From contig NW_025407852.1 in assembly GCF_003324165.1 (NCBI RefSeq), positions 184,760 through 248,759 of the forward strand: 64,000 nt of DNA, in the 5' to 3' direction. Source of the DNA: Naegleria lovaniensis. Lineage: Eukaryota > Heterolobosea > Eutetramitea > Acrasida > Naegleriidae. A model generated the notes under the pieces. It was not told where the DNA came from, did not search any database, and was given only the letters and a program-made list of their open reading frames with translations. Of this stretch, positions 1 to 64,000 are shown piece after piece; within the stretch, counting starts at the first letter, position 1; every line of letters begins with the position of its first letter. A program made the position numbers and the translations under genes.

Positions 1-121
1 GAGCTCCTCTATGTCCAATAACATCAAATCCTTTAGCTTCCATTCCCGATGACAACCACAACGTTATGGTCATCATTGTTGCCGTTATAAATAATAAATA
101 CAATGATGCTCTAGATTTCAT
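1..121 (-). CDS. Glycerophosphodiester phosphodiesterase family protein, N-terminus only
   Basis: The reverse strand opens with an ATG at 121-119 and stays open to the window edge for 40 codons. The product begins with a short basic start and a hydrophobic stretch (LYLLFITATMMTITLWL), which looks like a signal peptide or anchor, followed by FDVIGHRGA. The V-I-G-H-R-G-A signature is the conserved N-terminal metal and substrate-binding motif of GDPD enzymes, which hydrolyse glycerophosphodiesters to glycerol 3-phosphate and an alcohol. The rest of the barrel lies outside the window. The call rests on one short motif plus its correct position just after a signal peptide, so it is probable rather than certain. 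Confidence 0.6.
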   Translation of the reverse strand, partial: MKSRASLYLLFITATMMTITLWLSSGMEAKGFDVIGHRGA

Positions 122-510
122 TTTCTATCAACACTCTCCGGATGATTATAATATATTGACTTGCTATCTCAGTAATGGTTTCCGTTGAAAAAGGACTCTG
201 AAGAACAAGTAATGAAACGTTGATGCCTTGTTGTTGAAAATACAATCAAGTAGAGTTTGAACGGAACGTTGAACAATGTCGGAAAAATTGGTGTTGTACC
301 TTTGTAGAGAGATTAAAGGCTTTTTTTCTATTTTTTGTATTTGAATGAAATTGGGTGACGAAGGTTCATGAATCCATTCCTCTTTGAATTAAATTAATAT
401 TTTCATGGTTTTAATTAGAAATTGAGTAAGAAAGTGCTGAATTGCGTTTTCATCATTTCATCGGGCAGTTGGTTTGATGGCAAAAAAGAAGAATTAATAG
501 AAAGAAAAAA
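122..510. other. Intergenic region between divergent genes
   Basis: This is AT-rich sequence between the start of the GDPD-like gene (minus strand) and the glycyl-tRNA synthetase gene (plus strand). It should hold both promoters. I see no RNA gene, repeat or additional reading frame that I can support. Confidence 0.5.
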
Positions 511-2350
511 ATGTTGAAAACAACCAAACAAGTGTTTTTAAGTAAAGCCTCGCTTCATCATCATGCCAAGAATTCCTTGTTGGTGATGGTACCATCCAAG
601 AAGGGAGGAATGATAGAATCAAGAAACTTTTCACAACAGATCCAACAGTTGAAAAAACAAAAGGAAACTGCGAATTCCGAGGCGCCCGAAGAAACAATTA
701 GTGCTTCAAACGAATATCATCCAAGTTGTAAGTTGTGAGAGGAGTGTATTTTCAAAGATGATCAGTCATCTATTATTATGGAACATCCATACGGAATTTG
801 GTTATGAAAATTTTGGTTATTTTCATTAGTAAATGATTTTGTTGCTTTCTGTAAAAGAAGAGGATTTGCTTATCAAGGCTCATCACTCTATGGTGGATTG
901 TCTGGATCTTTTGATTATGGCCCTATTGGTTCACAGCTTAAAAAGAATCTCAAAGATTTATGGTGGAAAGACTTTGTAGAACTTCGTAGAGACTGTGTTG
1001 GAATTGATACACCAATTATTCTCCATCCCAAAGTATGGGAAAAGTCTGGCCACATTGGAAACTTTACAGATCCTTTAGTGACATGCTTAACATGCCACTC
1101 AAGATTCGAGTAAGTAATGAGAATACTTTCTCAGATATTGACGTACAATCAGAGTTGAGAACTTGCTTAAGAGGCAACAAAATCCATCCTCCAAAGATGT
1201 TGTTAACAAAATGGAAACTGCTAAAGAAAAAATGAATGGATGAATTCTAATTCTTCGCAAGTGACTTGTCCATGTGACAAGAAGAGCAACTCTTGGGATA
1301 AAATTCGAAATTTTGACATGCTTTTCAAGACAATGTATGGACCAGTTGAAAAAGAAGAAAATACTGCTTATTTGAGACCAGAAACAGCACAAGGAATTTT
1401 TATTAATTTTAATAACGTCATTACTACATCTAGAAAAAGGTTACCATTGGGTATTGGACAAATTGGTAAAGCTTTTAGAAATGAAATTTCTCCAAGAGAT
1501 TTTATTTTCAGAACTCGTGAATTTGAGCAGATGGAGCTAGAGTATTTCTGTCACCCATCTACCTCGTCGGATTATTTCAAATATTGGGTGAACTTTTGTT
1601 ATGAATGGCTGTTGAAAATAGGGTTGAGGAAAGAAAATGTGAGAATTTATACAAAGACTCAAGATTTGGCTCACTACTCCAAAGAAACATCAGACATTGA
1701 ATATTTATTCCCATTTGGTTGGTCTGAAATTTGGGGAATTGCAAACCGAACTGATTATGATCTTCAAGCTCATGCTCAACCATCCAGTAAGTTTTTAATA
1801 TTGAGTTGCAGTGTTTTTCAACATTTAACTCTTCTTCTCTTCAACAGAAAAGAAAGATAGACACACCTTTGAATATGTTGATCCTCAAACCAACGAAAGA
1901 TATGTTCCACATGTTGTTGAGCCATCTGCTGGAGTAGACCGTGTATTATTCTCTCTTCTCTATGATGCTTATAATGTAGAGGACGTTCCAGGCGAGGAAG
2001 AGAAGCGAGTGGTCTTAAAGATTCATCCAGATCTTGCTCCTTATAAGTTTGCAGTCTTTCCACTCCAAAAGAAGCCAGCTGAGTTGATGCAAAAAGCTGA
2101 AGATATTTACAATAAGCTCTCAACAGTAGTAGCTACTGATTATGATGTTTCTCCAAGTATTGGAGTTTTGTATAGAAGACATGACGAAATTGGAACACCT
2201 TATTGTATCACTGTTGACCACCAAACCTTAAAGGATAATACTGTCACGATCCGAGATAGAGATACAATGAAGCAAATCCGTTTGAGCTGTGACGAGTTAT
2301 TGAACAACCCTCAACATCTTCTCAAGAACAGCCCATTCCAGAGTGCTTAA
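511..2350 (+). CDS. Glycyl-tRNA synthetase, bacterial alpha2-type, probably mitochondrial
   Basis: A class II aminoacyl-tRNA synthetase that charges tRNA-Gly. Seen: SGSFDYGPIGSQLK, GHIGNFTDPLV, the motif 2 region GKAFRNEISPRDFIFRTREFEQ, FGWSEIWGIANRTDYDL, VEPSAGVDR (motif 3) and a C-terminal anticodon-binding domain with RRHDEIGTPYC and TVRDRD-like sequence. The first 45 or so residues are basic, Ser-rich and lack acidic runs, suggesting a mitochondrial presequence. Introns: 728-829 (GTAAGT...TTAG) and 1787-1847 (GTAAGT...CAACAG); both joins restore the frame. The stretch 1105-1240 is uncertain. It can be removed as a 117-nt intron at 1110-1226 with the frame kept, or it can be coding with three single-base losses. 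The start at 511 follows a run of seven A residues. Confidence 0.9.
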
Positions 2351-2657
2351 ATAGTTACGGATTGTTGAACAGCAAATGGGTAAAAGTAATTAACGATTAG
2401 CGTGAGATGACCACAAGATCCCAAAAAAATATTATTATGAAAGTTCCCCTCCGATATTGTTATAATAATTGTTATTTCCACAATTCAATATTACAACATT
2501 CTAGCACTAGGTTTCACTTGAATGCAATTCCATTCTTGAATCATGACAACAACCATCAGTATCCGTCTAATTTGTCTAATTTTAAAACGTTTCATTTCCA
2601 TTCCGTAATATCATCGTTCAATCCTCTTTAGAGCCTTCTCATCATCACTCTAAAAAA
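2351..2657. other. Intergenic region
   Basis: This lies between the glycyl-tRNA synthetase stop and the CCA-adding enzyme start. A 74-codon open frame at 2407-2631 is Asn/His/Phe-rich and has no recognisable domain. I treat it as chance and report no feature here. Confidence 0.4.
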
Positions 2658-4549
2658 ATGTCTTCAACCACTCCAGAACAGTCATCATCTTCCGAAGATG
2701 AATTATCGTCATTAAAAGTTACGTCCTCGGTACCATCACAACATGGCGACGATTCTCTGACTCACCAAACTCCTCTTTCACCAGTTCCTCACTCATCTCA
2801 CAATTTTTGGAAGCTTGAGAGTATTCATAATCCTGTTTATCATGTTCATGATGATCACGAAGATCATTTGTATCAACAAGAAAAACATATTTATTTAAAA
2901 GAACATCGATTCCATAAAGCCACTCATGATAAATATAAGGAATATTTGGAAAAATTACCCTCGGGGCCATTAACGAAAGAAAATCAACCACCTATTCATA
3001 TCACAGAACAAGAGCAAAAGATATTTGATTTCTTACTTCAAGTAAATGATTATTACAAATTAGGAACAACATTGAGAGTGGCAGGAGGATGGGTAAGAAA
3101 CAAGTTGTTGGGATTGGATGGTGATGATATTGACATTGCTCTCGATAATATGATGGGAGCAGAATTTGCACAATATGTGGAAAAATACGAAAAACTGAAA
3201 GGACTACCAACTAAATCAATTGGTATCATTTCTGCAAATCCTGAACAAAGCAAACATTTAGAAACTGCTACAACGCATATTTTTGGTCAATCTATTGATC
3301 TTGTGAACCTCCGTAGCGAGGAATATGCTGAAGAGTCAAGAATACCTTCAAACATTTCTCTGGAACTCCACAACAAGATGCATTTCGTAGAGACTTGACA
3401 ATTAACGCTCTCTTTTACAACATCAATGAAAAGATTGTTGAAGATTTCACAGGAAAAGGTATTCATGACTTGAAGAGAAAAATTATTCGAACACCACTTC
3501 CTCCTGTTCAAACATTTTTAGACGATCCTTTGCGTATTTTGAGAGCAATTAGATTTGCTTGCTTCTTTGACTTTTTAATTGCTGATGAAATTATGGATGC
3601 CGCTCACAATCATGACGTTGATGTTGCACTTGCTGAAAAAGTAAGCAGAGAACGTGTAGGCACAGAAATTTTGAAAATGTTAAAGGGTCACGATCCTGTG
3701 GGAGCCTTTGCTTTAATTGGAGAAATGCAAATTAAGCACATCATTTTCACATACTCGACTGGCCCAAAGAAAAAGAAAGATGCGTTTCCAAGGGAATATT
3801 TACGCCCTATACCAATGGAATTTAAAGATAATATGCATTGGGAAAACGCTCTCTATAGAATGCGTATCATGATTAAGCTTTCAAAACGATACAAATTGGA
3901 TCTGGATGAGCGTGCCGAGTTATTGCTGGCTGCCTTCATATCGCCACATACTGACGCCAGCATGCAAAAAGCAAGCATTGAGGAAATTTGTTATAATCTT
4001 ATTGTGTCATCATTCCGGTTACCACTTAAATTGGCGGCCAATGTATCTACCATTATTTACGGAGCTCAAAAAATTAAGAGCAAGGTATTGGTTTGTGAAG
4101 ACAAGAAAGAGACTCTTGATGAAGACTTCTTTAGTGACATTATTCTACAAGATCGGGAGTTTGTTGGTAAATGGTTGAGAAACTTTGTTAAAGAGCTTTA
4201 CGACAAATCTCTCATGCTATGTAACGTCATTGACACACAAGGAACCGAATTTACAGAGAAGCGTTGCTTCCGTGCTGTCAAATTCCTCAAAGCATTGAAC
4301 GAAAAGCACAGAAGATTAGTTGAAATCAGTCAAGATTCTTCACCACTACGAGGTGACGAAATTGCTCGACTTTTAGAAACAACACCAGGCCCAGTGGTAG
4401 CAGAAGTGATTGAGGATCTAACAAACGAACGATTTAAAAAGTATCCAGAAAAGTTTGAGAAAGAACAAGCTTTGGAATGGCTTTCAAGACATGCTGCCAC
4501 CTACAAAGCTAATATTAATTTGAATCCAAAGAAAAAAGTGAGAAAGTAA
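2658..4549 (+). CDS. TRNT1: CCA-adding tRNA nucleotidyltransferase (one apparent frameshift)
   Basis: Adds or repairs the 3' CCA end of tRNAs. Seen in order: an acidic, Ser-rich N-terminus of about 110 residues; VAGGWVRNKLLG with the catalytic DDIDIAL (the G-G/S and DxD signature of the polymerase beta superfamily); GTPQQDAFRRDLTINALFYN (the RRD motif); DDPLRILRAIRFACFF; and RERVGTEI (ERxxxE-type). This order matches class II eukaryotic and bacterial enzymes. No intron is seen. Reading changes frame near 3357-3362: codons run ...NIS in the first frame, then SGTPQQDAFRRD in the next. The conserved blocks on both sides show that it is one gene with a single missing base rather than two genes. 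The ATG at 2658 follows seven A residues. Confidence 0.9.
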
Positions 4550-4666
4550 TGGAATAAACATGAACACTTTCAGCTGTCCAAAGAGAAAGTCCTTTTTCCT
4601 CCATACACGATAGTTTCATTGAAACAATCAGGCAGCACAAGAGTTTCCATTTACAGATTAAAAAAA

Positions 4667-5983
4667 ATGAAGAAATTGGTGATTTCATCCTCTGCTGTAT
4701 TTAGGAAGAAGAGTGTGTGGGAGCTCTCTCTTCCAAATGCGAGTCATCAGTTACCTTCTTCTAGCATCAATAATTTTCCATCATCCATAGTAGATTCTCG
4801 AATGAAACAACTAGGGTCATCAAGTCCTGTCTTTAGACAAAAATCAATTCTTTCCGATTTGAATAGAACACAAACTCAGCAACAAAAATCCAAGTCTTCA
4901 TCAGATTCTGATCAGCAAGAACAACAAAAGAAGAGTTTTTCAGCTGGACAATCCACATCGGGATCCAAATTTAAAAAGTATGCCATATGGACTGCCATAG
5001 GTTTATTGAGCACAGCAGGATGGCTTGAATTAAATTATAGAAGCAGTCCAGAATTTTCAACTGGGGACTATATCAGAAAATTAATCTATGGAAATCCTTA
5101 TAGAAATTATTTTAATACAAAGAATGGAGTAATTTTGGAATTGTCTGTCGATAATAACGCTACGGTTGCTGACGCCAATGACGTGGGTGAGGGCACAAAG
5201 AAACTAGTTTACATTTCAGAAGAAGGACATATTCACTTGATTATTCCAGATAATTTTGTTCAACCAGGCTTACTCGCAAATGAATCATCTGCGTTCAGAG
5301 ATTCTGGTAAATTCCGATTGACTGACATTACAGGAAATGACCTTATTCTTGAATGGAACAGAATTAACACTGTTCTAAGAACAAATCTACAATCCACCAT
5401 GACGCCAACTGAAGAGGTTTTGAAAGCATGTGCTTACAAGTATGTGGAGTCATTACTGGAACGAACGGAGGGAGTCACCATTCAAAGAACCGAATATATT
5501 CACATTCCTAATCCAAAATTTCCCAAGGCCTCTGCTTCAAGAAACTTACCACCTCCTCTTGATCCAATGCCAGCAGATCTTCCTTATAAACGTATTGCAA
5601 CAAAGAGTGGTATAGATATGGTTGTGGTTGTGAGCTCTCATCCTGTACAAACAGACTCTGAAAAGAAGTTGTGGCGTGGTGATTTGTGGTTCATTCATTT
5701 CCCTTATGTCTATCACTTTAGTGTGAATCATCCAGAACAAGGCATGGAATTGGCCAACTTTTTGCACAATCTTAAATTAGATCCAAGCTCTCCACAAGCT
5801 AGAGACGTTGTGAAACAGGCTGCTTTGCAATTAACCAACAAACCTGAAGTACTGGAACAAATCACAAACAAAACATTCTCGCCAGAACGATTGACACAAG
5901 ACCCTGAAAAGATTGCCATGTTAGTAAGGAACGATCTGTTGCGTCTGCAGCACGACAGTTTCTGCAAGTTCATATCTGTGTAA
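4667..5983 (+). CDS. Uncharacterised protein with one N-terminal membrane segment
   Basis: I do not recognise this 438-residue protein. I choose the start at 4667, after a run of seven A residues, over an in-frame ATG-less start at 4619. The first 100 residues are basic and Ser/Gln-rich with no early acidic run (MKKLVISSSAVFRKKSVW), compatible with a mitochondrial presequence. One hydrophobic segment follows (KKYAIWTAIGLLSTAGWLEL, about residues 104-123). The remaining 300 residues look globular, with mixed alpha and beta composition and no catalytic motif I can name. A single-pass mitochondrial inner membrane protein is a plausible guess only. The gene is intronless and ends 108 bp from the convergent E2 gene. 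Confidence 0.75.
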   Translation: MKKLVISSSAVFRKKSVWELSLPNASHQLPSSSINNFPSSIVDSRMKQLGSSSPVFRQKSILSDLNRTQTQQQKSKSSSDSDQQEQQKKSFSAGQSTSGSKFKKYAIWTAIGLLSTAGWLELNYRSSPEFSTGDYIRKLIYGNPYRNYFNTKNGVILELSVDNNATVADANDVGEGTKKLVYISEEGHIHLIIPDNFVQPGLLANESSAFRDSGKFRLTDITGNDLILEWNRINTVLRTNLQSTMTPTEEVLKACAYKYVESLLERTEGVTIQRTEYIHIPNPKFPKASASRNLPPPLDPMPADLPYKRIATKSGIDMVVVVSSHPVQTDSEKKLWRGDLWFIHFPYVYHFSVNHPEQGMELANFLHNLKLDPSSPQARDVVKQAALQLTNKPEVLEQITNKTFSPERLTQDPEKIAMLVRNDLLRLQHDSFCKFISV

Positions 5984-6091
5984 ATGGGGATCGAAATAAA
6001 TGAATGGATTGGTATGTGTGTAGGATGAACAACTAAAGAAATAATTGAAAAATTCATTAAGTTCATTAATTGCTACAAATCATTAGGAGCT

Positions 6092-6783
6092 TTACTTGGC
6101 ATACTTCTTGGTGAATTCACGAGCAGTCTTGTCAAACTTGGTCCTGTCATTGACATAAACTTCAGCAGCATCGGCATCAAGTGGCGAGGCTGTATTTGGA
6201 TTTCTCATTAATTCTTGAATGGCCAATACGACTGCTTCTATGTTACAAGTTGGTTTCCATTCATCGTTTTTCAAAATACCGAGACAAATACTTCCGTCAT
6301 TGTTATCAAAGTTTGGATGGTAGGTCTTTGTCTTACAGATGAATTTAGGAGGATTGAATGGGTAGCTAAAATGGTTGATGATGGAAATTAAAATCATGAA
6401 TTAAAATTGAATTTACAATAATATTATTATCATTTGTTGTATGGCAATTGTAGATTTTCCAATTTGATCATCAAGAATATTCCCAGTGAGTCATCCCGTC
6501 GGATCATATTGAGAAATTTATATTCAATATTGATGAGGGAAACAAATTAACAATATTCATTAATATTAGAGATTCAAATTATTCGCACGATCAACACTTA
6601 CTTGTCAGGAAGTTGAGCATCAAATTCAAACTTTCCTCCTTCATAAGGTGTATTTGTAGGTCCAGCAATAACAATCTTCCAATGTCTCATATTATCATTG
6701 ACAAGATCAAAGGAGCATCCTTCTACTGGCTTGGTCTTTATTTTGTTGAATTCCTTCAAGGGTCTATTGGCTGCTTGGGACAT
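6092..6783 (-). CDS. Ubiquitin-conjugating enzyme (E2), UBC fold
   Basis: Two exons: 6783-6602 and 6365-6092, joined across a 236-nt intron (GTAAGT...TTTAG on the minus strand). The join gives DNYPFNPPKF across the boundary, as expected for an E2. The product is 151 residues, the size of a minimal class I E2. Seen: the HPN tripeptide in YHPNFD, the active-site cysteine in GSICLGIL, a WKP motif after it, and a C-terminal helix ending in EFTKKYAK. It should accept activated ubiquitin or a ubiquitin-like protein from an E1 and pass it to E3-bound substrates. The C-terminus resembles the UBE2L3/UBE2D group, but I cannot assign a subfamily. The start follows a run of A residues. Confidence 0.93.
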
Positions 6784-6897
6784 TTTTTTTTCTCTTTAAA
6801 AATAGAATTAAGTTCTTGAAGAAAACACTTTATGAATTTTGACAGAATTTGATTCTCAAGATTCTTTTGGATCTACACAAATCCACTCAGTAAGGCC

Positions 6898-8913
6898 TCA
6901 ATTATTGATGGCACGTAAATTTCGCAAACTTTGTTCGTGGAGCTTCTTTTCATGTTCCATTCGCTTATACACAGGTTTTACCAAGCACGCCAAAGCCACA
7001 CTACATAATAACATGGACATGCAGAACCACATGGAATTTTGCATGGAAAGAACGACTTCTCTGCCACTTCTTGGATCTATTTGTGTTTGTTTGAGAGCTT
7101 CTGAAATAAATATAAAAATAACACTCATCAAATTACCAATTCCAAACATGAGAGATGCACTGAATGATTCAGGGACGGGATATGTCAATTCACAGGCCAT
7201 TTCAAGCATGATTGGAACAAGAGGAATTCCAAAGAATCCAATAAGGCAAATGGAGACCATTGCTAAGATGAAATGAGTGTCTGTGCGTATTGCAAGGTTG
7301 TTCACTGAGAACCAAACATAGCAACCAGCGGCAGGAATTCCTGCAATGAGTAAAATTAATTTGTATCGTTTAGTAATGTCTGCTGCAACTCCAAATCTAC
7401 AATTATCAGAAATTCCACCATTCCATTTATATTAATTTTACGAAATGATAAGATTAGTTCAACAAAGTAGAGTTATGAGAAAAAGTTCAATATTAAATAA
7501 TAATATTAGTAAACTGTCATAATAATTTCACTTACAAGGCAGCTCCAAGTAGACCGGTAGCCACAAATGAAATTCCCATAAATGCAACTTCATTGACACT
7601 GTATCCTTGAGGTGTCGCGATGGAATTCAACTCTGTCAGGAAACAATTAACAGAGCCCACTCCAAATCCAAACGCTAGCCAAATAAATATAAATGGAATA
7701 TTTGTGAACATTTTCTTGACTTCATGGAGAAATGATAATTCTTCTTCTGGGCTTTCTTCATTTACCATGTAAGGTGGAGAGGGTGGTTTATCTTGGAAGA
7801 ATATCACGACAATTATTAAGAAGACACTCGCAAGAATGGCCTGTAGCGCCAATAACTCGATCATTCCAAGGTCGTTGTTGTAATTAGCATCTCCTAATTT
7901 TGTTTGTATGCAATTCCAAATCCAAAATTCATAGAATAAACATTTAAGAGGAGTGAATAAAATTTCATGATCTTACCTGCTAGACCAGCTGCAGCACCAA
8001 ATGCAACACCTGTACCAACAATGTTTAAAAACGATGTAATGGTTGTTGCAATAGTACGTTGCTTGGCAGGAAACCAAGTTTTGGAAAGCAAAGTACCAGT
8101 ATTGACCTAATGTTCAAAAAATTAATATTTTCATTAGAAACAGAAACATCAATATTTTTGATATTATTTACAAATTCAAGTAGCTCAGTAAATGAAATGG
8201 CTTTCCAATAATTCATAACACACTTACGACAAACGGCGAAGACAGTGCTCCCACCACATATCCAGCAAATGCAATCCAAAAGAATAATTCTTCTCCAGAT
8301 TTAAATCCTGCAAACCTAATCCAAGCTGAAATAAACCTGTAAACAATCATAATTGTCACACATTCACAAACGAAACGAAATTAGGTAAGTTCACTTAGCA
8401 AAATCAATGACATTTACATACGCTAAAATTGATCCAATAAATAATGAAAATCTTAAACCTTTTTTCTTCATCGTATAAGCAGCAAGTAAACCCACTGGAA
8501 AACTCAACATTAAATATACAGAAGCAGTTAATGAAACTTTCCAACCATCGGTCGCTTTCATTCTGTAATATCTCAAAACGCTCGATGTAATGGAGGTGAA
8601 CATGGTTTGATAAAAAGCAGACAATAACGCTACAACAATGATTTTTGTGAAAAACCCATGATCAATAATATTTCAAATAATGATACGTTCAATTCTGACA
8701 ATAATCAATCAACATACATTGCATGGACTGAATGAGAAGAATAAACCATCGCCTTTTATAAACCTTCGGAGTCTTGACGAGAAGTGGTTTAGCCTCATCA
8801 TACTCACTCTGGACAGCCTCGTTGTTATTGTTGTGGTCGTTGGTTTGATACGTAGAACTCACACCTGTTGGATCATCGGAAGAGAGAATGGGTGTTGTTT
8901 CATTCGTATCCAT
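6898..8913 (-). CDS. MFS transporter, SLC49/FLVCR-like
   Basis: A polytopic membrane protein in six exons, separated by introns of about 50 to 150 nt. The splice joins all keep the frame, for example 8717-8630, which joins MQ to SLLSAFYQT. The N-terminus is cytosolic and acidic (about 60 residues), then twelve hydrophobic segments follow. Family clues: KTWFPAKQRTIATTITSFLN in the first half corresponds to the WFxxxxRxTAT block, and GFFGIPLVPIMLEMACELTYP in the second half corresponds to the region after TM9-10 in FLVCR-type carriers. SLC49 members export haem, choline or related cations; the substrate here is not readable from sequence. A central loop with PPSPPYMVNEESPEEE separates the two six-helix halves. 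Confidence 0.8.
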
Positions 8914-9499
8914 CTTCTATTTTGTTTGTATTGGATGAATGTAATGATGATGACGATGAAGATGGTTCCGATCAGGGAGTGAGATAGATTTTTGGTACCA
9001 ACAACAATGAAGGATCAATTTTTTGATGAGAAATAAGTTGGAAGCGGATGAGAATTATTTCAAATAAATCGTTTTAGTTTTTCTGAGATTTACAATCTTT
9101 AACAATGTTGAGGAGAATTGAAAAGTTTTAACCTTAGTTCCATGAAACAACATTGATTGCTACAAAATGATAAGGTGAAATAAGAATCACAGATCCATAA
9201 CTTGTTTTGAGCACGTCACTTGTCAACATAAGGTTTGCCAACAATTTAAAAATTCAGCCATTGGCCTCTCTATAACAACATCTCTTGATCTGTAATTCAC
9301 ATTCAACGCAATCACATATTTCATCTCTTGTTCGTGAAAGTGTTCTTTTTTCTACGAAAAGGAATCATGTCCAACAACATCCTCTAACTTCGTTCTTCTC
9401 CAGTAACAACACCATCACTATATTCGGAATTATTTCATTATTTCAATAATAATTGAATCCAATCAACCAATCCAACAAGACCGTTCATACATTTCTATA
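8914..9499. other. Intergenic region between divergent genes
   Basis: This 586-bp region holds the promoters and 5' leaders of the SLC49-like gene (minus) and the F-box/GTPase gene (plus). I see no supported coding exon, RNA gene or repeat. Confidence 0.5.
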
Positions 9500-12116
9500 A
9501 TGCCCTTCTCTTTCCGAAGAAGAAGAAAAGATGAAACTAGCCACCACGACAACAATAACGAAGAAGACGATTCCAGCCCTAACGATAAACACAAACAGCA
9601 GCAGCATGCCGCAAATCATCATCCTCTCATCATTCCGCTTCATGAGGAAACCTCTCCCAAAACAAAACCAATAACGGCGGCCGCTCGACCACAATTTTCT
9701 CGTTCCAACACTGCTCTCCTACCCGTGTCTTCATCTTCCACGTTATTGAGTTCTCCATCTTCAACCTCTGCTTCGGGAAGCTTTCAACATCCTTTGGGTC
9801 GTCATGGACGTTCTTCTTCGAGCGGAAGTGGTGGTAGTGGTAAGGCTTCTTCGTTTCTTTCATGGCTCGGTTATCATATGAAGAGGAAAACCGGAAACAG
9901 CTCTCCTTCCTCCTCAACATCCTCTTCATTGTCTTCCTCGGCTCAATCCATCAATGTTTCAAATTGTAGTATTAATTTGGAAAGTAATCATGGATTGTTG
10001 TATCATGATGATGATGATGAAAACAACAACCACATGAATGCGGGATCATCATCAACACTGCTACACCCGACGATGGACGGCAATGAACACGCCACCGATA
10101 TCACCACGAATCATCATCATGACCATTTTCATTCAGCAACACAACAACAAGAAGGAGTTCATGGTTTACTTTTATCCATTACAGACACCTCGCAAGCTCA
10201 CTACATTGTGGATCAACATCAAAATCCTCAACAATATCATCAACTTCATAGTTTATTGAAAAAGAGGAATCATCATCTCAAACTGCCAGGCAGCCATCAT
10301 GAGAGCAATGCTTTCAAATCAGCATCAACATCCCTAGAAGAGAAAAACTTGTCACTAAAAAACTTATCATCGGAAGACAATGGTATTACTTCACCACGGC
10401 TTGTGGTCTCGTCACCAACAGGTGCTGAAAAAGTATTGTCTCCAGATGAGTTTTATCATGGATTTGTGGATGACATTATCTCTGATTCGGACCATTCCGA
10501 TGTTTTGTGTTTTTCTCCACCTGCAACAGATGATATTCTGCATGAGGCACAAATGTTATCGAATGCTTATAATCATCACATACTTCCTACATCTTCAACG
10601 ACAACAGATGAACAACAGCAACGAGTGGAAGAACTCGATCCTGTCATGCTTGAATTTGAAGATTGGTTCAAAAAATTTGAGATTGGAGCTGACAATGAAG
10701 GAAATGGTACAGTGGATTTGAATGCAACTGTAAGGAAAAAGTCAAGAGCTAAAAGCTTGTCCAAGTTTGTCACAGCAATGAGTGAACCTTTTGTGCATAC
10801 CGGATCTAGTACAAAGAGCAAAGTGAAAACACTCTCTCCCAAGTCGTCCAATAATATTATTGATGTATTTCAAACATCAGACGACACATCAGCAACAGGA
10901 GGAGCTCTTATCATCAACGAAAACGAAAATGAACAACATGACAAGGGGAGATTTAGCAGGAGCTTTAAAAATCTGGTTCTTTTAGCACGAAAACACCCTG
11001 CCTCTAGCCCACCTCATATTGCCTCAGCAGAAAAGCAAGCTCAACAAGTCATCATTCAGAAAAGTATTTTTCTTACAGCTCTTCCACAAGAAATTAAGAA
11101 CTATATATTTCAATTTTTAGAATTTAAATTTATTCTTTCCATACGATTAGTTTGCAAAGAATTCAAAGATATTGCAGATGATAACACAATTTGGGAACCG
11201 CTGTGCACAGAGCACTCTCTCGATTTCTCAATGGTTTCGTACAAGCATTTGAAACAACTCTATATTGAAAATCAAGGTATGTTTTGGTCCATATTTCAAA
11301 TTGCAGAATGAATGGGCATTTTCAGTATTTGTTACTGTCGTTGGAACTGAGGAAGTTGGAAAGAGTTTATTAATCAAAAGGTGCAGCAATAATCCTGCTT
11401 TATTATTGGAAAGCTTTGTGGTGGGACCAAGAAGACTCTATGACTCTGTCTATATACACGACGAAGAACCATATTATATTTATTTTAGAGAAATTAACAA
11501 GGAAAACAAATCCCTGTTGAAAAGTCATGCAATTAAGGAAGACATGTTTTTCGTGTGTTTTTCAATTTTTGACAAGAGATCATTTAGCAAAACCAAGAAG
11601 GTAGGTGTACATAGCATTCGTATTTTGATTTCCCTAAAAAACATTTCAAAAATTCCATAGTTAATTAGGGAAATTCGTGCAAAAAGCAAAACTACAAAAC
11701 CTATCATTCTCGTTGGGATGAAAATCGATTTACGTGATGAAGAAGGTTCCGAACAAGTCAAACTCATCAAAACAGAGCAAGGTGAAGAGTACAAGACTCG
11801 TTTCAAACTCTTCTCCTATCGTGAAATTAGCAACAAAACAAGAGTTGGTATTTCCGATCTATTGGTAGATGCAATCAATGCCAAACGAATTCAAATGGAA
11901 AAGTTCTATAATTATGAAAAGGCATTGGGTACTGAGGCTGAACTCGAAGATATTTCTGAAGACATTTTCAATTACAGTGATGACGATGAAGATCATGAAA
12001 TGGTTGGAGGTCAAGCTGGGATAACTGTATCTACCAACAATGATGACGCACTGACAACCTGCCATAATGCTTTTGAACCGACAGCGATCGACAACAATGA
12101 AAGCCACAATGGTTAA
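9500..12116 (+). CDS. F-box protein fused to a Ras/Rho-like GTPase domain
   Basis: Three exons: 9500-11276, 11326-11600 and 11661-12116. Both introns (49 and 60 nt) have GT-AG ends and keep the frame. Residues 1 to about 520 are low complexity (His, Ser, Asn, Gln) with a basic start. An F-box follows (LPQEIKNYIFQFLEFKFILSIRLVCKEF, then a W), which normally binds Skp1. The first intron join leads straight into VFVTVVGTEEVGKSLLIKR, a P-loop of the form GxxxxGKS. The G4 region is VGMKIDLRD, which is Rho-like (TKxD in Rho). The DxxG of switch II is not present; YYIYFREIN stands there, and the G5 SAK/SAL motif is weak. The C-terminus is acidic. The domain may bind nucleotide poorly or work as a substrate-recruiting pseudo-GTPase. 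This fusion is unusual. Confidence 0.82.
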
Positions 12117-12250
12117 TGCCTTTGGTCAACCGAAAAGCCCTTAAAAAAATTATAGCTCTTACCTATCGTGCCTCACCTTAGATACAGATCAGCAAGGCTC
12201 TCAAGGCTTAGTAGTAGCGAACAAGAAACCTACAATCATCTTCTATAAGG

Positions 12251-13540
12251 ATGGGAAATGCAATAGCCTATTCAAGCGAGGTGTTATCAAGTCCTGACTC
12301 GGGTTGGAAAATCTCATCATCATGGCATCATGAGATCAATGATTTTCAGACTCCAAGAGTATCCATGGCTTGTTGCTGGAAAGCCTCTGAACCCTCAACA
12401 AAGCATGATGATAAAACACATCGATACTTGGACTTTCACGGGAAAACAATACCATGCGAGATTTTGCATATGATTGCATCATATCTCAGTATGAGACATA
12501 TTCAGCGTTTCATTGCTCCAATTTCCAAAGCAACATACTATGATTTCTTTTTGAATCCCCTCTCTATGCACTGGAGAATGTTAAACTTTTCCGATGATTG
12601 GACTCTCACCGATCATCAACTATTGTTCTATTTGAATACTAATCTCCTTACAAATACTGAGACTCTTATTTTGAGAAGAACATGCATAACTTCATTGTCG
12701 TTGAGACCACTAGCGAAAGCCTTGCACGATCATCATTTGCCTCAAATTCGTATGGTGGATATTCGTGGTTGTTTTATGGCTTCATATCAATTACGAATGG
12801 AAATGAAGTTGACTCGTCCAGAGGTGGTTGAGATGGATTCCACACCCAAGTCTCAAATTCTACGATCCAGTGATTCCATGGTTGGTGACTTGAACTTTAT
12901 TTTGAACACAGCTGGATTAAGGTCATTGGATGCTGAACATCAGCTACATCGAGGATTTGATTGCAGAAATTGTTTTTGCTCATTCTGCTGTGAATACAAC
13001 TCTAAAATGAAGTTTCTGTTGACAGCAACAGGTTCCTCGTGTGTGGATTGTGCAGCCTTTACATTTAATTTTACCTTTTTGGATTGTTATGACCTTCCTG
13101 ATGACCAAATAGATCCACGAAATTGTCAAGTTCTATGTTGCACGAGTGCGGATTTTGTATTTTCCCAACACCACTTGAGATATATTTTGTGCAAAGTTCG
13201 AAGGTACAGAAACCTTCGAGATACCAATAACAGCTCTCTCTCTCAGTTAGTTTTCAGAAAGAGCGTCGAGATTACCATGGCAGGCAAACATTTTACACAG
13301 TTAGAATGTGTCATGGATGGTAAGGGTCCTGTTTTGATATTTTGTAACAAAGACAACGACGGCATTGTTGTAGTAGAGAGCTGTTTCGGTATGGTTCTCA
13401 TGTCCTTCGACAGATACATTGAACGAAGGGATTGCATTAAGGCATGCAGATTTATGGCAGTCAACTTGAGTTTGGATTTTGCCGACTTGGTACTTTCGAG
13501 CTCTCCACTTTCACACTTTACATGTAGGAAAGACCAATAA
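12251..13540 (+). CDS. F-box-like protein with a cysteine-rich segment
   Basis: This single-exon gene codes for 429 residues. Around residues 70-115 there is an F-box-like segment (IPCEILHMIASYLSMRHIQRFI) followed by a W-containing helix and one or two leucine-rich-repeat-like stretches (LTNTETLILRRTCITSLSLRPLAKAL). Residues 235-300 are rich in cysteine, with CRNCFCSFCCEY and later CVDC and CCTS, which could bind zinc, but I see no standard finger pattern. The start MGNAIAYSS has glycine at position 2, so N-myristoylation is possible though position 6 is not the usual Ser/Thr. It follows the F-box/GTPase gene on the same strand by 134 bp. Exact function unknown. Confidence 0.7.
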   Translation: MGNAIAYSSEVLSSPDSGWKISSSWHHEINDFQTPRVSMACCWKASEPSTKHDDKTHRYLDFHGKTIPCEILHMIASYLSMRHIQRFIAPISKATYYDFFLNPLSMHWRMLNFSDDWTLTDHQLLFYLNTNLLTNTETLILRRTCITSLSLRPLAKALHDHHLPQIRMVDIRGCFMASYQLRMEMKLTRPEVVEMDSTPKSQILRSSDSMVGDLNFILNTAGLRSLDAEHQLHRGFDCRNCFCSFCCEYNSKMKFLLTATGSSCVDCAAFTFNFTFLDCYDLPDDQIDPRNCQVLCCTSADFVFSQHHLRYILCKVRRYRNLRDTNNSSLSQLVFRKSVEITMAGKHFTQLECVMDGKGPVLIFCNKDNDGIVVVESCFGMVLMSFDRYIERRDCIKACRFMAVNLSLDFADLVLSSSPLSHFTCRKDQ

Positions 13541-13583
13541 TAAACCTATCTGAATGTGCAAACCTGTTATTGGTTCACATAGG

Positions 13584-14483
13584 TCAATCCCAGTATGCAC
13601 AAACACCATAATGATCTGAGATTGAGATTGGTGTTTCTTCATCCTTACTTGGTGATGTTGTCCATTGTAATACATTATAATTCACTTGAGAGCTGCCTTT
13701 AGAAACAAATACATGATCTAAACACCAGTCATCAAACAACTTAATTGGAAAGGTCACAGGATGCTTGGTTACATCCTCTCCAAATGCATTGCTTAATGAA
13801 ACTTCGTTTGTCACTTGACTCATCTCTTTGGCTAATAACTGATAGGTGCTTCCTTCAGTGGACCTTAAACTATTGACATTGTAGTCTCCACAAATAACCA
13901 CTCGATTTTTGGAATTCTGGCCATGAAATGAAATATTTCTCTCTGTGAATACCTTCTCCAATTTCGTCTTGACATATTGCTTGAGCTCTTTAATTTGTTC
14001 CCTTCTTGCCGAATCCGTATGAGCATCCATATGCAAGCAAAAGACCATGACATATTCACGATCATGTTCATTCGAAGAGGATCCATTCTTCTCTATCAAT
14101 GCATACAAAATTCCTTTCGCTACAATATACTCGGTCCAACTCGCATATTTGAAAATGTAATTTTCTTGATCAACAATTTTGTGTTTTGAAAGAATCATGA
14201 GTCCTGAATCTTGCATTAAAAATTTAGGCTCATTCGACAGTGCCACATGATTGAATCCAATTTTTGAAGCTTTCTGTATCAAACCATCTCTCAACTCGGT
14301 ATTTCCATGCAATAACCAACTGCTTCCGAACGTAAACATTTCTTGTAGAGCAACAATGTCCACGTCAGTAGCTAACGGTTGAGAGGCAAGATTGTTCAAC
14401 AATCCTTCTATTCTCTCTTCTTTATGAGGTGGCACTCTCACAGTCAAAGCAGTAAGCCACATGTTGTAAGTGATCAGTTTCAT
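13584..14483 (-). CDS. Endonuclease/exonuclease/phosphatase-fold phosphodiesterase, neutral sphingomyelinase-like
   Basis: A 299-residue single-exon protein of the DNase I-like (EEP) superfamily. Seen: the N-terminal LITYNMW with its Asn, VDIVALQEMF with the metal-binding Glu, the central CLHMDAH, VVICGDYNVNS (GDxN motif with catalytic Asp and Asn), and the C-terminal ISISDHYGV (SDH with the catalytic His). This set and the short length match Mg-dependent neutral sphingomyelinases, which split sphingomyelin into ceramide and phosphocholine, but other EEP members share the motifs. There is no signal peptide and no C-terminal membrane segment, so a soluble intracellular enzyme is likely. Its start is 120 bp from the divergent sirtuin-like gene, so the two probably share a promoter region. 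Confidence 0.82.
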   Translation of the reverse strand: MKLITYNMWLTALTVRVPPHKEERIEGLLNNLASQPLATDVDIVALQEMFTFGSSWLLHGNTELRDGLIQKASKIGFNHVALSNEPKFLMQDSGLMILSKHKIVDQENYIFKYASWTEYIVAKGILYALIEKNGSSSNEHDREYVMVFCLHMDAHTDSARREQIKELKQYVKTKLEKVFTERNISFHGQNSKNRVVICGDYNVNSLRSTEGSTYQLLAKEMSQVTNEVSLSNAFGEDVTKHPVTFPIKLFDDWCLDHVFVSKGSSQVNYNVLQWTTSPSKDEETPISISDHYGVCAYWD

Positions 14484-14603
14484 TTTTTTGTAAACGTTCA
14501 GAACTTAGAGTTCTTGTACGGGCTTTTAAAAATCGAGATTGCACCAGTCAGTTTATGCACTTTACGCTCAGGCGTAGTTTGTGGTGGAATTCATTCAAAA
14601 AAA

Positions 14604-15730
14604 ATGATTTCCAAGTCATCTTGTAGTAGTTCACTCTCGGATGCTGCGATCGACAAGGCAGCCAAGGCAATTCTTTCTGCTTCTCATCTGTATTTCACAG
14701 CTGGTGCTGGAATGGGAGTCGATTCGGGTTTACCTGATTTTAGGTAAGTTCAACAAGTTGGTGTCAGTCAATTCACACACATCGATGCATCATGCAGAGG
14801 AAAGAATGGATTTTGGAAAGCCTATCCTCCAATGCAAAAATTAGGACTTGAATTTCATCAAATGAGTAATCCGACTTGGTTTGATAAGGTATGATGATAT
14901 TCACGATTTCTATTCGTAATTTTATTGTAAATAATGCAATAATATTATTGAAATTTTATTGAACAATTTGAATATTTCCGATTGTGATCATTGACACACA
15001 GGATCCTACACTAGCTCATGGATTTTTCGGTCATAGATATGATTTGTATACTACCAAGAAGCCACACGAAGGATATTACATTCTCAAAGAATTTTCTCAA
15101 TTACCGCACATTCAAGATTACTATGTGTTCACATCCAATGTCGATGGTCACTTTCCACAAGTGTTTCCTTCCAACAAGATTGTAGAATGTCACGGATCAA
15201 TTTTACACATGCAATGTACGAAACCATGTGATGAAAAAATTTACACCGTTGAGGAACATAACAAAACTTGTCCTCCTGAACAACAATACCCTCTTCATGT
15301 GGATCCTGAAACATTTAAGGTCGATACAAAATGTTTGCCACGATGTCAAGACTGTGGAGCTCTTGCAAGACCCAATATTTTAATGTTCGGAGATTCGCAT
15401 TGGATTTCTTCTCGATGTGACGAACAAGAGGAAGGATTAACAAAATTTGTGAAAGCCATGTACAAGTTTGGATCTCATCTTGTAGTGATTGAAATTGGAG
15501 CTGGAAAAGGCGTACCTACTGTTCGTATGGAATCTGAATCAAAAGTGTCAAGATTTCATGCATCTTCGAAAAATGCAAAAGGAACATTGATTAGGATTAA
15601 TCCTACAGATTCTGATTTCCCATCTCACTTCTCAGAAGAATGTGGAATTTCTATTGCATTGGGAGGATTAGAAGCACTTCAAAAGATTAAAGCAAGAATG
15701 GCAGAAATTCAGAATTCCTCTTCACAATGA
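14604..15730 (+). CDS. Sirtuin-family (SIR2-like) NAD-dependent deacylase
   Basis: Three exons: 14604-14743, 14798-14888 (about) and 15002-15730. The introns are about 54 and 113 nt and the frame is kept at both joins. Seen: GAGMGVDSGLPDFRGKNGFW (the NAD-binding GAG and DFR motifs), FTSNVDGHF in place of the common TQNID.LH, IVECHGS with the catalytic His, two Cys pairs (MQCTKPC and CLPRCQDC) likely to bind zinc, RPNILMFGDSHW, and IEIGAGKGVPTVR near the C-terminus. Sirtuins remove acyl groups from lysine using NAD. The SNVDGHF and GMGVDSGLPDF variants match a branch better known from bacteria than the usual eukaryotic classes. The start at 14604 follows seven A residues. Confidence 0.85.
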
Positions 15731-15823
15731 ATTAACTGAGAACCTTTGAAAATATACGAGAATATAAATTATATATATAAAATTTTAAAGTACAATAATG
15801 GACGTGGATCCATGAATAACAAC

Positions 15824-17986
15824 TTAATTCTTTCTCAAATCAAGAATAGCCCTAATGGTTTCGATAAACATTTCTGTTCTCTCTTCACATTCGTCAAGGT
15901 TGAATTGTTGAGGAAGGTTGCTAGAGTTGTTAATAATCAAGCCATTCTTTTTTTGCAATTTCTTAATGAGGTCGGTGGTGGAGAGTTTTTTGGCTTCGTC
16001 TTTTTGTTTGGCTGTGACAAGTGTAAAGTTTCCAATTTTCTTATCTTTGCTTTCCCTTTTGGATTGACTTTCTCTAAATATCTTGACTATTTTCCATGAT
16101 GGATCGTACAAAATTTCCTTTTCACTGGTATTTCCTAGATGGTCGTTAATGATTGGAAGAATTATTTCAAAAACTTTCATCATTCTTGAAGTTTGTTTTT
16201 TGTCTCTTTCACTGGTTGACCCTTCATGAACTTGTCTTTGAATCTTTTCCTCCCATTTAGTGAAATCCACCTTATCGTCGGCTCCTTTACTTTTTCCCTT
16301 TAGTAAAAGCTTTTCAACTTCTGCATCCACTGTTTTTCTTTTAGGGCCTTTTAAAATACTTTGAATTTCTTTCATCATGTCTTTGAATTTCACTTTTCCA
16401 GTGTCGCACAAACAGACTAACATGACGTGGTTATGCCATAGTGTGATAAGTTTTTCAATCAAACCTTGGTTCAGCTCTGAAATGTCAAATGTCATAAATT
16501 TCTGGTGAGTTTTATGACAGATAATCATTGCCAATAGAATTGAAACTACAATATTAGAGGACTGCTTTTGATCCTTTGGTAAATAATTGTCTGCTATAAA
16601 ATTGATTCTGCTTAGACATTTCTGAATATTCATATTTGCTTTAAAGCACTCTGGTCTTTTGTGGGAGAATCGTGATTGAGATCCAACGAATAAAGGTTGC
16701 ATGTAATGTTTCATGAAAGTAGAACCTAAAAATTCTTGAGCCGAGTTTTGAGAATAGTGTTGCTTAATATCTTCAACAATCTCTTCAAAAAGTCCAACAT
16801 AATTTCTCTCTTTCGTCTTGACATTGGTTGGAGTGTGTTTGAGTTGATAAATCGTTTCGAAGAGCAATGTAAAATCTTCTTCACCTAACTCTTGGGATAT
16901 CTTATTCCAATGTGCCACGGTAGGTAATTCATTTTCAGTCTCATCAAATCCACCATCCATACTGCAACTAAATTTCACACCAAAATCTAATTTCAACTTG
17001 TCCATTGGAGACAAATCTTTTCCTCTAAGGTTCAATGTTCCAAAGATGTTCATTTCATCAGCGTCTGCAGGAACTTCAATAGCTACCACAACACAATTCT
17101 TGGTGAAGAATTTGAAAAAGTTGATTAATTCGTCACAATTTTCCTGGAAATACTTTTTGAGTTTGTGAAAGACATGAATGTAATTCGTAGCACAATTAAT
17201 GGCAGTAGCAGAGTAGACAATTTTCTTCTCCTCCAAATCTTGAATAAGGCCATCCATGTTGCAAATCTTGAGGTCGATCGACTTTTTTCCAACTTTGTTC
17301 AACATTTGTTCAAAACCACCTTCTTGGAGTACATATTTATGAAAGAACGTGTCATTAGTATTGGCCACTCCTCTATCATTGAGTACTTGGATTCTACCTC
17401 CATGATGATAGACCGTATCGACTAACATGTGTGAAATGGTTGAACATTCTTGAATGTCTATGGGACTCCATGCTTTGAGACAATGTCGAATCATGGCAAG
17501 AATAATCGAGAGGGAAATGAGTCTTTGTTGACCATCAATCACTTGCTTTCTCTCACCGACTGAAGGTTGTTTGAGAACAATGGATCCAATAAAGTAGCTC
17601 GAGGTTTGTTTTTGCTGTTTGTACTCATCATGAATATCTTTCAACAGATCAATAATGTTCTTCACTTCCCAAGCATAGGGACGCTGATAATCTGGAATGA
17701 CATAGACGTCTTGGAAGAGCTTTTCAACAATTTTTGGTTGTACTTCCAAATGCCAAGGTTTTGGAACAAATGATGTGGATGGCTTGGCACTTGCTCCACT
17801 GCCACTACTGCTTGCACTGGAATTACTTTTTCTCTTTTTGGTACCACTGGCCGATGGTGAGGTCGAAGTGGATGGTTCATCTTCACCTTTCTTTCGTTTG
17901 GTGTTTGTGGTTTTACTTGTCTCAGGAGAGGGTGTGGGGAGAATGTTGGATTTTGTGCTTGTGTTGCTGGTGCGCTTTCTTGGCAT
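15824..17986 (-). CDS. DUF262 (GmrS-like) protein with degenerate DUF1524-like C-terminus
   Basis: I start this protein at the MPRKRTSNTS methionine (17986), preceded by AACAAA; an in-frame GTG upstream is not a credible start. About 90 residues of basic, Ser/Thr-rich sequence come first and could carry a nuclear signal. The DUF262 core follows: VIPDYQRPYAWEVKNIIDLL, SYFIGSIVL and QVIDGQQRLISLS, then FGTLNLRGKDLSPMDKLK further on. In bacteria this ParB/sulfiredoxin-like NTP-using module pairs with DUF1524, an HNH nuclease, in GmrSD type IV restriction systems. Here the C-terminal part keeps an IGNFTLV block like the GNLTLL of DUF1524, but the expected EHILP reads EIILP, so the nuclease His seems lost. 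No intron is seen. Bacterial origin by transfer is likely; its present role is unknown. Confidence 0.82.
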   Translation of the reverse strand: MPRKRTSNTSTKSNILPTPSPETSKTTNTKRKKGEDEPSTSTSPSASGTKKRKSNSSASSSGSGASAKPSTSFVPKPWHLEVQPKIVEKLFQDVYVIPDYQRPYAWEVKNIIDLLKDIHDEYKQQKQTSSYFIGSIVLKQPSVGERKQVIDGQQRLISLSIILAMIRHCLKAWSPIDIQECSTISHMLVDTVYHHGGRIQVLNDRGVANTNDTFFHKYVLQEGGFEQMLNKVGKKSIDLKICNMDGLIQDLEEKKIVYSATAINCATNYIHVFHKLKKYFQENCDELINFFKFFTKNCVVVAIEVPADADEMNIFGTLNLRGKDLSPMDKLKLDFGVKFSCSMDGGFDETENELPTVAHWNKISQELGEEDFTLLFETIYQLKHTPTNVKTKERNYVGLFEEIVEDIKQHYSQNSAQEFLGSTFMKHYMQPLFVGSQSRFSHKRPECFKANMNIQKCLSRINFIADNYLPKDQKQSSNIVVSILLAMIICHKTHQKFMTFDISELNQGLIEKLITLWHNHVMLVCLCDTGKVKFKDMMKEIQSILKGPKRKTVDAEVEKLLLKGKSKGADDKVDFTKWEEKIQRQVHEGSTSERDKKQTSRMMKVFEIILPIINDHLGNTSEKEILYDPSWKIVKIFRESQSKRESKDKKIGNFTLVTAKQKDEAKKLSTTDLIKKLQKKNGLIINNSSNLPQQFNLDECEERTEMFIETIRAILDLRKN

Positions 17987-18727
17987 TTTGTTGTGATTTT
18001 GTGTCAAGTTTAATTGTCTTTGATGGACAACGTTTGGAATGATGACGGATGTGTGATGTCGTTTCAACACAGTGACAGGTCCTTCTGCTAAACCTTCCGC
18101 ATTCTATATTTGGTTGCCAACCATTTTGAGAATTTTGAGATGAGGAGCCCGAACAGAAAGATTTCTTTCCATAACGCTTTCTTGTAAATCCTTTAAATAC
18201 TGAATTTGCTCTCTCAATTTGTTAGATCTTAATTTTCTATGCACATCCATTAATTTTTGGCCTCGCTAATAAAGCTTTTACGTTTCTACATGGGTGATCT
18301 TATAACTGTAAATACGCAATTTTTAATTTTTCAAAAGAAATAATCAATTCGGAAGGTCAACGATTTGTAATCTCCTGCGTGAGCTCTACAGAATAAATCT
18401 GCTTGTTGTATTTCCTGTTCAAGTTGCGATTTGATTTTGAGCCCTTCACAATCATTAATGGTTTTTATCTGACACAGTACCCTAGACATCGATATGAAAT
18501 GGTTAACGCCATTTTACTTGTTATGATCGTTCAGAAACTGTTCACGTTCAATCCTGCCATATTTCTCTCCATTCACAGCACTCCATGTACATAAATATCC
18601 AATAAAATTGATGGGCAATACTTTGTACATTTCCTAATGTGCTTCCTGTTCGATGTTCTCACTACAAAACTAAGTTGCATGTTTAGGTCGATTTCTGCAA
18701 TTACAAATGAACAACTCACCTTAAAAA
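17987..18727. other. Intergenic region with one possible small reading frame
   Basis: This 741-bp gap separates the DUF262 gene (minus) and a coiled-coil gene (plus). Apart from the 48-codon frame listed at 18104-18250 on the minus strand I see no supported gene. Both promoters should lie here. Confidence 0.5.
18104..18250 (-). CDS. Possible small protein or upstream ORF, 48 residues
   Basis: ATG at 18250-18248, TAG at 18106-18104. The product is charged and helical-looking (RKLRSNKLREQIQYLKDLQE) and would form a short amphipathic helix. It lies upstream of the DUF262 gene and in the same frame: if its single TAG were sense, the frame would run on into the DUF262 protein. It could be an independent small protein, an upstream ORF in the leader, or part of a longer first exon with an error. 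I have no family match. Confidence 0.3.
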   Translation of the reverse strand: MDVHRKLRSNKLREQIQYLKDLQESVMERNLSVRAPHLKILKMVGNQI

Positions 18728-19957
18728 ATGTCCCTGATTGAGGCCGCTCCCTCATCCACTCTGTCCATTGAAGAGATTTGTTTGAATCTGGACAAGTTGA
18801 AGAAGGATTACGAGATCACAACGAAAGCATGTTCCAAAGCAGCAAAGGATAAGGCTCGCTTCACGTCCTTGTTGGAACAACACCAAAACGATATCCAACA
18901 AACGAAAGCCTTCATTGAACAACAAATTCAGCACAGAGCTCACCTCGAGCAACGAACGGTTGAACTAGAATGGAAACTAAAGATGAAGGACAATGAGCTG
19001 TTGCATGTACAATCCCTGATGCAAGAAGAGCAGAAACAAACAGAAGAAACATGCAACAAATGCGATTCATCACTTGATCAACTTTCTCTCAAAGCGGAAG
19101 AGTACAACACCAAATTACAACGATCAAATAAGATGAAACAACTCATGTTAGAAGAAACTATTAGCCTTAGAAATACCTTTTCCGAAATGAATGAAAGAAA
19201 AAAGAACATGCAACAGCAGCTGAAAGATCTGGAAGAAAGCACTTCTCATATTCAGGATACTTTGTACGAACTAGACGACCAGTTGAGTGCTATCATGAGA
19301 ACAAATGCAGAGAAATTAAAGGACACCCAAAGAGAGCGCATGGATCAATTGTTGCTAGCTGAGCAGCAACAATGCAACGAACAAATGAAGTTGATCAATT
19401 TGGAATTGAGAGACTTACGGCAGCGCAAGCATAATCTCACTCAACAAGTAGAATCAAAGAAAAAACTACGAGATGCTTTGCAAGATGAGTTGCAACACTT
19501 GAGTCAGGAGATGAAGCAGATTCGTAAACCGCTCGAGAAGAATATTTGCAGCGAAGAAAATGTTGTATCTTCTGATGCAAATAGTAACCAAGTGAATCTC
19601 ACTAACCCCTTCTCGACACACTTTGCCTCCAATTCAAATAAGCTCGAGCCAAGACGACAATTTACGTTCAAAAAACAAGTAAGGAACGAATCAAATTCTG
19701 GATCAAACAACAATGCTAATTCATTGGCACCGTCCATATCACCAGTGACTCCAGATGTGAGGCTTCTGAAACGAAAATCATCCAACCAAGAGGACCATAA
19801 TCAACTACAATCAGCTAACCAGAAGCCACTCACCACTCCCAAAAAGAATGAATTCAGGACTGCGAAAGAAATACTTCAAAGCAAGCCTTTATCTACTGCA
19901 CATTCACTCCAGGCTAGTCCATCCACCTACACGTTCAAAAAGACGAAGAAGGATTAA
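18728..19957 (+). CDS. Long coiled-coil protein of unknown function
   Basis: A 409-residue intronless protein starting after six A residues. Residues 15 to about 270 are nearly continuous heptad-like coiled coil rich in Gln, Glu, Lys and Leu (for example LEEWKLK-type and QQLKDLEES-type stretches). A disordered Ser/Asn tail of about 130 residues carries several TP and SP sites (ISPVTPDVR, KPLTTPKK), so a cell-cycle kinase substrate is possible. A motor domain, kinetochore signature or other named domain is not visible. Cytoskeletal or centrosomal roles are typical for such proteins, but that is only inference. It is 46 bp upstream of the Zn2Cys6 gene on the same strand. Confidence 0.75.
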   Translation: MSLIEAAPSSTLSIEEICLNLDKLKKDYEITTKACSKAAKDKARFTSLLEQHQNDIQQTKAFIEQQIQHRAHLEQRTVELEWKLKMKDNELLHVQSLMQEEQKQTEETCNKCDSSLDQLSLKAEEYNTKLQRSNKMKQLMLEETISLRNTFSEMNERKKNMQQQLKDLEESTSHIQDTLYELDDQLSAIMRTNAEKLKDTQRERMDQLLLAEQQQCNEQMKLINLELRDLRQRKHNLTQQVESKKKLRDALQDELQHLSQEMKQIRKPLEKNICSEENVVSSDANSNQVNLTNPFSTHFASNSNKLEPRRQFTFKKQVRNESNSGSNNNANSLAPSISPVTPDVRLLKRKSSNQEDHNQLQSANQKPLTTPKKNEFRTAKEILQSKPLSTAHSLQASPSTYTFKKTKKD

Positions 19958-20003
19958 GAGTTCTTGCGAAAATAAAAAACAAGACCTTATCAAAAACGAA
20001 AAA

Positions 20004-20498
20004 ATGACTCGAGGAGAGAACCGACGAGGAAAGGTTGGTCGTGCTTGTCATTGGTGTCGAAAGGCTCATCTTCGGTGTGATATGAAACGGCCGTGTGAGC
20101 GGTGTACCAAGAAGGGACTGGAGTGCATTGAAGCAACTGATCAACCACTTCCGAAGCCAGCCAAAAACAACAATACAGCATCATCAACAACTAGGAAGCG
20201 AAAACAAAATCCAACCGAGTCATCGGAGAAGGCATCAAATCATCACACTCAATCATCATCATCTTCAACAAGGAAGAAGCGGAATACACAACCTCTAAAA
20301 GCAAAACCAATAGTACCACAAGTACCAAACCTGTTACAAGACATACCAAAAGAAGGGCAAGCATGTTTGCAAGATAAATATTACTACAATCTCGATAGAT
20401 ATCAACAATTGTTAGAGGACAAAATGTCTAAAATTGCAAAATTTTGCTATCTTGACGATAATTATGAAAAAGTTGAAGTTGATGAATGTAAGAAATAA
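20004..20498 (+). CDS. Small Zn2Cys6 (Gal4-type) binuclear cluster protein
   Basis: A 164-residue protein with a complete zinc cluster near its start: CHWCRKAHLRC followed by CERCTKKGLEC, spacing C-x2-C-x6-C-x5-C-x2-C-x6-C. Basic residues sit between cysteines 2 and 3 as in DNA-binding members. The rest is a Lys/Ser/Asn-rich linker and a short C-terminal helix (YYYNLDRYQQLLEDKM) that might dimerise. No fungal-TF middle homology region is present, so it is much shorter than typical Gal4-type activators. I choose the ATG at 20004, after an A run and just before the cluster, over an in-frame ATG at 19848 lying inside the preceding coding sequence. Confidence 0.82.
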   Translation: MTRGENRRGKVGRACHWCRKAHLRCDMKRPCERCTKKGLECIEATDQPLPKPAKNNNTASSTTRKRKQNPTESSEKASNHHTQSSSSSTRKKRNTQPLKAKPIVPQVPNLLQDIPKEGQACLQDKYYYNLDRYQQLLEDKMSKIAKFCYLDDNYEKVEVDECKK

Positions 20499-20630
20499 TT
20501 ATAACTGAGAGCTTTAATCGCTACTATGTTTGCTCGATATTGTATTTGTATGCTATTTATTTAAATATACAAACGTTAAATCTCCTAAATTGATGTTATT
20601 GCACACCAACATGGGTGAATTTATTTACAC

Positions 20631-21764
20631 TTAGCGGCTGCTTTGGTTAAAGCGGTCAAAAAAGTCCTCAGTGACTTGATTAGCATACACCTGATTGATA
20701 ACCTTTTCTTTCAGCTTTTTCTCCTCTGCTTGTCTTTTGTGACATTCCAATAACTCTGCTGCCTGTTGCTTCTTTGCTCGCTCCTGTTCTCGTTGAGAGA
20801 GTACTGCCATTTTGGACTCTAAGATTCGTTTTTTATCCCAGTACTGTTGAGTAAGACTTTCTGCATCCCGTTTCTCGCGAATTTCCTGCAATTGAGCTTG
20901 TCTTGTTTTCTCTATTTGCTCATATTGATCCTCTCGTAGATGTTTAAAATGGTCAGGTCTAAATCTAGAAGGGTCATTTGCATGAATGGTAGTGTGGAAG
21001 CTTTCATTTAACACGTGATTATTTAGCTGATTTTGTATCTCCTCCAGCTTGTCAAGCTCTTCCTTTTCCCTAATGACCCTCTCACGCTCCTCTTTTTCAT
21101 TCCATTGCTCGATATTGAATTCCTTCCGTAACCTTTCCTTTTCTTGCTTGAGTTGTTGCTCTTTTTGTCTCAATTCGTATGCCAATAACTGAACCTCCAT
21201 TTCTTTTTGCTCGAACATCTTCTTTTCCAAGTCTTCCTTTTCCTTAATCACTTGCTTTTCAGCAAGTTGCTCTGAAACCCAAGTTCTTAATTGTTGTTGT
21301 TGCGATTTAACTCGATCCTTTTTACCGAGGTCTTCTCCATGCATGATTTGCCCACCAGAAATGCTTAATGTCGGATCGTTGTCACCAATTCTAGCGGGTT
21401 GGCTTTTCTTCAAGTATTTGGGATCGTTCAAATCAAATTCTCTTCTGGTTTCAAAATGTTGCTCTGTCTGTCTAAATTCGTTAATATCCTTCAGGTAATG
21501 CTTTTTTGCTTCCTTGTGTTGATTTTCAATAATGTTTGCAACTTTGACATTGGTGAGGGCAGCTTTATCAAAGAACAAGTCTCTCTCTTGCTCTCTCTTC
21601 TTCAGTAGCTCCTTCTCCTCAATTTGAGATTGTATTCCCGGAACATCAACACCCATTGTTCTTAATTTCGGATCAAATATTCTCTTTTTCCGCTCCTCCT
21701 CTGCCATTCTTCGTCTCTCAATGGCCAATCTCTCTTTCTGCTCCGTGTCAGTGAATGGAAACAT
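20631..21764 (-). CDS. RIB43A: RIB43A protein (ciliary doublet microtubule inner protein)
   Basis: A 377-residue, almost fully helical protein, the same size as animal RIBC2 and algal RIB43A. Seen: an N-terminal ERLAIERRRMAEEERKKRIFD block, GVDVPGIQSQIEEK, FDLNDPKYLKK, a central DNDPTLSISGGQIMHGEDL block (matching the conserved D-N-D-P...GED region of the family), long Glu/Lys/Gln coiled coil, and a NDPSRFRPDHFKH segment near residue 270. RIB43A lies inside the A-tubule lumen of axonemal doublets and stabilises the ribbon. Its presence implies a flagellate stage. The start at 21764 follows an A run; the gene diverges from 21879 across 114 bp that contain a TTTTGGCGGG motif. Confidence 0.92.
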   Translation of the reverse strand: MFPFTDTEQKERLAIERRRMAEEERKKRIFDPKLRTMGVDVPGIQSQIEEKELLKKREQERDLFFDKAALTNVKVANIIENQHKEAKKHYLKDINEFRQTEQHFETRREFDLNDPKYLKKSQPARIGDNDPTLSISGGQIMHGEDLGKKDRVKSQQQQLRTWVSEQLAEKQVIKEKEDLEKKMFEQKEMEVQLLAYELRQKEQQLKQEKERLRKEFNIEQWNEKEERERVIREKEELDKLEEIQNQLNNHVLNESFHTTIHANDPSRFRPDHFKHLREDQYEQIEKTRQAQLQEIREKRDAESLTQQYWDKKRILESKMAVLSQREQERAKKQQAAELLECHKRQAEEKKLKEKVINQVYANQVTEDFFDRFNQSSR

Positions 21765-21811
21765 TTTTTTTAAATTTGAATTTGATGGCCTAAAAACTGT
21801 AAATCAACGAA

Positions 21812-21821
21812 TTTTGGCGGG
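21812..21821 (+). promoter_or_regulatory. E2F-like motif TTTTGGCGGG
   Basis: TTTTGGCGGG lies 48 bp upstream of the RIB43A start codon and within the 114-bp divergent promoter shared with the gene at 21879. It fits the E2F/DP consensus TTTSGCGS. Similar motifs occur at three other intergenic places in this window. Binding is inferred. Confidence 0.35.
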
Positions 21822-21878
21822 CTTCATTGTTTATTATTTCAACCTGCAACTCATGAATTACAAAATTGACATAAAACA

Positions 21879-22610
21879 ATGTCACTCCATCTCAACCACG
21901 ATAACCTTGAACAGTCACTACAAAAGAGAATGACCCGTTCCTCTTCCATCGTTCAAGATGATTCGATCATTAGCAACCACAACGAAATGAATAAGAAACA
22001 CCGACGTCGACGTTTACAGTTATCTCAATCGTACAAGAGTCATAGTTGCAGTCGACTGGATTCTACTTTTTGCAAATCTTCTACTCTTTCTCTCCTGCAA
22101 GACTATGAAATTGATCAAAGCGAAATTCGTAAAGTTTTAGTGAGATCTCTTCCACCACTTGCTTCCAATCATTTCATGGAACATTCTTTCCACTCCAATC
22201 CTAGTAAGAACGGGAGAATATTAATTCCTCTCATCTACTCTGTTCTCCAAAAACAAGGAATTACAACAATAGAGGAATTTGGACAACGAAAAGAGTATTA
22301 TCATGCCGGGCAGGAAATTCCCCAAGTTCTTATTGAATTTATACATGGATTGAAATGGCAAGGATGTCATTTGAGGAATACAGTTCGAAATGTTGAGGCT
22401 GGTCCTTTTCAATTTGAAAAACTCTCAATACTAGATGATATTTCTGAATATTTGGAAACATTACAATGTATTGATATGAAAAGACACATCTTTATATCAG
22501 TCACTGGAAGAGATATCATTGGAGTAGATCCAGATCTGAATCCAACTTTAAGGTATTTGTATTTCGAAAGAAGTCGTTACAACCCGAACCAATGTTGTTG
22601 TCAGAATTAA
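21879..22610 (+). CDS. Uncharacterised 243-residue protein
   Basis: I do not recognise this protein. It is intronless, with a basic and Ser-rich first 75 residues (NKKHRRRRLQL could be a nuclear signal) and a globular remainder. A possible small alpha/beta segment runs from SKNGRILIPLIYSVLQKQGITTIEEFG to GLKWQGCHLRNTV. The C-terminus ends in a cysteine cluster (NQCCCQN), which might be lipid-modified. It shares its short divergent promoter with RIB43A, so co-expression during flagellate differentiation is possible, but nothing in the protein shows this. No signal peptide or membrane segment. Confidence 0.7.
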   Translation: MSLHLNHDNLEQSLQKRMTRSSSIVQDDSIISNHNEMNKKHRRRRLQLSQSYKSHSCSRLDSTFCKSSTLSLLQDYEIDQSEIRKVLVRSLPPLASNHFMEHSFHSNPSKNGRILIPLIYSVLQKQGITTIEEFGQRKEYYHAGQEIPQVLIEFIHGLKWQGCHLRNTVRNVEAGPFQFEKLSILDDISEYLETLQCIDMKRHIFISVTGRDIIGVDPDLNPTLRYLYFERSRYNPNQCCCQN

Positions 22611-22750
22611 TTGAACATTGTTCCATCCTACAAACAAAACAATAATCATAACAACAATAACAAACACGTCATTCATCTTAACTTGCTCACATAAAGTATT
22701 TTCATTTTCATTATTCTTTAGTACAAGGTGTGTCGCAACGGTGTTAAAAA

Positions 22751-24581
22751 ATGGCTGCTCAACAACCGACAACTCCGAAACTCAATTCCTCAACGCCCCT
22801 CTTGATTAACTCCACAACAACAACTACCACAACAACAACAACACCCTCCTCAAGCCTTTCACTGGCAAATAATCATCATCAACAACAGTCTGTAGTGAGA
22901 TCATCATTTACGACCACGTTGGTACCTCCTCTTCCTATAGGCTCTCATCATGATGGTTCCAATCCAAAGGATTTTTATGATCATCATGATAGTTTTAGTG
23001 ATTTATCGGAAGAGGATCCAAATCATCATCAGGGTTCATTGAAAAATCAACGAACCAGTAGGGCTCAGAATTTATTTAATGTGGTGAAGAGCTCAATAGG
23101 ATGGCTGGCATTTAGCATTGTGTTTAATGTGTTGAATACAATTGTATATTCTGCTTTATACCCTAAAATTCTGCATAATGTTTCAGTGAATGGAGGTTCT
23201 GACTATTCAACAGCATTTTCAATTACAAATACTGTGACAACGTTGGCAAGTGCTCTTTCATTGCCAATTCTCGGATCTTTGGTAGATAACATGAAAATTA
23301 TTAGGGCCTCCATGATGGTCACCATGTATTTGGGTATCATTGCAACGATAGGGCTGTTTTTCACAGACAAGTTACCGAATGCAACAAGTGAAGACATGAC
23401 GACACATTTAGCAATTTGCGAGGTTGTGTATATTCTTGCAATGTTCTTTTTGAGATTTTCTGTCATGAACAATAATGCATTATTGCCAAGTTTTGACAAG
23501 AAAAATATGATGATTTTGAGTTTATCAGGTAATTTTATTGGGTTTGGAGTGAATTTATTGGGATTGTTGATTTTAGCATTCACACCAAAAACCGTATTTT
23601 CTGGAGATATATGGGAAATTACTCGAGAGAATTGGTGGGTCCTTGTGTTCACATGTTTCACAATTTTAGTTTCGTTTTTCGTGTTTTTGAGCCCAAATGG
23701 TGTTGACAGAGTAACTCTAAATCCAGATACAGAGCTAAATTCTTCCTCTATCATTATGAAAAAGGAATTAGAAGTACCTCAAATTTTCAATCGATTACCC
23801 AAAGCTCTCAGAGGATTAGGAAAAATTGTTACTGTTGTCAAGAACTCGTTTATTGCTCTTTCTGAGACATTTGAAAATTGGAGAACAAACACGCAGTACT
23901 ATCACTGCTGGATTTTCCTTCTTTCATATTTATTCTTTTCTACCGCCGGTACTGTTGTGACCATTTATTTAGGACCTCTGTTCATCGACATTTACCATTT
24001 TTCTTTGGAACAAGAAGTACTATTGAACCTTTACTTTAAAGTTGCTATGGTAGGAGGTGTTATTGGAGGTGTTATTTTTGAAAGGTTATTCAAATTTAAT
24101 GATATTTATGTGCTGGCAGCACAAAATTCGTTATTTGGAGCATTGACACTTTCCAGTAAGTATTTAGAGTTGTTACATGTGCACACTAAATATTGCTCAT
24201 TGGCTACCCCGTATCACTGAAATTCATTCACACCTATGAAATTATGAAACAGTTTTTATTACCATCTCCCTTAAAGTCAATCGATATGCTGTTCTTGCTC
24301 AATTCCTTCTTGTTGGATTTTTATACGCTTGGAATGCAAGTGTGGCACGTGGGCTAATGAGCAAACTGATTCCAGTGAACAAGAAGTGTGAATTTATGGG
24401 CTTTTTCTCTACCTTTACGTACTTGGGAATTTCCATAACCAGTGGAGTGTATGCCTTGCTCAGCAAATTCCAACTTCCTTCTCACACATTGCTCTTGATT
24501 TTGTTTATTTGGCTTATTCCAGCATTCTTGTTTTTGGCCATTTTGAAACAATCCTTAGACAAACATGCAGACAAGAAATAG
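22751..24581 (+). CDS. MFS transporter, Atg22/UMF1-like
   Basis: Two exons: 22751-24155 and 24253-24581; the 97-nt intron has GTAAGT...ACAG ends and keeps the frame. The first 110 residues are cytosolic, with Thr/Ser/His runs. About twelve membrane segments follow, in two groups split by a loop (LNPDTELNSSSIIMKKELEVP). LPILGSLVDNMKIIR after TM2 is the MFS A-type loop, and RYAVLAQFLLVGFLYAWNASVARGLMSKLIP in the second half resembles Atg22/UMF1 carriers, where LxPxxxxGxxxG-type loops recur. Atg22-type proteins export amino acids from the vacuole; whether this one does is not shown. An upstream start at 22618 is out of frame. Confidence 0.75.
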
Positions 24582-24636
24582 ACAAGAAATAAATCAAGTA
24601 TTGTTATTTTCATCTACATGGAAAAATTGGTAGTGA

Positions 24637-26466
24637 CTAGAAAATGTTCTCCATTTTCGTCATATTGCTCTCTACCACACACAAATCATTAAAAGTGTTC
24701 AATGACATGAAAATATCAGCTCCCAATGTCACAGAATCGTCTCTTGTTCGTGTCATAATGTTTACATTGTGTTCTGACTCTCCCTTCTTGATAAATGTTT
24801 TTCTCAATGTTTCATTTTGATTCATGGCGTTTTCCAACTCAGATGCAAAGCGATTCACAAACCCATCCAATAAGCAGGTGCCACCACTCAAGACAATATT
24901 CTTTGTCATGGCATTTTTTGCTTCCATATCTACTCGTGACAATTTTTCTAAAGATTTAACCACGCACTCTTGAATGGAATTATTTTGTGACCATGGTCCA
25001 TAAAAGTCTGCATCTACTCTGGCATTAAACAAGTATTCTGTACAATCAGAGAGAATATTGGCTGCTTGTTCTGGAATTCTAATAACACTCTTATCAGGAA
25101 GTTCATACGTGAGATCACTTGACGAAACACGACAACTAGTTGCTGACGTTTTCACACAACACATCTTTTCCTTAATATCCTTCAAAATTTCCTTTTCTGT
25201 GCTCGAAGTAAATTTCAAAGTCGTGTCATTGGTACATAAATTTCTCTCCAACATCTTTTGAAAAATCTCATCAATGGTATATCCTGCAATAGGCATTGCT
25301 TCGAGAGCTTGTCTCACAGCAATTCCTTCATACACTGGCACTGAAACTGAAAATAATTCTCCACAATCCACACTCAATCCACTGCATTTACCTACACTGA
25401 AAATGGGTAAAACATGTTCCAAACACATGTACACTCGATCATAATTCCAATCATCAAACGCACTTGCCAACAATCTTCCCTTAAATGGAATATCACAATA
25501 TAAATAAAATGGAAGAGCACAAAAGAGTGTTTTTTGACATTCAGAGTCGAGTGTTGCCAGGACAGATTTTCTCACAATTTTCTCTTCCAATAATTCGGTA
25601 CAATAGGGCAGTAGTGAATCGGCATGAGAATACGGCGTTCCATGTTTGGGATGAAATGGATATTCCAAATGATTCACATTCACATATTGATCCAAATATT
25701 TCTTTAAGGGATAATGTAAAATAAATTCAGCTCGATGATCCACACATTCATTGCCATAAGCGACCACAACTGGAGAGTTACTTGTGGAATTTGTCTTGTT
25801 CAAAGCACCACCCAGTGAAGAGCGCTTGTTGGTACTAAATCTTCGATTATTTCCCTTGTTATTTAAAGTACCTTCTCTTGGAGTTAATACAGCACTTGTG
25901 TTAAATTTCTTTTCACCAACCACAGTGACTTGTTTCATGTGTTTCACACTTTCTTTCACATTTCGCACAGGAGGAGAAGTCTCGTTTTTGGCAGCTGACA
26001 GGCTATGAATAGAAATTCGAGTGGAATGAGCTCCCAATGACCAAAAAGCTCGTACCGAAGAAGAGACTGATTCTTGTGATGTTTCCACTCCACCATTCGA
26101 AATTTCTCCCATTGAAAATTTCTCCTTTTCAATTAACAATTTAATACATTCTTGTTCGGAAGGTAATTCAGAATCTTTTCGTATTTGAATTTGAAATGAA
26201 GAAGAATGCAATTCATCTTGTTGTTGTGGGAAAGTTAATTCTTTCTTGATCGGAGGAGGTGTTTCATTATGATTGGAGGAGGCTATTTTCGTGTGAGAAT
26301 GATGATGATTGGAAATGGAATTTGAAAGTTTGGAGAGTTTTCGAAAGATCAAGATCAATGCAATGGAAGTGATGATGGTACTTGCAGATAAAATTACAAT
26401 CAAGGTGGGAGTGATCCCGTATTGATGCAAGCCGAAATCACGAATGGCGTATTCCAAATGATCCAT
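24637..26466 (-). CDS. Actin-like protein with an N-terminal transmembrane anchor
   Basis: I start at the second Met (26466), preceded by AAAA. Residues 17-41 form a hydrophobic segment (TPTLIVILSASTIITSIALILIF) flanked by basic residues, then a disordered Ser-rich linker of about 200 residues. The C-terminal 390 residues are actin-fold: FHPKHGTPYSHAD, LLEEKIVRKS, LSVDCGELFSVSVPVYEGIAV (the phosphate-2 loop and following strand), and NIVLSGGTCLLDGFVNRF (the adenosine loop). The phosphate-2 DSGDG of actin reads DCGEL, and the first DNGSG loop is not found, so ATP hydrolysis is doubtful. A membrane-tethered actin-like domain is very unusual; it could anchor cortical actin or be a divergent Arp. 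No intron. Confidence 0.8.
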   Translation of the reverse strand: MDHLEYAIRDFGLHQYGITPTLIVILSASTIITSIALILIFRKLSKLSNSISNHHHSHTKIASSNHNETPPPIKKELTFPQQQDELHSSSFQIQIRKDSELPSEQECIKLLIEKEKFSMGEISNGGVETSQESVSSSVRAFWSLGAHSTRISIHSLSAAKNETSPPVRNVKESVKHMKQVTVVGEKKFNTSAVLTPREGTLNNKGNNRRFSTNKRSSLGGALNKTNSTSNSPVVVAYGNECVDHRAEFILHYPLKKYLDQYVNVNHLEYPFHPKHGTPYSHADSLLPYCTELLEEKIVRKSVLATLDSECQKTLFCALPFYLYCDIPFKGRLLASAFDDWNYDRVYMCLEHVLPIFSVGKCSGLSVDCGELFSVSVPVYEGIAVRQALEAMPIAGYTIDEIFQKMLERNLCTNDTTLKFTSSTEKEILKDIKEKMCCVKTSATSCRVSSSDLTYELPDKSVIRIPEQAANILSDCTEYLFNARVDADFYGPWSQNNSIQECVVKSLEKLSRVDMEAKNAMTKNIVLSGGTCLLDGFVNRFASELENAMNQNETLRKTFIKKGESEHNVNIMTRTRDDSVTLGADIFMSLNTFNDLCVVESNMTKMENIF

Positions 26467-26903
26467 TTTTATTTTTTGAAAATTGTTGGATGTCAAAGAG
26501 TGTTTTGTTTTTGGATTTTGACAAGAGACAGTTCAGTGGTGAGGATACTGAAAGACAACTCTTATGTACCTTGTCTTAATCATGAGTATGATTGAAAATG
26601 TACTTTTGAAAAATGATGTTTAAAATTGTTGGCATCAATTAATGTGATTGAAATTTTCCTTAAAACGGAATTCGAATTGTATCTTCCTTTGGATCGAAAT
26701 CAGTAGCAGCCATTGGTAAACTCCTCAAAGATTCACAGAATCTCAGAATGCTAGTACACCAATTTTTTCATCATCTTGTCCTTGCATTGTTAACATTGAA
26801 TTCCTTTTGCTCTGTCCATCTAGTTGACTGTTTGCTCATTTATGGTTGTGGTAAATATTGAGAAAAAAAATTGATTACCATGTCAACGAGAATCTAAAAT
26901 GGT
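26467..26903. other. Intergenic region
   Basis: Between two minus-strand genes. A very short frame (17 residues, minus strand 26713-26660, starting MAATDFDPKED) has a fair start context and might be an upstream ORF in the leader of the actin-like gene. Nothing else is supported here. Confidence 0.4.
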
Positions 26904-28842
26904 TTATTGGACTTTCACCATTTCTCTGAAGGTAGAATAGATGGTTTGTTTTCCAAAATTCTTCAGCACAAACCACACCAATGCAAGATGAGAAAAAGCA
27001 AAAGTAACCATGAAAACTACGTTGAGAAGGAAGAGACCTCTGGTCAGGTAAATAATGGCACACACTGCCAAAAAGTCAATTGTTGGCAAAATAATTACTG
27101 CCAACTTATAGGCAAAGAAGAAAGGAATAATTTTCTTGTTGAGGGTGGCAACATCAGAAACGCTTAGTAATTGACTCTGTTCAAAATTGGTTTGAATGCA
27201 TTGTTTGGTTTGCTCCCTCACGAACTGTTGATAGAAAGACAAAAATATCACGCTGAAAATGGTGATAGTGGTAAAGAGACAGAACCATTGAGCATGTGGG
27301 TCATAGGAGGCATCGGCAACTAAATTGAAATAAATTAAAAAGGAGAATAACGCTGTCACGGCAACAGTAGCAATTGGCCAAATTGTCAGCAGTACATGCT
27401 TTTTAGCCCTTTCATAAAATGAAATTGGTCTCTTTGCTCCTTTCTTATTTTTCAAATTTGACCATATTCGAACCAATTTAAAGTGAATCGTTGCAATCAA
27501 TCCAGAATTTTCTGGGAGAACCGCAGAAAGGAGAAGTGGGAATACTGACTTGCTAAGAGTCAATGAGAAAATTAAAAAGAATACTTCAGCTAGGAGCAGA
27601 CCTACAAGAGGTAGAGGAACAATAGAGAATTGTGGAATTTGTACCACGTACTTGTACCAAAAGTAACTACCATCGAGAACTGGGAATGATAGGAAAACCC
27701 AAGGCTTAATGGGTAAATTGAAGTGGATAACTCTGATCTTTCTCTTCAATCTAACGAGCCAAGCATATTTGAAAAAGTAATAAATTGGTACTTCAGTGTT
27801 CCAAGTGTAGGGAATTCTCCAAACTCCTTTGGCGTCATCTGATGTATACTTTGTCATGATGGCCTTTTTTTCTTCCTCTGTTTTGGCCTCGTCAAGTTCT
27901 TTTTCCAATTCCCAGCCCTTAGCTTTGTATGGGAAGTCAAAATATAAATTCAAAAATCCTTGTTCTCCTCCGTCATAGCTCTTGTATGCTGGTGATCCCA
28001 TCTTGGAAATCATATCTTCGTAGACTTTTGTACTTGGTTCAGTAACAATCATTCCTCCATTGAAAAATTCACTGTTGAACAAAAACGACATGAAAATGCA
28101 AATGTCAATACCATCATCAATATCATCAATCAGACACTTACGGATTACCCATATCACTTCCGGAACAAACAGGTCCCACACAATTGAAGAGAATGTCAAC
28201 GTTCTTGAATACGATACAATCGGCATCAATGAAAACAATTCTCTTATAACCATATTGATCAAGTTTCCAAAGGTGTAGCTTGTTATAGGTGTCAATAAAC
28301 CTAGGCTCAGGAATCTTCATATTAGGATTGTCAATATATGAAGCAATAAAGATATGCACTCTACTCAATAATGGATCTTTTCTGTATGCTTCAATGTTTT
28401 TAACAATGTCGTTCATGCGTTTACCGGTAACAATGAGTACCAAATCATATTGTCCTCCCAAATCCAAAATGCTCTTGTACATGGCCAGAGCTCCCATCAA
28501 ATAACTCACGGAACTGACCAATGTAGCATATGCGTATTGGGCGTTATTTGGATTCACTTTGGATTTTACGTTATATTCCATCTCGAGATTTTGTTGTTTA
28601 TATGCTGGTGGAGACGAGGCTGCCTCTGTTCTCAATGATAATAGGCTCACAATAATTAAAACTACAATTAACATGAGCATTGATGTACCAATAATAAAAG
28701 AACTCTTGTTCCGAGAGTTTGTTCCATTCAATGAGGATGACGACGACAATGAGCTGGCCATTATTAACGGCGATGAGGTGTGTACAGCCGAGCTCGATGC
28801 CAGTTGGTATCGGGTTTGTTTTCTCACTCTTTCTAACAACAT
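26904..28842 (-). CDS. GT8 glycosyltransferase with a polytopic C-terminus (IPUT1/PGSIP-like)
   Basis: Two exons: 28842-28142 and 28071-26904, joined across a 70-nt intron (GTAAGT...ACAG) to give MGNPEFFNGGMIV. I start at the second in-frame codon, the true ATG (28842). There is an N-terminal signal anchor (IIGTSMLMLIVVLIIVSLL). A GT8 (glycogenin-like) catalytic domain follows: YATLVSSVSYLMGALAMYKS, LWKLDQYGYKRIVFIDADCIV with the metal-binding DxD, and FNGGMIV. After about 180 more residues come five or six membrane segments to the end. The same layout occurs in plant IPUT1, the inositol phosphorylceramide glucuronosyltransferase of the Golgi, and in related PGSIP proteins. A Golgi sphingolipid or glycan transferase is therefore my best reading; the acceptor is unknown. 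Confidence 0.8.
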
Positions 28843-29208
28843 GCTATAATACAATGATTGCCCTGTTTATATATATTATTTGGATCTGGTTGGAAGCTGA
28901 TGAACCAATTTGCGTCAATAAATAGAGAGTCTCCTCAACCACAAACCCCACAGCAACGTTGTGATAATTTTTTGGTGCTAGAAAGCCGTTGGAGTTATGA
29001 CCCAGAAACCAAATTGCTCTCTTGGATGATGAAATACTTAGCAGAGTCTTTTTCATATTGAAATTGGAGATTTATTGTAGACGTTCATGTAGTTGGCAAC
29101 TGATGGAAGATGATATCAGTGAATAGATTTTATCGGGTTTGAAGTTTGAAAAGTCATGAAAACCATTTCATTCAAATTCTCTCCAATCATCAATCAGAAG
29201 AAAAATTC
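28843..29208. other. Intergenic region between divergent genes
   Basis: This 366-bp gap holds the promoters of the GT8 gene (minus) and the OPT transporter gene (plus). I find no supported gene, repeat or RNA element in it. Confidence 0.5.
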
Positions 29209-32027
29209 ATGTCGAGCGAAGGTGATCGTGTTGATTCAGTGCATCAACAGGCTGAAATTATCGATCAACCTACATCGGATCATATTGTACATAATGGTGG
29301 AAAGGTATCAACAGGTTATGTGTTACTAGATGGAGATGATGATGATCATTTGGCTTCTAGAAAAAGTTTGTATTGATGATGGATAATTGTTTAATGCAAC
29401 AACACGTGTTGATTCCATGATGGAATACTACGTGCTTCCAACCGAAATTTCATTCATTGGTATAATTATTCAACTAATTATTAATTTTCATATTCGAAAT
29501 AATTTTCAATCATGAACGGAATCAACCCATGTCGTCACTGTTTCATCGTAACCATTGAATATGGTGTACAATTCTTGTTCAATTATAATAATTTTACGCT
29601 AACATGATGCAGCAACCGATCATTTCGATGAACATGAACGACGAATGAACGATGAAAGTACTCTCAAGCAGACTTCTTCTCAACAAGACCATGTAAATGA
29701 AGAATCAGTCAATGACGACGATGAAGAAGAATTTGACGAAAATGACACAACAGAAGTTGGTAGATTCAAAGAGAGAGGAGAGTTTACTTTTCGTGCCATT
29801 GCTGTTGGTGCACTGATTGGAATTTTAGTTGGTGCCATGAACGTGAATTTTGGCTTGAGAACAGGTTGGACACAAGGAGGTAAGTCATACTGTGGTACCT
29901 TGTTGACTTTTGACATTTACTAAAATAACAATGTCTTTATTTGAATTTCTGTATGATTATTATGCATGAATTTGATAATGAAATACGTCACTGTTCCAAC
30001 AATAATTTAGGAAGCATTTTCGCATCAATTTTGAGCATTGGAGTTTTCAAATTAATTAGGCCAAGTCGTCCTTTTACAAAATATGAAACTATAATCACGA
30101 CAACAGCAGCATCAAGTGCTGGTACTATGGCCTCAACAGCTGGATTAGTGAGTTCCATACCAGCTCTTAAATTACTCGGATTTCAATACAACGTTGGAGA
30201 ATTGTATTTGTGGGCATTGAGCGTTGCCTTCTTTGGAGTGTAAGTACAGCATTGCAATGAATATCTATATATTTGACACAAAATATTCATTGACTCGTTG
30301 ATTCATTCGTCTCTCTATTATTATTTTCACTCCCATGGTTGTACAATCAACCATAATGTAAAATTTCCTTGTTCTTACCAATATAGATATTTTGCAGTTC
30401 CTCTCCGAAAACATTTAATTGTCATTGAAAAGTTGAGATTTCCTACAGGTACAGCCACTGCAGCCACCATCAAATCCATGTTTGCTCAAGGCTATGAAAC
30501 TGTGAAAAAAGCAAGAATGCTTGTGTTTTGGGGAGTGTTCTCCGCTCTTTATTCGTTTATCATTTTTCTCGTGCCTCCCATTGCACAACCTCCAATGCCT
30601 AAAATTCTCCACGATTATGGATTTACCTTATATATGGATCCCTTAATGATTGGAGGTGGAATGTTGAGTGGACCTCGTAGTACTGCTAGCTTATTGTTGG
30701 GAGCCATTGTTGGATGGGGAATTTTAGCTCCAATTGTCGATGCCAATGGATGGACCAAAGGACCAGTTTCTTCCTTCAGTGGAGCTCGAGGATGGACTCT
30801 CTGGGTCGGTGTGGCCATCATGACTGCTGATTCCTTTGTCCATTATTGTTTTTGACAAGAATTGTTTGGCAAGCATTGGTAGGATTGGTACGAAGAGTGG
30901 CCATTCGAGGTTCTGGAAGAACAGTTCAAAGACATTTTGGAGAACGTGTCATTTTGGATCACGAGCAATATGAATTAGATTCTCACATGATTCCATGGTG
31001 GTATTGTTTTATTGGATTGATTTTTTCATCGACCTTGTTGATGTTGATTGGTCATTTTGTGTTTGATTTGAAATGGTATTTTGTGTTGCTGGCCATTCCA
31101 TTGAGTGCTATTTTGTCCATTGTTGCAACGAGAGCGACAGGTGAAACTGATATCAATCCAGTTGGTAAGTAGAGCGTGTATAGATGCTTGAGTCAATGAT
31201 TCATGACTTTTAATTTTTACTATTGGTACCACTCTATTCCATAATTTACACTCACTGACTGGGTTGAACTTATTTTGCTTGTTCAACAATAATACCATTC
31301 ATGAATTTTAAATTTTTCAAACGAATTTATACGCTTGGGTTGAACCATGATAGGTGGTATGGGTAAGGTGGGTCAATTTGTGTTTGCTGGAGTTGCACCC
31401 AAGCAAACTGCTACCAATATTCTCAGTGCTGGTATCATTTCTGCTGGTGCCAGTCAAGCAGGTGATATGATGCATGACTTGAAAGCTGGTTACATTATTG
31501 GAGTTGCTCCACGAAAACAATTCTTTGCACAAATTATTGGTATCGTCGTTGGTATCATTACATGTATTCCAATTTACAAACTCTATGACACTGCCTATAC
31601 GATTGGATCTTCTTCATTTCCAGCACCAGCTGCACATGCTTGGAAAGCTGTTGCTGAAGTGTTGAGTAAGGGAACAAATGGCTTACCAACGAATAGTGTG
31701 TATGGTATCATTGCTGGTGTTGTATTTGGTGTGGTTCTCACTGTAATTTATAAGATTATACAAATTGTGAAACCAAATTGGGCTCAATATTTCCCTAGCG
31801 CTCTTGCATTTGGTATTGGTATGATTGTTCCACCAAAACAGTCGATTACCATGTTTATTGGTGCAATGTTATTTACAATATGGAAACGACGTTGGCCAGA
31901 AACGAACAACAAGTATTTCTTTGCAGTCAGTAGCGGTTTAATTGCAGGCGAAGGAATCATGGGAATATTCATTGCTTTGCTCAAATTAGCTGGACTGAAA
32001 GCTTTGGTGGAATTGACGTACACTTAA
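29209..32027 (+). CDS. OPT-family oligopeptide or metal-chelate transporter (one apparent frameshift)
   Basis: Five exons: 29209-29365, 29613-29879, 30011-30239, 30387-31164 and 31354-32027, all with GT-AG introns that keep the frame. The N-terminus (about 120 residues) is acidic and cytosolic. The OPT core then starts with FTFRAIAVGALIGILVGAMN and FGLRTGWTQGGSIFAS, followed by RPFTKYETIITTTAASSAGTM, LRFPTGTATAATIKSMF, RATGETDINPVGGMGKVGQF and FAGVAPKQTATNILSAGI, the blocks that mark OPT/YSL carriers. These use the proton gradient to import small peptides or metal chelates. In exon 4, near 30841-30847, the frame slips: HYCF-stop in one frame, LFLTRIVWQALVG in the next. One lost T explains it. 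About 14 to 16 membrane segments. Confidence 0.88.
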
Positions 32028-32112
32028 TCACTGATCGTAGTATGTATTAATATAAACTATCTGTGAAATTATTCACAAACATATATGCTAGTTAGTACAA
32101 TGGAATGCTTCT

Positions 32113-33402
32113 CTATGGATTGTTATTGAGAAGGTCAGCATATTTGAGATGAAGCTTGTCGATACTTTCTCTGAAAGCTGGGCTCTCAGCCATGAGCAGC
32201 TTGTTGGTGAGGATGGACACCTTAAGGGATAGCGCTCTTAAGGTATCGCTGTGCTCTAGCATCTTTGCATGGAGATCTTCCATGGTTTTAGTCATCTCAG
32301 AGTCTTTTCTCTTCACTCCGTTCAACTGATTCTCAACAAGCTTCAACTCTTCTAACTCAGATCTATGATTTGCTACAATCTTCTCGCTTCGTTCAAAAGA
32401 CAAGTTGTGACTATCCTGAGCAGGGGAGGACGCTTGGCTTGACTTTGATGGTTGAGATATTGGAGGAGTCTTAAATGGTGATTGATCGGGAGATGCTGCA
32501 GCAGTCTTAGAGGGAGTGAGTGCTGCTCTTACCATCGTTGGTTTGTTTGGTGGAGGTGACATGGCAGAAAGACTCACTCTACTGTTGTTCACCGAGGATG
32601 GAATTGGAGAGCTTTTTTCAACTGAAGCATTAGTTTTTTTCGGTGTAGAAACTTGATTTGATTCTGAAGAAGGATGCATGCTTTGTGGCTTCTGAGCAGA
32701 GTTGAGCGAGAATTTCTGAGCGGTGAAAGGAAGTACAGATCCTTCTCTTCTTTCAACGGGAGTTTGCTTTTGAGAGGCTGAGTTTGCACTATTCGTGGTG
32801 CTCTCTGAAGCAACATTCAAAGTGGCTGTCTTTAGCTTTTTGCTAGGTGGACCGTTTGGTGAGAGATTGTTGATAGCATCTGCAGGTTGAACTACTATTG
32901 GATGAGAAGTCGGATTGCTGGATTCGTTAGAGCTGTCTTCAATGGTGTTGGCCGCTTGATTGGATCGTTTACCTGTGCTGGTTCCTTGGACATTGGTACC
33001 AGACAATTCATCCTGCATAGAAGAGGAGCGGAAGATAGGCGCATCTTCCTGAACACTGATATCAGCTTTATCACTTTGGGAGCTGTTTAGAAAGGACTTC
33101 ATGAAGATTGGAAGATCGTTGCTTGAAGAGTTGTTAGCTGTTGCTTCCTTAAACAGGAAGCTAAAAGAGTTTGATGACGGATGACTTGGAGACTCTGTTT
33201 GATTTGGAGTACTTGATCTTCCATTATCAAGAAAGCTGAATACAGTAGATGAAGGCTCACTTGAAGTGGGTTGATAAGGCTTATATGATAGTATTGGTTC
33301 AAGGTACAAACCTGAATTTAAATGAGAAGCTTGGTTGGTCATTAGCTCCAGACTGTTTTTCTTGCGAGTTGCTGAACATGATTTGTTAAGATGAAGGCTC
33401 AT
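32113..33402 (-). CDS. Low-complexity Ser/Asn/Pro-rich protein with C-terminal coiled coil
   Basis: A 429-residue intronless protein I do not recognise. Residues 1 to about 330 are disordered, rich in Ser, Asn, Pro and Thr, with many SP and TP sites (PTMVRAALTPSKTAAASPDQSPFKTPP). Residues 335-425 form a coiled coil with heptads (EELKLVENQLNGVKRK, then ILTNKLLMA). A short basic NxxPSKKLKTAT could be a nuclear signal. Such a layout fits nuclear pore or cell-cycle scaffold proteins, yet no domain proves it. It begins 247 bp from the divergent mitochondrial carrier gene. Confidence 0.7.
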   Translation of the reverse strand: MSLHLNKSCSATRKKNSLELMTNQASHLNSGLYLEPILSYKPYQPTSSEPSSTVFSFLDNGRSSTPNQTESPSHPSSNSFSFLFKEATANNSSSNDLPIFMKSFLNSSQSDKADISVQEDAPIFRSSSMQDELSGTNVQGTSTGKRSNQAANTIEDSSNESSNPTSHPIVVQPADAINNLSPNGPPSKKLKTATLNVASESTTNSANSASQKQTPVERREGSVLPFTAQKFSLNSAQKPQSMHPSSESNQVSTPKKTNASVEKSSPIPSSVNNSRVSLSAMSPPPNKPTMVRAALTPSKTAAASPDQSPFKTPPISQPSKSSQASSPAQDSHNLSFERSEKIVANHRSELEELKLVENQLNGVKRKDSEMTKTMEDLHAKMLEHSDTLRALSLKVSILTNKLLMAESPAFRESIDKLHLKYADLLNNNP

Positions 33403-33649
33403 TCATCCCTAGGTTTCCCTTACCTCTCGGTTGACTTTTTGAATAGAAAGTCCATCTTGGTTCTGTATTTTTTTTCACGTTGAAAAACTGCAGTTGACTG
33501 TAGTACGGTGAGGGTAAAATGAACACATCACTTGCTTTGAGAATTACCTCAATTATATTATTCCATCAAACAATACATGACAATGGATCACTGCCAAATT
33601 TAATCCATTACTTTTGAGGGCTCCAATTTACAATGATGTGAACAAAAAA

Positions 33650-34827
33650 ATGAGCGGTAAGTTAATCGGCACATTACATGAGATTTCGGATAATATTAAT
33701 ATTGCAAATACTCACATCAACTCAATACATTACTGATTGGCCATTACAGCTCAAAAGCAACTATCCACAAGTCAAAATTTCATCTTTGGAGGTCTGTCGG
33801 GCTGTTTAGCCACCGTTGTGATTCAGTATGTATTTTGTGTTGCAAAATCAACAACATGAGAACTCCGATGAAAATATTTTCTCGAATGTATGATCTTGTT
33901 GGTACTCATCATCAATATTATTAACTTGTACAGACCAACAGATTTTCTTAAAACAAGAATGCAGCTTCTCGGAGAAGGAAAGGAGCATCCCAGCCCAATT
34001 TTGTGAAGGTTGCAATGGAGATTGCTCAGAAGGAAGGCATCCCTACGTTTTATAGAGGATTGACTGCAGCCCTTTTTCGACAAATTACATATACCACGAC
34101 AAGACTAGGAGTATTTAATACATTGATCGATTATTTCACCACTTCAAAAACCATCACGGACGAGTCCGGAAAGACAAAGGTTACCACTGTCCAACCAAAT
34201 TTTGCTATCAAGATTGGATGTGGTATGGTGGGTGGAGCCATTGGTGCAGTGGTTGGAAATCCTGCTGACCTGTCACTTGTAAGAATGACCTCAGGTCGGT
34301 ATGGATACAAAAACGTTTTTGATGCACTCATTCAAGTTTCCAAGAATGAAGGAGTGTTAACATTATGGCGAGGTTGTAGCCCAACAGTAGTGAGAGCCAT
34401 CGTTTTGAATGCTGCTCAATTAGGAGTTTATGCTCAAGCCAAACAATCATTGTTAAGCATGGGAATTATCAAAAAAGATGGAGTAGGACTGCACGTTTCT
34501 GCATCTCTTATTGCTGGTTATGTTTGTACTGTGGTGAGTCTTCCTATTGACTTGACAAAGACACGATTGCAATCAATGCAACAAGGTCAGTCACAGGTAT
34601 ATTCTGGAGCTTTTGACGTTCTCACAAAAACAATCAAAGCTGAAGGAGTTATGAGTTTGTGGAAAGGTTTTTGGCCTTATTTTGCAAGACTTGGACCTCA
34701 GGTTTGTTATCAATTTTTTCTTGCATTTTCTTATTTCTCAAATAATTTTTTAATGAAATTAATTGTCAGACCATCCTTACTTGGACCTTCCTCGAACAAT
34801 TTAGAGAATATTTTGGGCAGTAACTGA
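33650..34827 (+). CDS. Mitochondrial carrier, oxoglutarate/malate type (one apparent frameshift)
   Basis: Three exons: 33650-33656 (only 7 nt: ATGAGCG), 33750-33825 and 33934-34827. The joins give MSAQKQLSTSQNFIFGG and VVIQPTDFLKTR, both in frame. Three carrier repeats are visible with signatures PTDFLKTRM, PADLSLVRM and PIDLTKTRL. The second-repeat block RYGYKNVFDALIQVSKNEG and the GVLTLWRGCSPTVVRAIVLNAAQLGVYAQAKQ that follows match the 2-oxoglutarate/malate carrier (SLC25A11) closely. It should exchange dicarboxylates across the inner mitochondrial membrane. The frame breaks near 33995-34002 (SPIL-stop versus VKVAMEIAQKEG); one missing A restores it. The start follows seven A residues. Confidence 0.88.
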
Positions 34828-35001
34828 ATATAATTCAAAATGTCTTTTGATTGGATTCTTTTTCGAAAAATTGTGGAATCTGGTTTTTTCGTTTGTGACA
34901 TTTCTTGTTTCTTTTAAACCTTGGTGTGACATTCATTGTATTTCTTCTTCCAAAAAAAAAATATCGCCACAATTCATCTGCAATAATTGACACCTTTGAG
35001 G

Positions 35002-36365
35002 ATGATTAGCACAATTTTAAAAGTCATTGCTTGTGTTCTGGTGATGTTCATGTGTAATGAATATTCCATAGGAGCAACACCAACATCGGAAGGGGTATTG
35101 CAGGTTCATGTAATTTCTCGACACTGTGATCGACTTCCAATTACTCCATTGAAAATTCCAAACGACCCTGTTGATTGGGTAAAGCTATCTAATTTACAAT
35201 TGGGAGATTTGACCGGACTTGGTCAAGAACAATGTAAAACCATGGGTGATATTATTCGGAAGAGATACTTGGAAGAAGGCTCATCATTTAAAATTATGGG
35301 CATTGATTCTACGTACAATTCCGAACAATTCTACTTTAGATCTACTGAAATTTATCGTACCCTGATGAGCATGTTCTCCATTTCAATGGGTCTATTCCCT
35401 CAAGGTACAGGGAAAGGGCGACTGTTAATTTTGAAAATTCAAAAGATCATGGACGAATGCAATTTGCTTTACCCAATGGAACACAAGCAATCCCAATTAG
35501 AACAGTTCAAGAGGATATGGATGCTTTATTGATTGGTTTTAGTTTTTGTAATACAGTGATTAGAAGAATGCAAGCTGTGCATACTTCAAAACAGGCCAGT
35601 ACATTCTTTTCAACAAATAGAGAACTCATTGATAAGATGTATAATGTCACGGGTTGGAATACTGGAGACGACACGATTGGAACATTATTTGATTTAATGA
35701 CTGTGCAGCGAGCTCATAACATGTTAAAGTTGAATTGGATCAATGAAAACTGGGACAAAGTCGATCAACTCAGAAATGATTTTCTGCTCATGCTCTACAA
35801 TTACGCGGTCATTGGAAAAGAAGGATCTAGTATACTCATTTCCACAATTTTGAACCAAATGACAGAACTGAAAAAGAAGTATGTTCACTATTCGGCACAT
35901 GACACAACATTGCAGAGTGTTACAGCCTCATTGAAATTGAATGATAAGGACTATCCTTATCTAGGTTATCAACCAAAATATGGAGCTCACCTAGCATTTG
36001 AGCTGCATCAAATGAATGATGGAACACGTGCAGTGCGTTTGGTTCATGGATCCCAATTCAACGATGCCAATTTCACCTCACTCACTCTCAAGTCATTGGG
36101 ATGTACCAGCGAATTCTGTCCTTTTGACACTTTCAAAAGACTAGCCACAGAACAATCTACCGTCTTTGACTGGTGTTCTGCTTGTGATAATTATGGACGT
36201 GACGTTTGTGCTGCTCAATTCTTGAAATCCAATGAATCCTCAACCATTGCTTTCTTAATTTCAACTCCAGTGCTAGCTCTTACAAATGCAATTACACTAA
36301 TCGTTGCTATTGTGTGCTGTGCTAGAGCACAATACAACAAGTCCAAATACACCCAAATCAACTAA
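35002..36365 (+). CDS. Histidine acid phosphatase, membrane-anchored (one apparent frameshift)
   Basis: I start at the ATG at 35002, not the TTG of the open frame. A signal peptide comes first (MISTILKVIACVLVMFMC). The catalytic motif is RHCDRLP, where the family has RHGxRxP, so Cys replaces Gly. The second catalytic motif is SAHDTT (HD). The product would be about 455 residues, normal for lysosomal-type acid phosphatases, and ends with a hydrophobic segment (TPVLALTNAITLIVAIVCC) and a short tail, indicating a type I membrane protein of lysosome or surface. Two open frames overlap at 35409-35418; inserting one G joins GTGERATVNFENSKDHGRMQ, which reads as family sequence. No intron. Confidence 0.85.
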
Positions 36366-36384
36366 GGCAATTTTGTTGAATATA

Positions 36385-38046
36385 TTACTCTAATTGTTGT
36401 TTACTCGCAGTATTTGTATCACCCAACAATCTATTAGCCTCCATGCTTACGGGTCGACTGTTACCATCTCCTCGTGACGAAAGCAAATTTTTGTAGTTTT
36501 CTTTCCACAAGTCTTTTTCTAAGGACTCTTTCCTTAAACGTTCCTCCAAGTCAAGAATTTTAGCTTTCAAAAATTCAATTTCCTCTTTAGATGTATTGCT
36601 ATTATCACGAAGTTGTGAGGTTGAGTTGTTTGTAAGAGAGTCCTTACAAGCAAGGTCATAATTCAACTTGGTGGCGTCTTCCTCACCGGAATTTAGGTTT
36701 GGATTCTTTAGTGGTTTAAGCGACGTTGATTTCAACGTGAACAGAGGAGTTTTCGAAGGAACAAATGATGGAAGTGGAGAAAAGCCAGTACTCGTCGAAA
36801 AGAAGCTTGAGCCATTTCCACTTGACAGAAAGCTTTTCTGTTTCAATGACTTTCTAGCACTTCTTGGCTCCGACTTGTCCAAACATGATACATCAAGAAG
36901 TACTGAGCTTGTTTGATTCAAAGTAGCTGAAGCTGACGACAGACCCGTACTTGAGGCCAAACTAACTGAGGGAGGTATGTCTTCCTCTTCGATAGAGTCT
37001 GCAATTTTTGCAATGTTATCAAGCATGTGACGATCCTCTTCCACATTTTCCTTATCGTCAACTATTAAAATCGAGGAAAGATTGAGATCAGTATTTTCTT
37101 TTTCATCAGCTTGTTTAACTCGATGATGTACTGTGTTAGATCCTGGAAGATATTTGTCAATCTTCAATAAATTACTAAAAGAAATAATGTTATCATTTCT
37201 CTTTGCAATCGATGATTGCTGTATGATGGGTGATGTTTCCTGTTGTTGTCTCATAATATTTTGAGAATTGGAAGGATTTGGCAGTCGATGATTGGTTACC
37301 TTCTTATTTGCAATGGTTTGTGTCGATTCACTGAATTTTCTCTTCTTATTCGATGCTGTTTCCAAATGACCTGTTGAGTCATCGCCGAAGTTGCTACTAC
37401 TTTTCTCGTATTATATTGAGACGATGATATACTTGTTAAGGGACCTCCACTAGCATATGATTTTCGGAGTGGCACTGATGATTTTGTTGGAAGATTGTTG
37501 TTGCCCTTACTCGTGGTTGTTGCCGTCATATGAGTACTAGTACTACTACCATCTCTATTCGTAATGATGGATTTCGTTCGTCGGTTCTTTCTCCAATTCT
37601 CTAATTCTTTCCTCCTTTGAATTTGTTTGAGAGTTGCCGAGTCTGTGGTTGATGAATGATGAGGATTGGTTGAAACTTTAGTAACGGAAGAGTGGATGAA
37701 GCCGTTGATAGTAATGTATGGTTACTACTACTATTACTGCTACTACCAGAGATAGAGGAATGATGGTTTGAGGAATGATGAGAGGAGAAGAGCCCAGTAT
37801 TTCTTCTTCTTCTTCATGTCTTTCTGAATGGTAAGGCTGATGATGAGATTGAAGGCTCAACAGAGGAGAGGAAGAAAGAGCTATTGTGGAAGGAGATGTG
37901 TTCGTTTCAATGTGATGATATGTATTACTAGTACCGAATATATTTTCGTGCTCTCTTGTTGGAGTGGAAGAGGATGGCTCGTTCGTCTCCTCTCCCGAAG
38001 GTGATGGTTGAATGGTAAGATTCTGCTCGGCCATGTTGCGTTGCAT
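36385..38046 (-). CDS. Low-complexity protein with C-terminal coiled coil (three apparent frameshifts)
   Basis: Three open frames at 38046-37678, around 37680-37300, and 37365-36385 look like one gene of about 550 codons. Coding character runs continuously if single bases are restored near 37796-37804, 37681-37688 and 37401-37406, all short homopolymers. The N-terminus (MAEQNLTIQPSPSGEE) follows a long A run. The middle carries a basic helix (ATLKQIQRRKELENWRKNRR) and Ser/Asn runs. The C-terminus has a KENTD-like and KENVEED stretch (possible KEN degrons) and an end coil (EIEFLKAKILDLEERLRKESLEKDL). KEN boxes and an E2F-like site upstream suggest a cell-cycle protein, but this is inference. 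No named domain. Confidence 0.65.
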
Positions 38047-38073
38047 TTTTTTTTAAATGTGAAAAACGGATGG

Positions 38074-38086
38074 TTTTGGCGGGAAA
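38074..38086 (+). promoter_or_regulatory. E2F-like site TTTTGGCGGGAAA
   Basis: The 13-mer matches the textbook E2F/DP consensus TTTSGCGSGAAA in full and lies 28 bp upstream of the ATG of the minus-strand gene at 38046. Position and match make it the best regulatory site in the window, though binding is not shown. Confidence 0.45.
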
Positions 38087-38182
38087 GGATGTTTCTTTTG
38101 CATTTTATGGACCTCTGTTCTTTCATTTGTTTTGATCCCAACAGCTCTCCGTACTCTGCAAATTGAACATTCATGTATTGTT

Positions 38183-41100
38183 TTATTGTACGGGTGTTTT
38201 TGGAGAAGTATATACATAATCTTGTTCTCCAGGAATAACCTTACTCAATTTTTTACCTTCCAATTCAGCTAACCATGGTGGTCTCGTTGATGTCATGGTT
38301 ACTGATGATCTATCACCACCAGGTGATACAGTAGTAGCATCTCTACGAACGAGTGTCTTCTTTCGTTCCTCAATGGTGTGAAGAAAATCTGAATTTTTCT
38401 TAATGATGGGAAGTGTGGGAACATATTCTTCGGTTAAATTTCGTGGACTCAATTGTGGATGTGAATGATGTTGAGGAGGAGGAGGATTGAGTGTTCCATC
38501 ATCGGTGACCTTGTCGAGAGAGGTGTTAGGGATTGTCGATGATTGCTACCACCCGATCGAAATGGAATATCACTTTGAAGAGATCGTCGATGATAATCAC
38601 TTTGAGAATCGTGGTGTGGAGTATTGACTGAGGAGCTACTACTACTGCTACTAATAATGGAATGAAGGTCATGAACCTTATCGTCTCCATTCAGAGTGGT
38701 CTTTCCTGCACTGAGAGAAGTCAACTTTTGTTTTGAGCTAAATACTTTGAGATCTTGTAATCCTCGCAATGGATTGAAACCTCTTGCTGAGCGAGGTGAT
38801 TTCAAAGTTCGATCTTCTTCTGACATGTTTGAAAAGTCACTGATAGATGTCGAACGAGTAATGTTACTATCACCAAATATTTGAGAATCAGTCGTTTCAC
38901 TTGACACAGTGGTTCGATCATCATTACTATCGTCATCCAAAGAGACACCAAATGTGGTTTCATCTTCTGCAGTTGCGTCACGAATCGTTGCATCTTTCTT
39001 GAAAATCTTAATGGTACATTTATCCTTGGGAGAGTAACACATGCAATAATCATTGTTTTCAAAATCGATAATGTACATGTTTTCCTCATTGACCACTTTT
39101 CTAACTTTGCTGTGAGTTAATCGGTGGCTCTCATTTCTTTTCCTGGAGCAGCATTGCAGCAAGTATTCTGATTGATTTTTTCAATCCATTCATTGCATGC
39201 AATGGCAGTAGGGCAGGCAATGACATAGGTCGCTTCCTCTGAAATGATTTCAAATGCTTGTTTGTTGTTCTCCAAATCGTAGAAAATCCAAGGATGTCTG
39301 AAGGTTGACATATTGAGCTCATTTTTCAAATAGACATGATTGGAATATTTTCCTTTCTTGGTAATTAGAATCAAATCACTTAGGAGATAGACGGTGCACT
39401 TGTTGGCTTTTTTAGCTTTCTTTCCTAGTGCATATTCTGATACTAGGAAATCTTCTCCTTCCAACACAAATGTTCTACTTGGTTTGATGAATGTACTTCC
39501 AATACTTTCCTCCAATTTCAGTATCGAAGAATTAATTTCTGTCATTTTCAATTGATTTTGAAGTACATTCATGGCACTATTTACATGAGAACTAACTTGT
39601 TTAGATAGCTCAGAAGCGTCGCATAGATTTTTGTAATCTGGATGCGATTCAGGTGTATGTTTCAGTAATTCATTAACCAAAAGGGTGTATCTCTGAAAGT
39701 AATAAAATGTTCACATTAAGCCACCAATGGAGTGAATAGTAAAAAAATAAGAATCGGTGACGGAACAAACATTTGAAAAGATGACATCATGTTAAATACT
39801 TACTGGTAAACGTTGAACCGGTTGAATCATGTATGAAAAGAATCCAACTTTCCCTTGTTTTCTAGCATTTCTTTCCATTTCCTATGTCGAGTGTCACACA
39901 AAAAGTTATAAATTTCAATGATTGTGAACAACACGAATCAATTCATTCTACTTACATTCATATAACTGTCAAAACTTGGATTCTCTTTCATCATGTCTTT
40001 CACTCTTGTTGCAATACTATTATAATTATTCACATAATCAGTATAAACCTTAAACATGGGTAGAGTTCTTTTGAAAAACAATCCAATGGATTTTGCTGGC
40101 TCATCCTGTGTTTCAAAACTGAGATCCAACATTTTCAATTGTTTTAAAAATCCTTCATTCACACTCTTAATCACTGTCATCTTGTCAAAAATATAGCTTA
40201 AATCTTTTTGTGTAATTACAGGCTTAACATGTTGTGTGGCACTTCCCAATGCTCGTAAAGGTTTAATGTAAAATCTCTCCAAGTGATTTAATCCCTCCAC
40301 ATAATTTTCTTCAGTTTTAATAATTTCAGCAATGACCTCCCAACGAAGTTCTTTTCTTTCAATTTCTTTTTCTTCTTCTGTTTTTACTTTCTTTCTAGGT
40401 GGAGGAGGTGGTGGCAATTTGGAAGGTACAGCCACACCTTCATCTTCATGAACCGATAAATTGTCGTCATCCATCGACTCTTCCGTATCTCTCTTCTGTT
40501 GTTGTTGTTGTTGTTGTTGTTGCGGAGAATTTTGAGAGCTCGTTGAGATACCCACACTGGGAGATGTCACTTGTTGTAAATTTAATTTTGGAAGAGAGGA
40601 TTTGTTGGTCAGTGGTGGTGGTGTTGTTGTTGTTGTTGAAGAGGTAGCAGCTACTGAATGAGTGACTTGTGGCGAGTCCTTTGTTTTTGAATCCAAAGGC
40701 CCATCCATAGTTGTAGTAGTAGTAGTACTAGTTGTAGTAGTAGTAGTAGTACTAGAGGTACCACTTGTGGTCAAATGAATAGATACCTTCTTAAGCTCTG
40801 TTAAATTTGGGTCACTACTTGCTTTGGATGGTTGTGGCACTCGATGCACAATGGTGACTGCTGGCTTATTTTCACTCTTCACTGTTGATTTCACATACAC
40901 ATTACCATCATGACCATTGGTAATGACTCCACTTCCAATATTCATTCCAGCGCTCATTCCAATATTTGTTGCAGAAATTATATTTTGTGAGATCATGTTG
41001 TTGTTGTTGGCAGAGTTCACAGTTGAGGACGAAGAAGAAGACGACGAATTTCCAATCGTTGTTTTCGATCGAAGATTTGCACGTGGTGGTAATGGAGGAG

Positions 41101-41440
41101 GAATTGAGCTGACCATACCACCAGATCGTTCTCTACCGACTCGAGAGGGAATGGTTGGAGGAGAAGTTCCTGTTGTTGTTGTTGTTGTTGGAGATTTGTC
41201 AGAAGAAGAAGAGGATTTTTGTTGTTGTGGTGATGTTGTTATTGGTAGAGTTGATTTTGTGGATGGTTTGGTGGATGAAGTTGTTGTTGATGAATGAGTG
41301 GGAGAGGTGTTGTTATTGGAAGAGGATGAATTGGTGGTTGTACTTGTTGTTGTTGTTGGAGGAGGAGGAAGGACGGAAAACATGGTGGTTTGATGTCTGC
41401 GAGGAGGTGGTGTTGGAGATGTTGTGCTTGGTGTTGACAT
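38183..41440 (-). CDS. Rho guanine nucleotide exchange factor, DH-PH (two apparent frameshifts)
   Basis: Three exons: 41440-39956, 39881-39804 (78 nt) and 39692-38183. The N-terminal 330 residues are low complexity (Thr, Ser, Pro, polyQ) and include proline-rich SH3-type ligand (PPPPPPRKK). The DH domain follows: ELRWEVIAEIIKTEENYVEGL (CR1) and, across the second and third exons, GFFSYMIQPVQRLPRYTLLVNELLKHT (CR3). The PH domain includes KCTVYLLSDLILITKKG and ends with a WIEKI helix. It should load GTP on Rho-family GTPases. After the PH domain about 330 residues are disordered. The frame slips near 39134-39142 and 38528-38533; restoring one A and one C makes one open frame ending at 38183. 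Confidence 0.87.
40498..40522. repeat. (GTT)n microsatellite coding polyglutamine
   Basis: Eight GTT units on the plus strand, read as a Gln run of the RhoGEF on the minus strand, in the disordered N-terminus. Likely length-variable between strains. Confidence 0.85.
40711..40754. repeat. Imperfect (AGT)n microsatellite coding polythreonine
   Basis: TTGTAGTAGT-type trinucleotide repeats with ACTAGT breaks, read on the minus strand as a Thr-rich run of the RhoGEF N-terminus. Confidence 0.75.
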
Positions 41441-42000
41441 TTTTATGGATCGAGTGTTTGAGTATATCAATCTATTTGTGTGAAATGTATGATGATGACA
41501 ATCAGGTGTATGGTAATTATTATTGAAATAATTTAAAAATTAATTCTTGCCCAAATGGAGATGATGGACAGGGTTTGACGATGAATATAAATTACAAAAT
41601 TCAACAAGGATGAAAGAGAAACAAAGGTAGGAGTTTGTTGATGTGTATGTTTCATAGACAGCAACGAAATCGTGATGCTGTCTTCGCAGTGAGAAAGCGT
41701 GTTTTTGACTGTTCGTTTGGTTGTTGTGGTCGGCAATCTAGCGCCTCCTGTCAGATCTTTTTGAATTTTTTATCTGTTGACATTTGACTGGAATTGAATT
41801 TTTGTAACAAGGCGCCAAAAACATAAGATTCACAGAGCTCTGCAGCACAAAGAACAAACAACGTTGAAAGTTGAACGTGTGAAACAATCTGTTCTCAAGC
41901 CTCACATTCACTTGTTCATTCAACTTTTTAAAAATTGCCATAAAAGTATGATACCATCACACATTCTCTCTGTATTAAAAAGAGCCTCAAAAACTTCAAA
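41441..42000. other. Divergent intergenic region with an E2F-like site
   Basis: This lies between the RhoGEF (minus) and the GTPase gene (plus). The sequence GGCGCCAAAA at 41811-41820 (reverse TTTTGGCGCC) is an E2F-like match. Two open frames of 67 codons on the minus strand (41533-41736 and 41738-41941) have no domain and I do not call them genes. Confidence 0.45.
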
Positions 42001-43271
42001 ATGAATTCTTCTGTTTTGCATGTCGTTGTAGTCGGGGACAGTCAAGTTGGCAAGACAAGCACTCTCCTGAATTTGCGAGAACGTTATTCAAAGACTCTCA
42101 TGCCCTTGTCCCGCAGTGAATGTATTCCATCGGTTTTGGATGCTTTTGAAATTAATTACCTTCCTAATAACAATAATAATTCTACCAATGGATCCTCCAC
42201 GCCCTCTCCTGTATGCATGGATTTCTTTGATAAAATTCTATTCATTGATACTCCTTCCGATGATGATCAAAGCCTTTACCGAAAAGAGCACTTTTACAAA
42301 GAGGGTCAAGTATTCGTGATTATGTTTGCTTTGGATCGGATATCATCATTTGAAAAGGTCCATGACTATTATTTGGAAATTAAGGAGGCTGTGATTACAA
42401 ATGTAACCATGATTCTTGTGGGTTGTAAATGCGACTTGACCGATCGGAGAGAAGTGACTTTATTTGAGGGACTTGAATTACAACGAAAAATTGGAGCTAA
42501 AGTGTATTTGGAAATTTCCAATGTGAGCGGAAAAAACTTGAACAGCCTTATTGATAATTGTGTGAAACTAGGAAGCAAGCTCTTAATGCAATCTCCAAAC
42601 TCTCCTTCGTCACAATTATCGGATCGCTCCCAAAGAGAGCTCATCAATGAGTCTCGTCCAAAGATATTACAAATAGTGAAGTGTCAACAGTAATTGAAGA
42701 GGTCTCTCCAATTCAATCTTCTCTTCATCATGTTCCTCATAATTTAAATTCAGATATGGTTGAACAAAATTGTAAAACAAGCATTGAGAACACACAACTT
42801 TCTCCACCTGTCATCCATACATCCAACACTCCTTTTCACAATTTACATCCCACTCATATGAAAGAGCACACGAACCACATGGGTCACCTTCCTCTTTTAA
42901 CACAACCTTCTGGAAGTCCAATAGTTGTCGAAAGAGAATTTCGATTCGGTATTGAGCTTCATCCAAAAATCTATGACGAAAACGACTCAGAGATTATGCT
43001 TTTCAAAAGAATCAATTTCAAGGTTAAGAAAGTGTTGAAACTGAAATTAGATGTTAATTTCAATCCATTATGTCACCTTAAAAAACACATCATTGAACGG
43101 TTTGGGCACGACAACCCCAATATTTATGCTCGTAAATCCGAAGAGCAATGGCTGAAAACCATCAAGCTTCAAATCTTTGAAAAGCGATTGGGAGATTATT
43201 ATGATTTAGAGGAGTGGGAGCAAGTGGTTTATCAACAAGATGAGCACATCAAAGTACTTGTGTTCTTTTAA
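42001..43271 (+). CDS. Divergent Ras/Rho-like GTPase with a C-terminal extension (one apparent frameshift)
   Basis: The N-terminal 220 residues are GTPase-like: VVVVGDSQVGKTSTLLNL (P-loop GxxxxGKT), FIDTPSDDD (DxxG absent; TP in place of TAG), MILVGCKCDL (G4, KxD), and LEISNVSGKNL (weak G5). An Asn/Ser insert sits in the switch region. The frame changes near 42658-42664; one A restored gives SRPKDITNSEVSTVIEE and joins the next open frame. The final 115 residues (FRFGIELHPKIYDEND to IKVLVFF) alternate strands and helices; a ubiquitin-like beta-grasp fold is a guess. Without frame repair these would be annotated as two genes overlapping by 13 bp. No CAAX box is seen. Confidence 0.75.
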
Positions 43272-43410
43272 CGGGTGGTTATTCTTCAACCTGCTCGAAC
43301 GTAAACTCCAGAATGCTGCGAAAATAGTTATTTTCTCAATCTCACCATTCATTCCTCATAAAAGGAACTTCAAATTCCAGTGAGAACCAAATCTTCAAAC
43401 AACAAAAAAA

Positions 43411-44093
43411 ATGTTATCATCAACAAGCTCACAACAACAATCGAAAGGAACAGTCCGATGTGGTAAATTAAACCACACTCCTGATCTTGAAGGATTCACC
43501 GTGATCAATTGCTGCTCAACATCTTCCGATAAGTTATACAAACAATTGTCACCCATGTTGTTAGGTCCATACGAATACCAAATGAATCCCGATCATGATT
43601 ATGCACTTGCAGAACCCAAGCATTCTAAAATTGAGAAAACCATTCAAGTACATAATTTGGAAAACTTTTGGCAATTTTCAAAGGTTTGGCAAGGAGAGGA
43701 AGAGTTGGATCCAGAGAGTGGTACAACGAGACCCAACAAGACATTCTTTGAACGAAGAATGGAAGGATGGAATGATAAAAAGCTCATCGATGGGTGAAAA
43801 AAGGTGAAAAGCCATTATATGCATGGTGGAAAGGCCAAAAATTGGATTACATGCAAGCAAGAAGAGCAATTTACTGTCCTCTCTACGCAGAGAAAGTAGT
43901 TCACACCGAAGGTTATAAAAAGTTGGAGAACTTATTGAAAAGAGGTGACAATTTATTAATTTTGGGATATGATGGATATGATTATCATGCAGAAGGAATG
44001 ACTTTGAATGATTGTTTTAATGATGTATCGAGACCATTTGGTCATGAATTAGTGTTATGTGGATTGTTGACAAATGACAGAGTTTGGGAATAA
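43411..44093 (+). CDS. Uncharacterised protein with WWKGQKLDYMQAR-type core (one apparent frameshift)
   Basis: Two open frames (43411-43797 and 43794-44093) join when one A is restored in the five-A run near 43775-43782, giving WNDKKAHRWVKKGEKPLYAWW and a protein of about 227 residues. The core is FTVINCCSTSS, ENFWQFSKVWQG, PLYAWWKGQKLDYMQARR, IYCPLYAEKV and LLILGYDGYDYH. The many conserved-looking aromatic residues suggest an enzyme or nucleotide-binding fold. I cannot name the family. No signal peptide, membrane segment or intron. The start follows seven A residues. Confidence 0.7.
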
Positions 44094-44478
44094 TAACTAT
44101 CAGAAAACCATACATACTGTCTTTGCAGTACTTTAATTGCTCCTTCTTTGAAGAACTGAGAATGAATCTCAATTCTTGGACACCACATTAAATTAGAGCG
44201 TTAATAAATTAGAGAATGAAACGAGCTCTGTATCTTGTACCTCATGGACTTTCGTTGTGAAATCTTCAAGTCCCATCTCCATTCTCTTTCTAATCAATCA
44301 ATTAACCATGACCACGTGTACAAGAACGCTCGGACATTAATTTTCCATCATTTTCAAAAGTCCATGCAAATTCCAATGAAATACACGTGTCCATCGATTT
44401 CAACCAATCAGAATCTGGTTTTGGCATATTTAAACTATTTACTCCGCAAGCTTTACTGATTCAGAACATCAAAAAAAA
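44094..44478. other. Intergenic region
   Basis: This contains the 3' end of the upstream gene and the promoter of the Zn2Cys6 gene. A 74-codon open frame at 44235-44459 shows no domain and no good start; I leave it out. Confidence 0.45.
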
Positions 44479-46546
44479 ATGCGTATAACCGTTGCACCTT
44501 CTGCAACAACTTCAAACATTGAAATTCCATCTCACTCGAACCATGCATGCCTCTCGTGTCGACAGTTACATCGGAAGTGTGATAAAACGTTACCTGCATG
44601 CTCGTATTGTATCAAAAGAGGCTATAAATGTGTTTATAAAGAACGTTCGGAAAAATTAACGGAAGAGAAGAAGGCTTCTCATCCCATTGTTTTTGTGAAT
44701 GTACATTCGACGACTTGCCAATCACAAGAACAACGTAGCTCTCGTAGTTGTACAACCCCAACTTTTGACATTAAAGGTTCCCATGCGAGTAGTAGCATTT
44801 CAACGCCCTATTCCAACGCAACAACAATTGCAACTACTGCTAATAGTATCAGTCCCGTGGAAAGTAGAATGGAACATCAAATTAATTATGTATATACAAC
44901 CAGACAAACTATGGATTTGTACTATGATATACTCTCAATGGGATTTCCTTTGGTGGATCGAAAAACGTTTGACAAAGTATTAGAATACCAAACGTCATCG
45001 CGTTCAGGACAAATCATGACGAATGATTATCGATATGACGTTATTTGTGACTTGGAGAAAGATCAAGCATTGCTTTACACTGTTCAAGCAGTTTGTTTTC
45101 AACGATTGGGATGTCGTGAATTGGCTTCATTTCATTTTAGTAATGGGAAACAATTAATTGGAAAATATTTTGATGATGTTGATTCAATAAGTATTATACT
45201 GGGTATGCGATTTATGGCAGAATATTTATTAGGCGTGGGAGAAAAAAGAAAAGCACGATCGCTATTAAATACAGTGAAAGTGAAAGTTAATCCTTTCATT
45301 CAACAATTGCAACAAACAGTTAAAGAGTCACACCAAGATCAAACTCGAACAGATTACATTGAAAAGTTGATGATGAGTGGACAAGCTAACTGGCTAATTG
45401 TATATCTATTGGAGTCAGAGATTCGTTTTTTTGATTTCTTTTATTGTGAAATAGAAAAGTAAGTATTTCCATCAACACAAAACATGTAAAATTGCCGACA
45501 TTTTCAGCCCAGAGAGCTTTATTTTAGACGAGCTAGGAATATTTACAAAAAATCAAATGACGATTTCAAAGCAGAATTTAGGAATATCTTCTTGCAAGTC
45601 CCTTAATAGAGAAGCTGCGGAAAAACTTCTCTCAATCATCGAAGCATTTAATTGCATTGTCAGACTGGCGATGGACAATTTTGGAAAGAAGGACGTTCTA
45701 TCCGTCCTACTAACAGAATTTGTGATGTCTCAACTTCGTTTAGACATTTTAACGAATTGCGATCAAGAAACTCAAGACCTTCAAGAAATACTTCGAGTTT
45801 CTAGACATGTAATTCAATTGACAGAGCATCGACATTTTCCTTTCATCCCAGCCAGTGTCACTAAAGCTGTCATCACTGCATGTACTATAAGAGCAACCTA
45901 TTATTCGTACCTAACTCCAGAAGATAATCTTAGAAATGATTTACGAGCTTTGAAAATTCTATCCGCTCGATATCCTCTCATCCAAAACGAATACAGCCAT
46001 TTAATCAAATCAATAGAGTCACTAACATACCTACAACACAACTCGGAAGACATGATGTTATTAGCAAACTTACTTCCTTTTAGCGAAGTTGAAACAAGAG
46101 TGAATTGTGGTTGGTCTGACCAATCCGTAGTGCATCGTTGTATTGGTGCAAGCAGTATTGAGGAGAAAAATATGCACTTTAATCAATACGAGCGTCACAA
46201 ATCAACCCTAAGGGAGCTCATGAGCGGATCAGAAATATTGGACATTGTTGTGGAGAGTATTAAAGAAGAGGTTGCCATTAAAACGACAATTACTGACCCA
46301 GAGCAACAAATGGATTCGTTGAAGAATATGAGATTGAGACTTGGTAGCCAAGTTATTGAACTGGCCAAGCACAATAATGACTATTCAGGTCAAATAGCAG
46401 GAGAATTGCTTAAAAAACAGGCACTCTTTGAATTCAATCTTTCAAAAGCAAGATTAGAAAATCCTGAGTTTGATCTCACAGATGAGCTCAAAAATGATTT
46501 TGTTTATAGATTCTTTATCAGTCGATCGCGAGAGTGCTCATGCTAA
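44479..46546 (+). CDS. Zn2Cys6 (Gal4-type) transcription factor
   Basis: Two exons: 44479-45458 and 45508-46546; the 49-nt intron (GTAAGT...TTCAG) keeps the frame. The cluster CLSCRQLHRKC plus CSYCIKRGYKC has the C-x2-C-x6-C-x5-C-x2-C-x6-C spacing. About 110 residues of Ser/Thr linker follow, then a large helical region of about 540 residues that resembles the middle and C-terminal regulatory region of fungal-type factors (YTVQAVCFQRLGCRELASFHF, for example). It should bind paired CGG-type half-sites; targets are unknown. It is far larger than the other Zn2Cys6 protein here. Its stop codon overlaps the stop of the convergent gamma-glutamyl hydrolase gene (CTAA). Confidence 0.87.
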
Positions 46547-47759
46547 GGGTTGGATGTTGCATTAAAGTAATAAATTTGCAAAAAGTCTTTGCTAATGTGA
46601 GGGAAAGTAAATTTTGGACTAAAGTTATAAATCAAATATTTTTGTTCTTCCGAGAAACTTGGGAACTTTCGTTGACTTTTTCTTGCTTCATTTACAAAAA
46701 ATCTTCCAAAGTATTCGTTTGCAATCAAACTGTCATAAGAATGGTCAATGGCCTCATAGTTAAATTCATAAACTTTTTCAGGGTGGTATTGAGTTGCATA
46801 AATTGGAAAATTAAAGCTTTCAATTGTTGAGACAAATACTTTTCCTTTTCTGTCTGCATTGAGGGATAATATTTTAAAAAAGTTTCTTAGCTTCTCATTT
46901 CTATCGTAATCATTTGGAGTGACACCTGCCATATGGTTGTTCATAGTCACATTTTGTTTTGCAAGTATTTCTACAACCTCATTGGGGGCTGCACTTCCAA
47001 ATAATCTCGAATTTTTAAAATCGCTCACAAATTTCAAAGACAAGCTCAGATCTTCTGAATCAAATCCATAATTCACTACATCATTGTTTTCTGCTGCCAA
47101 AATATTCAAAGACTCAAATCCCAAGCACGTGCCCCATAATGGAAAATATTCTCCTCTAGAATTGGCTTCAATCGTCTTTTCAAAAAAGAATTTTAACACA
47201 TCTGCATACTTTGAATGCTTGATATTGGTACCTCCTTTTAGGTGTTACAAAATTTCAAATTTGTGTGAAATATATATATTTGTCAACAAAAAAAATTCAA
47301 ACAACAGAAAAACACACCTCCAGGAAATAACAACCCATTCAACGAATTAAACAAATATTGTAGGATTGGTTGTGGTAAATCGTATGGAATTGGAACGACT
47401 CTTGCACCACTGCCTTCAATCCATTTCACATACGAAGCAGCAATGTAACTTTCTCCATGCTCTTTGCTACCCGTTGGCTGTGCTAATATTCCAATGATCG
47501 GACGATCATTTAAAGCTGTTGTTGATGATTCTTTTCGAACTGTTGTTTTGGAAAGTGGTGAAAGAGTTGGTCGTCGTTCATTATTTCGTTGCTCTGCTCC
47601 TCCTCCTCGAATCACATGTCCCGTCACCAATGACTCATTCAAGATGACCAAGGAACACGCTGCAACAACAAACACCAACCAACTCAATGAAGAACGAACC
47701 AAAACCACCTCAGGACTACGACGATGGTCACCACATCCTGATGATCGGAGAGGAGCCAT
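46543..47759 (-). CDS. GGH: Gamma-glutamyl hydrolase (peptidase C26)
   Basis: Two exons: 47759-47318 and 47234-46543, joined across an 83-nt intron (GTGTGT...AAAAG) to give FPGGGTNIK. The N-terminus has a signal anchor (SSLSWLVFVVAACSLVIL). The class I amidotransferase-like fold then shows RPIIGILAQPT, YVKWIEGSGARVVPIPYD, the nucleophile Cys in PLWGTCLGFE and the catalytic His in YATQYHPEK. The enzyme trims polyglutamate tails from folates in lysosomes or outside the cell, which fits the signal peptide. About 377 residues, slightly longer than animal GGH because of a Ser/Arg-rich leader. Confidence 0.92.
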
Positions 47760-47860
47760 TTTTTAGGAGTTGTCGATTCCAACAAATTTGTTGAGGGAGT
47801 TCTCAGTTGCCTCATTCTCATTTAATTACGTAGTATTCCGTTGAGTGTCTACCATTGAAT

Positions 47861-49798
47861 TCAGTGGCGATCTGTAAGTTTAAGGGAAGTGAAATCCTTC
47901 TTTTTAAATTGAAGAGCATTGAAAGTGAATTCAAGTTCACATGGGTCATAGCAGAAATGCAAACAAAACAAGTTGGGATTTGGATCTTGTAAGCCCGAAT
48001 TGATTGAGAAGATGTTATCATAATTCATCATTTCATCCATTGCATCAACCCCACAGTGGTAGAAAATTGAATCCTCAAATATTAGAGGATGTGATTCATC
48101 TCCAATGGAATTGAACCCTTCGTCTGGAATCCTCTCCATGTTGCATGGCTTGAGCTTTGTCGTGTCGCCTTCATAAAAGTATGTTTTAACAGAATCATTA
48201 GCTGTTATGAATAGATATAAAATACCATGTGAAGGAAGTACGCTGGCTGAAACAAGAGTGTCCATATCTTCAAAGTTGATTTGGGCTATGAATGTGTCAC
48301 CGTTACTCCAAATATTGGAATTATAAAACCATGATTCCCATTCTGTTGGAATTTCAGGAAAGCCACCAAGTTTTGACCTTCCAATGGGAAATGTTAAAGC
48401 GTCGAATGATGGTGTGTGATCGTATATGCTTTTTGAATTAAGAGATATGTAAAGACTTTTTTCAAGTTCTTTAAGGAACTCTATTGGAGGTTTTTCGATG
48501 GTTTGATTGTCTGCACCTTCAACGACGTTTCCAAGGATAGCTCCCCCAAAGCACAATTCCGTGAAATCTGGCCTAATACAGTAACTTTTAGCTCGAATCC
48601 ATGGATTAATTCTTACAAAAAAGAGTTCCAAATAGCTGGTTATTTGCTTTCCTTTTCCTACCAAACTAAAATTTGAAAGTGACAAGCTAGTGGAGGTGGC
48701 AAACTCAAACATGGAATGTCTTATCAATGAATGAAAGCACAAGTGCTTCCAAATGTCGTCGCTGGTAACAATTAAGTAGTTCCAATACTTGCACACCAGT
48801 CTCATATTTAGCAATTGTTCTAAATCATCAAAAAATTGAAGAATTATTTCATGTAGCTCGAATGGTAATGCAGAAAGATGTTGATTCGAGTCGATCATTG
48901 GAAATGGCCGTTCCTCACAAAAAGTAACGAAATCTCGTGATGATATAAATGCTGTAGGGAAATAAACAAGACTCCCACAATTGATTACCTGACAGAGTTC
49001 GTCGTCATAACAGCATGACATGAACTCAGAGATAGACAAAACTTTTTGATAGGAGGATTTCATTGATGCCAACTCTACCATCTCTGCAACCAAATATTCC
49101 GCGATTGTAGTCATTCCAACAGATAGAAGATATAAACACGCATCTAGGTTTGTAAGGTTTGGCTCGTCCTCCAGTATTTCTAAATGTACGTCAAAGAATG
49201 AATTAATCAATAAGCTCATTTCTACTGGAGAAAATGTCAAGTAAACGGAAGCCCATTGATTTTCCAATATTTCTTGTCTTGCTAATTGTAATTGCTTACA
49301 AATATCTTTGTACATGTAATTGACAATATTTCCAGGAAAATTCTTAAAAACAAGAGATTTAAAAAAGCTTTCCATTGTATACAAGTGAGCTGTCATCTTT
49401 GATTTCTTCAAAGTAGGCTCATCAGCCTCTTCTATTTCTTCTCCAGTAACGCTCAGCCAATCATCAGAACTAATTACTGAAAAAATCTCTGTGTCTCTTT
49501 CATGTCTATAAATGGGAGTGTTGGTGTACTTTGCCCTTAAATATTTAAGTCTATCACAAGCATATCCGATGATCAAATTTTTTAAATAATCATTTTCTGT
49601 CTCTTTGATAGTCACTAATGGGCAACTATTCACCAATAAATATAACATGAATTGATGAATATAATTATTCAGTCTTTTTGTTGCAAGAGGCTCAATACCC
49701 TTCTCGATATCAATTTGACATAAAACAGCCTCTGTTCTGAAATACTCATTACATGAAACAATATCAATCAATGAGATTTTGGACAAGTTATTGTTCAT
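47861..49798 (-). CDS. F-box protein with a C-terminal DUF1963 (YwqG-like) domain
   Basis: A 645-residue intronless protein. Residues 1-310 form a helical region I cannot name. An F-box follows (ALPFELHEIILQFFDDLEQLLNMRLVCKYW, then IWKHLC). The last 250 residues match DUF1963: RSKLGGFPEIPTEW, DTFIAQINFEDMDT, LPSHGILYLFI and a FYEGD strand. DUF1963/YwqG is mostly known from bacteria with unknown function. The F-box would link it to an SCF ubiquitin ligase, with DUF1963 as the substrate reader; that is inference. The start codon lies 16 bp from the left end of the MULE element, so its promoter is inside or across the transposon end. Confidence 0.8.
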   Translation of the reverse strand: MNNNLSKISLIDIVSCNEYFRTEAVLCQIDIEKGIEPLATKRLNNYIHQFMLYLLVNSCPLVTIKETENDYLKNLIIGYACDRLKYLRAKYTNTPIYRHERDTEIFSVISSDDWLSVTGEEIEEADEPTLKKSKMTAHLYTMESFFKSLVFKNFPGNIVNYMYKDICKQLQLARQEILENQWASVYLTFSPVEMSLLINSFFDVHLEILEDEPNLTNLDACLYLLSVGMTTIAEYLVAEMVELASMKSSYQKVLSISEFMSCCYDDELCQVINCGSLVYFPTAFISSRDFVTFCEERPFPMIDSNQHLSALPFELHEIILQFFDDLEQLLNMRLVCKYWNYLIVTSDDIWKHLCFHSLIRHSMFEFATSTSLSLSNFSLVGKGKQITSYLELFFVRINPWIRAKSYCIRPDFTELCFGGAILGNVVEGADNQTIEKPPIEFLKELEKSLYISLNSKSIYDHTPSFDALTFPIGRSKLGGFPEIPTEWESWFYNSNIWSNGDTFIAQINFEDMDTLVSASVLPSHGILYLFITANDSVKTYFYEGDTTKLKPCNMERIPDEGFNSIGDESHPLIFEDSIFYHCGVDAMDEMMNYDNIFSINSGLQDPNPNLFCLHFCYDPCELEFTFNALQFKKKDFTSLKLTDRH

Positions 49799-49813
49799 CT
49801 TTTCCGATAGGTG

Positions 49814-49984
49814 TATTGTGATTTTCGAAAAAGTGCGAATAAAAAATCGACGAAACGTCCAAAAAATGAGGGTTGACCGAATTTGAGCAAGTCGTTTTCG
49901 ATTTTACTCGATTTTTTTTGAGGGGAGTTTAATTTCCACTCCACCCAACCACCTGTTCACTCTTCAATTTGAACATTGAAATGA
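49814..49984 (+). repeat. Left terminal inverted repeat, with a 73-bp extra segment
   Basis: Begins TATTGTGATTTTC, continues with AAAAAGTGCGAA, then a 73-bp segment not found on the right, then GAGGGGAGT and the 34-bp core, ending TTGAAATGA. Pairs with 52310-52406. Confidence 0.85.
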
Positions 49985-50057
49985 CAATTTAGTGTTTATA
50001 TAAATAAATACAACTCGAAATTACGACAATTTCCATCCTCTTTACAATTTACCATTT

Positions 50058-52214
50058 TCATCTTAATATACCTGGAGGAGCTATTGTTGCGTTAGTTTGG
50101 TAATTCAATGTTGTTTGATTATAAATATTGTTGGTTGGAATGAATGGAGGAAATTGAGGAGTAAATGAATATGGAGGATATGGTGGGTATTGAGGAAGTA
50201 GAGGCTGCTGTAAAGGTGGAAGTAATGCAGGAATAGTTGTCATATTAATTGATGAAGTTTGATTTGGTGTTGGGGAAGATTGAGAAGGTTGGTTTGGCGT
50301 TGATTTTGGTTTTCTTCCTCTTTTCTTTGGCTGGTTAGGGTTATACATATCGAAAATCAAACTGGTATTGGATGTGTTTTGAGTAATATTTGGATATGAT
50401 GAATTTTGACCTTGATTTGTGTTGGATGATTCAGGTGGGGGAAGTGAAAGAGGTTCATTCTGAAGTGTAATATTTCTAATAGGTTGACTCTTTGAAATGT
50501 TGGTTGTAGCAAGTGCTGTAGATGGTGTGTTAGGATCTGTGTTAGAGATATTTGAAAATGTGATTTTCTTTCTCTTGGACTTATCATTATTAACCAGTTG
50601 CAAGCCACCGAAAGGGTTGGTTCTCTTTTTGACGTTGTTGATAGAATTGTCAGGAAGTGCTAGAGTTGTAGTCAATTTCTTTTGTTTGTTAGCAATTTCA
50701 TTATTAGTTATTTCAAATTCAAGTTCTTGTAGAATATTCACTGATCTTTTTAGTCCAGGTTTGCTTGCAAATTTTAAATTTAAACGAGAATGAAATATTT
50801 CAGCTTGATTATTTGTCAAATCTAAATCTTGTATTCTTGATTTGAATGTAAGAGCCCAAATATTTGGAGCAAATAGTGCATTAGTGGACAAATCTCCAAA
50901 CCAATTTCTAACAAGATACCTCCACAACTTTTCACCTGCAACACTTCTCCATGTTGCTAAAAATTCCTCCTTTTTGATGTTGAACATTTGTTCAGTCATT
51001 TTAGTTCGTGCAAGGTCTTTTAGTTCTGATTTAAAGGTCTTAAGAAGTTCTCTATTTCTCAGTGGATTGTTCGCAGGTAGTTCTCTTCTTATCCATCTTG
51101 ACACTGCTTGCAAGAGATGGAACTGACATCCAACAATTTCTACATCTGGGAAAATAATTCTAAGAGCTTTGTGCATAGCTTGCTCAAAATCACAAGCAAC
51201 AAATAATTTTCGAACTTGCAATAATTCAGGTACAATTAAATTTGCAATCACCATCCACAAATATGTATAGAATATTTCTGACTTAGCTTGTGCGAAAATA
51301 AATAAAACAGGAACAGCCGCATCCATTCCCTTTTTCCTTACATGAATAGTAATCATTTGCTCGCAACCTTTAGGACACACGTCAAAAGTTCCATCAACAT
51401 AGATTTGATCTTCCTCAGTCACTTCTTTTAAGATATTAATTTGGTAATTGGATCCATAAATAAGAAGGAAATGTGGAAAACCTTGTACCCATCTTACAAA
51501 TTGATCTTGAGATTTAGTACATGATAGATCTTGTCTGGTGTACAAATCTTGTAAACATTCAATCCTTTCAGTGTAGAATTTTTTTTTCATTTCTTTAACA
51601 TCCTCTTTGGTGATTATCAATCGGTGATCTCTTAGTTCTTCTTTTGATAACTTTTTGTTTAAATTTTCTGCAATTTGTTGACTAGATCTTATATTTGTGT
51701 TTGCTTTGATGTATTCAAATAATTCCTTTCTTCGTTCCTCCGAAATCTTTTGAGGTTGACTTTTTTCAATATGAGGTGGAGCATGATCACTGTGTGATGC
51801 AACGTGTATGTATGTATCAATATCAGGATAATATCTTATTCTCGCAGAACATTTTCTGGATTTATAAAGATTGCACTTATAGGTAATACAGTGCGCAAAT
51901 GTTTTGTGCTTGCTGTAGAAATAATTATTAAATCTCAATTGCTGCTGATTAGTTGTTACTTTGTGAACATTTCCTCTCGGAATTATATATTCATTTTCTT
52001 TCAAATTGATAATTTTACCATCAATTTGTAAATAATTATCTCCTACATTTGATGGCTTAGAAATAGAATTACATACATCAGTGAGCAAACCAAGCTTATC
52101 GTCATCAAATTCATCTTCGGAGTTTGTATCATATACTTCTTCATCAAAAACAGGATCAATTTCGACCGTGTCTTCGTATTCGATTGTTGTTGGGGTGATT
52201 GTATTGTGCAACAT
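50058..52214 (-). CDS. MULE-type transposase with N-terminal FLYWCH-like zinc finger
   Basis: A 718-residue uninterrupted frame. After about 60 acidic residues comes a FLYWCH/WRKY-like region (ITYKCNLYKSRKCSARIRYYPD then HSDHAPP: Cys, Cys, His, His). The MULE DDE domain follows: YVDGTFDVCPKG (first Asp), FVACDFEQAM (second Asp), GCQFHLLQAV (the C-x2-H of the insert), and DLTNNQAEIFHSRLN, where NNQAE supplies the Glu. The C-terminal 200 residues are Asn/Pro/Ser/Gln-rich with an AT-hook-like KKRGRKPKS. It should cut and paste the flanking element. All three catalytic residues are present, and no stop or frameshift is seen, unlike several host genes here. Confidence 0.9.
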   Translation of the reverse strand: MLHNTITPTTIEYEDTVEIDPVFDEEVYDTNSEDEFDDDKLGLLTDVCNSISKPSNVGDNYLQIDGKIINLKENEYIIPRGNVHKVTTNQQQLRFNNYFYSKHKTFAHCITYKCNLYKSRKCSARIRYYPDIDTYIHVASHSDHAPPHIEKSQPQKISEERRKELFEYIKANTNIRSSQQIAENLNKKLSKEELRDHRLIITKEDVKEMKKKFYTERIECLQDLYTRQDLSCTKSQDQFVRWVQGFPHFLLIYGSNYQINILKEVTEEDQIYVDGTFDVCPKGCEQMITIHVRKKGMDAAVPVLFIFAQAKSEIFYTYLWMVIANLIVPELLQVRKLFVACDFEQAMHKALRIIFPDVEIVGCQFHLLQAVSRWIRRELPANNPLRNRELLKTFKSELKDLARTKMTEQMFNIKKEEFLATWRSVAGEKLWRYLVRNWFGDLSTNALFAPNIWALTFKSRIQDLDLTNNQAEIFHSRLNLKFASKPGLKRSVNILQELEFEITNNEIANKQKKLTTTLALPDNSINNVKKRTNPFGGLQLVNNDKSKRKKITFSNISNTDPNTPSTALATTNISKSQPIRNITLQNEPLSLPPPESSNTNQGQNSSYPNITQNTSNTSLIFDMYNPNQPKKRGRKPKSTPNQPSQSSPTPNQTSSINMTTIPALLPPLQQPLLPQYPPYPPYSFTPQFPPFIPTNNIYNQTTLNYQTNATIAPPGILR

Positions 52215-52309
52215 GTTGCTGTGAGTGGAATTTTTTTTTTGGGTGGACTTATTGTTGAAACTACCCTTCCTTTCTTTGATACTTTTTACAAAACCTAAAA
52301 TAGATCATT

Positions 52310-52406
52310 TCATTTCAACGTGTTGGTTGAACGGTTGAAAGGTGGTCGGGTGGGGTGGAAATTTGACTCCCCTCTTTTTTTTCGCACTTTTTGGAAAATC
52401 ACAATA
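52310..52406 (-). repeat. Right terminal inverted repeat
   Basis: Starts TCATTTCAA, then after 22 bp the 34-bp core GGTGGTCGGGTGGGG and GGAAATTTGACTCCCCTC, then TTTTTTTTCGCACTTTTTGG and AAAATCACAATA. It is the reverse of the left end without the 73-bp extra segment. Confidence 0.85.
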
Positions 52407-52489
52407 ATGGTAAATTTCGATACATCGGGTTCATTTTTTAATTCTTGATCATCAACCATCTCTTCCCAATCCATCAATCTTTTTAAAAA

Positions 52490-53923
52490 ATGAATAGAGG
52501 TGATGATGGAGAAGGATTTTACTCCTTCCGAGATCCATACATCAAGACCATTCATGAAATGATATCAAAACATGCTCCGTGTTTTCCCATTGATCCAGAT
52601 CATGTTTCTATCATAGATACACCATCCAAGTTTTATGATGGATTGATTGATGGTATTCAGAATGCACGGGAACGAGTGGTGTTGAGTAGTTTGTATTTGG
52701 GTACAGGAACACAAGAACAAAAAATTGTAGATGAGCTTGAAAAAGCTTTGGAAAGAGAAAAAGATTTACAAGTGGTTATTTTATTAGATTATTTGAGAGG
52801 AACCAGACAAACCAGTGAGACCAAAAAAGATAGCAGCGTGAGCATGTTGGAAGGTCTTGTCAAAAAATTTGGAAAGGAACGAGTGAATGTATCTTTTTAT
52901 CATACACCTAATTTGACTGGATTTTGGAAAAACGTACTACCTGCACGTGTGAACGAGATTATAGGTGTGCAACACATGAAACTGTACATGTTTGATAACG
53001 ATATGATTATTTCTGGAGCTAATTTGAGCGATTGGTATTTCGTAGATAGACAAGATAGATACATGTTGATTAAGAATGAAAAACAAGTCATTGATTTTTT
53101 TACTGGGCTTGTAAAGACCGTTCAAAGTTTTTCATACAGATTGTGTGAAAAAGGTCATTTGACAATTTCTTCACCAGATCCTGTACAGAACAACAAGGAA
53201 TTTAGATTATTTGCCGAACATGCTATTAGACAATACTTTTTCAATCAACGGTGGTCCAACAACCTTTCCAACAAAGTCACAAATACATGGGTGTTTCCCA
53301 CCATTCAAATGGGCCAGGTGAATGTGAGGCACGAACAATTTTTAATTAGTGGCATTATCGGTGCTGCTGTTGAAAACTCCTCTCTCGCCTTCACATCTGC
53401 CTATTTCAATTTTACAAAAGAGTACATGACGGATGTATTGACTTCTCCATGTAAAGATATTGCAATTTTGACGGCCTCTCCACCAGCAAATGGATTTTTC
53501 ACGGCCAAAGGTATTTCAAAAAACATTCCAATGGCTTATGATACAATGGAACAAGAATTTTATTCGGCTGTAGAGAAAAATCAAAAACTTGGCTCCATTA
53601 AGCTCTATGAGTACATGAGAGAAAAGTGGACTTTTCATGCAAAGGGATTGTGGCTGTACTCTCCCAATAAGCAATTCAATACTCCCTTTTTAACTATGAT
53701 TGGAAGCAGTAACTTTGGTGGTAGATCTACAGAACGAGATATCGAAGCTCAAATAATTCTGATAACGGAAGATGAAAAACTAATGAAGAGAATGGAAGAA
53801 GAACGTCAAAATCTTCAGACCTATTCTAAACTTGTCACCAAGGCAACCTTTGCTGTCCCAGAAAGGCGAATTGGACGAGTATCTCACTTTTTAGTTTCAA
53901 AATTTTTCCATAAATTCTTATAA
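52490..53923 (+). CDS. PGS1: Phosphatidylglycerophosphate synthase, phospholipase D type
   Basis: A 477-residue intronless enzyme of the PLD superfamily. Seen: two HKD-type motifs, HMKLYMFDND and HAKGLWLYSP, followed by SSNFGGRSTERDIEAQ, and upstream blocks RVVLSSLYLGTGTQEQ and VVILLDYLRGTRQT typical of PGS1. It joins CDP-diacylglycerol and glycerol 3-phosphate to form phosphatidylglycerol phosphate, the first committed step of cardiolipin synthesis, in mitochondria. I see no clear presequence. The start follows six A residues and is 84 bp from the right end of the MULE element. It converges with the kinase gene; the stops are four bases apart. Confidence 0.92.
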   Translation: MNRGDDGEGFYSFRDPYIKTIHEMISKHAPCFPIDPDHVSIIDTPSKFYDGLIDGIQNARERVVLSSLYLGTGTQEQKIVDELEKALEREKDLQVVILLDYLRGTRQTSETKKDSSVSMLEGLVKKFGKERVNVSFYHTPNLTGFWKNVLPARVNEIIGVQHMKLYMFDNDMIISGANLSDWYFVDRQDRYMLIKNEKQVIDFFTGLVKTVQSFSYRLCEKGHLTISSPDPVQNNKEFRLFAEHAIRQYFFNQRWSNNLSNKVTNTWVFPTIQMGQVNVRHEQFLISGIIGAAVENSSLAFTSAYFNFTKEYMTDVLTSPCKDIAILTASPPANGFFTAKGISKNIPMAYDTMEQEFYSAVEKNQKLGSIKLYEYMREKWTFHAKGLWLYSPNKQFNTPFLTMIGSSNFGGRSTERDIEAQIILITEDEKLMKRMEEERQNLQTYSKLVTKATFAVPERRIGRVSHFLVSKFFHKFL

Positions 53924-53927
53924 GTTT

Positions 53928-56151
53928 TTAAATTTCGTCAATAACGTCTAGTTCTTGTTTAACTTCCAATTTTGCAAGTCTTTCCTCAAGTTGCTTGGCA
54001 ACATTTGGTCGTATCTTTCCTTCTGCATTTTTCACAGTTTCAAGAATCATGGAAACCATTTCTCCATCCACGTGCTGCAGTAAATGTGTTTCTAAAAACC
54101 AATCCAGACGTTCTTGTGGAACATCCGAATCATAGTACATTGTAACAATTTCCTCTGCTAAATGTTGCTTGTAGAGATAACCAGACTCCATATATTTTTT
54201 CAAAAAGTTTTCACAAGCAACCTCCAAATCAGAGTTATCATAAGTGCTCCATACTGTACCCATCTTTAAAATAATTCCCACAAAGTTTGTATGCTCGCCT
54301 TCGTAGATGGAATCGAGGATTGTCTGGTTTGGTAATACATCATTAATTAATTTAATAGCGTTGCATAGAGCAGCGTTCATGTGTATTTCTCTTGATTTAT
54401 AAATTAACTCAATAGATCCAATAATCACTCCAATAAATGTAAGATTTCCTAAAAAAAAGCAGATTAATTACAAGTTTGTGAAATAACTTACTTGGATCCT
54501 TAGGTTGCTTGCCATATAAAAGATAAAGATATGCCTGAATGATTGGATGCCTATGGAGTTGTTCCACTGATATTCTTTCGCTTGGATTGGATGGTATACA
54601 AAGAGATAATAGAGTCTTGAGAGAAGACAGCTGTACACGATTAAGAAGGGGTTGTAAATCAATTTTCTCAGTTGTGAAGTATTCACTGAACGTATCATGA
54701 GAAACTCCAGAGCATACTTCAAGGAATGTTACACCAAGTCTGTGAAATTTTGTACACAAAATAAACGTAAAATTGGTAGTACTTACGAATAGACATCTGC
54801 TTTTGAGCTGTATCCAGCTCTAAACATCACTTCAGGTGAAACATAAATTGGACTATACGAGCAATTAATAAACTTAGACGAAATAAAGTACAAACCTTCC
54901 ACACACTGTATGATTTCTGTTTGAAGAAGCCTCCTCCACAGTCTTAGCTACAAATTTCGTAAAGTGTGACACGAGCATTAGCCCAAATAAATATCAAGAT
55001 CAACTTACCAAGCCCAAAATCTGCTAATTTTACACATCCTCCTTGCAATAATAAATTACCAGGCTTGATATCACGATGGATGACACCCTTTTGTTCGAAA
55101 TAATATAACACATCAACCATACTCGTAAACCACTCAACCAATTTACGAAGAGGAATGTTAGTGCTTTGATTCAAATCAATAATATCTCCCAAACTTCCTC
55201 CTTCACAATATTCCGATACAAGAGCTATGGCATCCTTTTTAATTTTTGGAGTCAAGTCTGTGTACGACCATGATCATTTGGATCACAATGTCAATTTGTC
55301 AATTCCATTCTATGAACTGTTCTACATACCCACTTTCAAGTAAAATTGATCTATATATTTCAAAATGTTCTTATGCTCCAACGATCGAAGAATATTGATT
55401 TCATTTTCAATTTTGGAAAGACTATGAGGATTCGTAGAGGCTGAATGTTCATCATTCATAATGACCATCACTTTCATAGCATAGTAGGTTCTTAACGTGG
55501 ATTTTCTGAATTCTTGTTTGCTGTTGTTGTTATTGAATACAGAGGAAGGATCAACACTTCCTTTTGGACTTGTAGAGGTGAGGGGACTGGCAGGTATTTG
55601 AAAGAATCGAGAGCTGCTCCGTTGATGGTTATTAGATCCAGCTCCTTCATTCACTCTGATAACTTTAAAAACTGTGTTGTCATGTTATAGATATAAATTC
55701 ATGGACGGTACGATGATTCATGCAGAAAGAAACAGATATTGATGAGAATGTAGGTCAATATCATCATCATATGGACAATAAATATTGATTATTGTAATTG
55801 TAACGGAAGTATGACTACCAAAAACAAATCAATTCCACATCACGTACCTTGTCCATAGGCGCCTATAATTGATTTAAATCATGTGTATGAATTCATAATA
55901 CCGTTATTAAATTATTATTCATCGATGAATCATTTCAATAATAAAAAACAATGAAAGCCTTTCATCATATCCGAAGAGCTCTTACCTTCTCCAATCTTTG
56001 AAATGACTTCATAATTTCCATAGACTTTTCCAATAGTACAAAGATTTTGTGTGCTGTCTCCGGCTGGCTTGCCGTTCAACAACATCTCTGACGCTTGGCC
56101 AACAAGAAAATTTTCCTCATTACTCAAACTCTTGATAGGATTTTGTCCCAT
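53928..56151 (-). CDS. Serine/threonine protein kinase with a helical C-terminal domain
   Basis: Eight exons: 56151-55986, 55862-55848, 55671-55330, 55257-55009, 54947-54896, 54852-54787, 54739-54492 and 54448-53928. All joins keep the frame. The second exon is only 15 nt and encodes the glycine-rich loop GEGAYGQV together with its neighbours. A 60-residue Ser/Pro-rich insert precedes YAMKVMVI, which holds the ATP-binding Lys. Then [11 protein letters not shown] (catalytic loop), LADFGLGK (DFG), [12 protein letters not shown] (activation segment, APE as SPE) and [12 protein letters not shown]. The last 170 residues look like helical repeats. The start MGQNPIKS could be N-myristoylated. I cannot place it in a specific kinase family; NEK- or CAMK-like is possible. 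Confidence 0.85.
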
Positions 56152-56571
56152 TTTCTTTTCTGTGTTTGATGTTGCAATGACACTCAATGGTTTCAAATGT
56201 GGGTTTCTCGCCTGTTGTGTGAACGAACAATATGGAATTTCTTTGCTTCGTAAAACGTGATCGGTGTGTGAGAAAAACAATCAATGAATAAATGAAAGGG
56301 TGGAAAATTGAGGCAAAGAGACCGTTTTGATGAATTTGGAAGGATTTTGCGTTAAACCCGAGGCCTCGATTATGAAAGGACGTTTCTGTTAGATTATAAG
56401 AGCAAATAGGGTTGAATGATTTTTCTTTTGGTTTCGCATGTTTTCTAGCATTGGTCATGCATGTCAAATGTCTATCGACTTGGGCAATATGCTGTTTGGA
56501 AGGAATTATGTAACCTTGAAATTAGAAAGTAAACCATCAACAAGGAATAGTCACTGTTTTATGTGACTCGT
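56152..56571. other. Intergenic region
   Basis: This lies between the kinase gene and the first RGS gene, both on the minus strand. It holds the kinase promoter and the RGS 3' region. I see no supported gene, repeat or RNA element. Confidence 0.5.
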
Positions 56572-58293
56572 TTATTTGTGATTTACAGACTTGTGCTTGT
56601 TGCTCTTAAACTTCGAAAGTATTTCCTTCTTGTTTTGTTTTTGAGACTCGAGGGATGCCTTAAACCTGTGGAATGTGTCCATCATGAGAACACACATTTC
56701 GGATTCCACATTCTCAAACAAATTTTCAGGTAAATGTTCACTTTGACCAGTTGCAAAGAAATCCAAACATTGTTTCACTCGGTCCGCAAGCTGTTTGTTA
56801 ATATTCACAGACTTATCACCATGAACATCCAAATAATCTGTGTAAATTTCAAAGGCAATTTCATACTTTTTCTTTTCAATTTCATTCAAATCCTTTTCGG
56901 TGAATCCCTTCTTCTTTTTCTTTTTGGTTGGCTCCATGCTTGCAGATGATGAGCCTGTTTCTGAAAGAATGTCTGATGCTCCTTCACTGGTATCAAAAAG
57001 ATAGACTTGAATATCAAAGCTTCGTTCACTCAGCAATTTGTAATCGTTAATCTTATCGAGTAGTGAGAAGTTGTCCAAGCTTAATTCTTGTTTACAGTAA
57101 TTCTTGAATTGGTTACGTGTCTTGGTATCTTTCATTGTATCCATTAACATGAGAGCCCTAATTTGTTTTAGCTTCTTGTTATTTGAGGAGTCCTTCTTGA
57201 GCGACATGACTATGGAACCAATGACTGTTGGTACTACTACAATAACGGAAACCAAAATGACGATGAGAGAAACGGTAATGATCACAGTATTAAAGTCTTT
57301 TGCAAAGTTTTGAATACCCAACACATAATCGACCAATGGCTGAAATTCTTCAGCATATCCTTCAAGACAAAACTTGTAGTAAGGAGATTCCAACAAGGAC
57401 ATGGCACTTGAATAATTGCCAGTCTTTAGAAGTGATATAGCCTTAGATTCAATACCCAATGCCTTGGCCGTTCTTAAATCATCGATGGACATGTTATGGG
57501 CCACATAGTAGTGTAAATTCTTTGGAACTTTGGTGAGGATCACGTCAACGTTTGCCAGGAACTGTTTAGTGTAATTAGAAAACTTAGCAGCATAGGTTGC
57601 AGTGATTTGTGGATTGTTATTGGAGAAGACTGCTGATCTACATGAAGCAACCATCATTTGTCGATAATAAGACGTGCTCGTATCTAATCCATCAAATATT
57701 GTCGAGTAGTAATTCTGTCCAACATAACCAACAATGATCAATGTGGCCAACGTGAGAAATGCTAACAAGTTGACAGTCAACGATAATAGACTGAAAACTT
57801 TTAACCAACTAAGTTCTAGCACACCAAAACATGTTTTTACCCTTATAGCGCCTGACGTACTCTTAGTCACTGAAGAAGAACGCGGTGTCTTTGAAGTGGC
57901 TGCTGATTGCCCAGCTGTGCTCTTCTTGTCGTCTGCTCCTTGTTTAGAAATTGGTTCGACTCTAAATCCAATGTCTCCAGTTCTTAATACATGATCATCG
58001 CCTGACTCGTCACTGACACTCAAACATCGATCAGCACTGCTTACGACTTTCAGTGATGAGCCACCTTCATGGATCACGAGTTGAATTTGAGATTGATTCG
58101 AGTTGGTACTCATTCCAGAATCTGACATGGAACTACTTATGATATTAGTTGGAGAAAGAAGTTTGGGTTCATATGGTTCAATAGAAAGCGTTTGTTGCTT
58201 ATCATTTTGAGTAACTACTTGTGGTATTTCTAATTCGCCACTCACATTTGCCTGTTGGCTGGTGTTGCTGTTGTCACTTTCGCTGTGATTCAT
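56572..58293 (-). CDS. Two-pass membrane protein with a C-terminal RGS domain (copy 1)
   Basis: 573 residues, no intron. A 140-residue disordered start, TM1 (VFSLLSLTVNLLAFLTLATLIIVGYVG), about 160 lumenal or extracellular residues, TM2 (FNTVIITVSLIVILVSVIVVV), and an RGS domain: QFKNYCKQELSLDNFSLLDKIND, EIAFEIYTDYLDVHG, KSVNINKQLADRVKQCL, LPENLFENVESEMCVLMMDTFHRF. The insert at EPTKKKKKKG is basic. RGS domains speed up GTP hydrolysis on G-alpha. The outer domain, which may sense a ligand, has no named family I can see. It is a close copy of the gene at 58803-60770 and lies next to it in the same direction. Confidence 0.87.
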   Translation of the reverse strand: MNHSESDNSNTSQQANVSGELEIPQVVTQNDKQQTLSIEPYEPKLLSPTNIISSSMSDSGMSTNSNQSQIQLVIHEGGSSLKVVSSADRCLSVSDESGDDHVLRTGDIGFRVEPISKQGADDKKSTAGQSAATSKTPRSSSVTKSTSGAIRVKTCFGVLELSWLKVFSLLSLTVNLLAFLTLATLIIVGYVGQNYYSTIFDGLDTSTSYYRQMMVASCRSAVFSNNNPQITATYAAKFSNYTKQFLANVDVILTKVPKNLHYYVAHNMSIDDLRTAKALGIESKAISLLKTGNYSSAMSLLESPYYKFCLEGYAEEFQPLVDYVLGIQNFAKDFNTVIITVSLIVILVSVIVVVPTVIGSIVMSLKKDSSNNKKLKQIRALMLMDTMKDTKTRNQFKNYCKQELSLDNFSLLDKINDYKLLSERSFDIQVYLFDTSEGASDILSETGSSSASMEPTKKKKKKGFTEKDLNEIEKKKYEIAFEIYTDYLDVHGDKSVNINKQLADRVKQCLDFFATGQSEHLPENLFENVESEMCVLMMDTFHRFKASLESQKQNKKEILSKFKSNKHKSVNHK

Positions 58294-58802
58294 CCTCTTG
58301 TTACTCTAGGGATTGTTGAACGTTTTGTTTTTAAGTTTGAAAGCTACATGGTGCTGGCTTTTTGATGTTGTATTAAACATGTCTCGGATATGGACTTTTG
58401 ACTTCGGATACCATGTTGTAGGTAAAGCCTCAATCGGTTCTCTTTTCTAAATGACTCGTACAAAAATAAAGTCGCATGTCTTGTCAGGAATGAAGAAATC
58501 CATTTATGGATTGTGATAGATAATTGCATTGCAATCGTTCGAAGGATTCCATTACTTTAGATGTATTTCAAAGGACTTTGTTGTCGAGAGGTCTTTAATG
58601 ATAACATTCCGAATACGATCTTACTGGATAATAACCGCAGTAAACTCGTGTGCAAATTATGATCTACAGGTTCATTCTGGGTCTTGCGGACACCAAGAGT
58701 TTTTAGCGAGGTTTTTGAACGCAATCACTGAACAATGCATGACATCAGTTCTGTTGGAGCTCAAGTAAGGTGGAGCGATGGTTAGGATACAACAATGTCC
58801 TC
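58294..58802. other. Intergenic region between tandem RGS genes
   Basis: This is the 3' end of copy 2 and the promoter of copy 1. I see no additional gene; a weak plus-strand frame at 58529-58768 has no domain or good start. Confidence 0.5.
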
Positions 58803-60770
58803 TTATTGTTGATTCACTTGGCTCTTTTTGCTGAGCTTGAGTTTGGCGAGCACTTCCATCTTGTTTTGTTTCTGACATTCTAAGGATGCAATAAATCGGC
58901 GGTGAGTATCCAATAAGAGAAGACAAATTTCGGATTCCACATTCTCGAACAAGTTATCTGGCAATTGCTCACTTTGACCAGTTGCAAAGATATCCAAACA
59001 TTGTTTCACTCGGTCAGCTAGAGATTTGTTAATATTCACAGACTTATCACCTCGAACATCCAAATAATCTGTGAAAATTTCAAAAGCAATTTCATACTTT
59101 TTCTTTTCGACGGCAACAAAGTCTTTCTCAGTATATACTTTTTTCTTTTTCTTTTTGGGTTGATTGGTACTTCCGTTAGTTGTTGCACTTTGTTCTGAAG
59201 CAACATCAGAAAGTGTGTCGCTTTGGTCAAATAGGTACACTTGAATATCAATACTTTTGTCACACAAAACCTTATAATCATTGACCTTTTCTAATAGGTG
59301 ATAATTGTCCAAACTCAACTCTTGCTTACAAAAGTTCTTAAATTGGTTTCTTGTTTTTGGATCTCGCATGGTATCTTTCAGAAGATACGTCTTGATTTTC
59401 TTCAACTTTTTGACATTGGAAGAATCCTTTCTAATAGAGACTGTCAATGAGGCGATGACAGTCGGGATGACAATTACAATAGAGCTTACAATGACAACCA
59501 AACACACAGTCATTGTAGTCGTTGTTAACTCTTGAAGTCTAGCTGTATTTCCCAAAACGTATTCCACTAACGGTTGCAACTCTTCTTTAAATCCTTCCAA
59601 ATAATTCTTGTATTGTGCCGACTCTAAAGTATCCATTGCAGCTGTGTAATTTTTCTTCCTTACGAATGAAAGAGCCTTTGACTCTAATGCCATTGCCTTA
59701 GCGGTTCTCATGTCATAAAAGGAAATATTGTTCACAATGTTGTATTGCATTTCGATAGGCACTCGATCAAGAATAATCTTAACATTGGCCATAAATTTCT
59801 GGTAAGTAGAATTGTAATATGCTAGATATCTGGCAGCAATCGTTGCATTAAAATTTGAAAAAGCAGCTGCCCGACACGCACTGATCATTTCAGCACGATT
59901 CAATTCCGTGTCGAGGCCCAAATTACCAGAAACAAGTTCTTGAATTTTTGTTTGACCAATATAACCACCAATAATGATGACACTCAATACGACAAAGGCC
60001 ACCAAGTTGACCATCAAAGAAAGCAAGTTACATAATTTCACTCGTCCCAGCTCTAACATTCCAAAACAAGTTCGAATTCGAAAATTATTTCTTGACTTGG
60101 TTTTGGAATTGGAGGACATGGGTGTTTTGAGAGAAGTAATAGATTGATTCACCCCACTTTTACCATCCTTCTCTAACTTGAGAAAACGAGCAGCTGACAA
60201 ACGTCTCTCCACTGCAGAAGACGATCGTGATTGAGCGTCATTGGAAGAGGAGCTTTTGGGACGAGATGAAGTGCTTGGTTGAATTGCAAGATCGTGTTTT
60301 GGGATGGGGGAAGAAGGAGTTGTACAATATGAAGTAGTTGTAGTGGATAAAGCATCACAAGCATTCGAATTCGAGGAAGAGAGAAGGGGCTGAGAAGGAG
60401 AGCGTGGACTCATTGGGCTCGTTCCAACAACCATCATGTCTGAATTATTGTTGTTGTCGTTATGGATATCCATGATAACACTATGTGATGGAACAATGTT
60501 TGAGGTTGGAATGAGTGACTCGGGCTGAACCTCGTGCAGAATATTGCCATCATCATGAGGGTACTCCATTCTATTGGTATCTTTCAAACCATTGCAGTTG
60601 GAGGAGACTTTGGGAGTGGCAGTGGCGGTGGGAGGCTCAGCAATTATCAGGTCATTGCGAGTGGGATGGTCCTCTTGTATGTGTGTGGTACTACTATCAA
60701 TGGGGAGTGAGTGATTACTACTGTTGGAAGAAGAGCGTGCCGTGTTATTGTTGGAGTCTTCTTGACTCAT
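58803..60770 (-). CDS. Two-pass membrane protein with a C-terminal RGS domain (copy 2)
   Basis: I start at the ATG at 60770 rather than the non-ATG codon at 60860. The product has about 655 residues: a 210-residue Ser/Asn/Thr-rich start, TM1 (LCNLLSLMVNLVAFVVLSVIIIGG), a 150-residue outer part, TM2 (LVVIVSSIVIVIPTVIASLTV) and an RGS domain (QFKNFCKQELSLDNYHLLEK, EIAFEIFTDYLDVRGD, LPDNLFENVESEICLLLLD). The order, lengths and most of the RGS sequence match copy 1; the N-termini differ strongly. This is a tandem duplication. Two-pass RGS proteins with an extracellular sensor are not a standard animal or fungal type. Confidence 0.87.
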   Translation of the reverse strand: MSQEDSNNNTARSSSNSSNHSLPIDSSTTHIQEDHPTRNDLIIAEPPTATATPKVSSNCNGLKDTNRMEYPHDDGNILHEVQPESLIPTSNIVPSHSVIMDIHNDNNNNSDMMVVGTSPMSPRSPSQPLLSSSNSNACDALSTTTTSYCTTPSSPIPKHDLAIQPSTSSRPKSSSSNDAQSRSSSAVERRLSAARFLKLEKDGKSGVNQSITSLKTPMSSNSKTKSRNNFRIRTCFGMLELGRVKLCNLLSLMVNLVAFVVLSVIIIGGYIGQTKIQELVSGNLGLDTELNRAEMISACRAAAFSNFNATIAARYLAYYNSTYQKFMANVKIILDRVPIEMQYNIVNNISFYDMRTAKAMALESKALSFVRKKNYTAAMDTLESAQYKNYLEGFKEELQPLVEYVLGNTARLQELTTTTMTVCLVVIVSSIVIVIPTVIASLTVSIRKDSSNVKKLKKIKTYLLKDTMRDPKTRNQFKNFCKQELSLDNYHLLEKVNDYKVLCDKSIDIQVYLFDQSDTLSDVASEQSATTNGSTNQPKKKKKKVYTEKDFVAVEKKKYEIAFEIFTDYLDVRGDKSVNINKSLADRVKQCLDIFATGQSEQLPDNLFENVESEICLLLLDTHRRFIASLECQKQNKMEVLAKLKLSKKSQVNQQ

Positions 60771-61071
60771 GATCGTTTGTTTGTTATTGACTTTCAGAGA
60801 TATCTCGTAGAAGCATGTGTTTCGTTCCGATGACAGAGCTCTCTTTCGTCCAATGTACACATCTTTCTGGTTCTATCATCTCTGGGAGTAGAATTGACCT
60901 TTCTAGGCCGTCACGCATCGATTCGATACATCTCATCATCAGAATGAATAAGGCGTTTAATAGGGCGTGATTGATTTAAGAGATATTTAGCTCAGTAGTG
61001 ATCAAAGAATGTACGTAAACTGTGGAGACAGTGTTGTAAACTCTTCCAAAACTCAATGTGATCTGCTCTAA
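60771..61071. other. Intergenic region
   Basis: This lies between the RGS copy 2 start and the HAD gene end. It is a promoter and 3' region with no supported gene. Confidence 0.5.
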
Positions 61072-61842
61072 TTAATAAAGGAAACCAATCTTTTGTAATG
61101 CTTGAATCAATTCATTCAAGTGCTGCTTCTTTCCATGCCAACAAATACCTTTCATTCCGTATTGAATAGCCGCATCCACATTGGCTTGTTTGTCATCAAT
61201 AAAAGCAATATCGGAAGGCACTGCATCTTCATATCCAGCCTTTTTAATTCTATTCATTAATTGTTCCATAATTTTCAATTTTGGTTTCCCGCACTGGACA
61301 TCATCATCACTTGAATTGACTATCAACAGAGGCTCAACGAAAAGTGTATCCAACTTCCATCGCTCCACACAATATGGAAACCATTCTTTAGAATGATTAC
61401 TCATAATTCCGATCGAGAGTTGCGTTTGATTCTTCTTTTGTTTGTCCCGAATTTCTTCCACGAGAGCAAGACCATTATAGAATGGAATGATGAATTCTTT
61501 TCGGAATTGTTCTTTGAGATATTCCAAAGTAATTAATTGACCATGTAAATAATATTGTTGATGATTGAAGTACTTTTCAAAAAACACTCCCCAAAATTGA
61601 TCCTCTGTGATGGCACCGATTTTATATTGAGAGAATTGTTTTTTCACCAACTCGAGCAAATCTTCAACGGTCGTTGCATTGGGTTGATGTTGTTGAAAAG
61701 TCGTTTGATTCTCATTATAAATAGTTTTAAGACAATTATTGAAATCTGTGGAGATCAATACACCACCCATGTCAAAGATGATGAACTTCTTTCGTGTGGA
61801 GGAGTTGTTATCGGTTGGTGTGGGTGAGGGTTGTTGTGACAT
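61072..61842 (-). CDS. HAD-superfamily hydrolase, subfamily IA
   Basis: 256 residues, no intron. The four HAD motifs are visible: FIIFDMGGVL (DxGGV, nucleophile Asp, with the acid/base at the usual second Asp replaced by Gly), IGIMSNHS (motif II Ser), CGKPKLKIMEQLM (motif III Lys) and IAFIDDKQANVDAA (motif IV Asp pair). The FDMGGVL start is typical of the IA group, which includes haloacid dehalogenases, epoxide-hydrolase-type phosphatases and sugar phosphatases. The substrate cannot be read. It probably shares the 269-bp divergent promoter with RP2. Confidence 0.88.
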   Translation of the reverse strand: MSQQPSPTPTDNNSSTRKKFIIFDMGGVLISTDFNNCLKTIYNENQTTFQQHQPNATTVEDLLELVKKQFSQYKIGAITEDQFWGVFFEKYFNHQQYYLHGQLITLEYLKEQFRKEFIIPFYNGLALVEEIRDKQKKNQTQLSIGIMSNHSKEWFPYCVERWKLDTLFVEPLLIVNSSDDDVQCGKPKLKIMEQLMNRIKKAGYEDAVPSDIAFIDDKQANVDAAIQYGMKGICWHGKKQHLNELIQALQKIGFLY

Positions 61843-61941
61843 TTTTAAAAAGTAAAAACACTCGAATTATGGAGCTGCACTGTTTTTTAAAAAATGTGGA
61901 AAATTTTGCAAGCTTGATTCTGGTCTGTTGAATCAAGCACA

Positions 61942-61960
61942 ACGCCAAAAAATTTGGCGT
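61942..61960. promoter_or_regulatory. Palindromic pair of E2F-like half-sites
   Basis: ACGCCAAA-AAA-TTTGGCGT: two perfect inverted half-sites of TTTGGCGT separated by three A. It sits in the divergent promoter of the HAD and RP2 genes. A further CGCCAAAA lies at 62061-62068 near the RP2 start. Confidence 0.4.
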
Positions 61961-62111
61961 CATGGAAAGATCTTCCAAAGTAAGTTGTTGAACCGTTCAT
62001 GTGAAACGCTCAAAGCGTTGTTCATTTAGCGCCATGTGACATCATCATGATGCGAAGAACCGCCAAAACAATTGTTTTAAAGTACAAAAAAAAATCACAA
62101 TACATTTCATC

Positions 62112-63283
62112 ATGGGTTGTCTCTACAGCAAGCAAAACTCGTCGAATAACACCACCGGAGCAAAATCGGCAGGATATGAGAATATTGCTCAATCAAACCA
62201 AACAAGTGCCGAAAGTAAAAAGCAAAGTCATTCTCCTCAACAATACACTTGGAGTTACTTGGGACAAAAGAGTAAGGAAAAGAAAGAAATTGATTTCTCA
62301 AAATTGAAGGCAGAAGACTTTTTGTTGAGCGGATTTCAGGATAGAGTCATTATTAGAAGACCAGGGTGAGTTTTAAATATCACGTGCAACTTGTTCCTCG
62401 TAATAACTTGATGTTATGATACAGCGAAATTCTTGGACAAGCCATGAACATTGACAAGTGCACGAATTGCGATTTCTACTTATTGGACAACTCATCTCAA
62501 ATATTTATTGATAGCTGCGAAAATTGTAGATTCTTTATTGGCCCTTGTTCTGGAAGTATTTTCATTAGAACTAGCACCAATGTTAAAATGATTGTTGCTT
62601 GTCAACAATTCAGAACAAGAGATTGCAAAAATTTGGAGCTGAGTATGTTTTGTTCAACAAGACCAGTCATTGAGTCCTCGTCGGACATATCATTCAGTTG
62701 CTTTGCCTCCAACTATATTGGGCTAGCTCAACAATTCCATGAAGCGGATCTATCTGTTTACAATAATCATTGGAACGTTGTTCACGACTTTACTCCCCAA
62801 GTTAATAACTTTAAGTTTGTTTCAAGCAAGTTTAAAATTACAGATTGGATGAAACCTTTGCACACGTTGGACATTGGTATTACCGCTGAGGAAGAAAATC
62901 AAAACGAAAAAACTTGCCCAGTGCCTCCAACCAGAAAGAGGGAAGATGTTCCCTCCAACGTAATCATGTTCCTTCCTGGACGTTATAACGACGCCGAGCA
63001 ATTTATCCCTCAAATTATTACAGAAATATATCAGACCAAAGAACACAAGTTTTCCAAACCTGAAATTGATATTCTGTTTGATAAATCAGAAAATTCAAGT
63101 TCCATCAAACAAGAAGCTAGCAAAGGACCTGTTATTGTGGTAGGCACAAATTTGAGCTCAATGGAATTGAGAACAAAGGCCTCTCAAATTGTTTCACCAG
63201 AATCGTTCTACGTTCCATCTTCTGAGAATGAGGCAGCCTACATGGCTAACTATTTATTCAATGTTCATCGAGTAGAAGTTTAG
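62112..63283 (+). CDS. RP2: RP2 (XRP2) family protein with TBCC domain
   Basis: Two exons: 62112-62365 and 62425-63283; the 59-nt intron (GTGAGT...ACAG) joins GRRPGEILGQ in frame. The start MGC suggests dual acylation at Gly2 and Cys3. QQYTWSYL is the family hallmark. The beta-helix TBCC region carries NCDFYLLDNSSQIFIDSC and CQQFRTRDCKN, where the Arg of QFRTRDC corresponds to the catalytic Arg of human RP2 that stimulates Arl3. The C-terminal 170 residues form the nucleoside diphosphate kinase-like domain. RP2 releases lipidated ciliary proteins by acting as the Arl3 GAP, so this gene also points to a flagellum. Confidence 0.93.
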
Positions 63284-63361
63284 TAATTTTCAAGACTAGT
63301 AAATAAATGATATGCTCAACCAATGGATTCAATGTACAACAGATATTTACAAACATCGACG

Positions 63362-63988
63362 TCATTCATGGGTCCTAATGTGATACCACCTCCTCAATAG
63401 AAATCTAGTTCCTGTTGTCAACCTCTCATATCCAATGGTATTATCTGGGTTAAATAGAACATCAAGAGGACTTGTTGAATAGTTTCCATGTACGTCAAAA
63501 ACTTCAAAAGTCTTTCCTTCAATAGATTGTTTCAATTTTTGGGTCATTTCTCTTCCACCTTCAATATGCTGTACAATTTTGGAAACCACGTCAGCTCCAA
63601 TCCAACTGGCAGATTCAACTTCCTCTTTCTGGAGTTTCAAAATTTTCTCATATTTTTCCTCTTTTGATGCATTTTCAGTAAATAAGTTGACTTTTGCATG
63701 TAAATAAATAATTAAATGATGTCTAGATGGAATTCCTTGGTCAATGGATGTAGGAAAGGCGCTTTCCCACAAATAAATCGGTGTTAAACAATTACAATCT
63801 ATTTGAATTCCTGTCTCTTCAAACGTTTCTCTGACAGCAGCATGATAAATAGATTCATCTTGCTGTTCGACAGACCCTCCAGGCACAACGTAGGTATTTG
63901 GGAACGCCCTCATGTGTTTGGCTCTTTTTGTGATTAACACTTCCCTAGTTGGGACATTTTCAATAAGTACAGCAACGGCAACTTGCAT
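63362..63988 (-). CDS. Nudix hydrolase; start possibly outside the window
   Basis: 208 residues from the ATG at 63988. The Nudix box is visible: GGSVEQQDESIYHAAVRETF, followed directly by the metal-binding EETG. It has one residue more than the usual GGxxExGE spacing. An N-terminal strand (QVAVAVLIE) and RREVLITKRAKHMRAFPNTYVVP precede it. Nudix enzymes split nucleoside diphosphates linked to another group; substrate unknown. The frame stays open upstream to the window edge (four more codons), so the true start or a further exon may lie beyond 64000. Confidence 0.88.
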   Translation of the reverse strand: MQVAVAVLIENVPTREVLITKRAKHMRAFPNTYVVPGGSVEQQDESIYHAAVRETFEETGIQIDCNCLTPIYLWESAFPTSIDQGIPSRHHLIIYLHAKVNLFTENASKEEKYEKILKLQKEEVESASWIGADVVSKIVQHIEGGREMTQKLKQSIEGKTFEVFDVHGNYSTSPLDVLFNPDNTIGYERLTTGTRFLLRRWYHIRTHE

Positions 63989-64000
63989 AAAATCAAATTT

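Follow-up and report, generated by a model that had tools for sequence, protein, structure and literature searches.

A Somewhat Worn MULE Transposon Adjoining Two Divergent Genes in Naegleria lovaniensis

The stretch of Naegleria lovaniensis DNA analyzed here (hereafter the window) spans 64,000 nucleotides and has a GC content of 37%; the genome-wide values given in passages of PMC6125883 are 37% for both N. fowleri and N. lovaniensis and 35% for N. gruberi. At positions 47861..49798, on the minus strand, lies a host gene coding for an F-box/DUF1963 protein of 645 residues, in which the Pfam families PF12937, PF00646 and PF09234 score above their cut-offs and which has a 62% identical relative, P0127. 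On the plus strand, at 52490..53923, lies a gene for a PGS1-like phosphatidylglycerophosphate synthase of 477 residues, recognized by PF13091 (57.1 bits). Among the best 120 of the 1249 matches of the latter, its closest other relatives are 73% (P0007) and 57% (Willaertia magna) identical, and below these come many proteins named PGS1 or CDP-diacylglycerol--glycerol-3-phosphate 3-phosphatidyltransferase. Records named N. fowleri or N. lovaniensis are absent from these best 120 of 1249 matches, as they are from both of the two matches of the F-box protein (scored among the 7994 candidates with the most words in common). Between the two divergent genes lies an element of 2.6 kb (49814-52406), which is a genuine, somewhat worn MULE.

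The transposase of this element, recognized by its Pfam matches, catalytic residues and homologs, is encoded on the minus strand (50058..52214). The proposal in an earlier note on this DNA, that a MULE with a full transposase frame and all three catalytic acids is present here, holds: the frame comprises 718 codons without an internal stop, and D274, D342 and E472 are all there, together with C363-x2-H366 and W453. An FLYWCH-like zinc finger match covers residues 89-137 and is followed by a DDE domain at about 266-510 and a C-terminal tail rich in Pro, Gln and Asn. The tail contains the sequence RGRKPK (residues 632-637), which we take to be an AT-hook-like motif and which is also retained in P0005, the 54% identical relative described below. 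On the window copy, PF10551 scores 26.8 bits (E 7.1e-06), 0.8 bit under its cut-off of 27.6, and the FLYWCH family PF04500 scores 23.3 bits (E 7.4e-05), 0.3 bit under its cut-off of 23.6. Across the five members of our alignment, the window copy counted, PF10551 is matched at E <=0.1 in all five and FLYWCH in two, the others being devoid of part or all of that region. Zinc-finger DNA-binding domains are frequent in MULEs; the same five members give no match to SWIM at E 0.1, and no cysteine occurs C-terminal to residue 363 in the window transposase. Its AlphaFold model is poor (mean pLDDT 44), and the fold matches of this low-confidence model are weak: retroviral integrase cores come first, with Hermes at rank 7, one of 457 matches reaches E <=0.001, and the TM score by query is about 0.1. 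The GC3 of the transposase frame is 0.24, below that of all 12 selected host ORFs (0.32-0.45).

The element is bounded by terminal inverted repeats (TIRs) in two blocks. The outer block of the left TIR (49814..49845, plus strand, 32 nt) is 94% complementary to the outer block of the right TIR (52375..52406, minus strand), and the left inner block (49920..49984, plus strand, 65 nt) pairs at 77% with the right inner block (52310..52374, minus strand). The right end is thus continuous over 97 bp, and the left end is interrupted by 74 nt (49846..49919) that appear as a gap in the TIR alignment and have no counterpart in the right TIR. The earlier description of the repeats (98 bp in two blocks) as well-matched is apt for the outer block only. 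That these matches might vanish on proper alignment is excluded, since the two ends, aligned with gaps, score 59.7, whereas 300 base shuffles reach at most 27.3 and up to 300 random pairs of window segments lying at least 500 bp apart at most 29.5. When the 64-kb window was scanned for inverted arms separated by 300-8000 bp, with an exact seed of 11 bases and a low-complexity filter, the outer blocks were the sole pair to match at 28 or more of 32 positions. An outer 26-mer pattern allowing up to 3 mismatches likewise occurs twice in the window versus 0 of 100 shuffles. Searches for further TIR copies in the window and for the 74-bp segment elsewhere in it returned only chance-length matches (of 11 bases for the segment), and the TIR pattern has 0 matches in viral contigs. 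By eye, the 74-bp segment is flanked by a short inverted sequence, AAAAAATCGA / TCGATTTTTT, beside an A-run and a T-run; the segment is perhaps a tiny inverted-repeat insertion or the product of a template switch. Upstream of its ATG, the frame of the F-box gene stays open into the left TIR (49799-49930), with no other ATG before the stop.

No target-site duplication (TSD) could be recognized at offsets of -6 to +6 and lengths of 4-12 within the allowed mismatches, in agreement with the earlier note. MULE TSDs measure 8-11 bp and MULE TIRs 14 to 500 bp (passages of PMC6446971); hence the TIRs of the present element, 32 nt at 94% and 65 nt at 77%, fit the superfamily, whereas no 8-11 bp TSD, a hallmark of MULEs, could be found. 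As old copies can lose their TSDs by decay, the assignment to the MULEs rests on the transposase and the TIRs. In yeast, the addition of 8- or 9-bp TSDs raised excision of the mosquito MULE Muta1 about 7- or 3-fold, respectively, and just 10% of the revertants were precise when TSDs were lacking (passages of PMC5225508). By analogy with this poorer excision, the present copy may be a poor donor.

The catalytic residues of Muta1, an active element of Aedes aegypti, are D214-D283-H307-W401-E419, and their spacing, including that of the CH and W positions, is near that of D274-D342-H366-W453-E472 in the window copy, Muta1 having an N-terminal FLYWCH finger and the window protein an N-terminal FLYWCH match just under the cut-off. 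Nevertheless, Muta1 codes for 504 residues, moves in yeast and generates TSDs of 8-9 bp (passages of PMC5225508), whereas the protein here has 718 residues, including a long Pro/Gln-rich tail with the AT-hook-like motif noted above, and the element has no detected TSD. The legend of Figure S2 in PMC3164196 reports a full-length MuDRF element from Naegleria gruberi, and accordingly MULEs are not new to the genus. Passages of that paper describe MuDRF as a branch of MuDR that is defined by a GCM domain and whose TSDs measure 9 bp. Like our element, MuDRF occurs in Naegleria and has a DDE transposase of the MuDR superfamily; its protein also contains a zinc domain for DNA binding, the candidate for which in our element is the FLYWCH match. 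Compared by description, the two differ in that the element here has this FLYWCH match and no detected TSD, and the GCM family gives no Pfam match at E 0.1 in any of the five members scanned. MuDRx-Phytophthora and one TvMULE, which belong to protist MULE groups, carry an FLYWCH finger, for which the present element has the match just under the cut-off, and share with it a single ORF and TIRs of tens of bp but, likewise by description, have TSDs of 9-11 bp (passages of PMC6446971). That survey (Mob DNA 2019) nowhere mentions "Naegleria", and the passages considered here of PMC6446971, PMC10161547, PMC5225508, PMC9587614, PMC12730594, PMC4007536, PMC5704228 and PMC10432273 contain no Naegleria MULE. 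In the portions of PMC6125883 dealing with N. lovaniensis, DNA transposons make up 0.68% of the genome in the table and 1.25% in the text, and the repeat table names CMC-EnSpm and PiggyBac among the DNA elements without naming MULE; the corresponding figure for N. fowleri is 1.12% (passages of PMC6831594).

Over aligned columns, the window transposase is 98% identical to FDP41_007542 of N. fowleri, 87% to C9374_000469 of N. lovaniensis and 54% to the further relative P0005. The two named proteins are hypothetical proteins at NCBI and MULE transposase domain-containing proteins in UniRef. Though of the same family, the FDP41_007542 record is without the residues corresponding to 114-217 of the window protein (51564-51875, minus strand); as the window DNA can be read there as starting with GT and ending with AG, this gap probably reflects an intron called by the gene model and not a real loss. 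The 90% cluster of the window transposase holds 6 member sequences, where those of the flanking genes hold 2 and 1, which, along with the close relatives P0003 and P0004, hints at a multi-copy family, with the proviso that cluster sizes might stem from multiple assemblies or gene models rather than copies. Given these close relatives in the protein database, it appears unlikely that the element is without other copies. Outside eukaryotes, pattern searches for the transposase gave 2 and 29 matches in viral contigs and 21 in bacterial and archaeal genomes, none of which was confirmed.

Against the N. lovaniensis relative, the window transposase has 87 changes in 689 residues, distributed as 2/115 in the linker (residues 151-265), 28/245 in the DDE region and 44/183 in the tail. 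The scarcity of changes in the linker points to constraint on that segment, as judged from the alignment. For the protein as a whole, the mean BLOSUM score of the changes (-0.21) does not differ from that of a neutral simulation (-0.36, sd 0.18), and neither does the share of changes falling in the DDE region (0.32 versus 0.36). Only 2 of 200 neutral runs stayed free of stops, a comparison biased by the fact that the protein database lists intact frames. Against the close copies P0003 and P0004, there are 14 changes in 610 and 11 in 491 residues, respectively, with no sign of constraint; their mean BLOSUM scores of -0.21 and 0.18 compare with neutral values of -0.35 (sd 0.41) and -0.34 (sd 0.44).

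The window copy differs from both P0003 and P0004 at positions 405, 437, 485, 500, 593, 681 and 684, and the N. lovaniensis protein sides with the latter two at five of these seven (405, 437, 485, 681 and 684). P0005 matches P0003 and P0004 only at 437 and 485 and shares the residue of the window copy at 405 and 593, which indicates that not all seven differences are derived in the window copy. The agreement of the outgroups suggests that at least 437 and 485 are so derived, as are four additional residues near 558-563 that are absent from the four other members. Such changes would fit a transposon copy that has been drifting after landing. Together with the 74 extra bases of the left TIR and the divergence of the inner blocks, they make the term "intact", applied earlier to this element, too strong.

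The open frame and the strong conservation of the linker, set against the rapidly changing tail, are what one would also expect had the transposase been domesticated as a host gene, with the TIRs as mere remnants. We regard this as very unlikely, given that TIRs persist at both ends, that there are several nearly identical relatives, of which the named one from N. fowleri lies on a contig of a different size (515,763 versus 521,392 bases), and that the recent changes have hit the catalytic domain no less than the rest, as seen in the comparison with P0003 (7/245 DDE residues versus 3/204 tail residues).

Turning to the site itself, 15 bp (49799-49813) separate the element from the ATG of the F-box/DUF1963 gene and 83 bp (52407-52489) from that of PGS1, each one less than the 16 and 84 bp given before. 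Without the element, the two start codons would be 98 bp apart, in keeping with the earlier figure of about 100 bp. Other divergent pairs in the window had been put at 115-120 bp; two such pairs do exist, at 114 bp (21765-21878) and, given a sirtuin first exon read by eye, at 120 bp (14484-14603), but others measured by first ATG are 560 bp (41441-42000) and 741 bp (17987-18727) apart. Two further pairs, for which the first exon on the plus strand could not be located, have uncertain spacings of 601 and 612 bp. Short divergent gaps thus occur in the window but are not the rule. The geometry, with 98 bp remaining, supports the earlier claim that the element inserted between two divergent genes, though it does not prove the insertion itself, and it is plausible that a shared promoter was split thereby. 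P0127 has extra residues ahead of the region where the window's F-box protein starts, a hint, though no more than that with a single distant relative, that the insertion may even have changed where this gene begins.

With distances as short as 15 and 83 bp, transcription starts may fall in or beside the TIRs. This proximity raises the further idea that the element was co-opted: after a short shared promoter was split, both ends of the MULE would have become the promoters of the separated F-box and PGS1 genes, and the element would be kept by selection as something that both genes require. With no recognizable TSD, the insertion could be an old one that was retained. We nevertheless consider this scenario very unlikely, as the inner TIR blocks now match at 77% and the left TIR is interrupted, and as MULEs commonly insert in or near genes (passages of PMC6446971). 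Moreover, the suggestion that the element is kept by selection finds no backing in the transposase, whose differences from the close copies cannot be separated from neutral ones, a result that speaks to the protein and not to the ends.

We favor, with a probability of roughly 0.88, the reading that this is an ordinary, autonomous-type Naegleria MULE, which we infer to have been inserted some time ago into a gap of about 90-100 bp between two divergent host genes. Going by what is known of the family, the zinc finger of the transposase would bind the TIRs, and its RNase-H-like DDE domain would cut the element and reinsert it. Later drift would then have added the 74-bp insert to the left TIR, or removed one from the right TIR, rendered the TSD unrecognizable and introduced a handful of changes peculiar to this copy of the protein. 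The F-box and PGS1 genes would most likely use promoter sequence in or beside the element. As the two closest named transposases lack a functional name at NCBI, the anatomy of a Naegleria MULE, with its TIRs and transposase, should be useful for repeat annotation. Should strains turn out to differ in the presence of the insertion, it would also serve as a marker and as a natural experiment on promoter splitting.

The contrast between the identity of the transposase to its relatives (87-98%) and that of the flanking genes to their nearest other relatives (62-73%) brought horizontal transfer into consideration, an idea we dropped because same-species versions of the flanking genes may sit in the window's own clusters. 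Elsewhere in the window, at 56572-60770, two adjacent minus-strand ORFs of 573 and 655 residues appear by eye to be tandem paralogs of a membrane protein.
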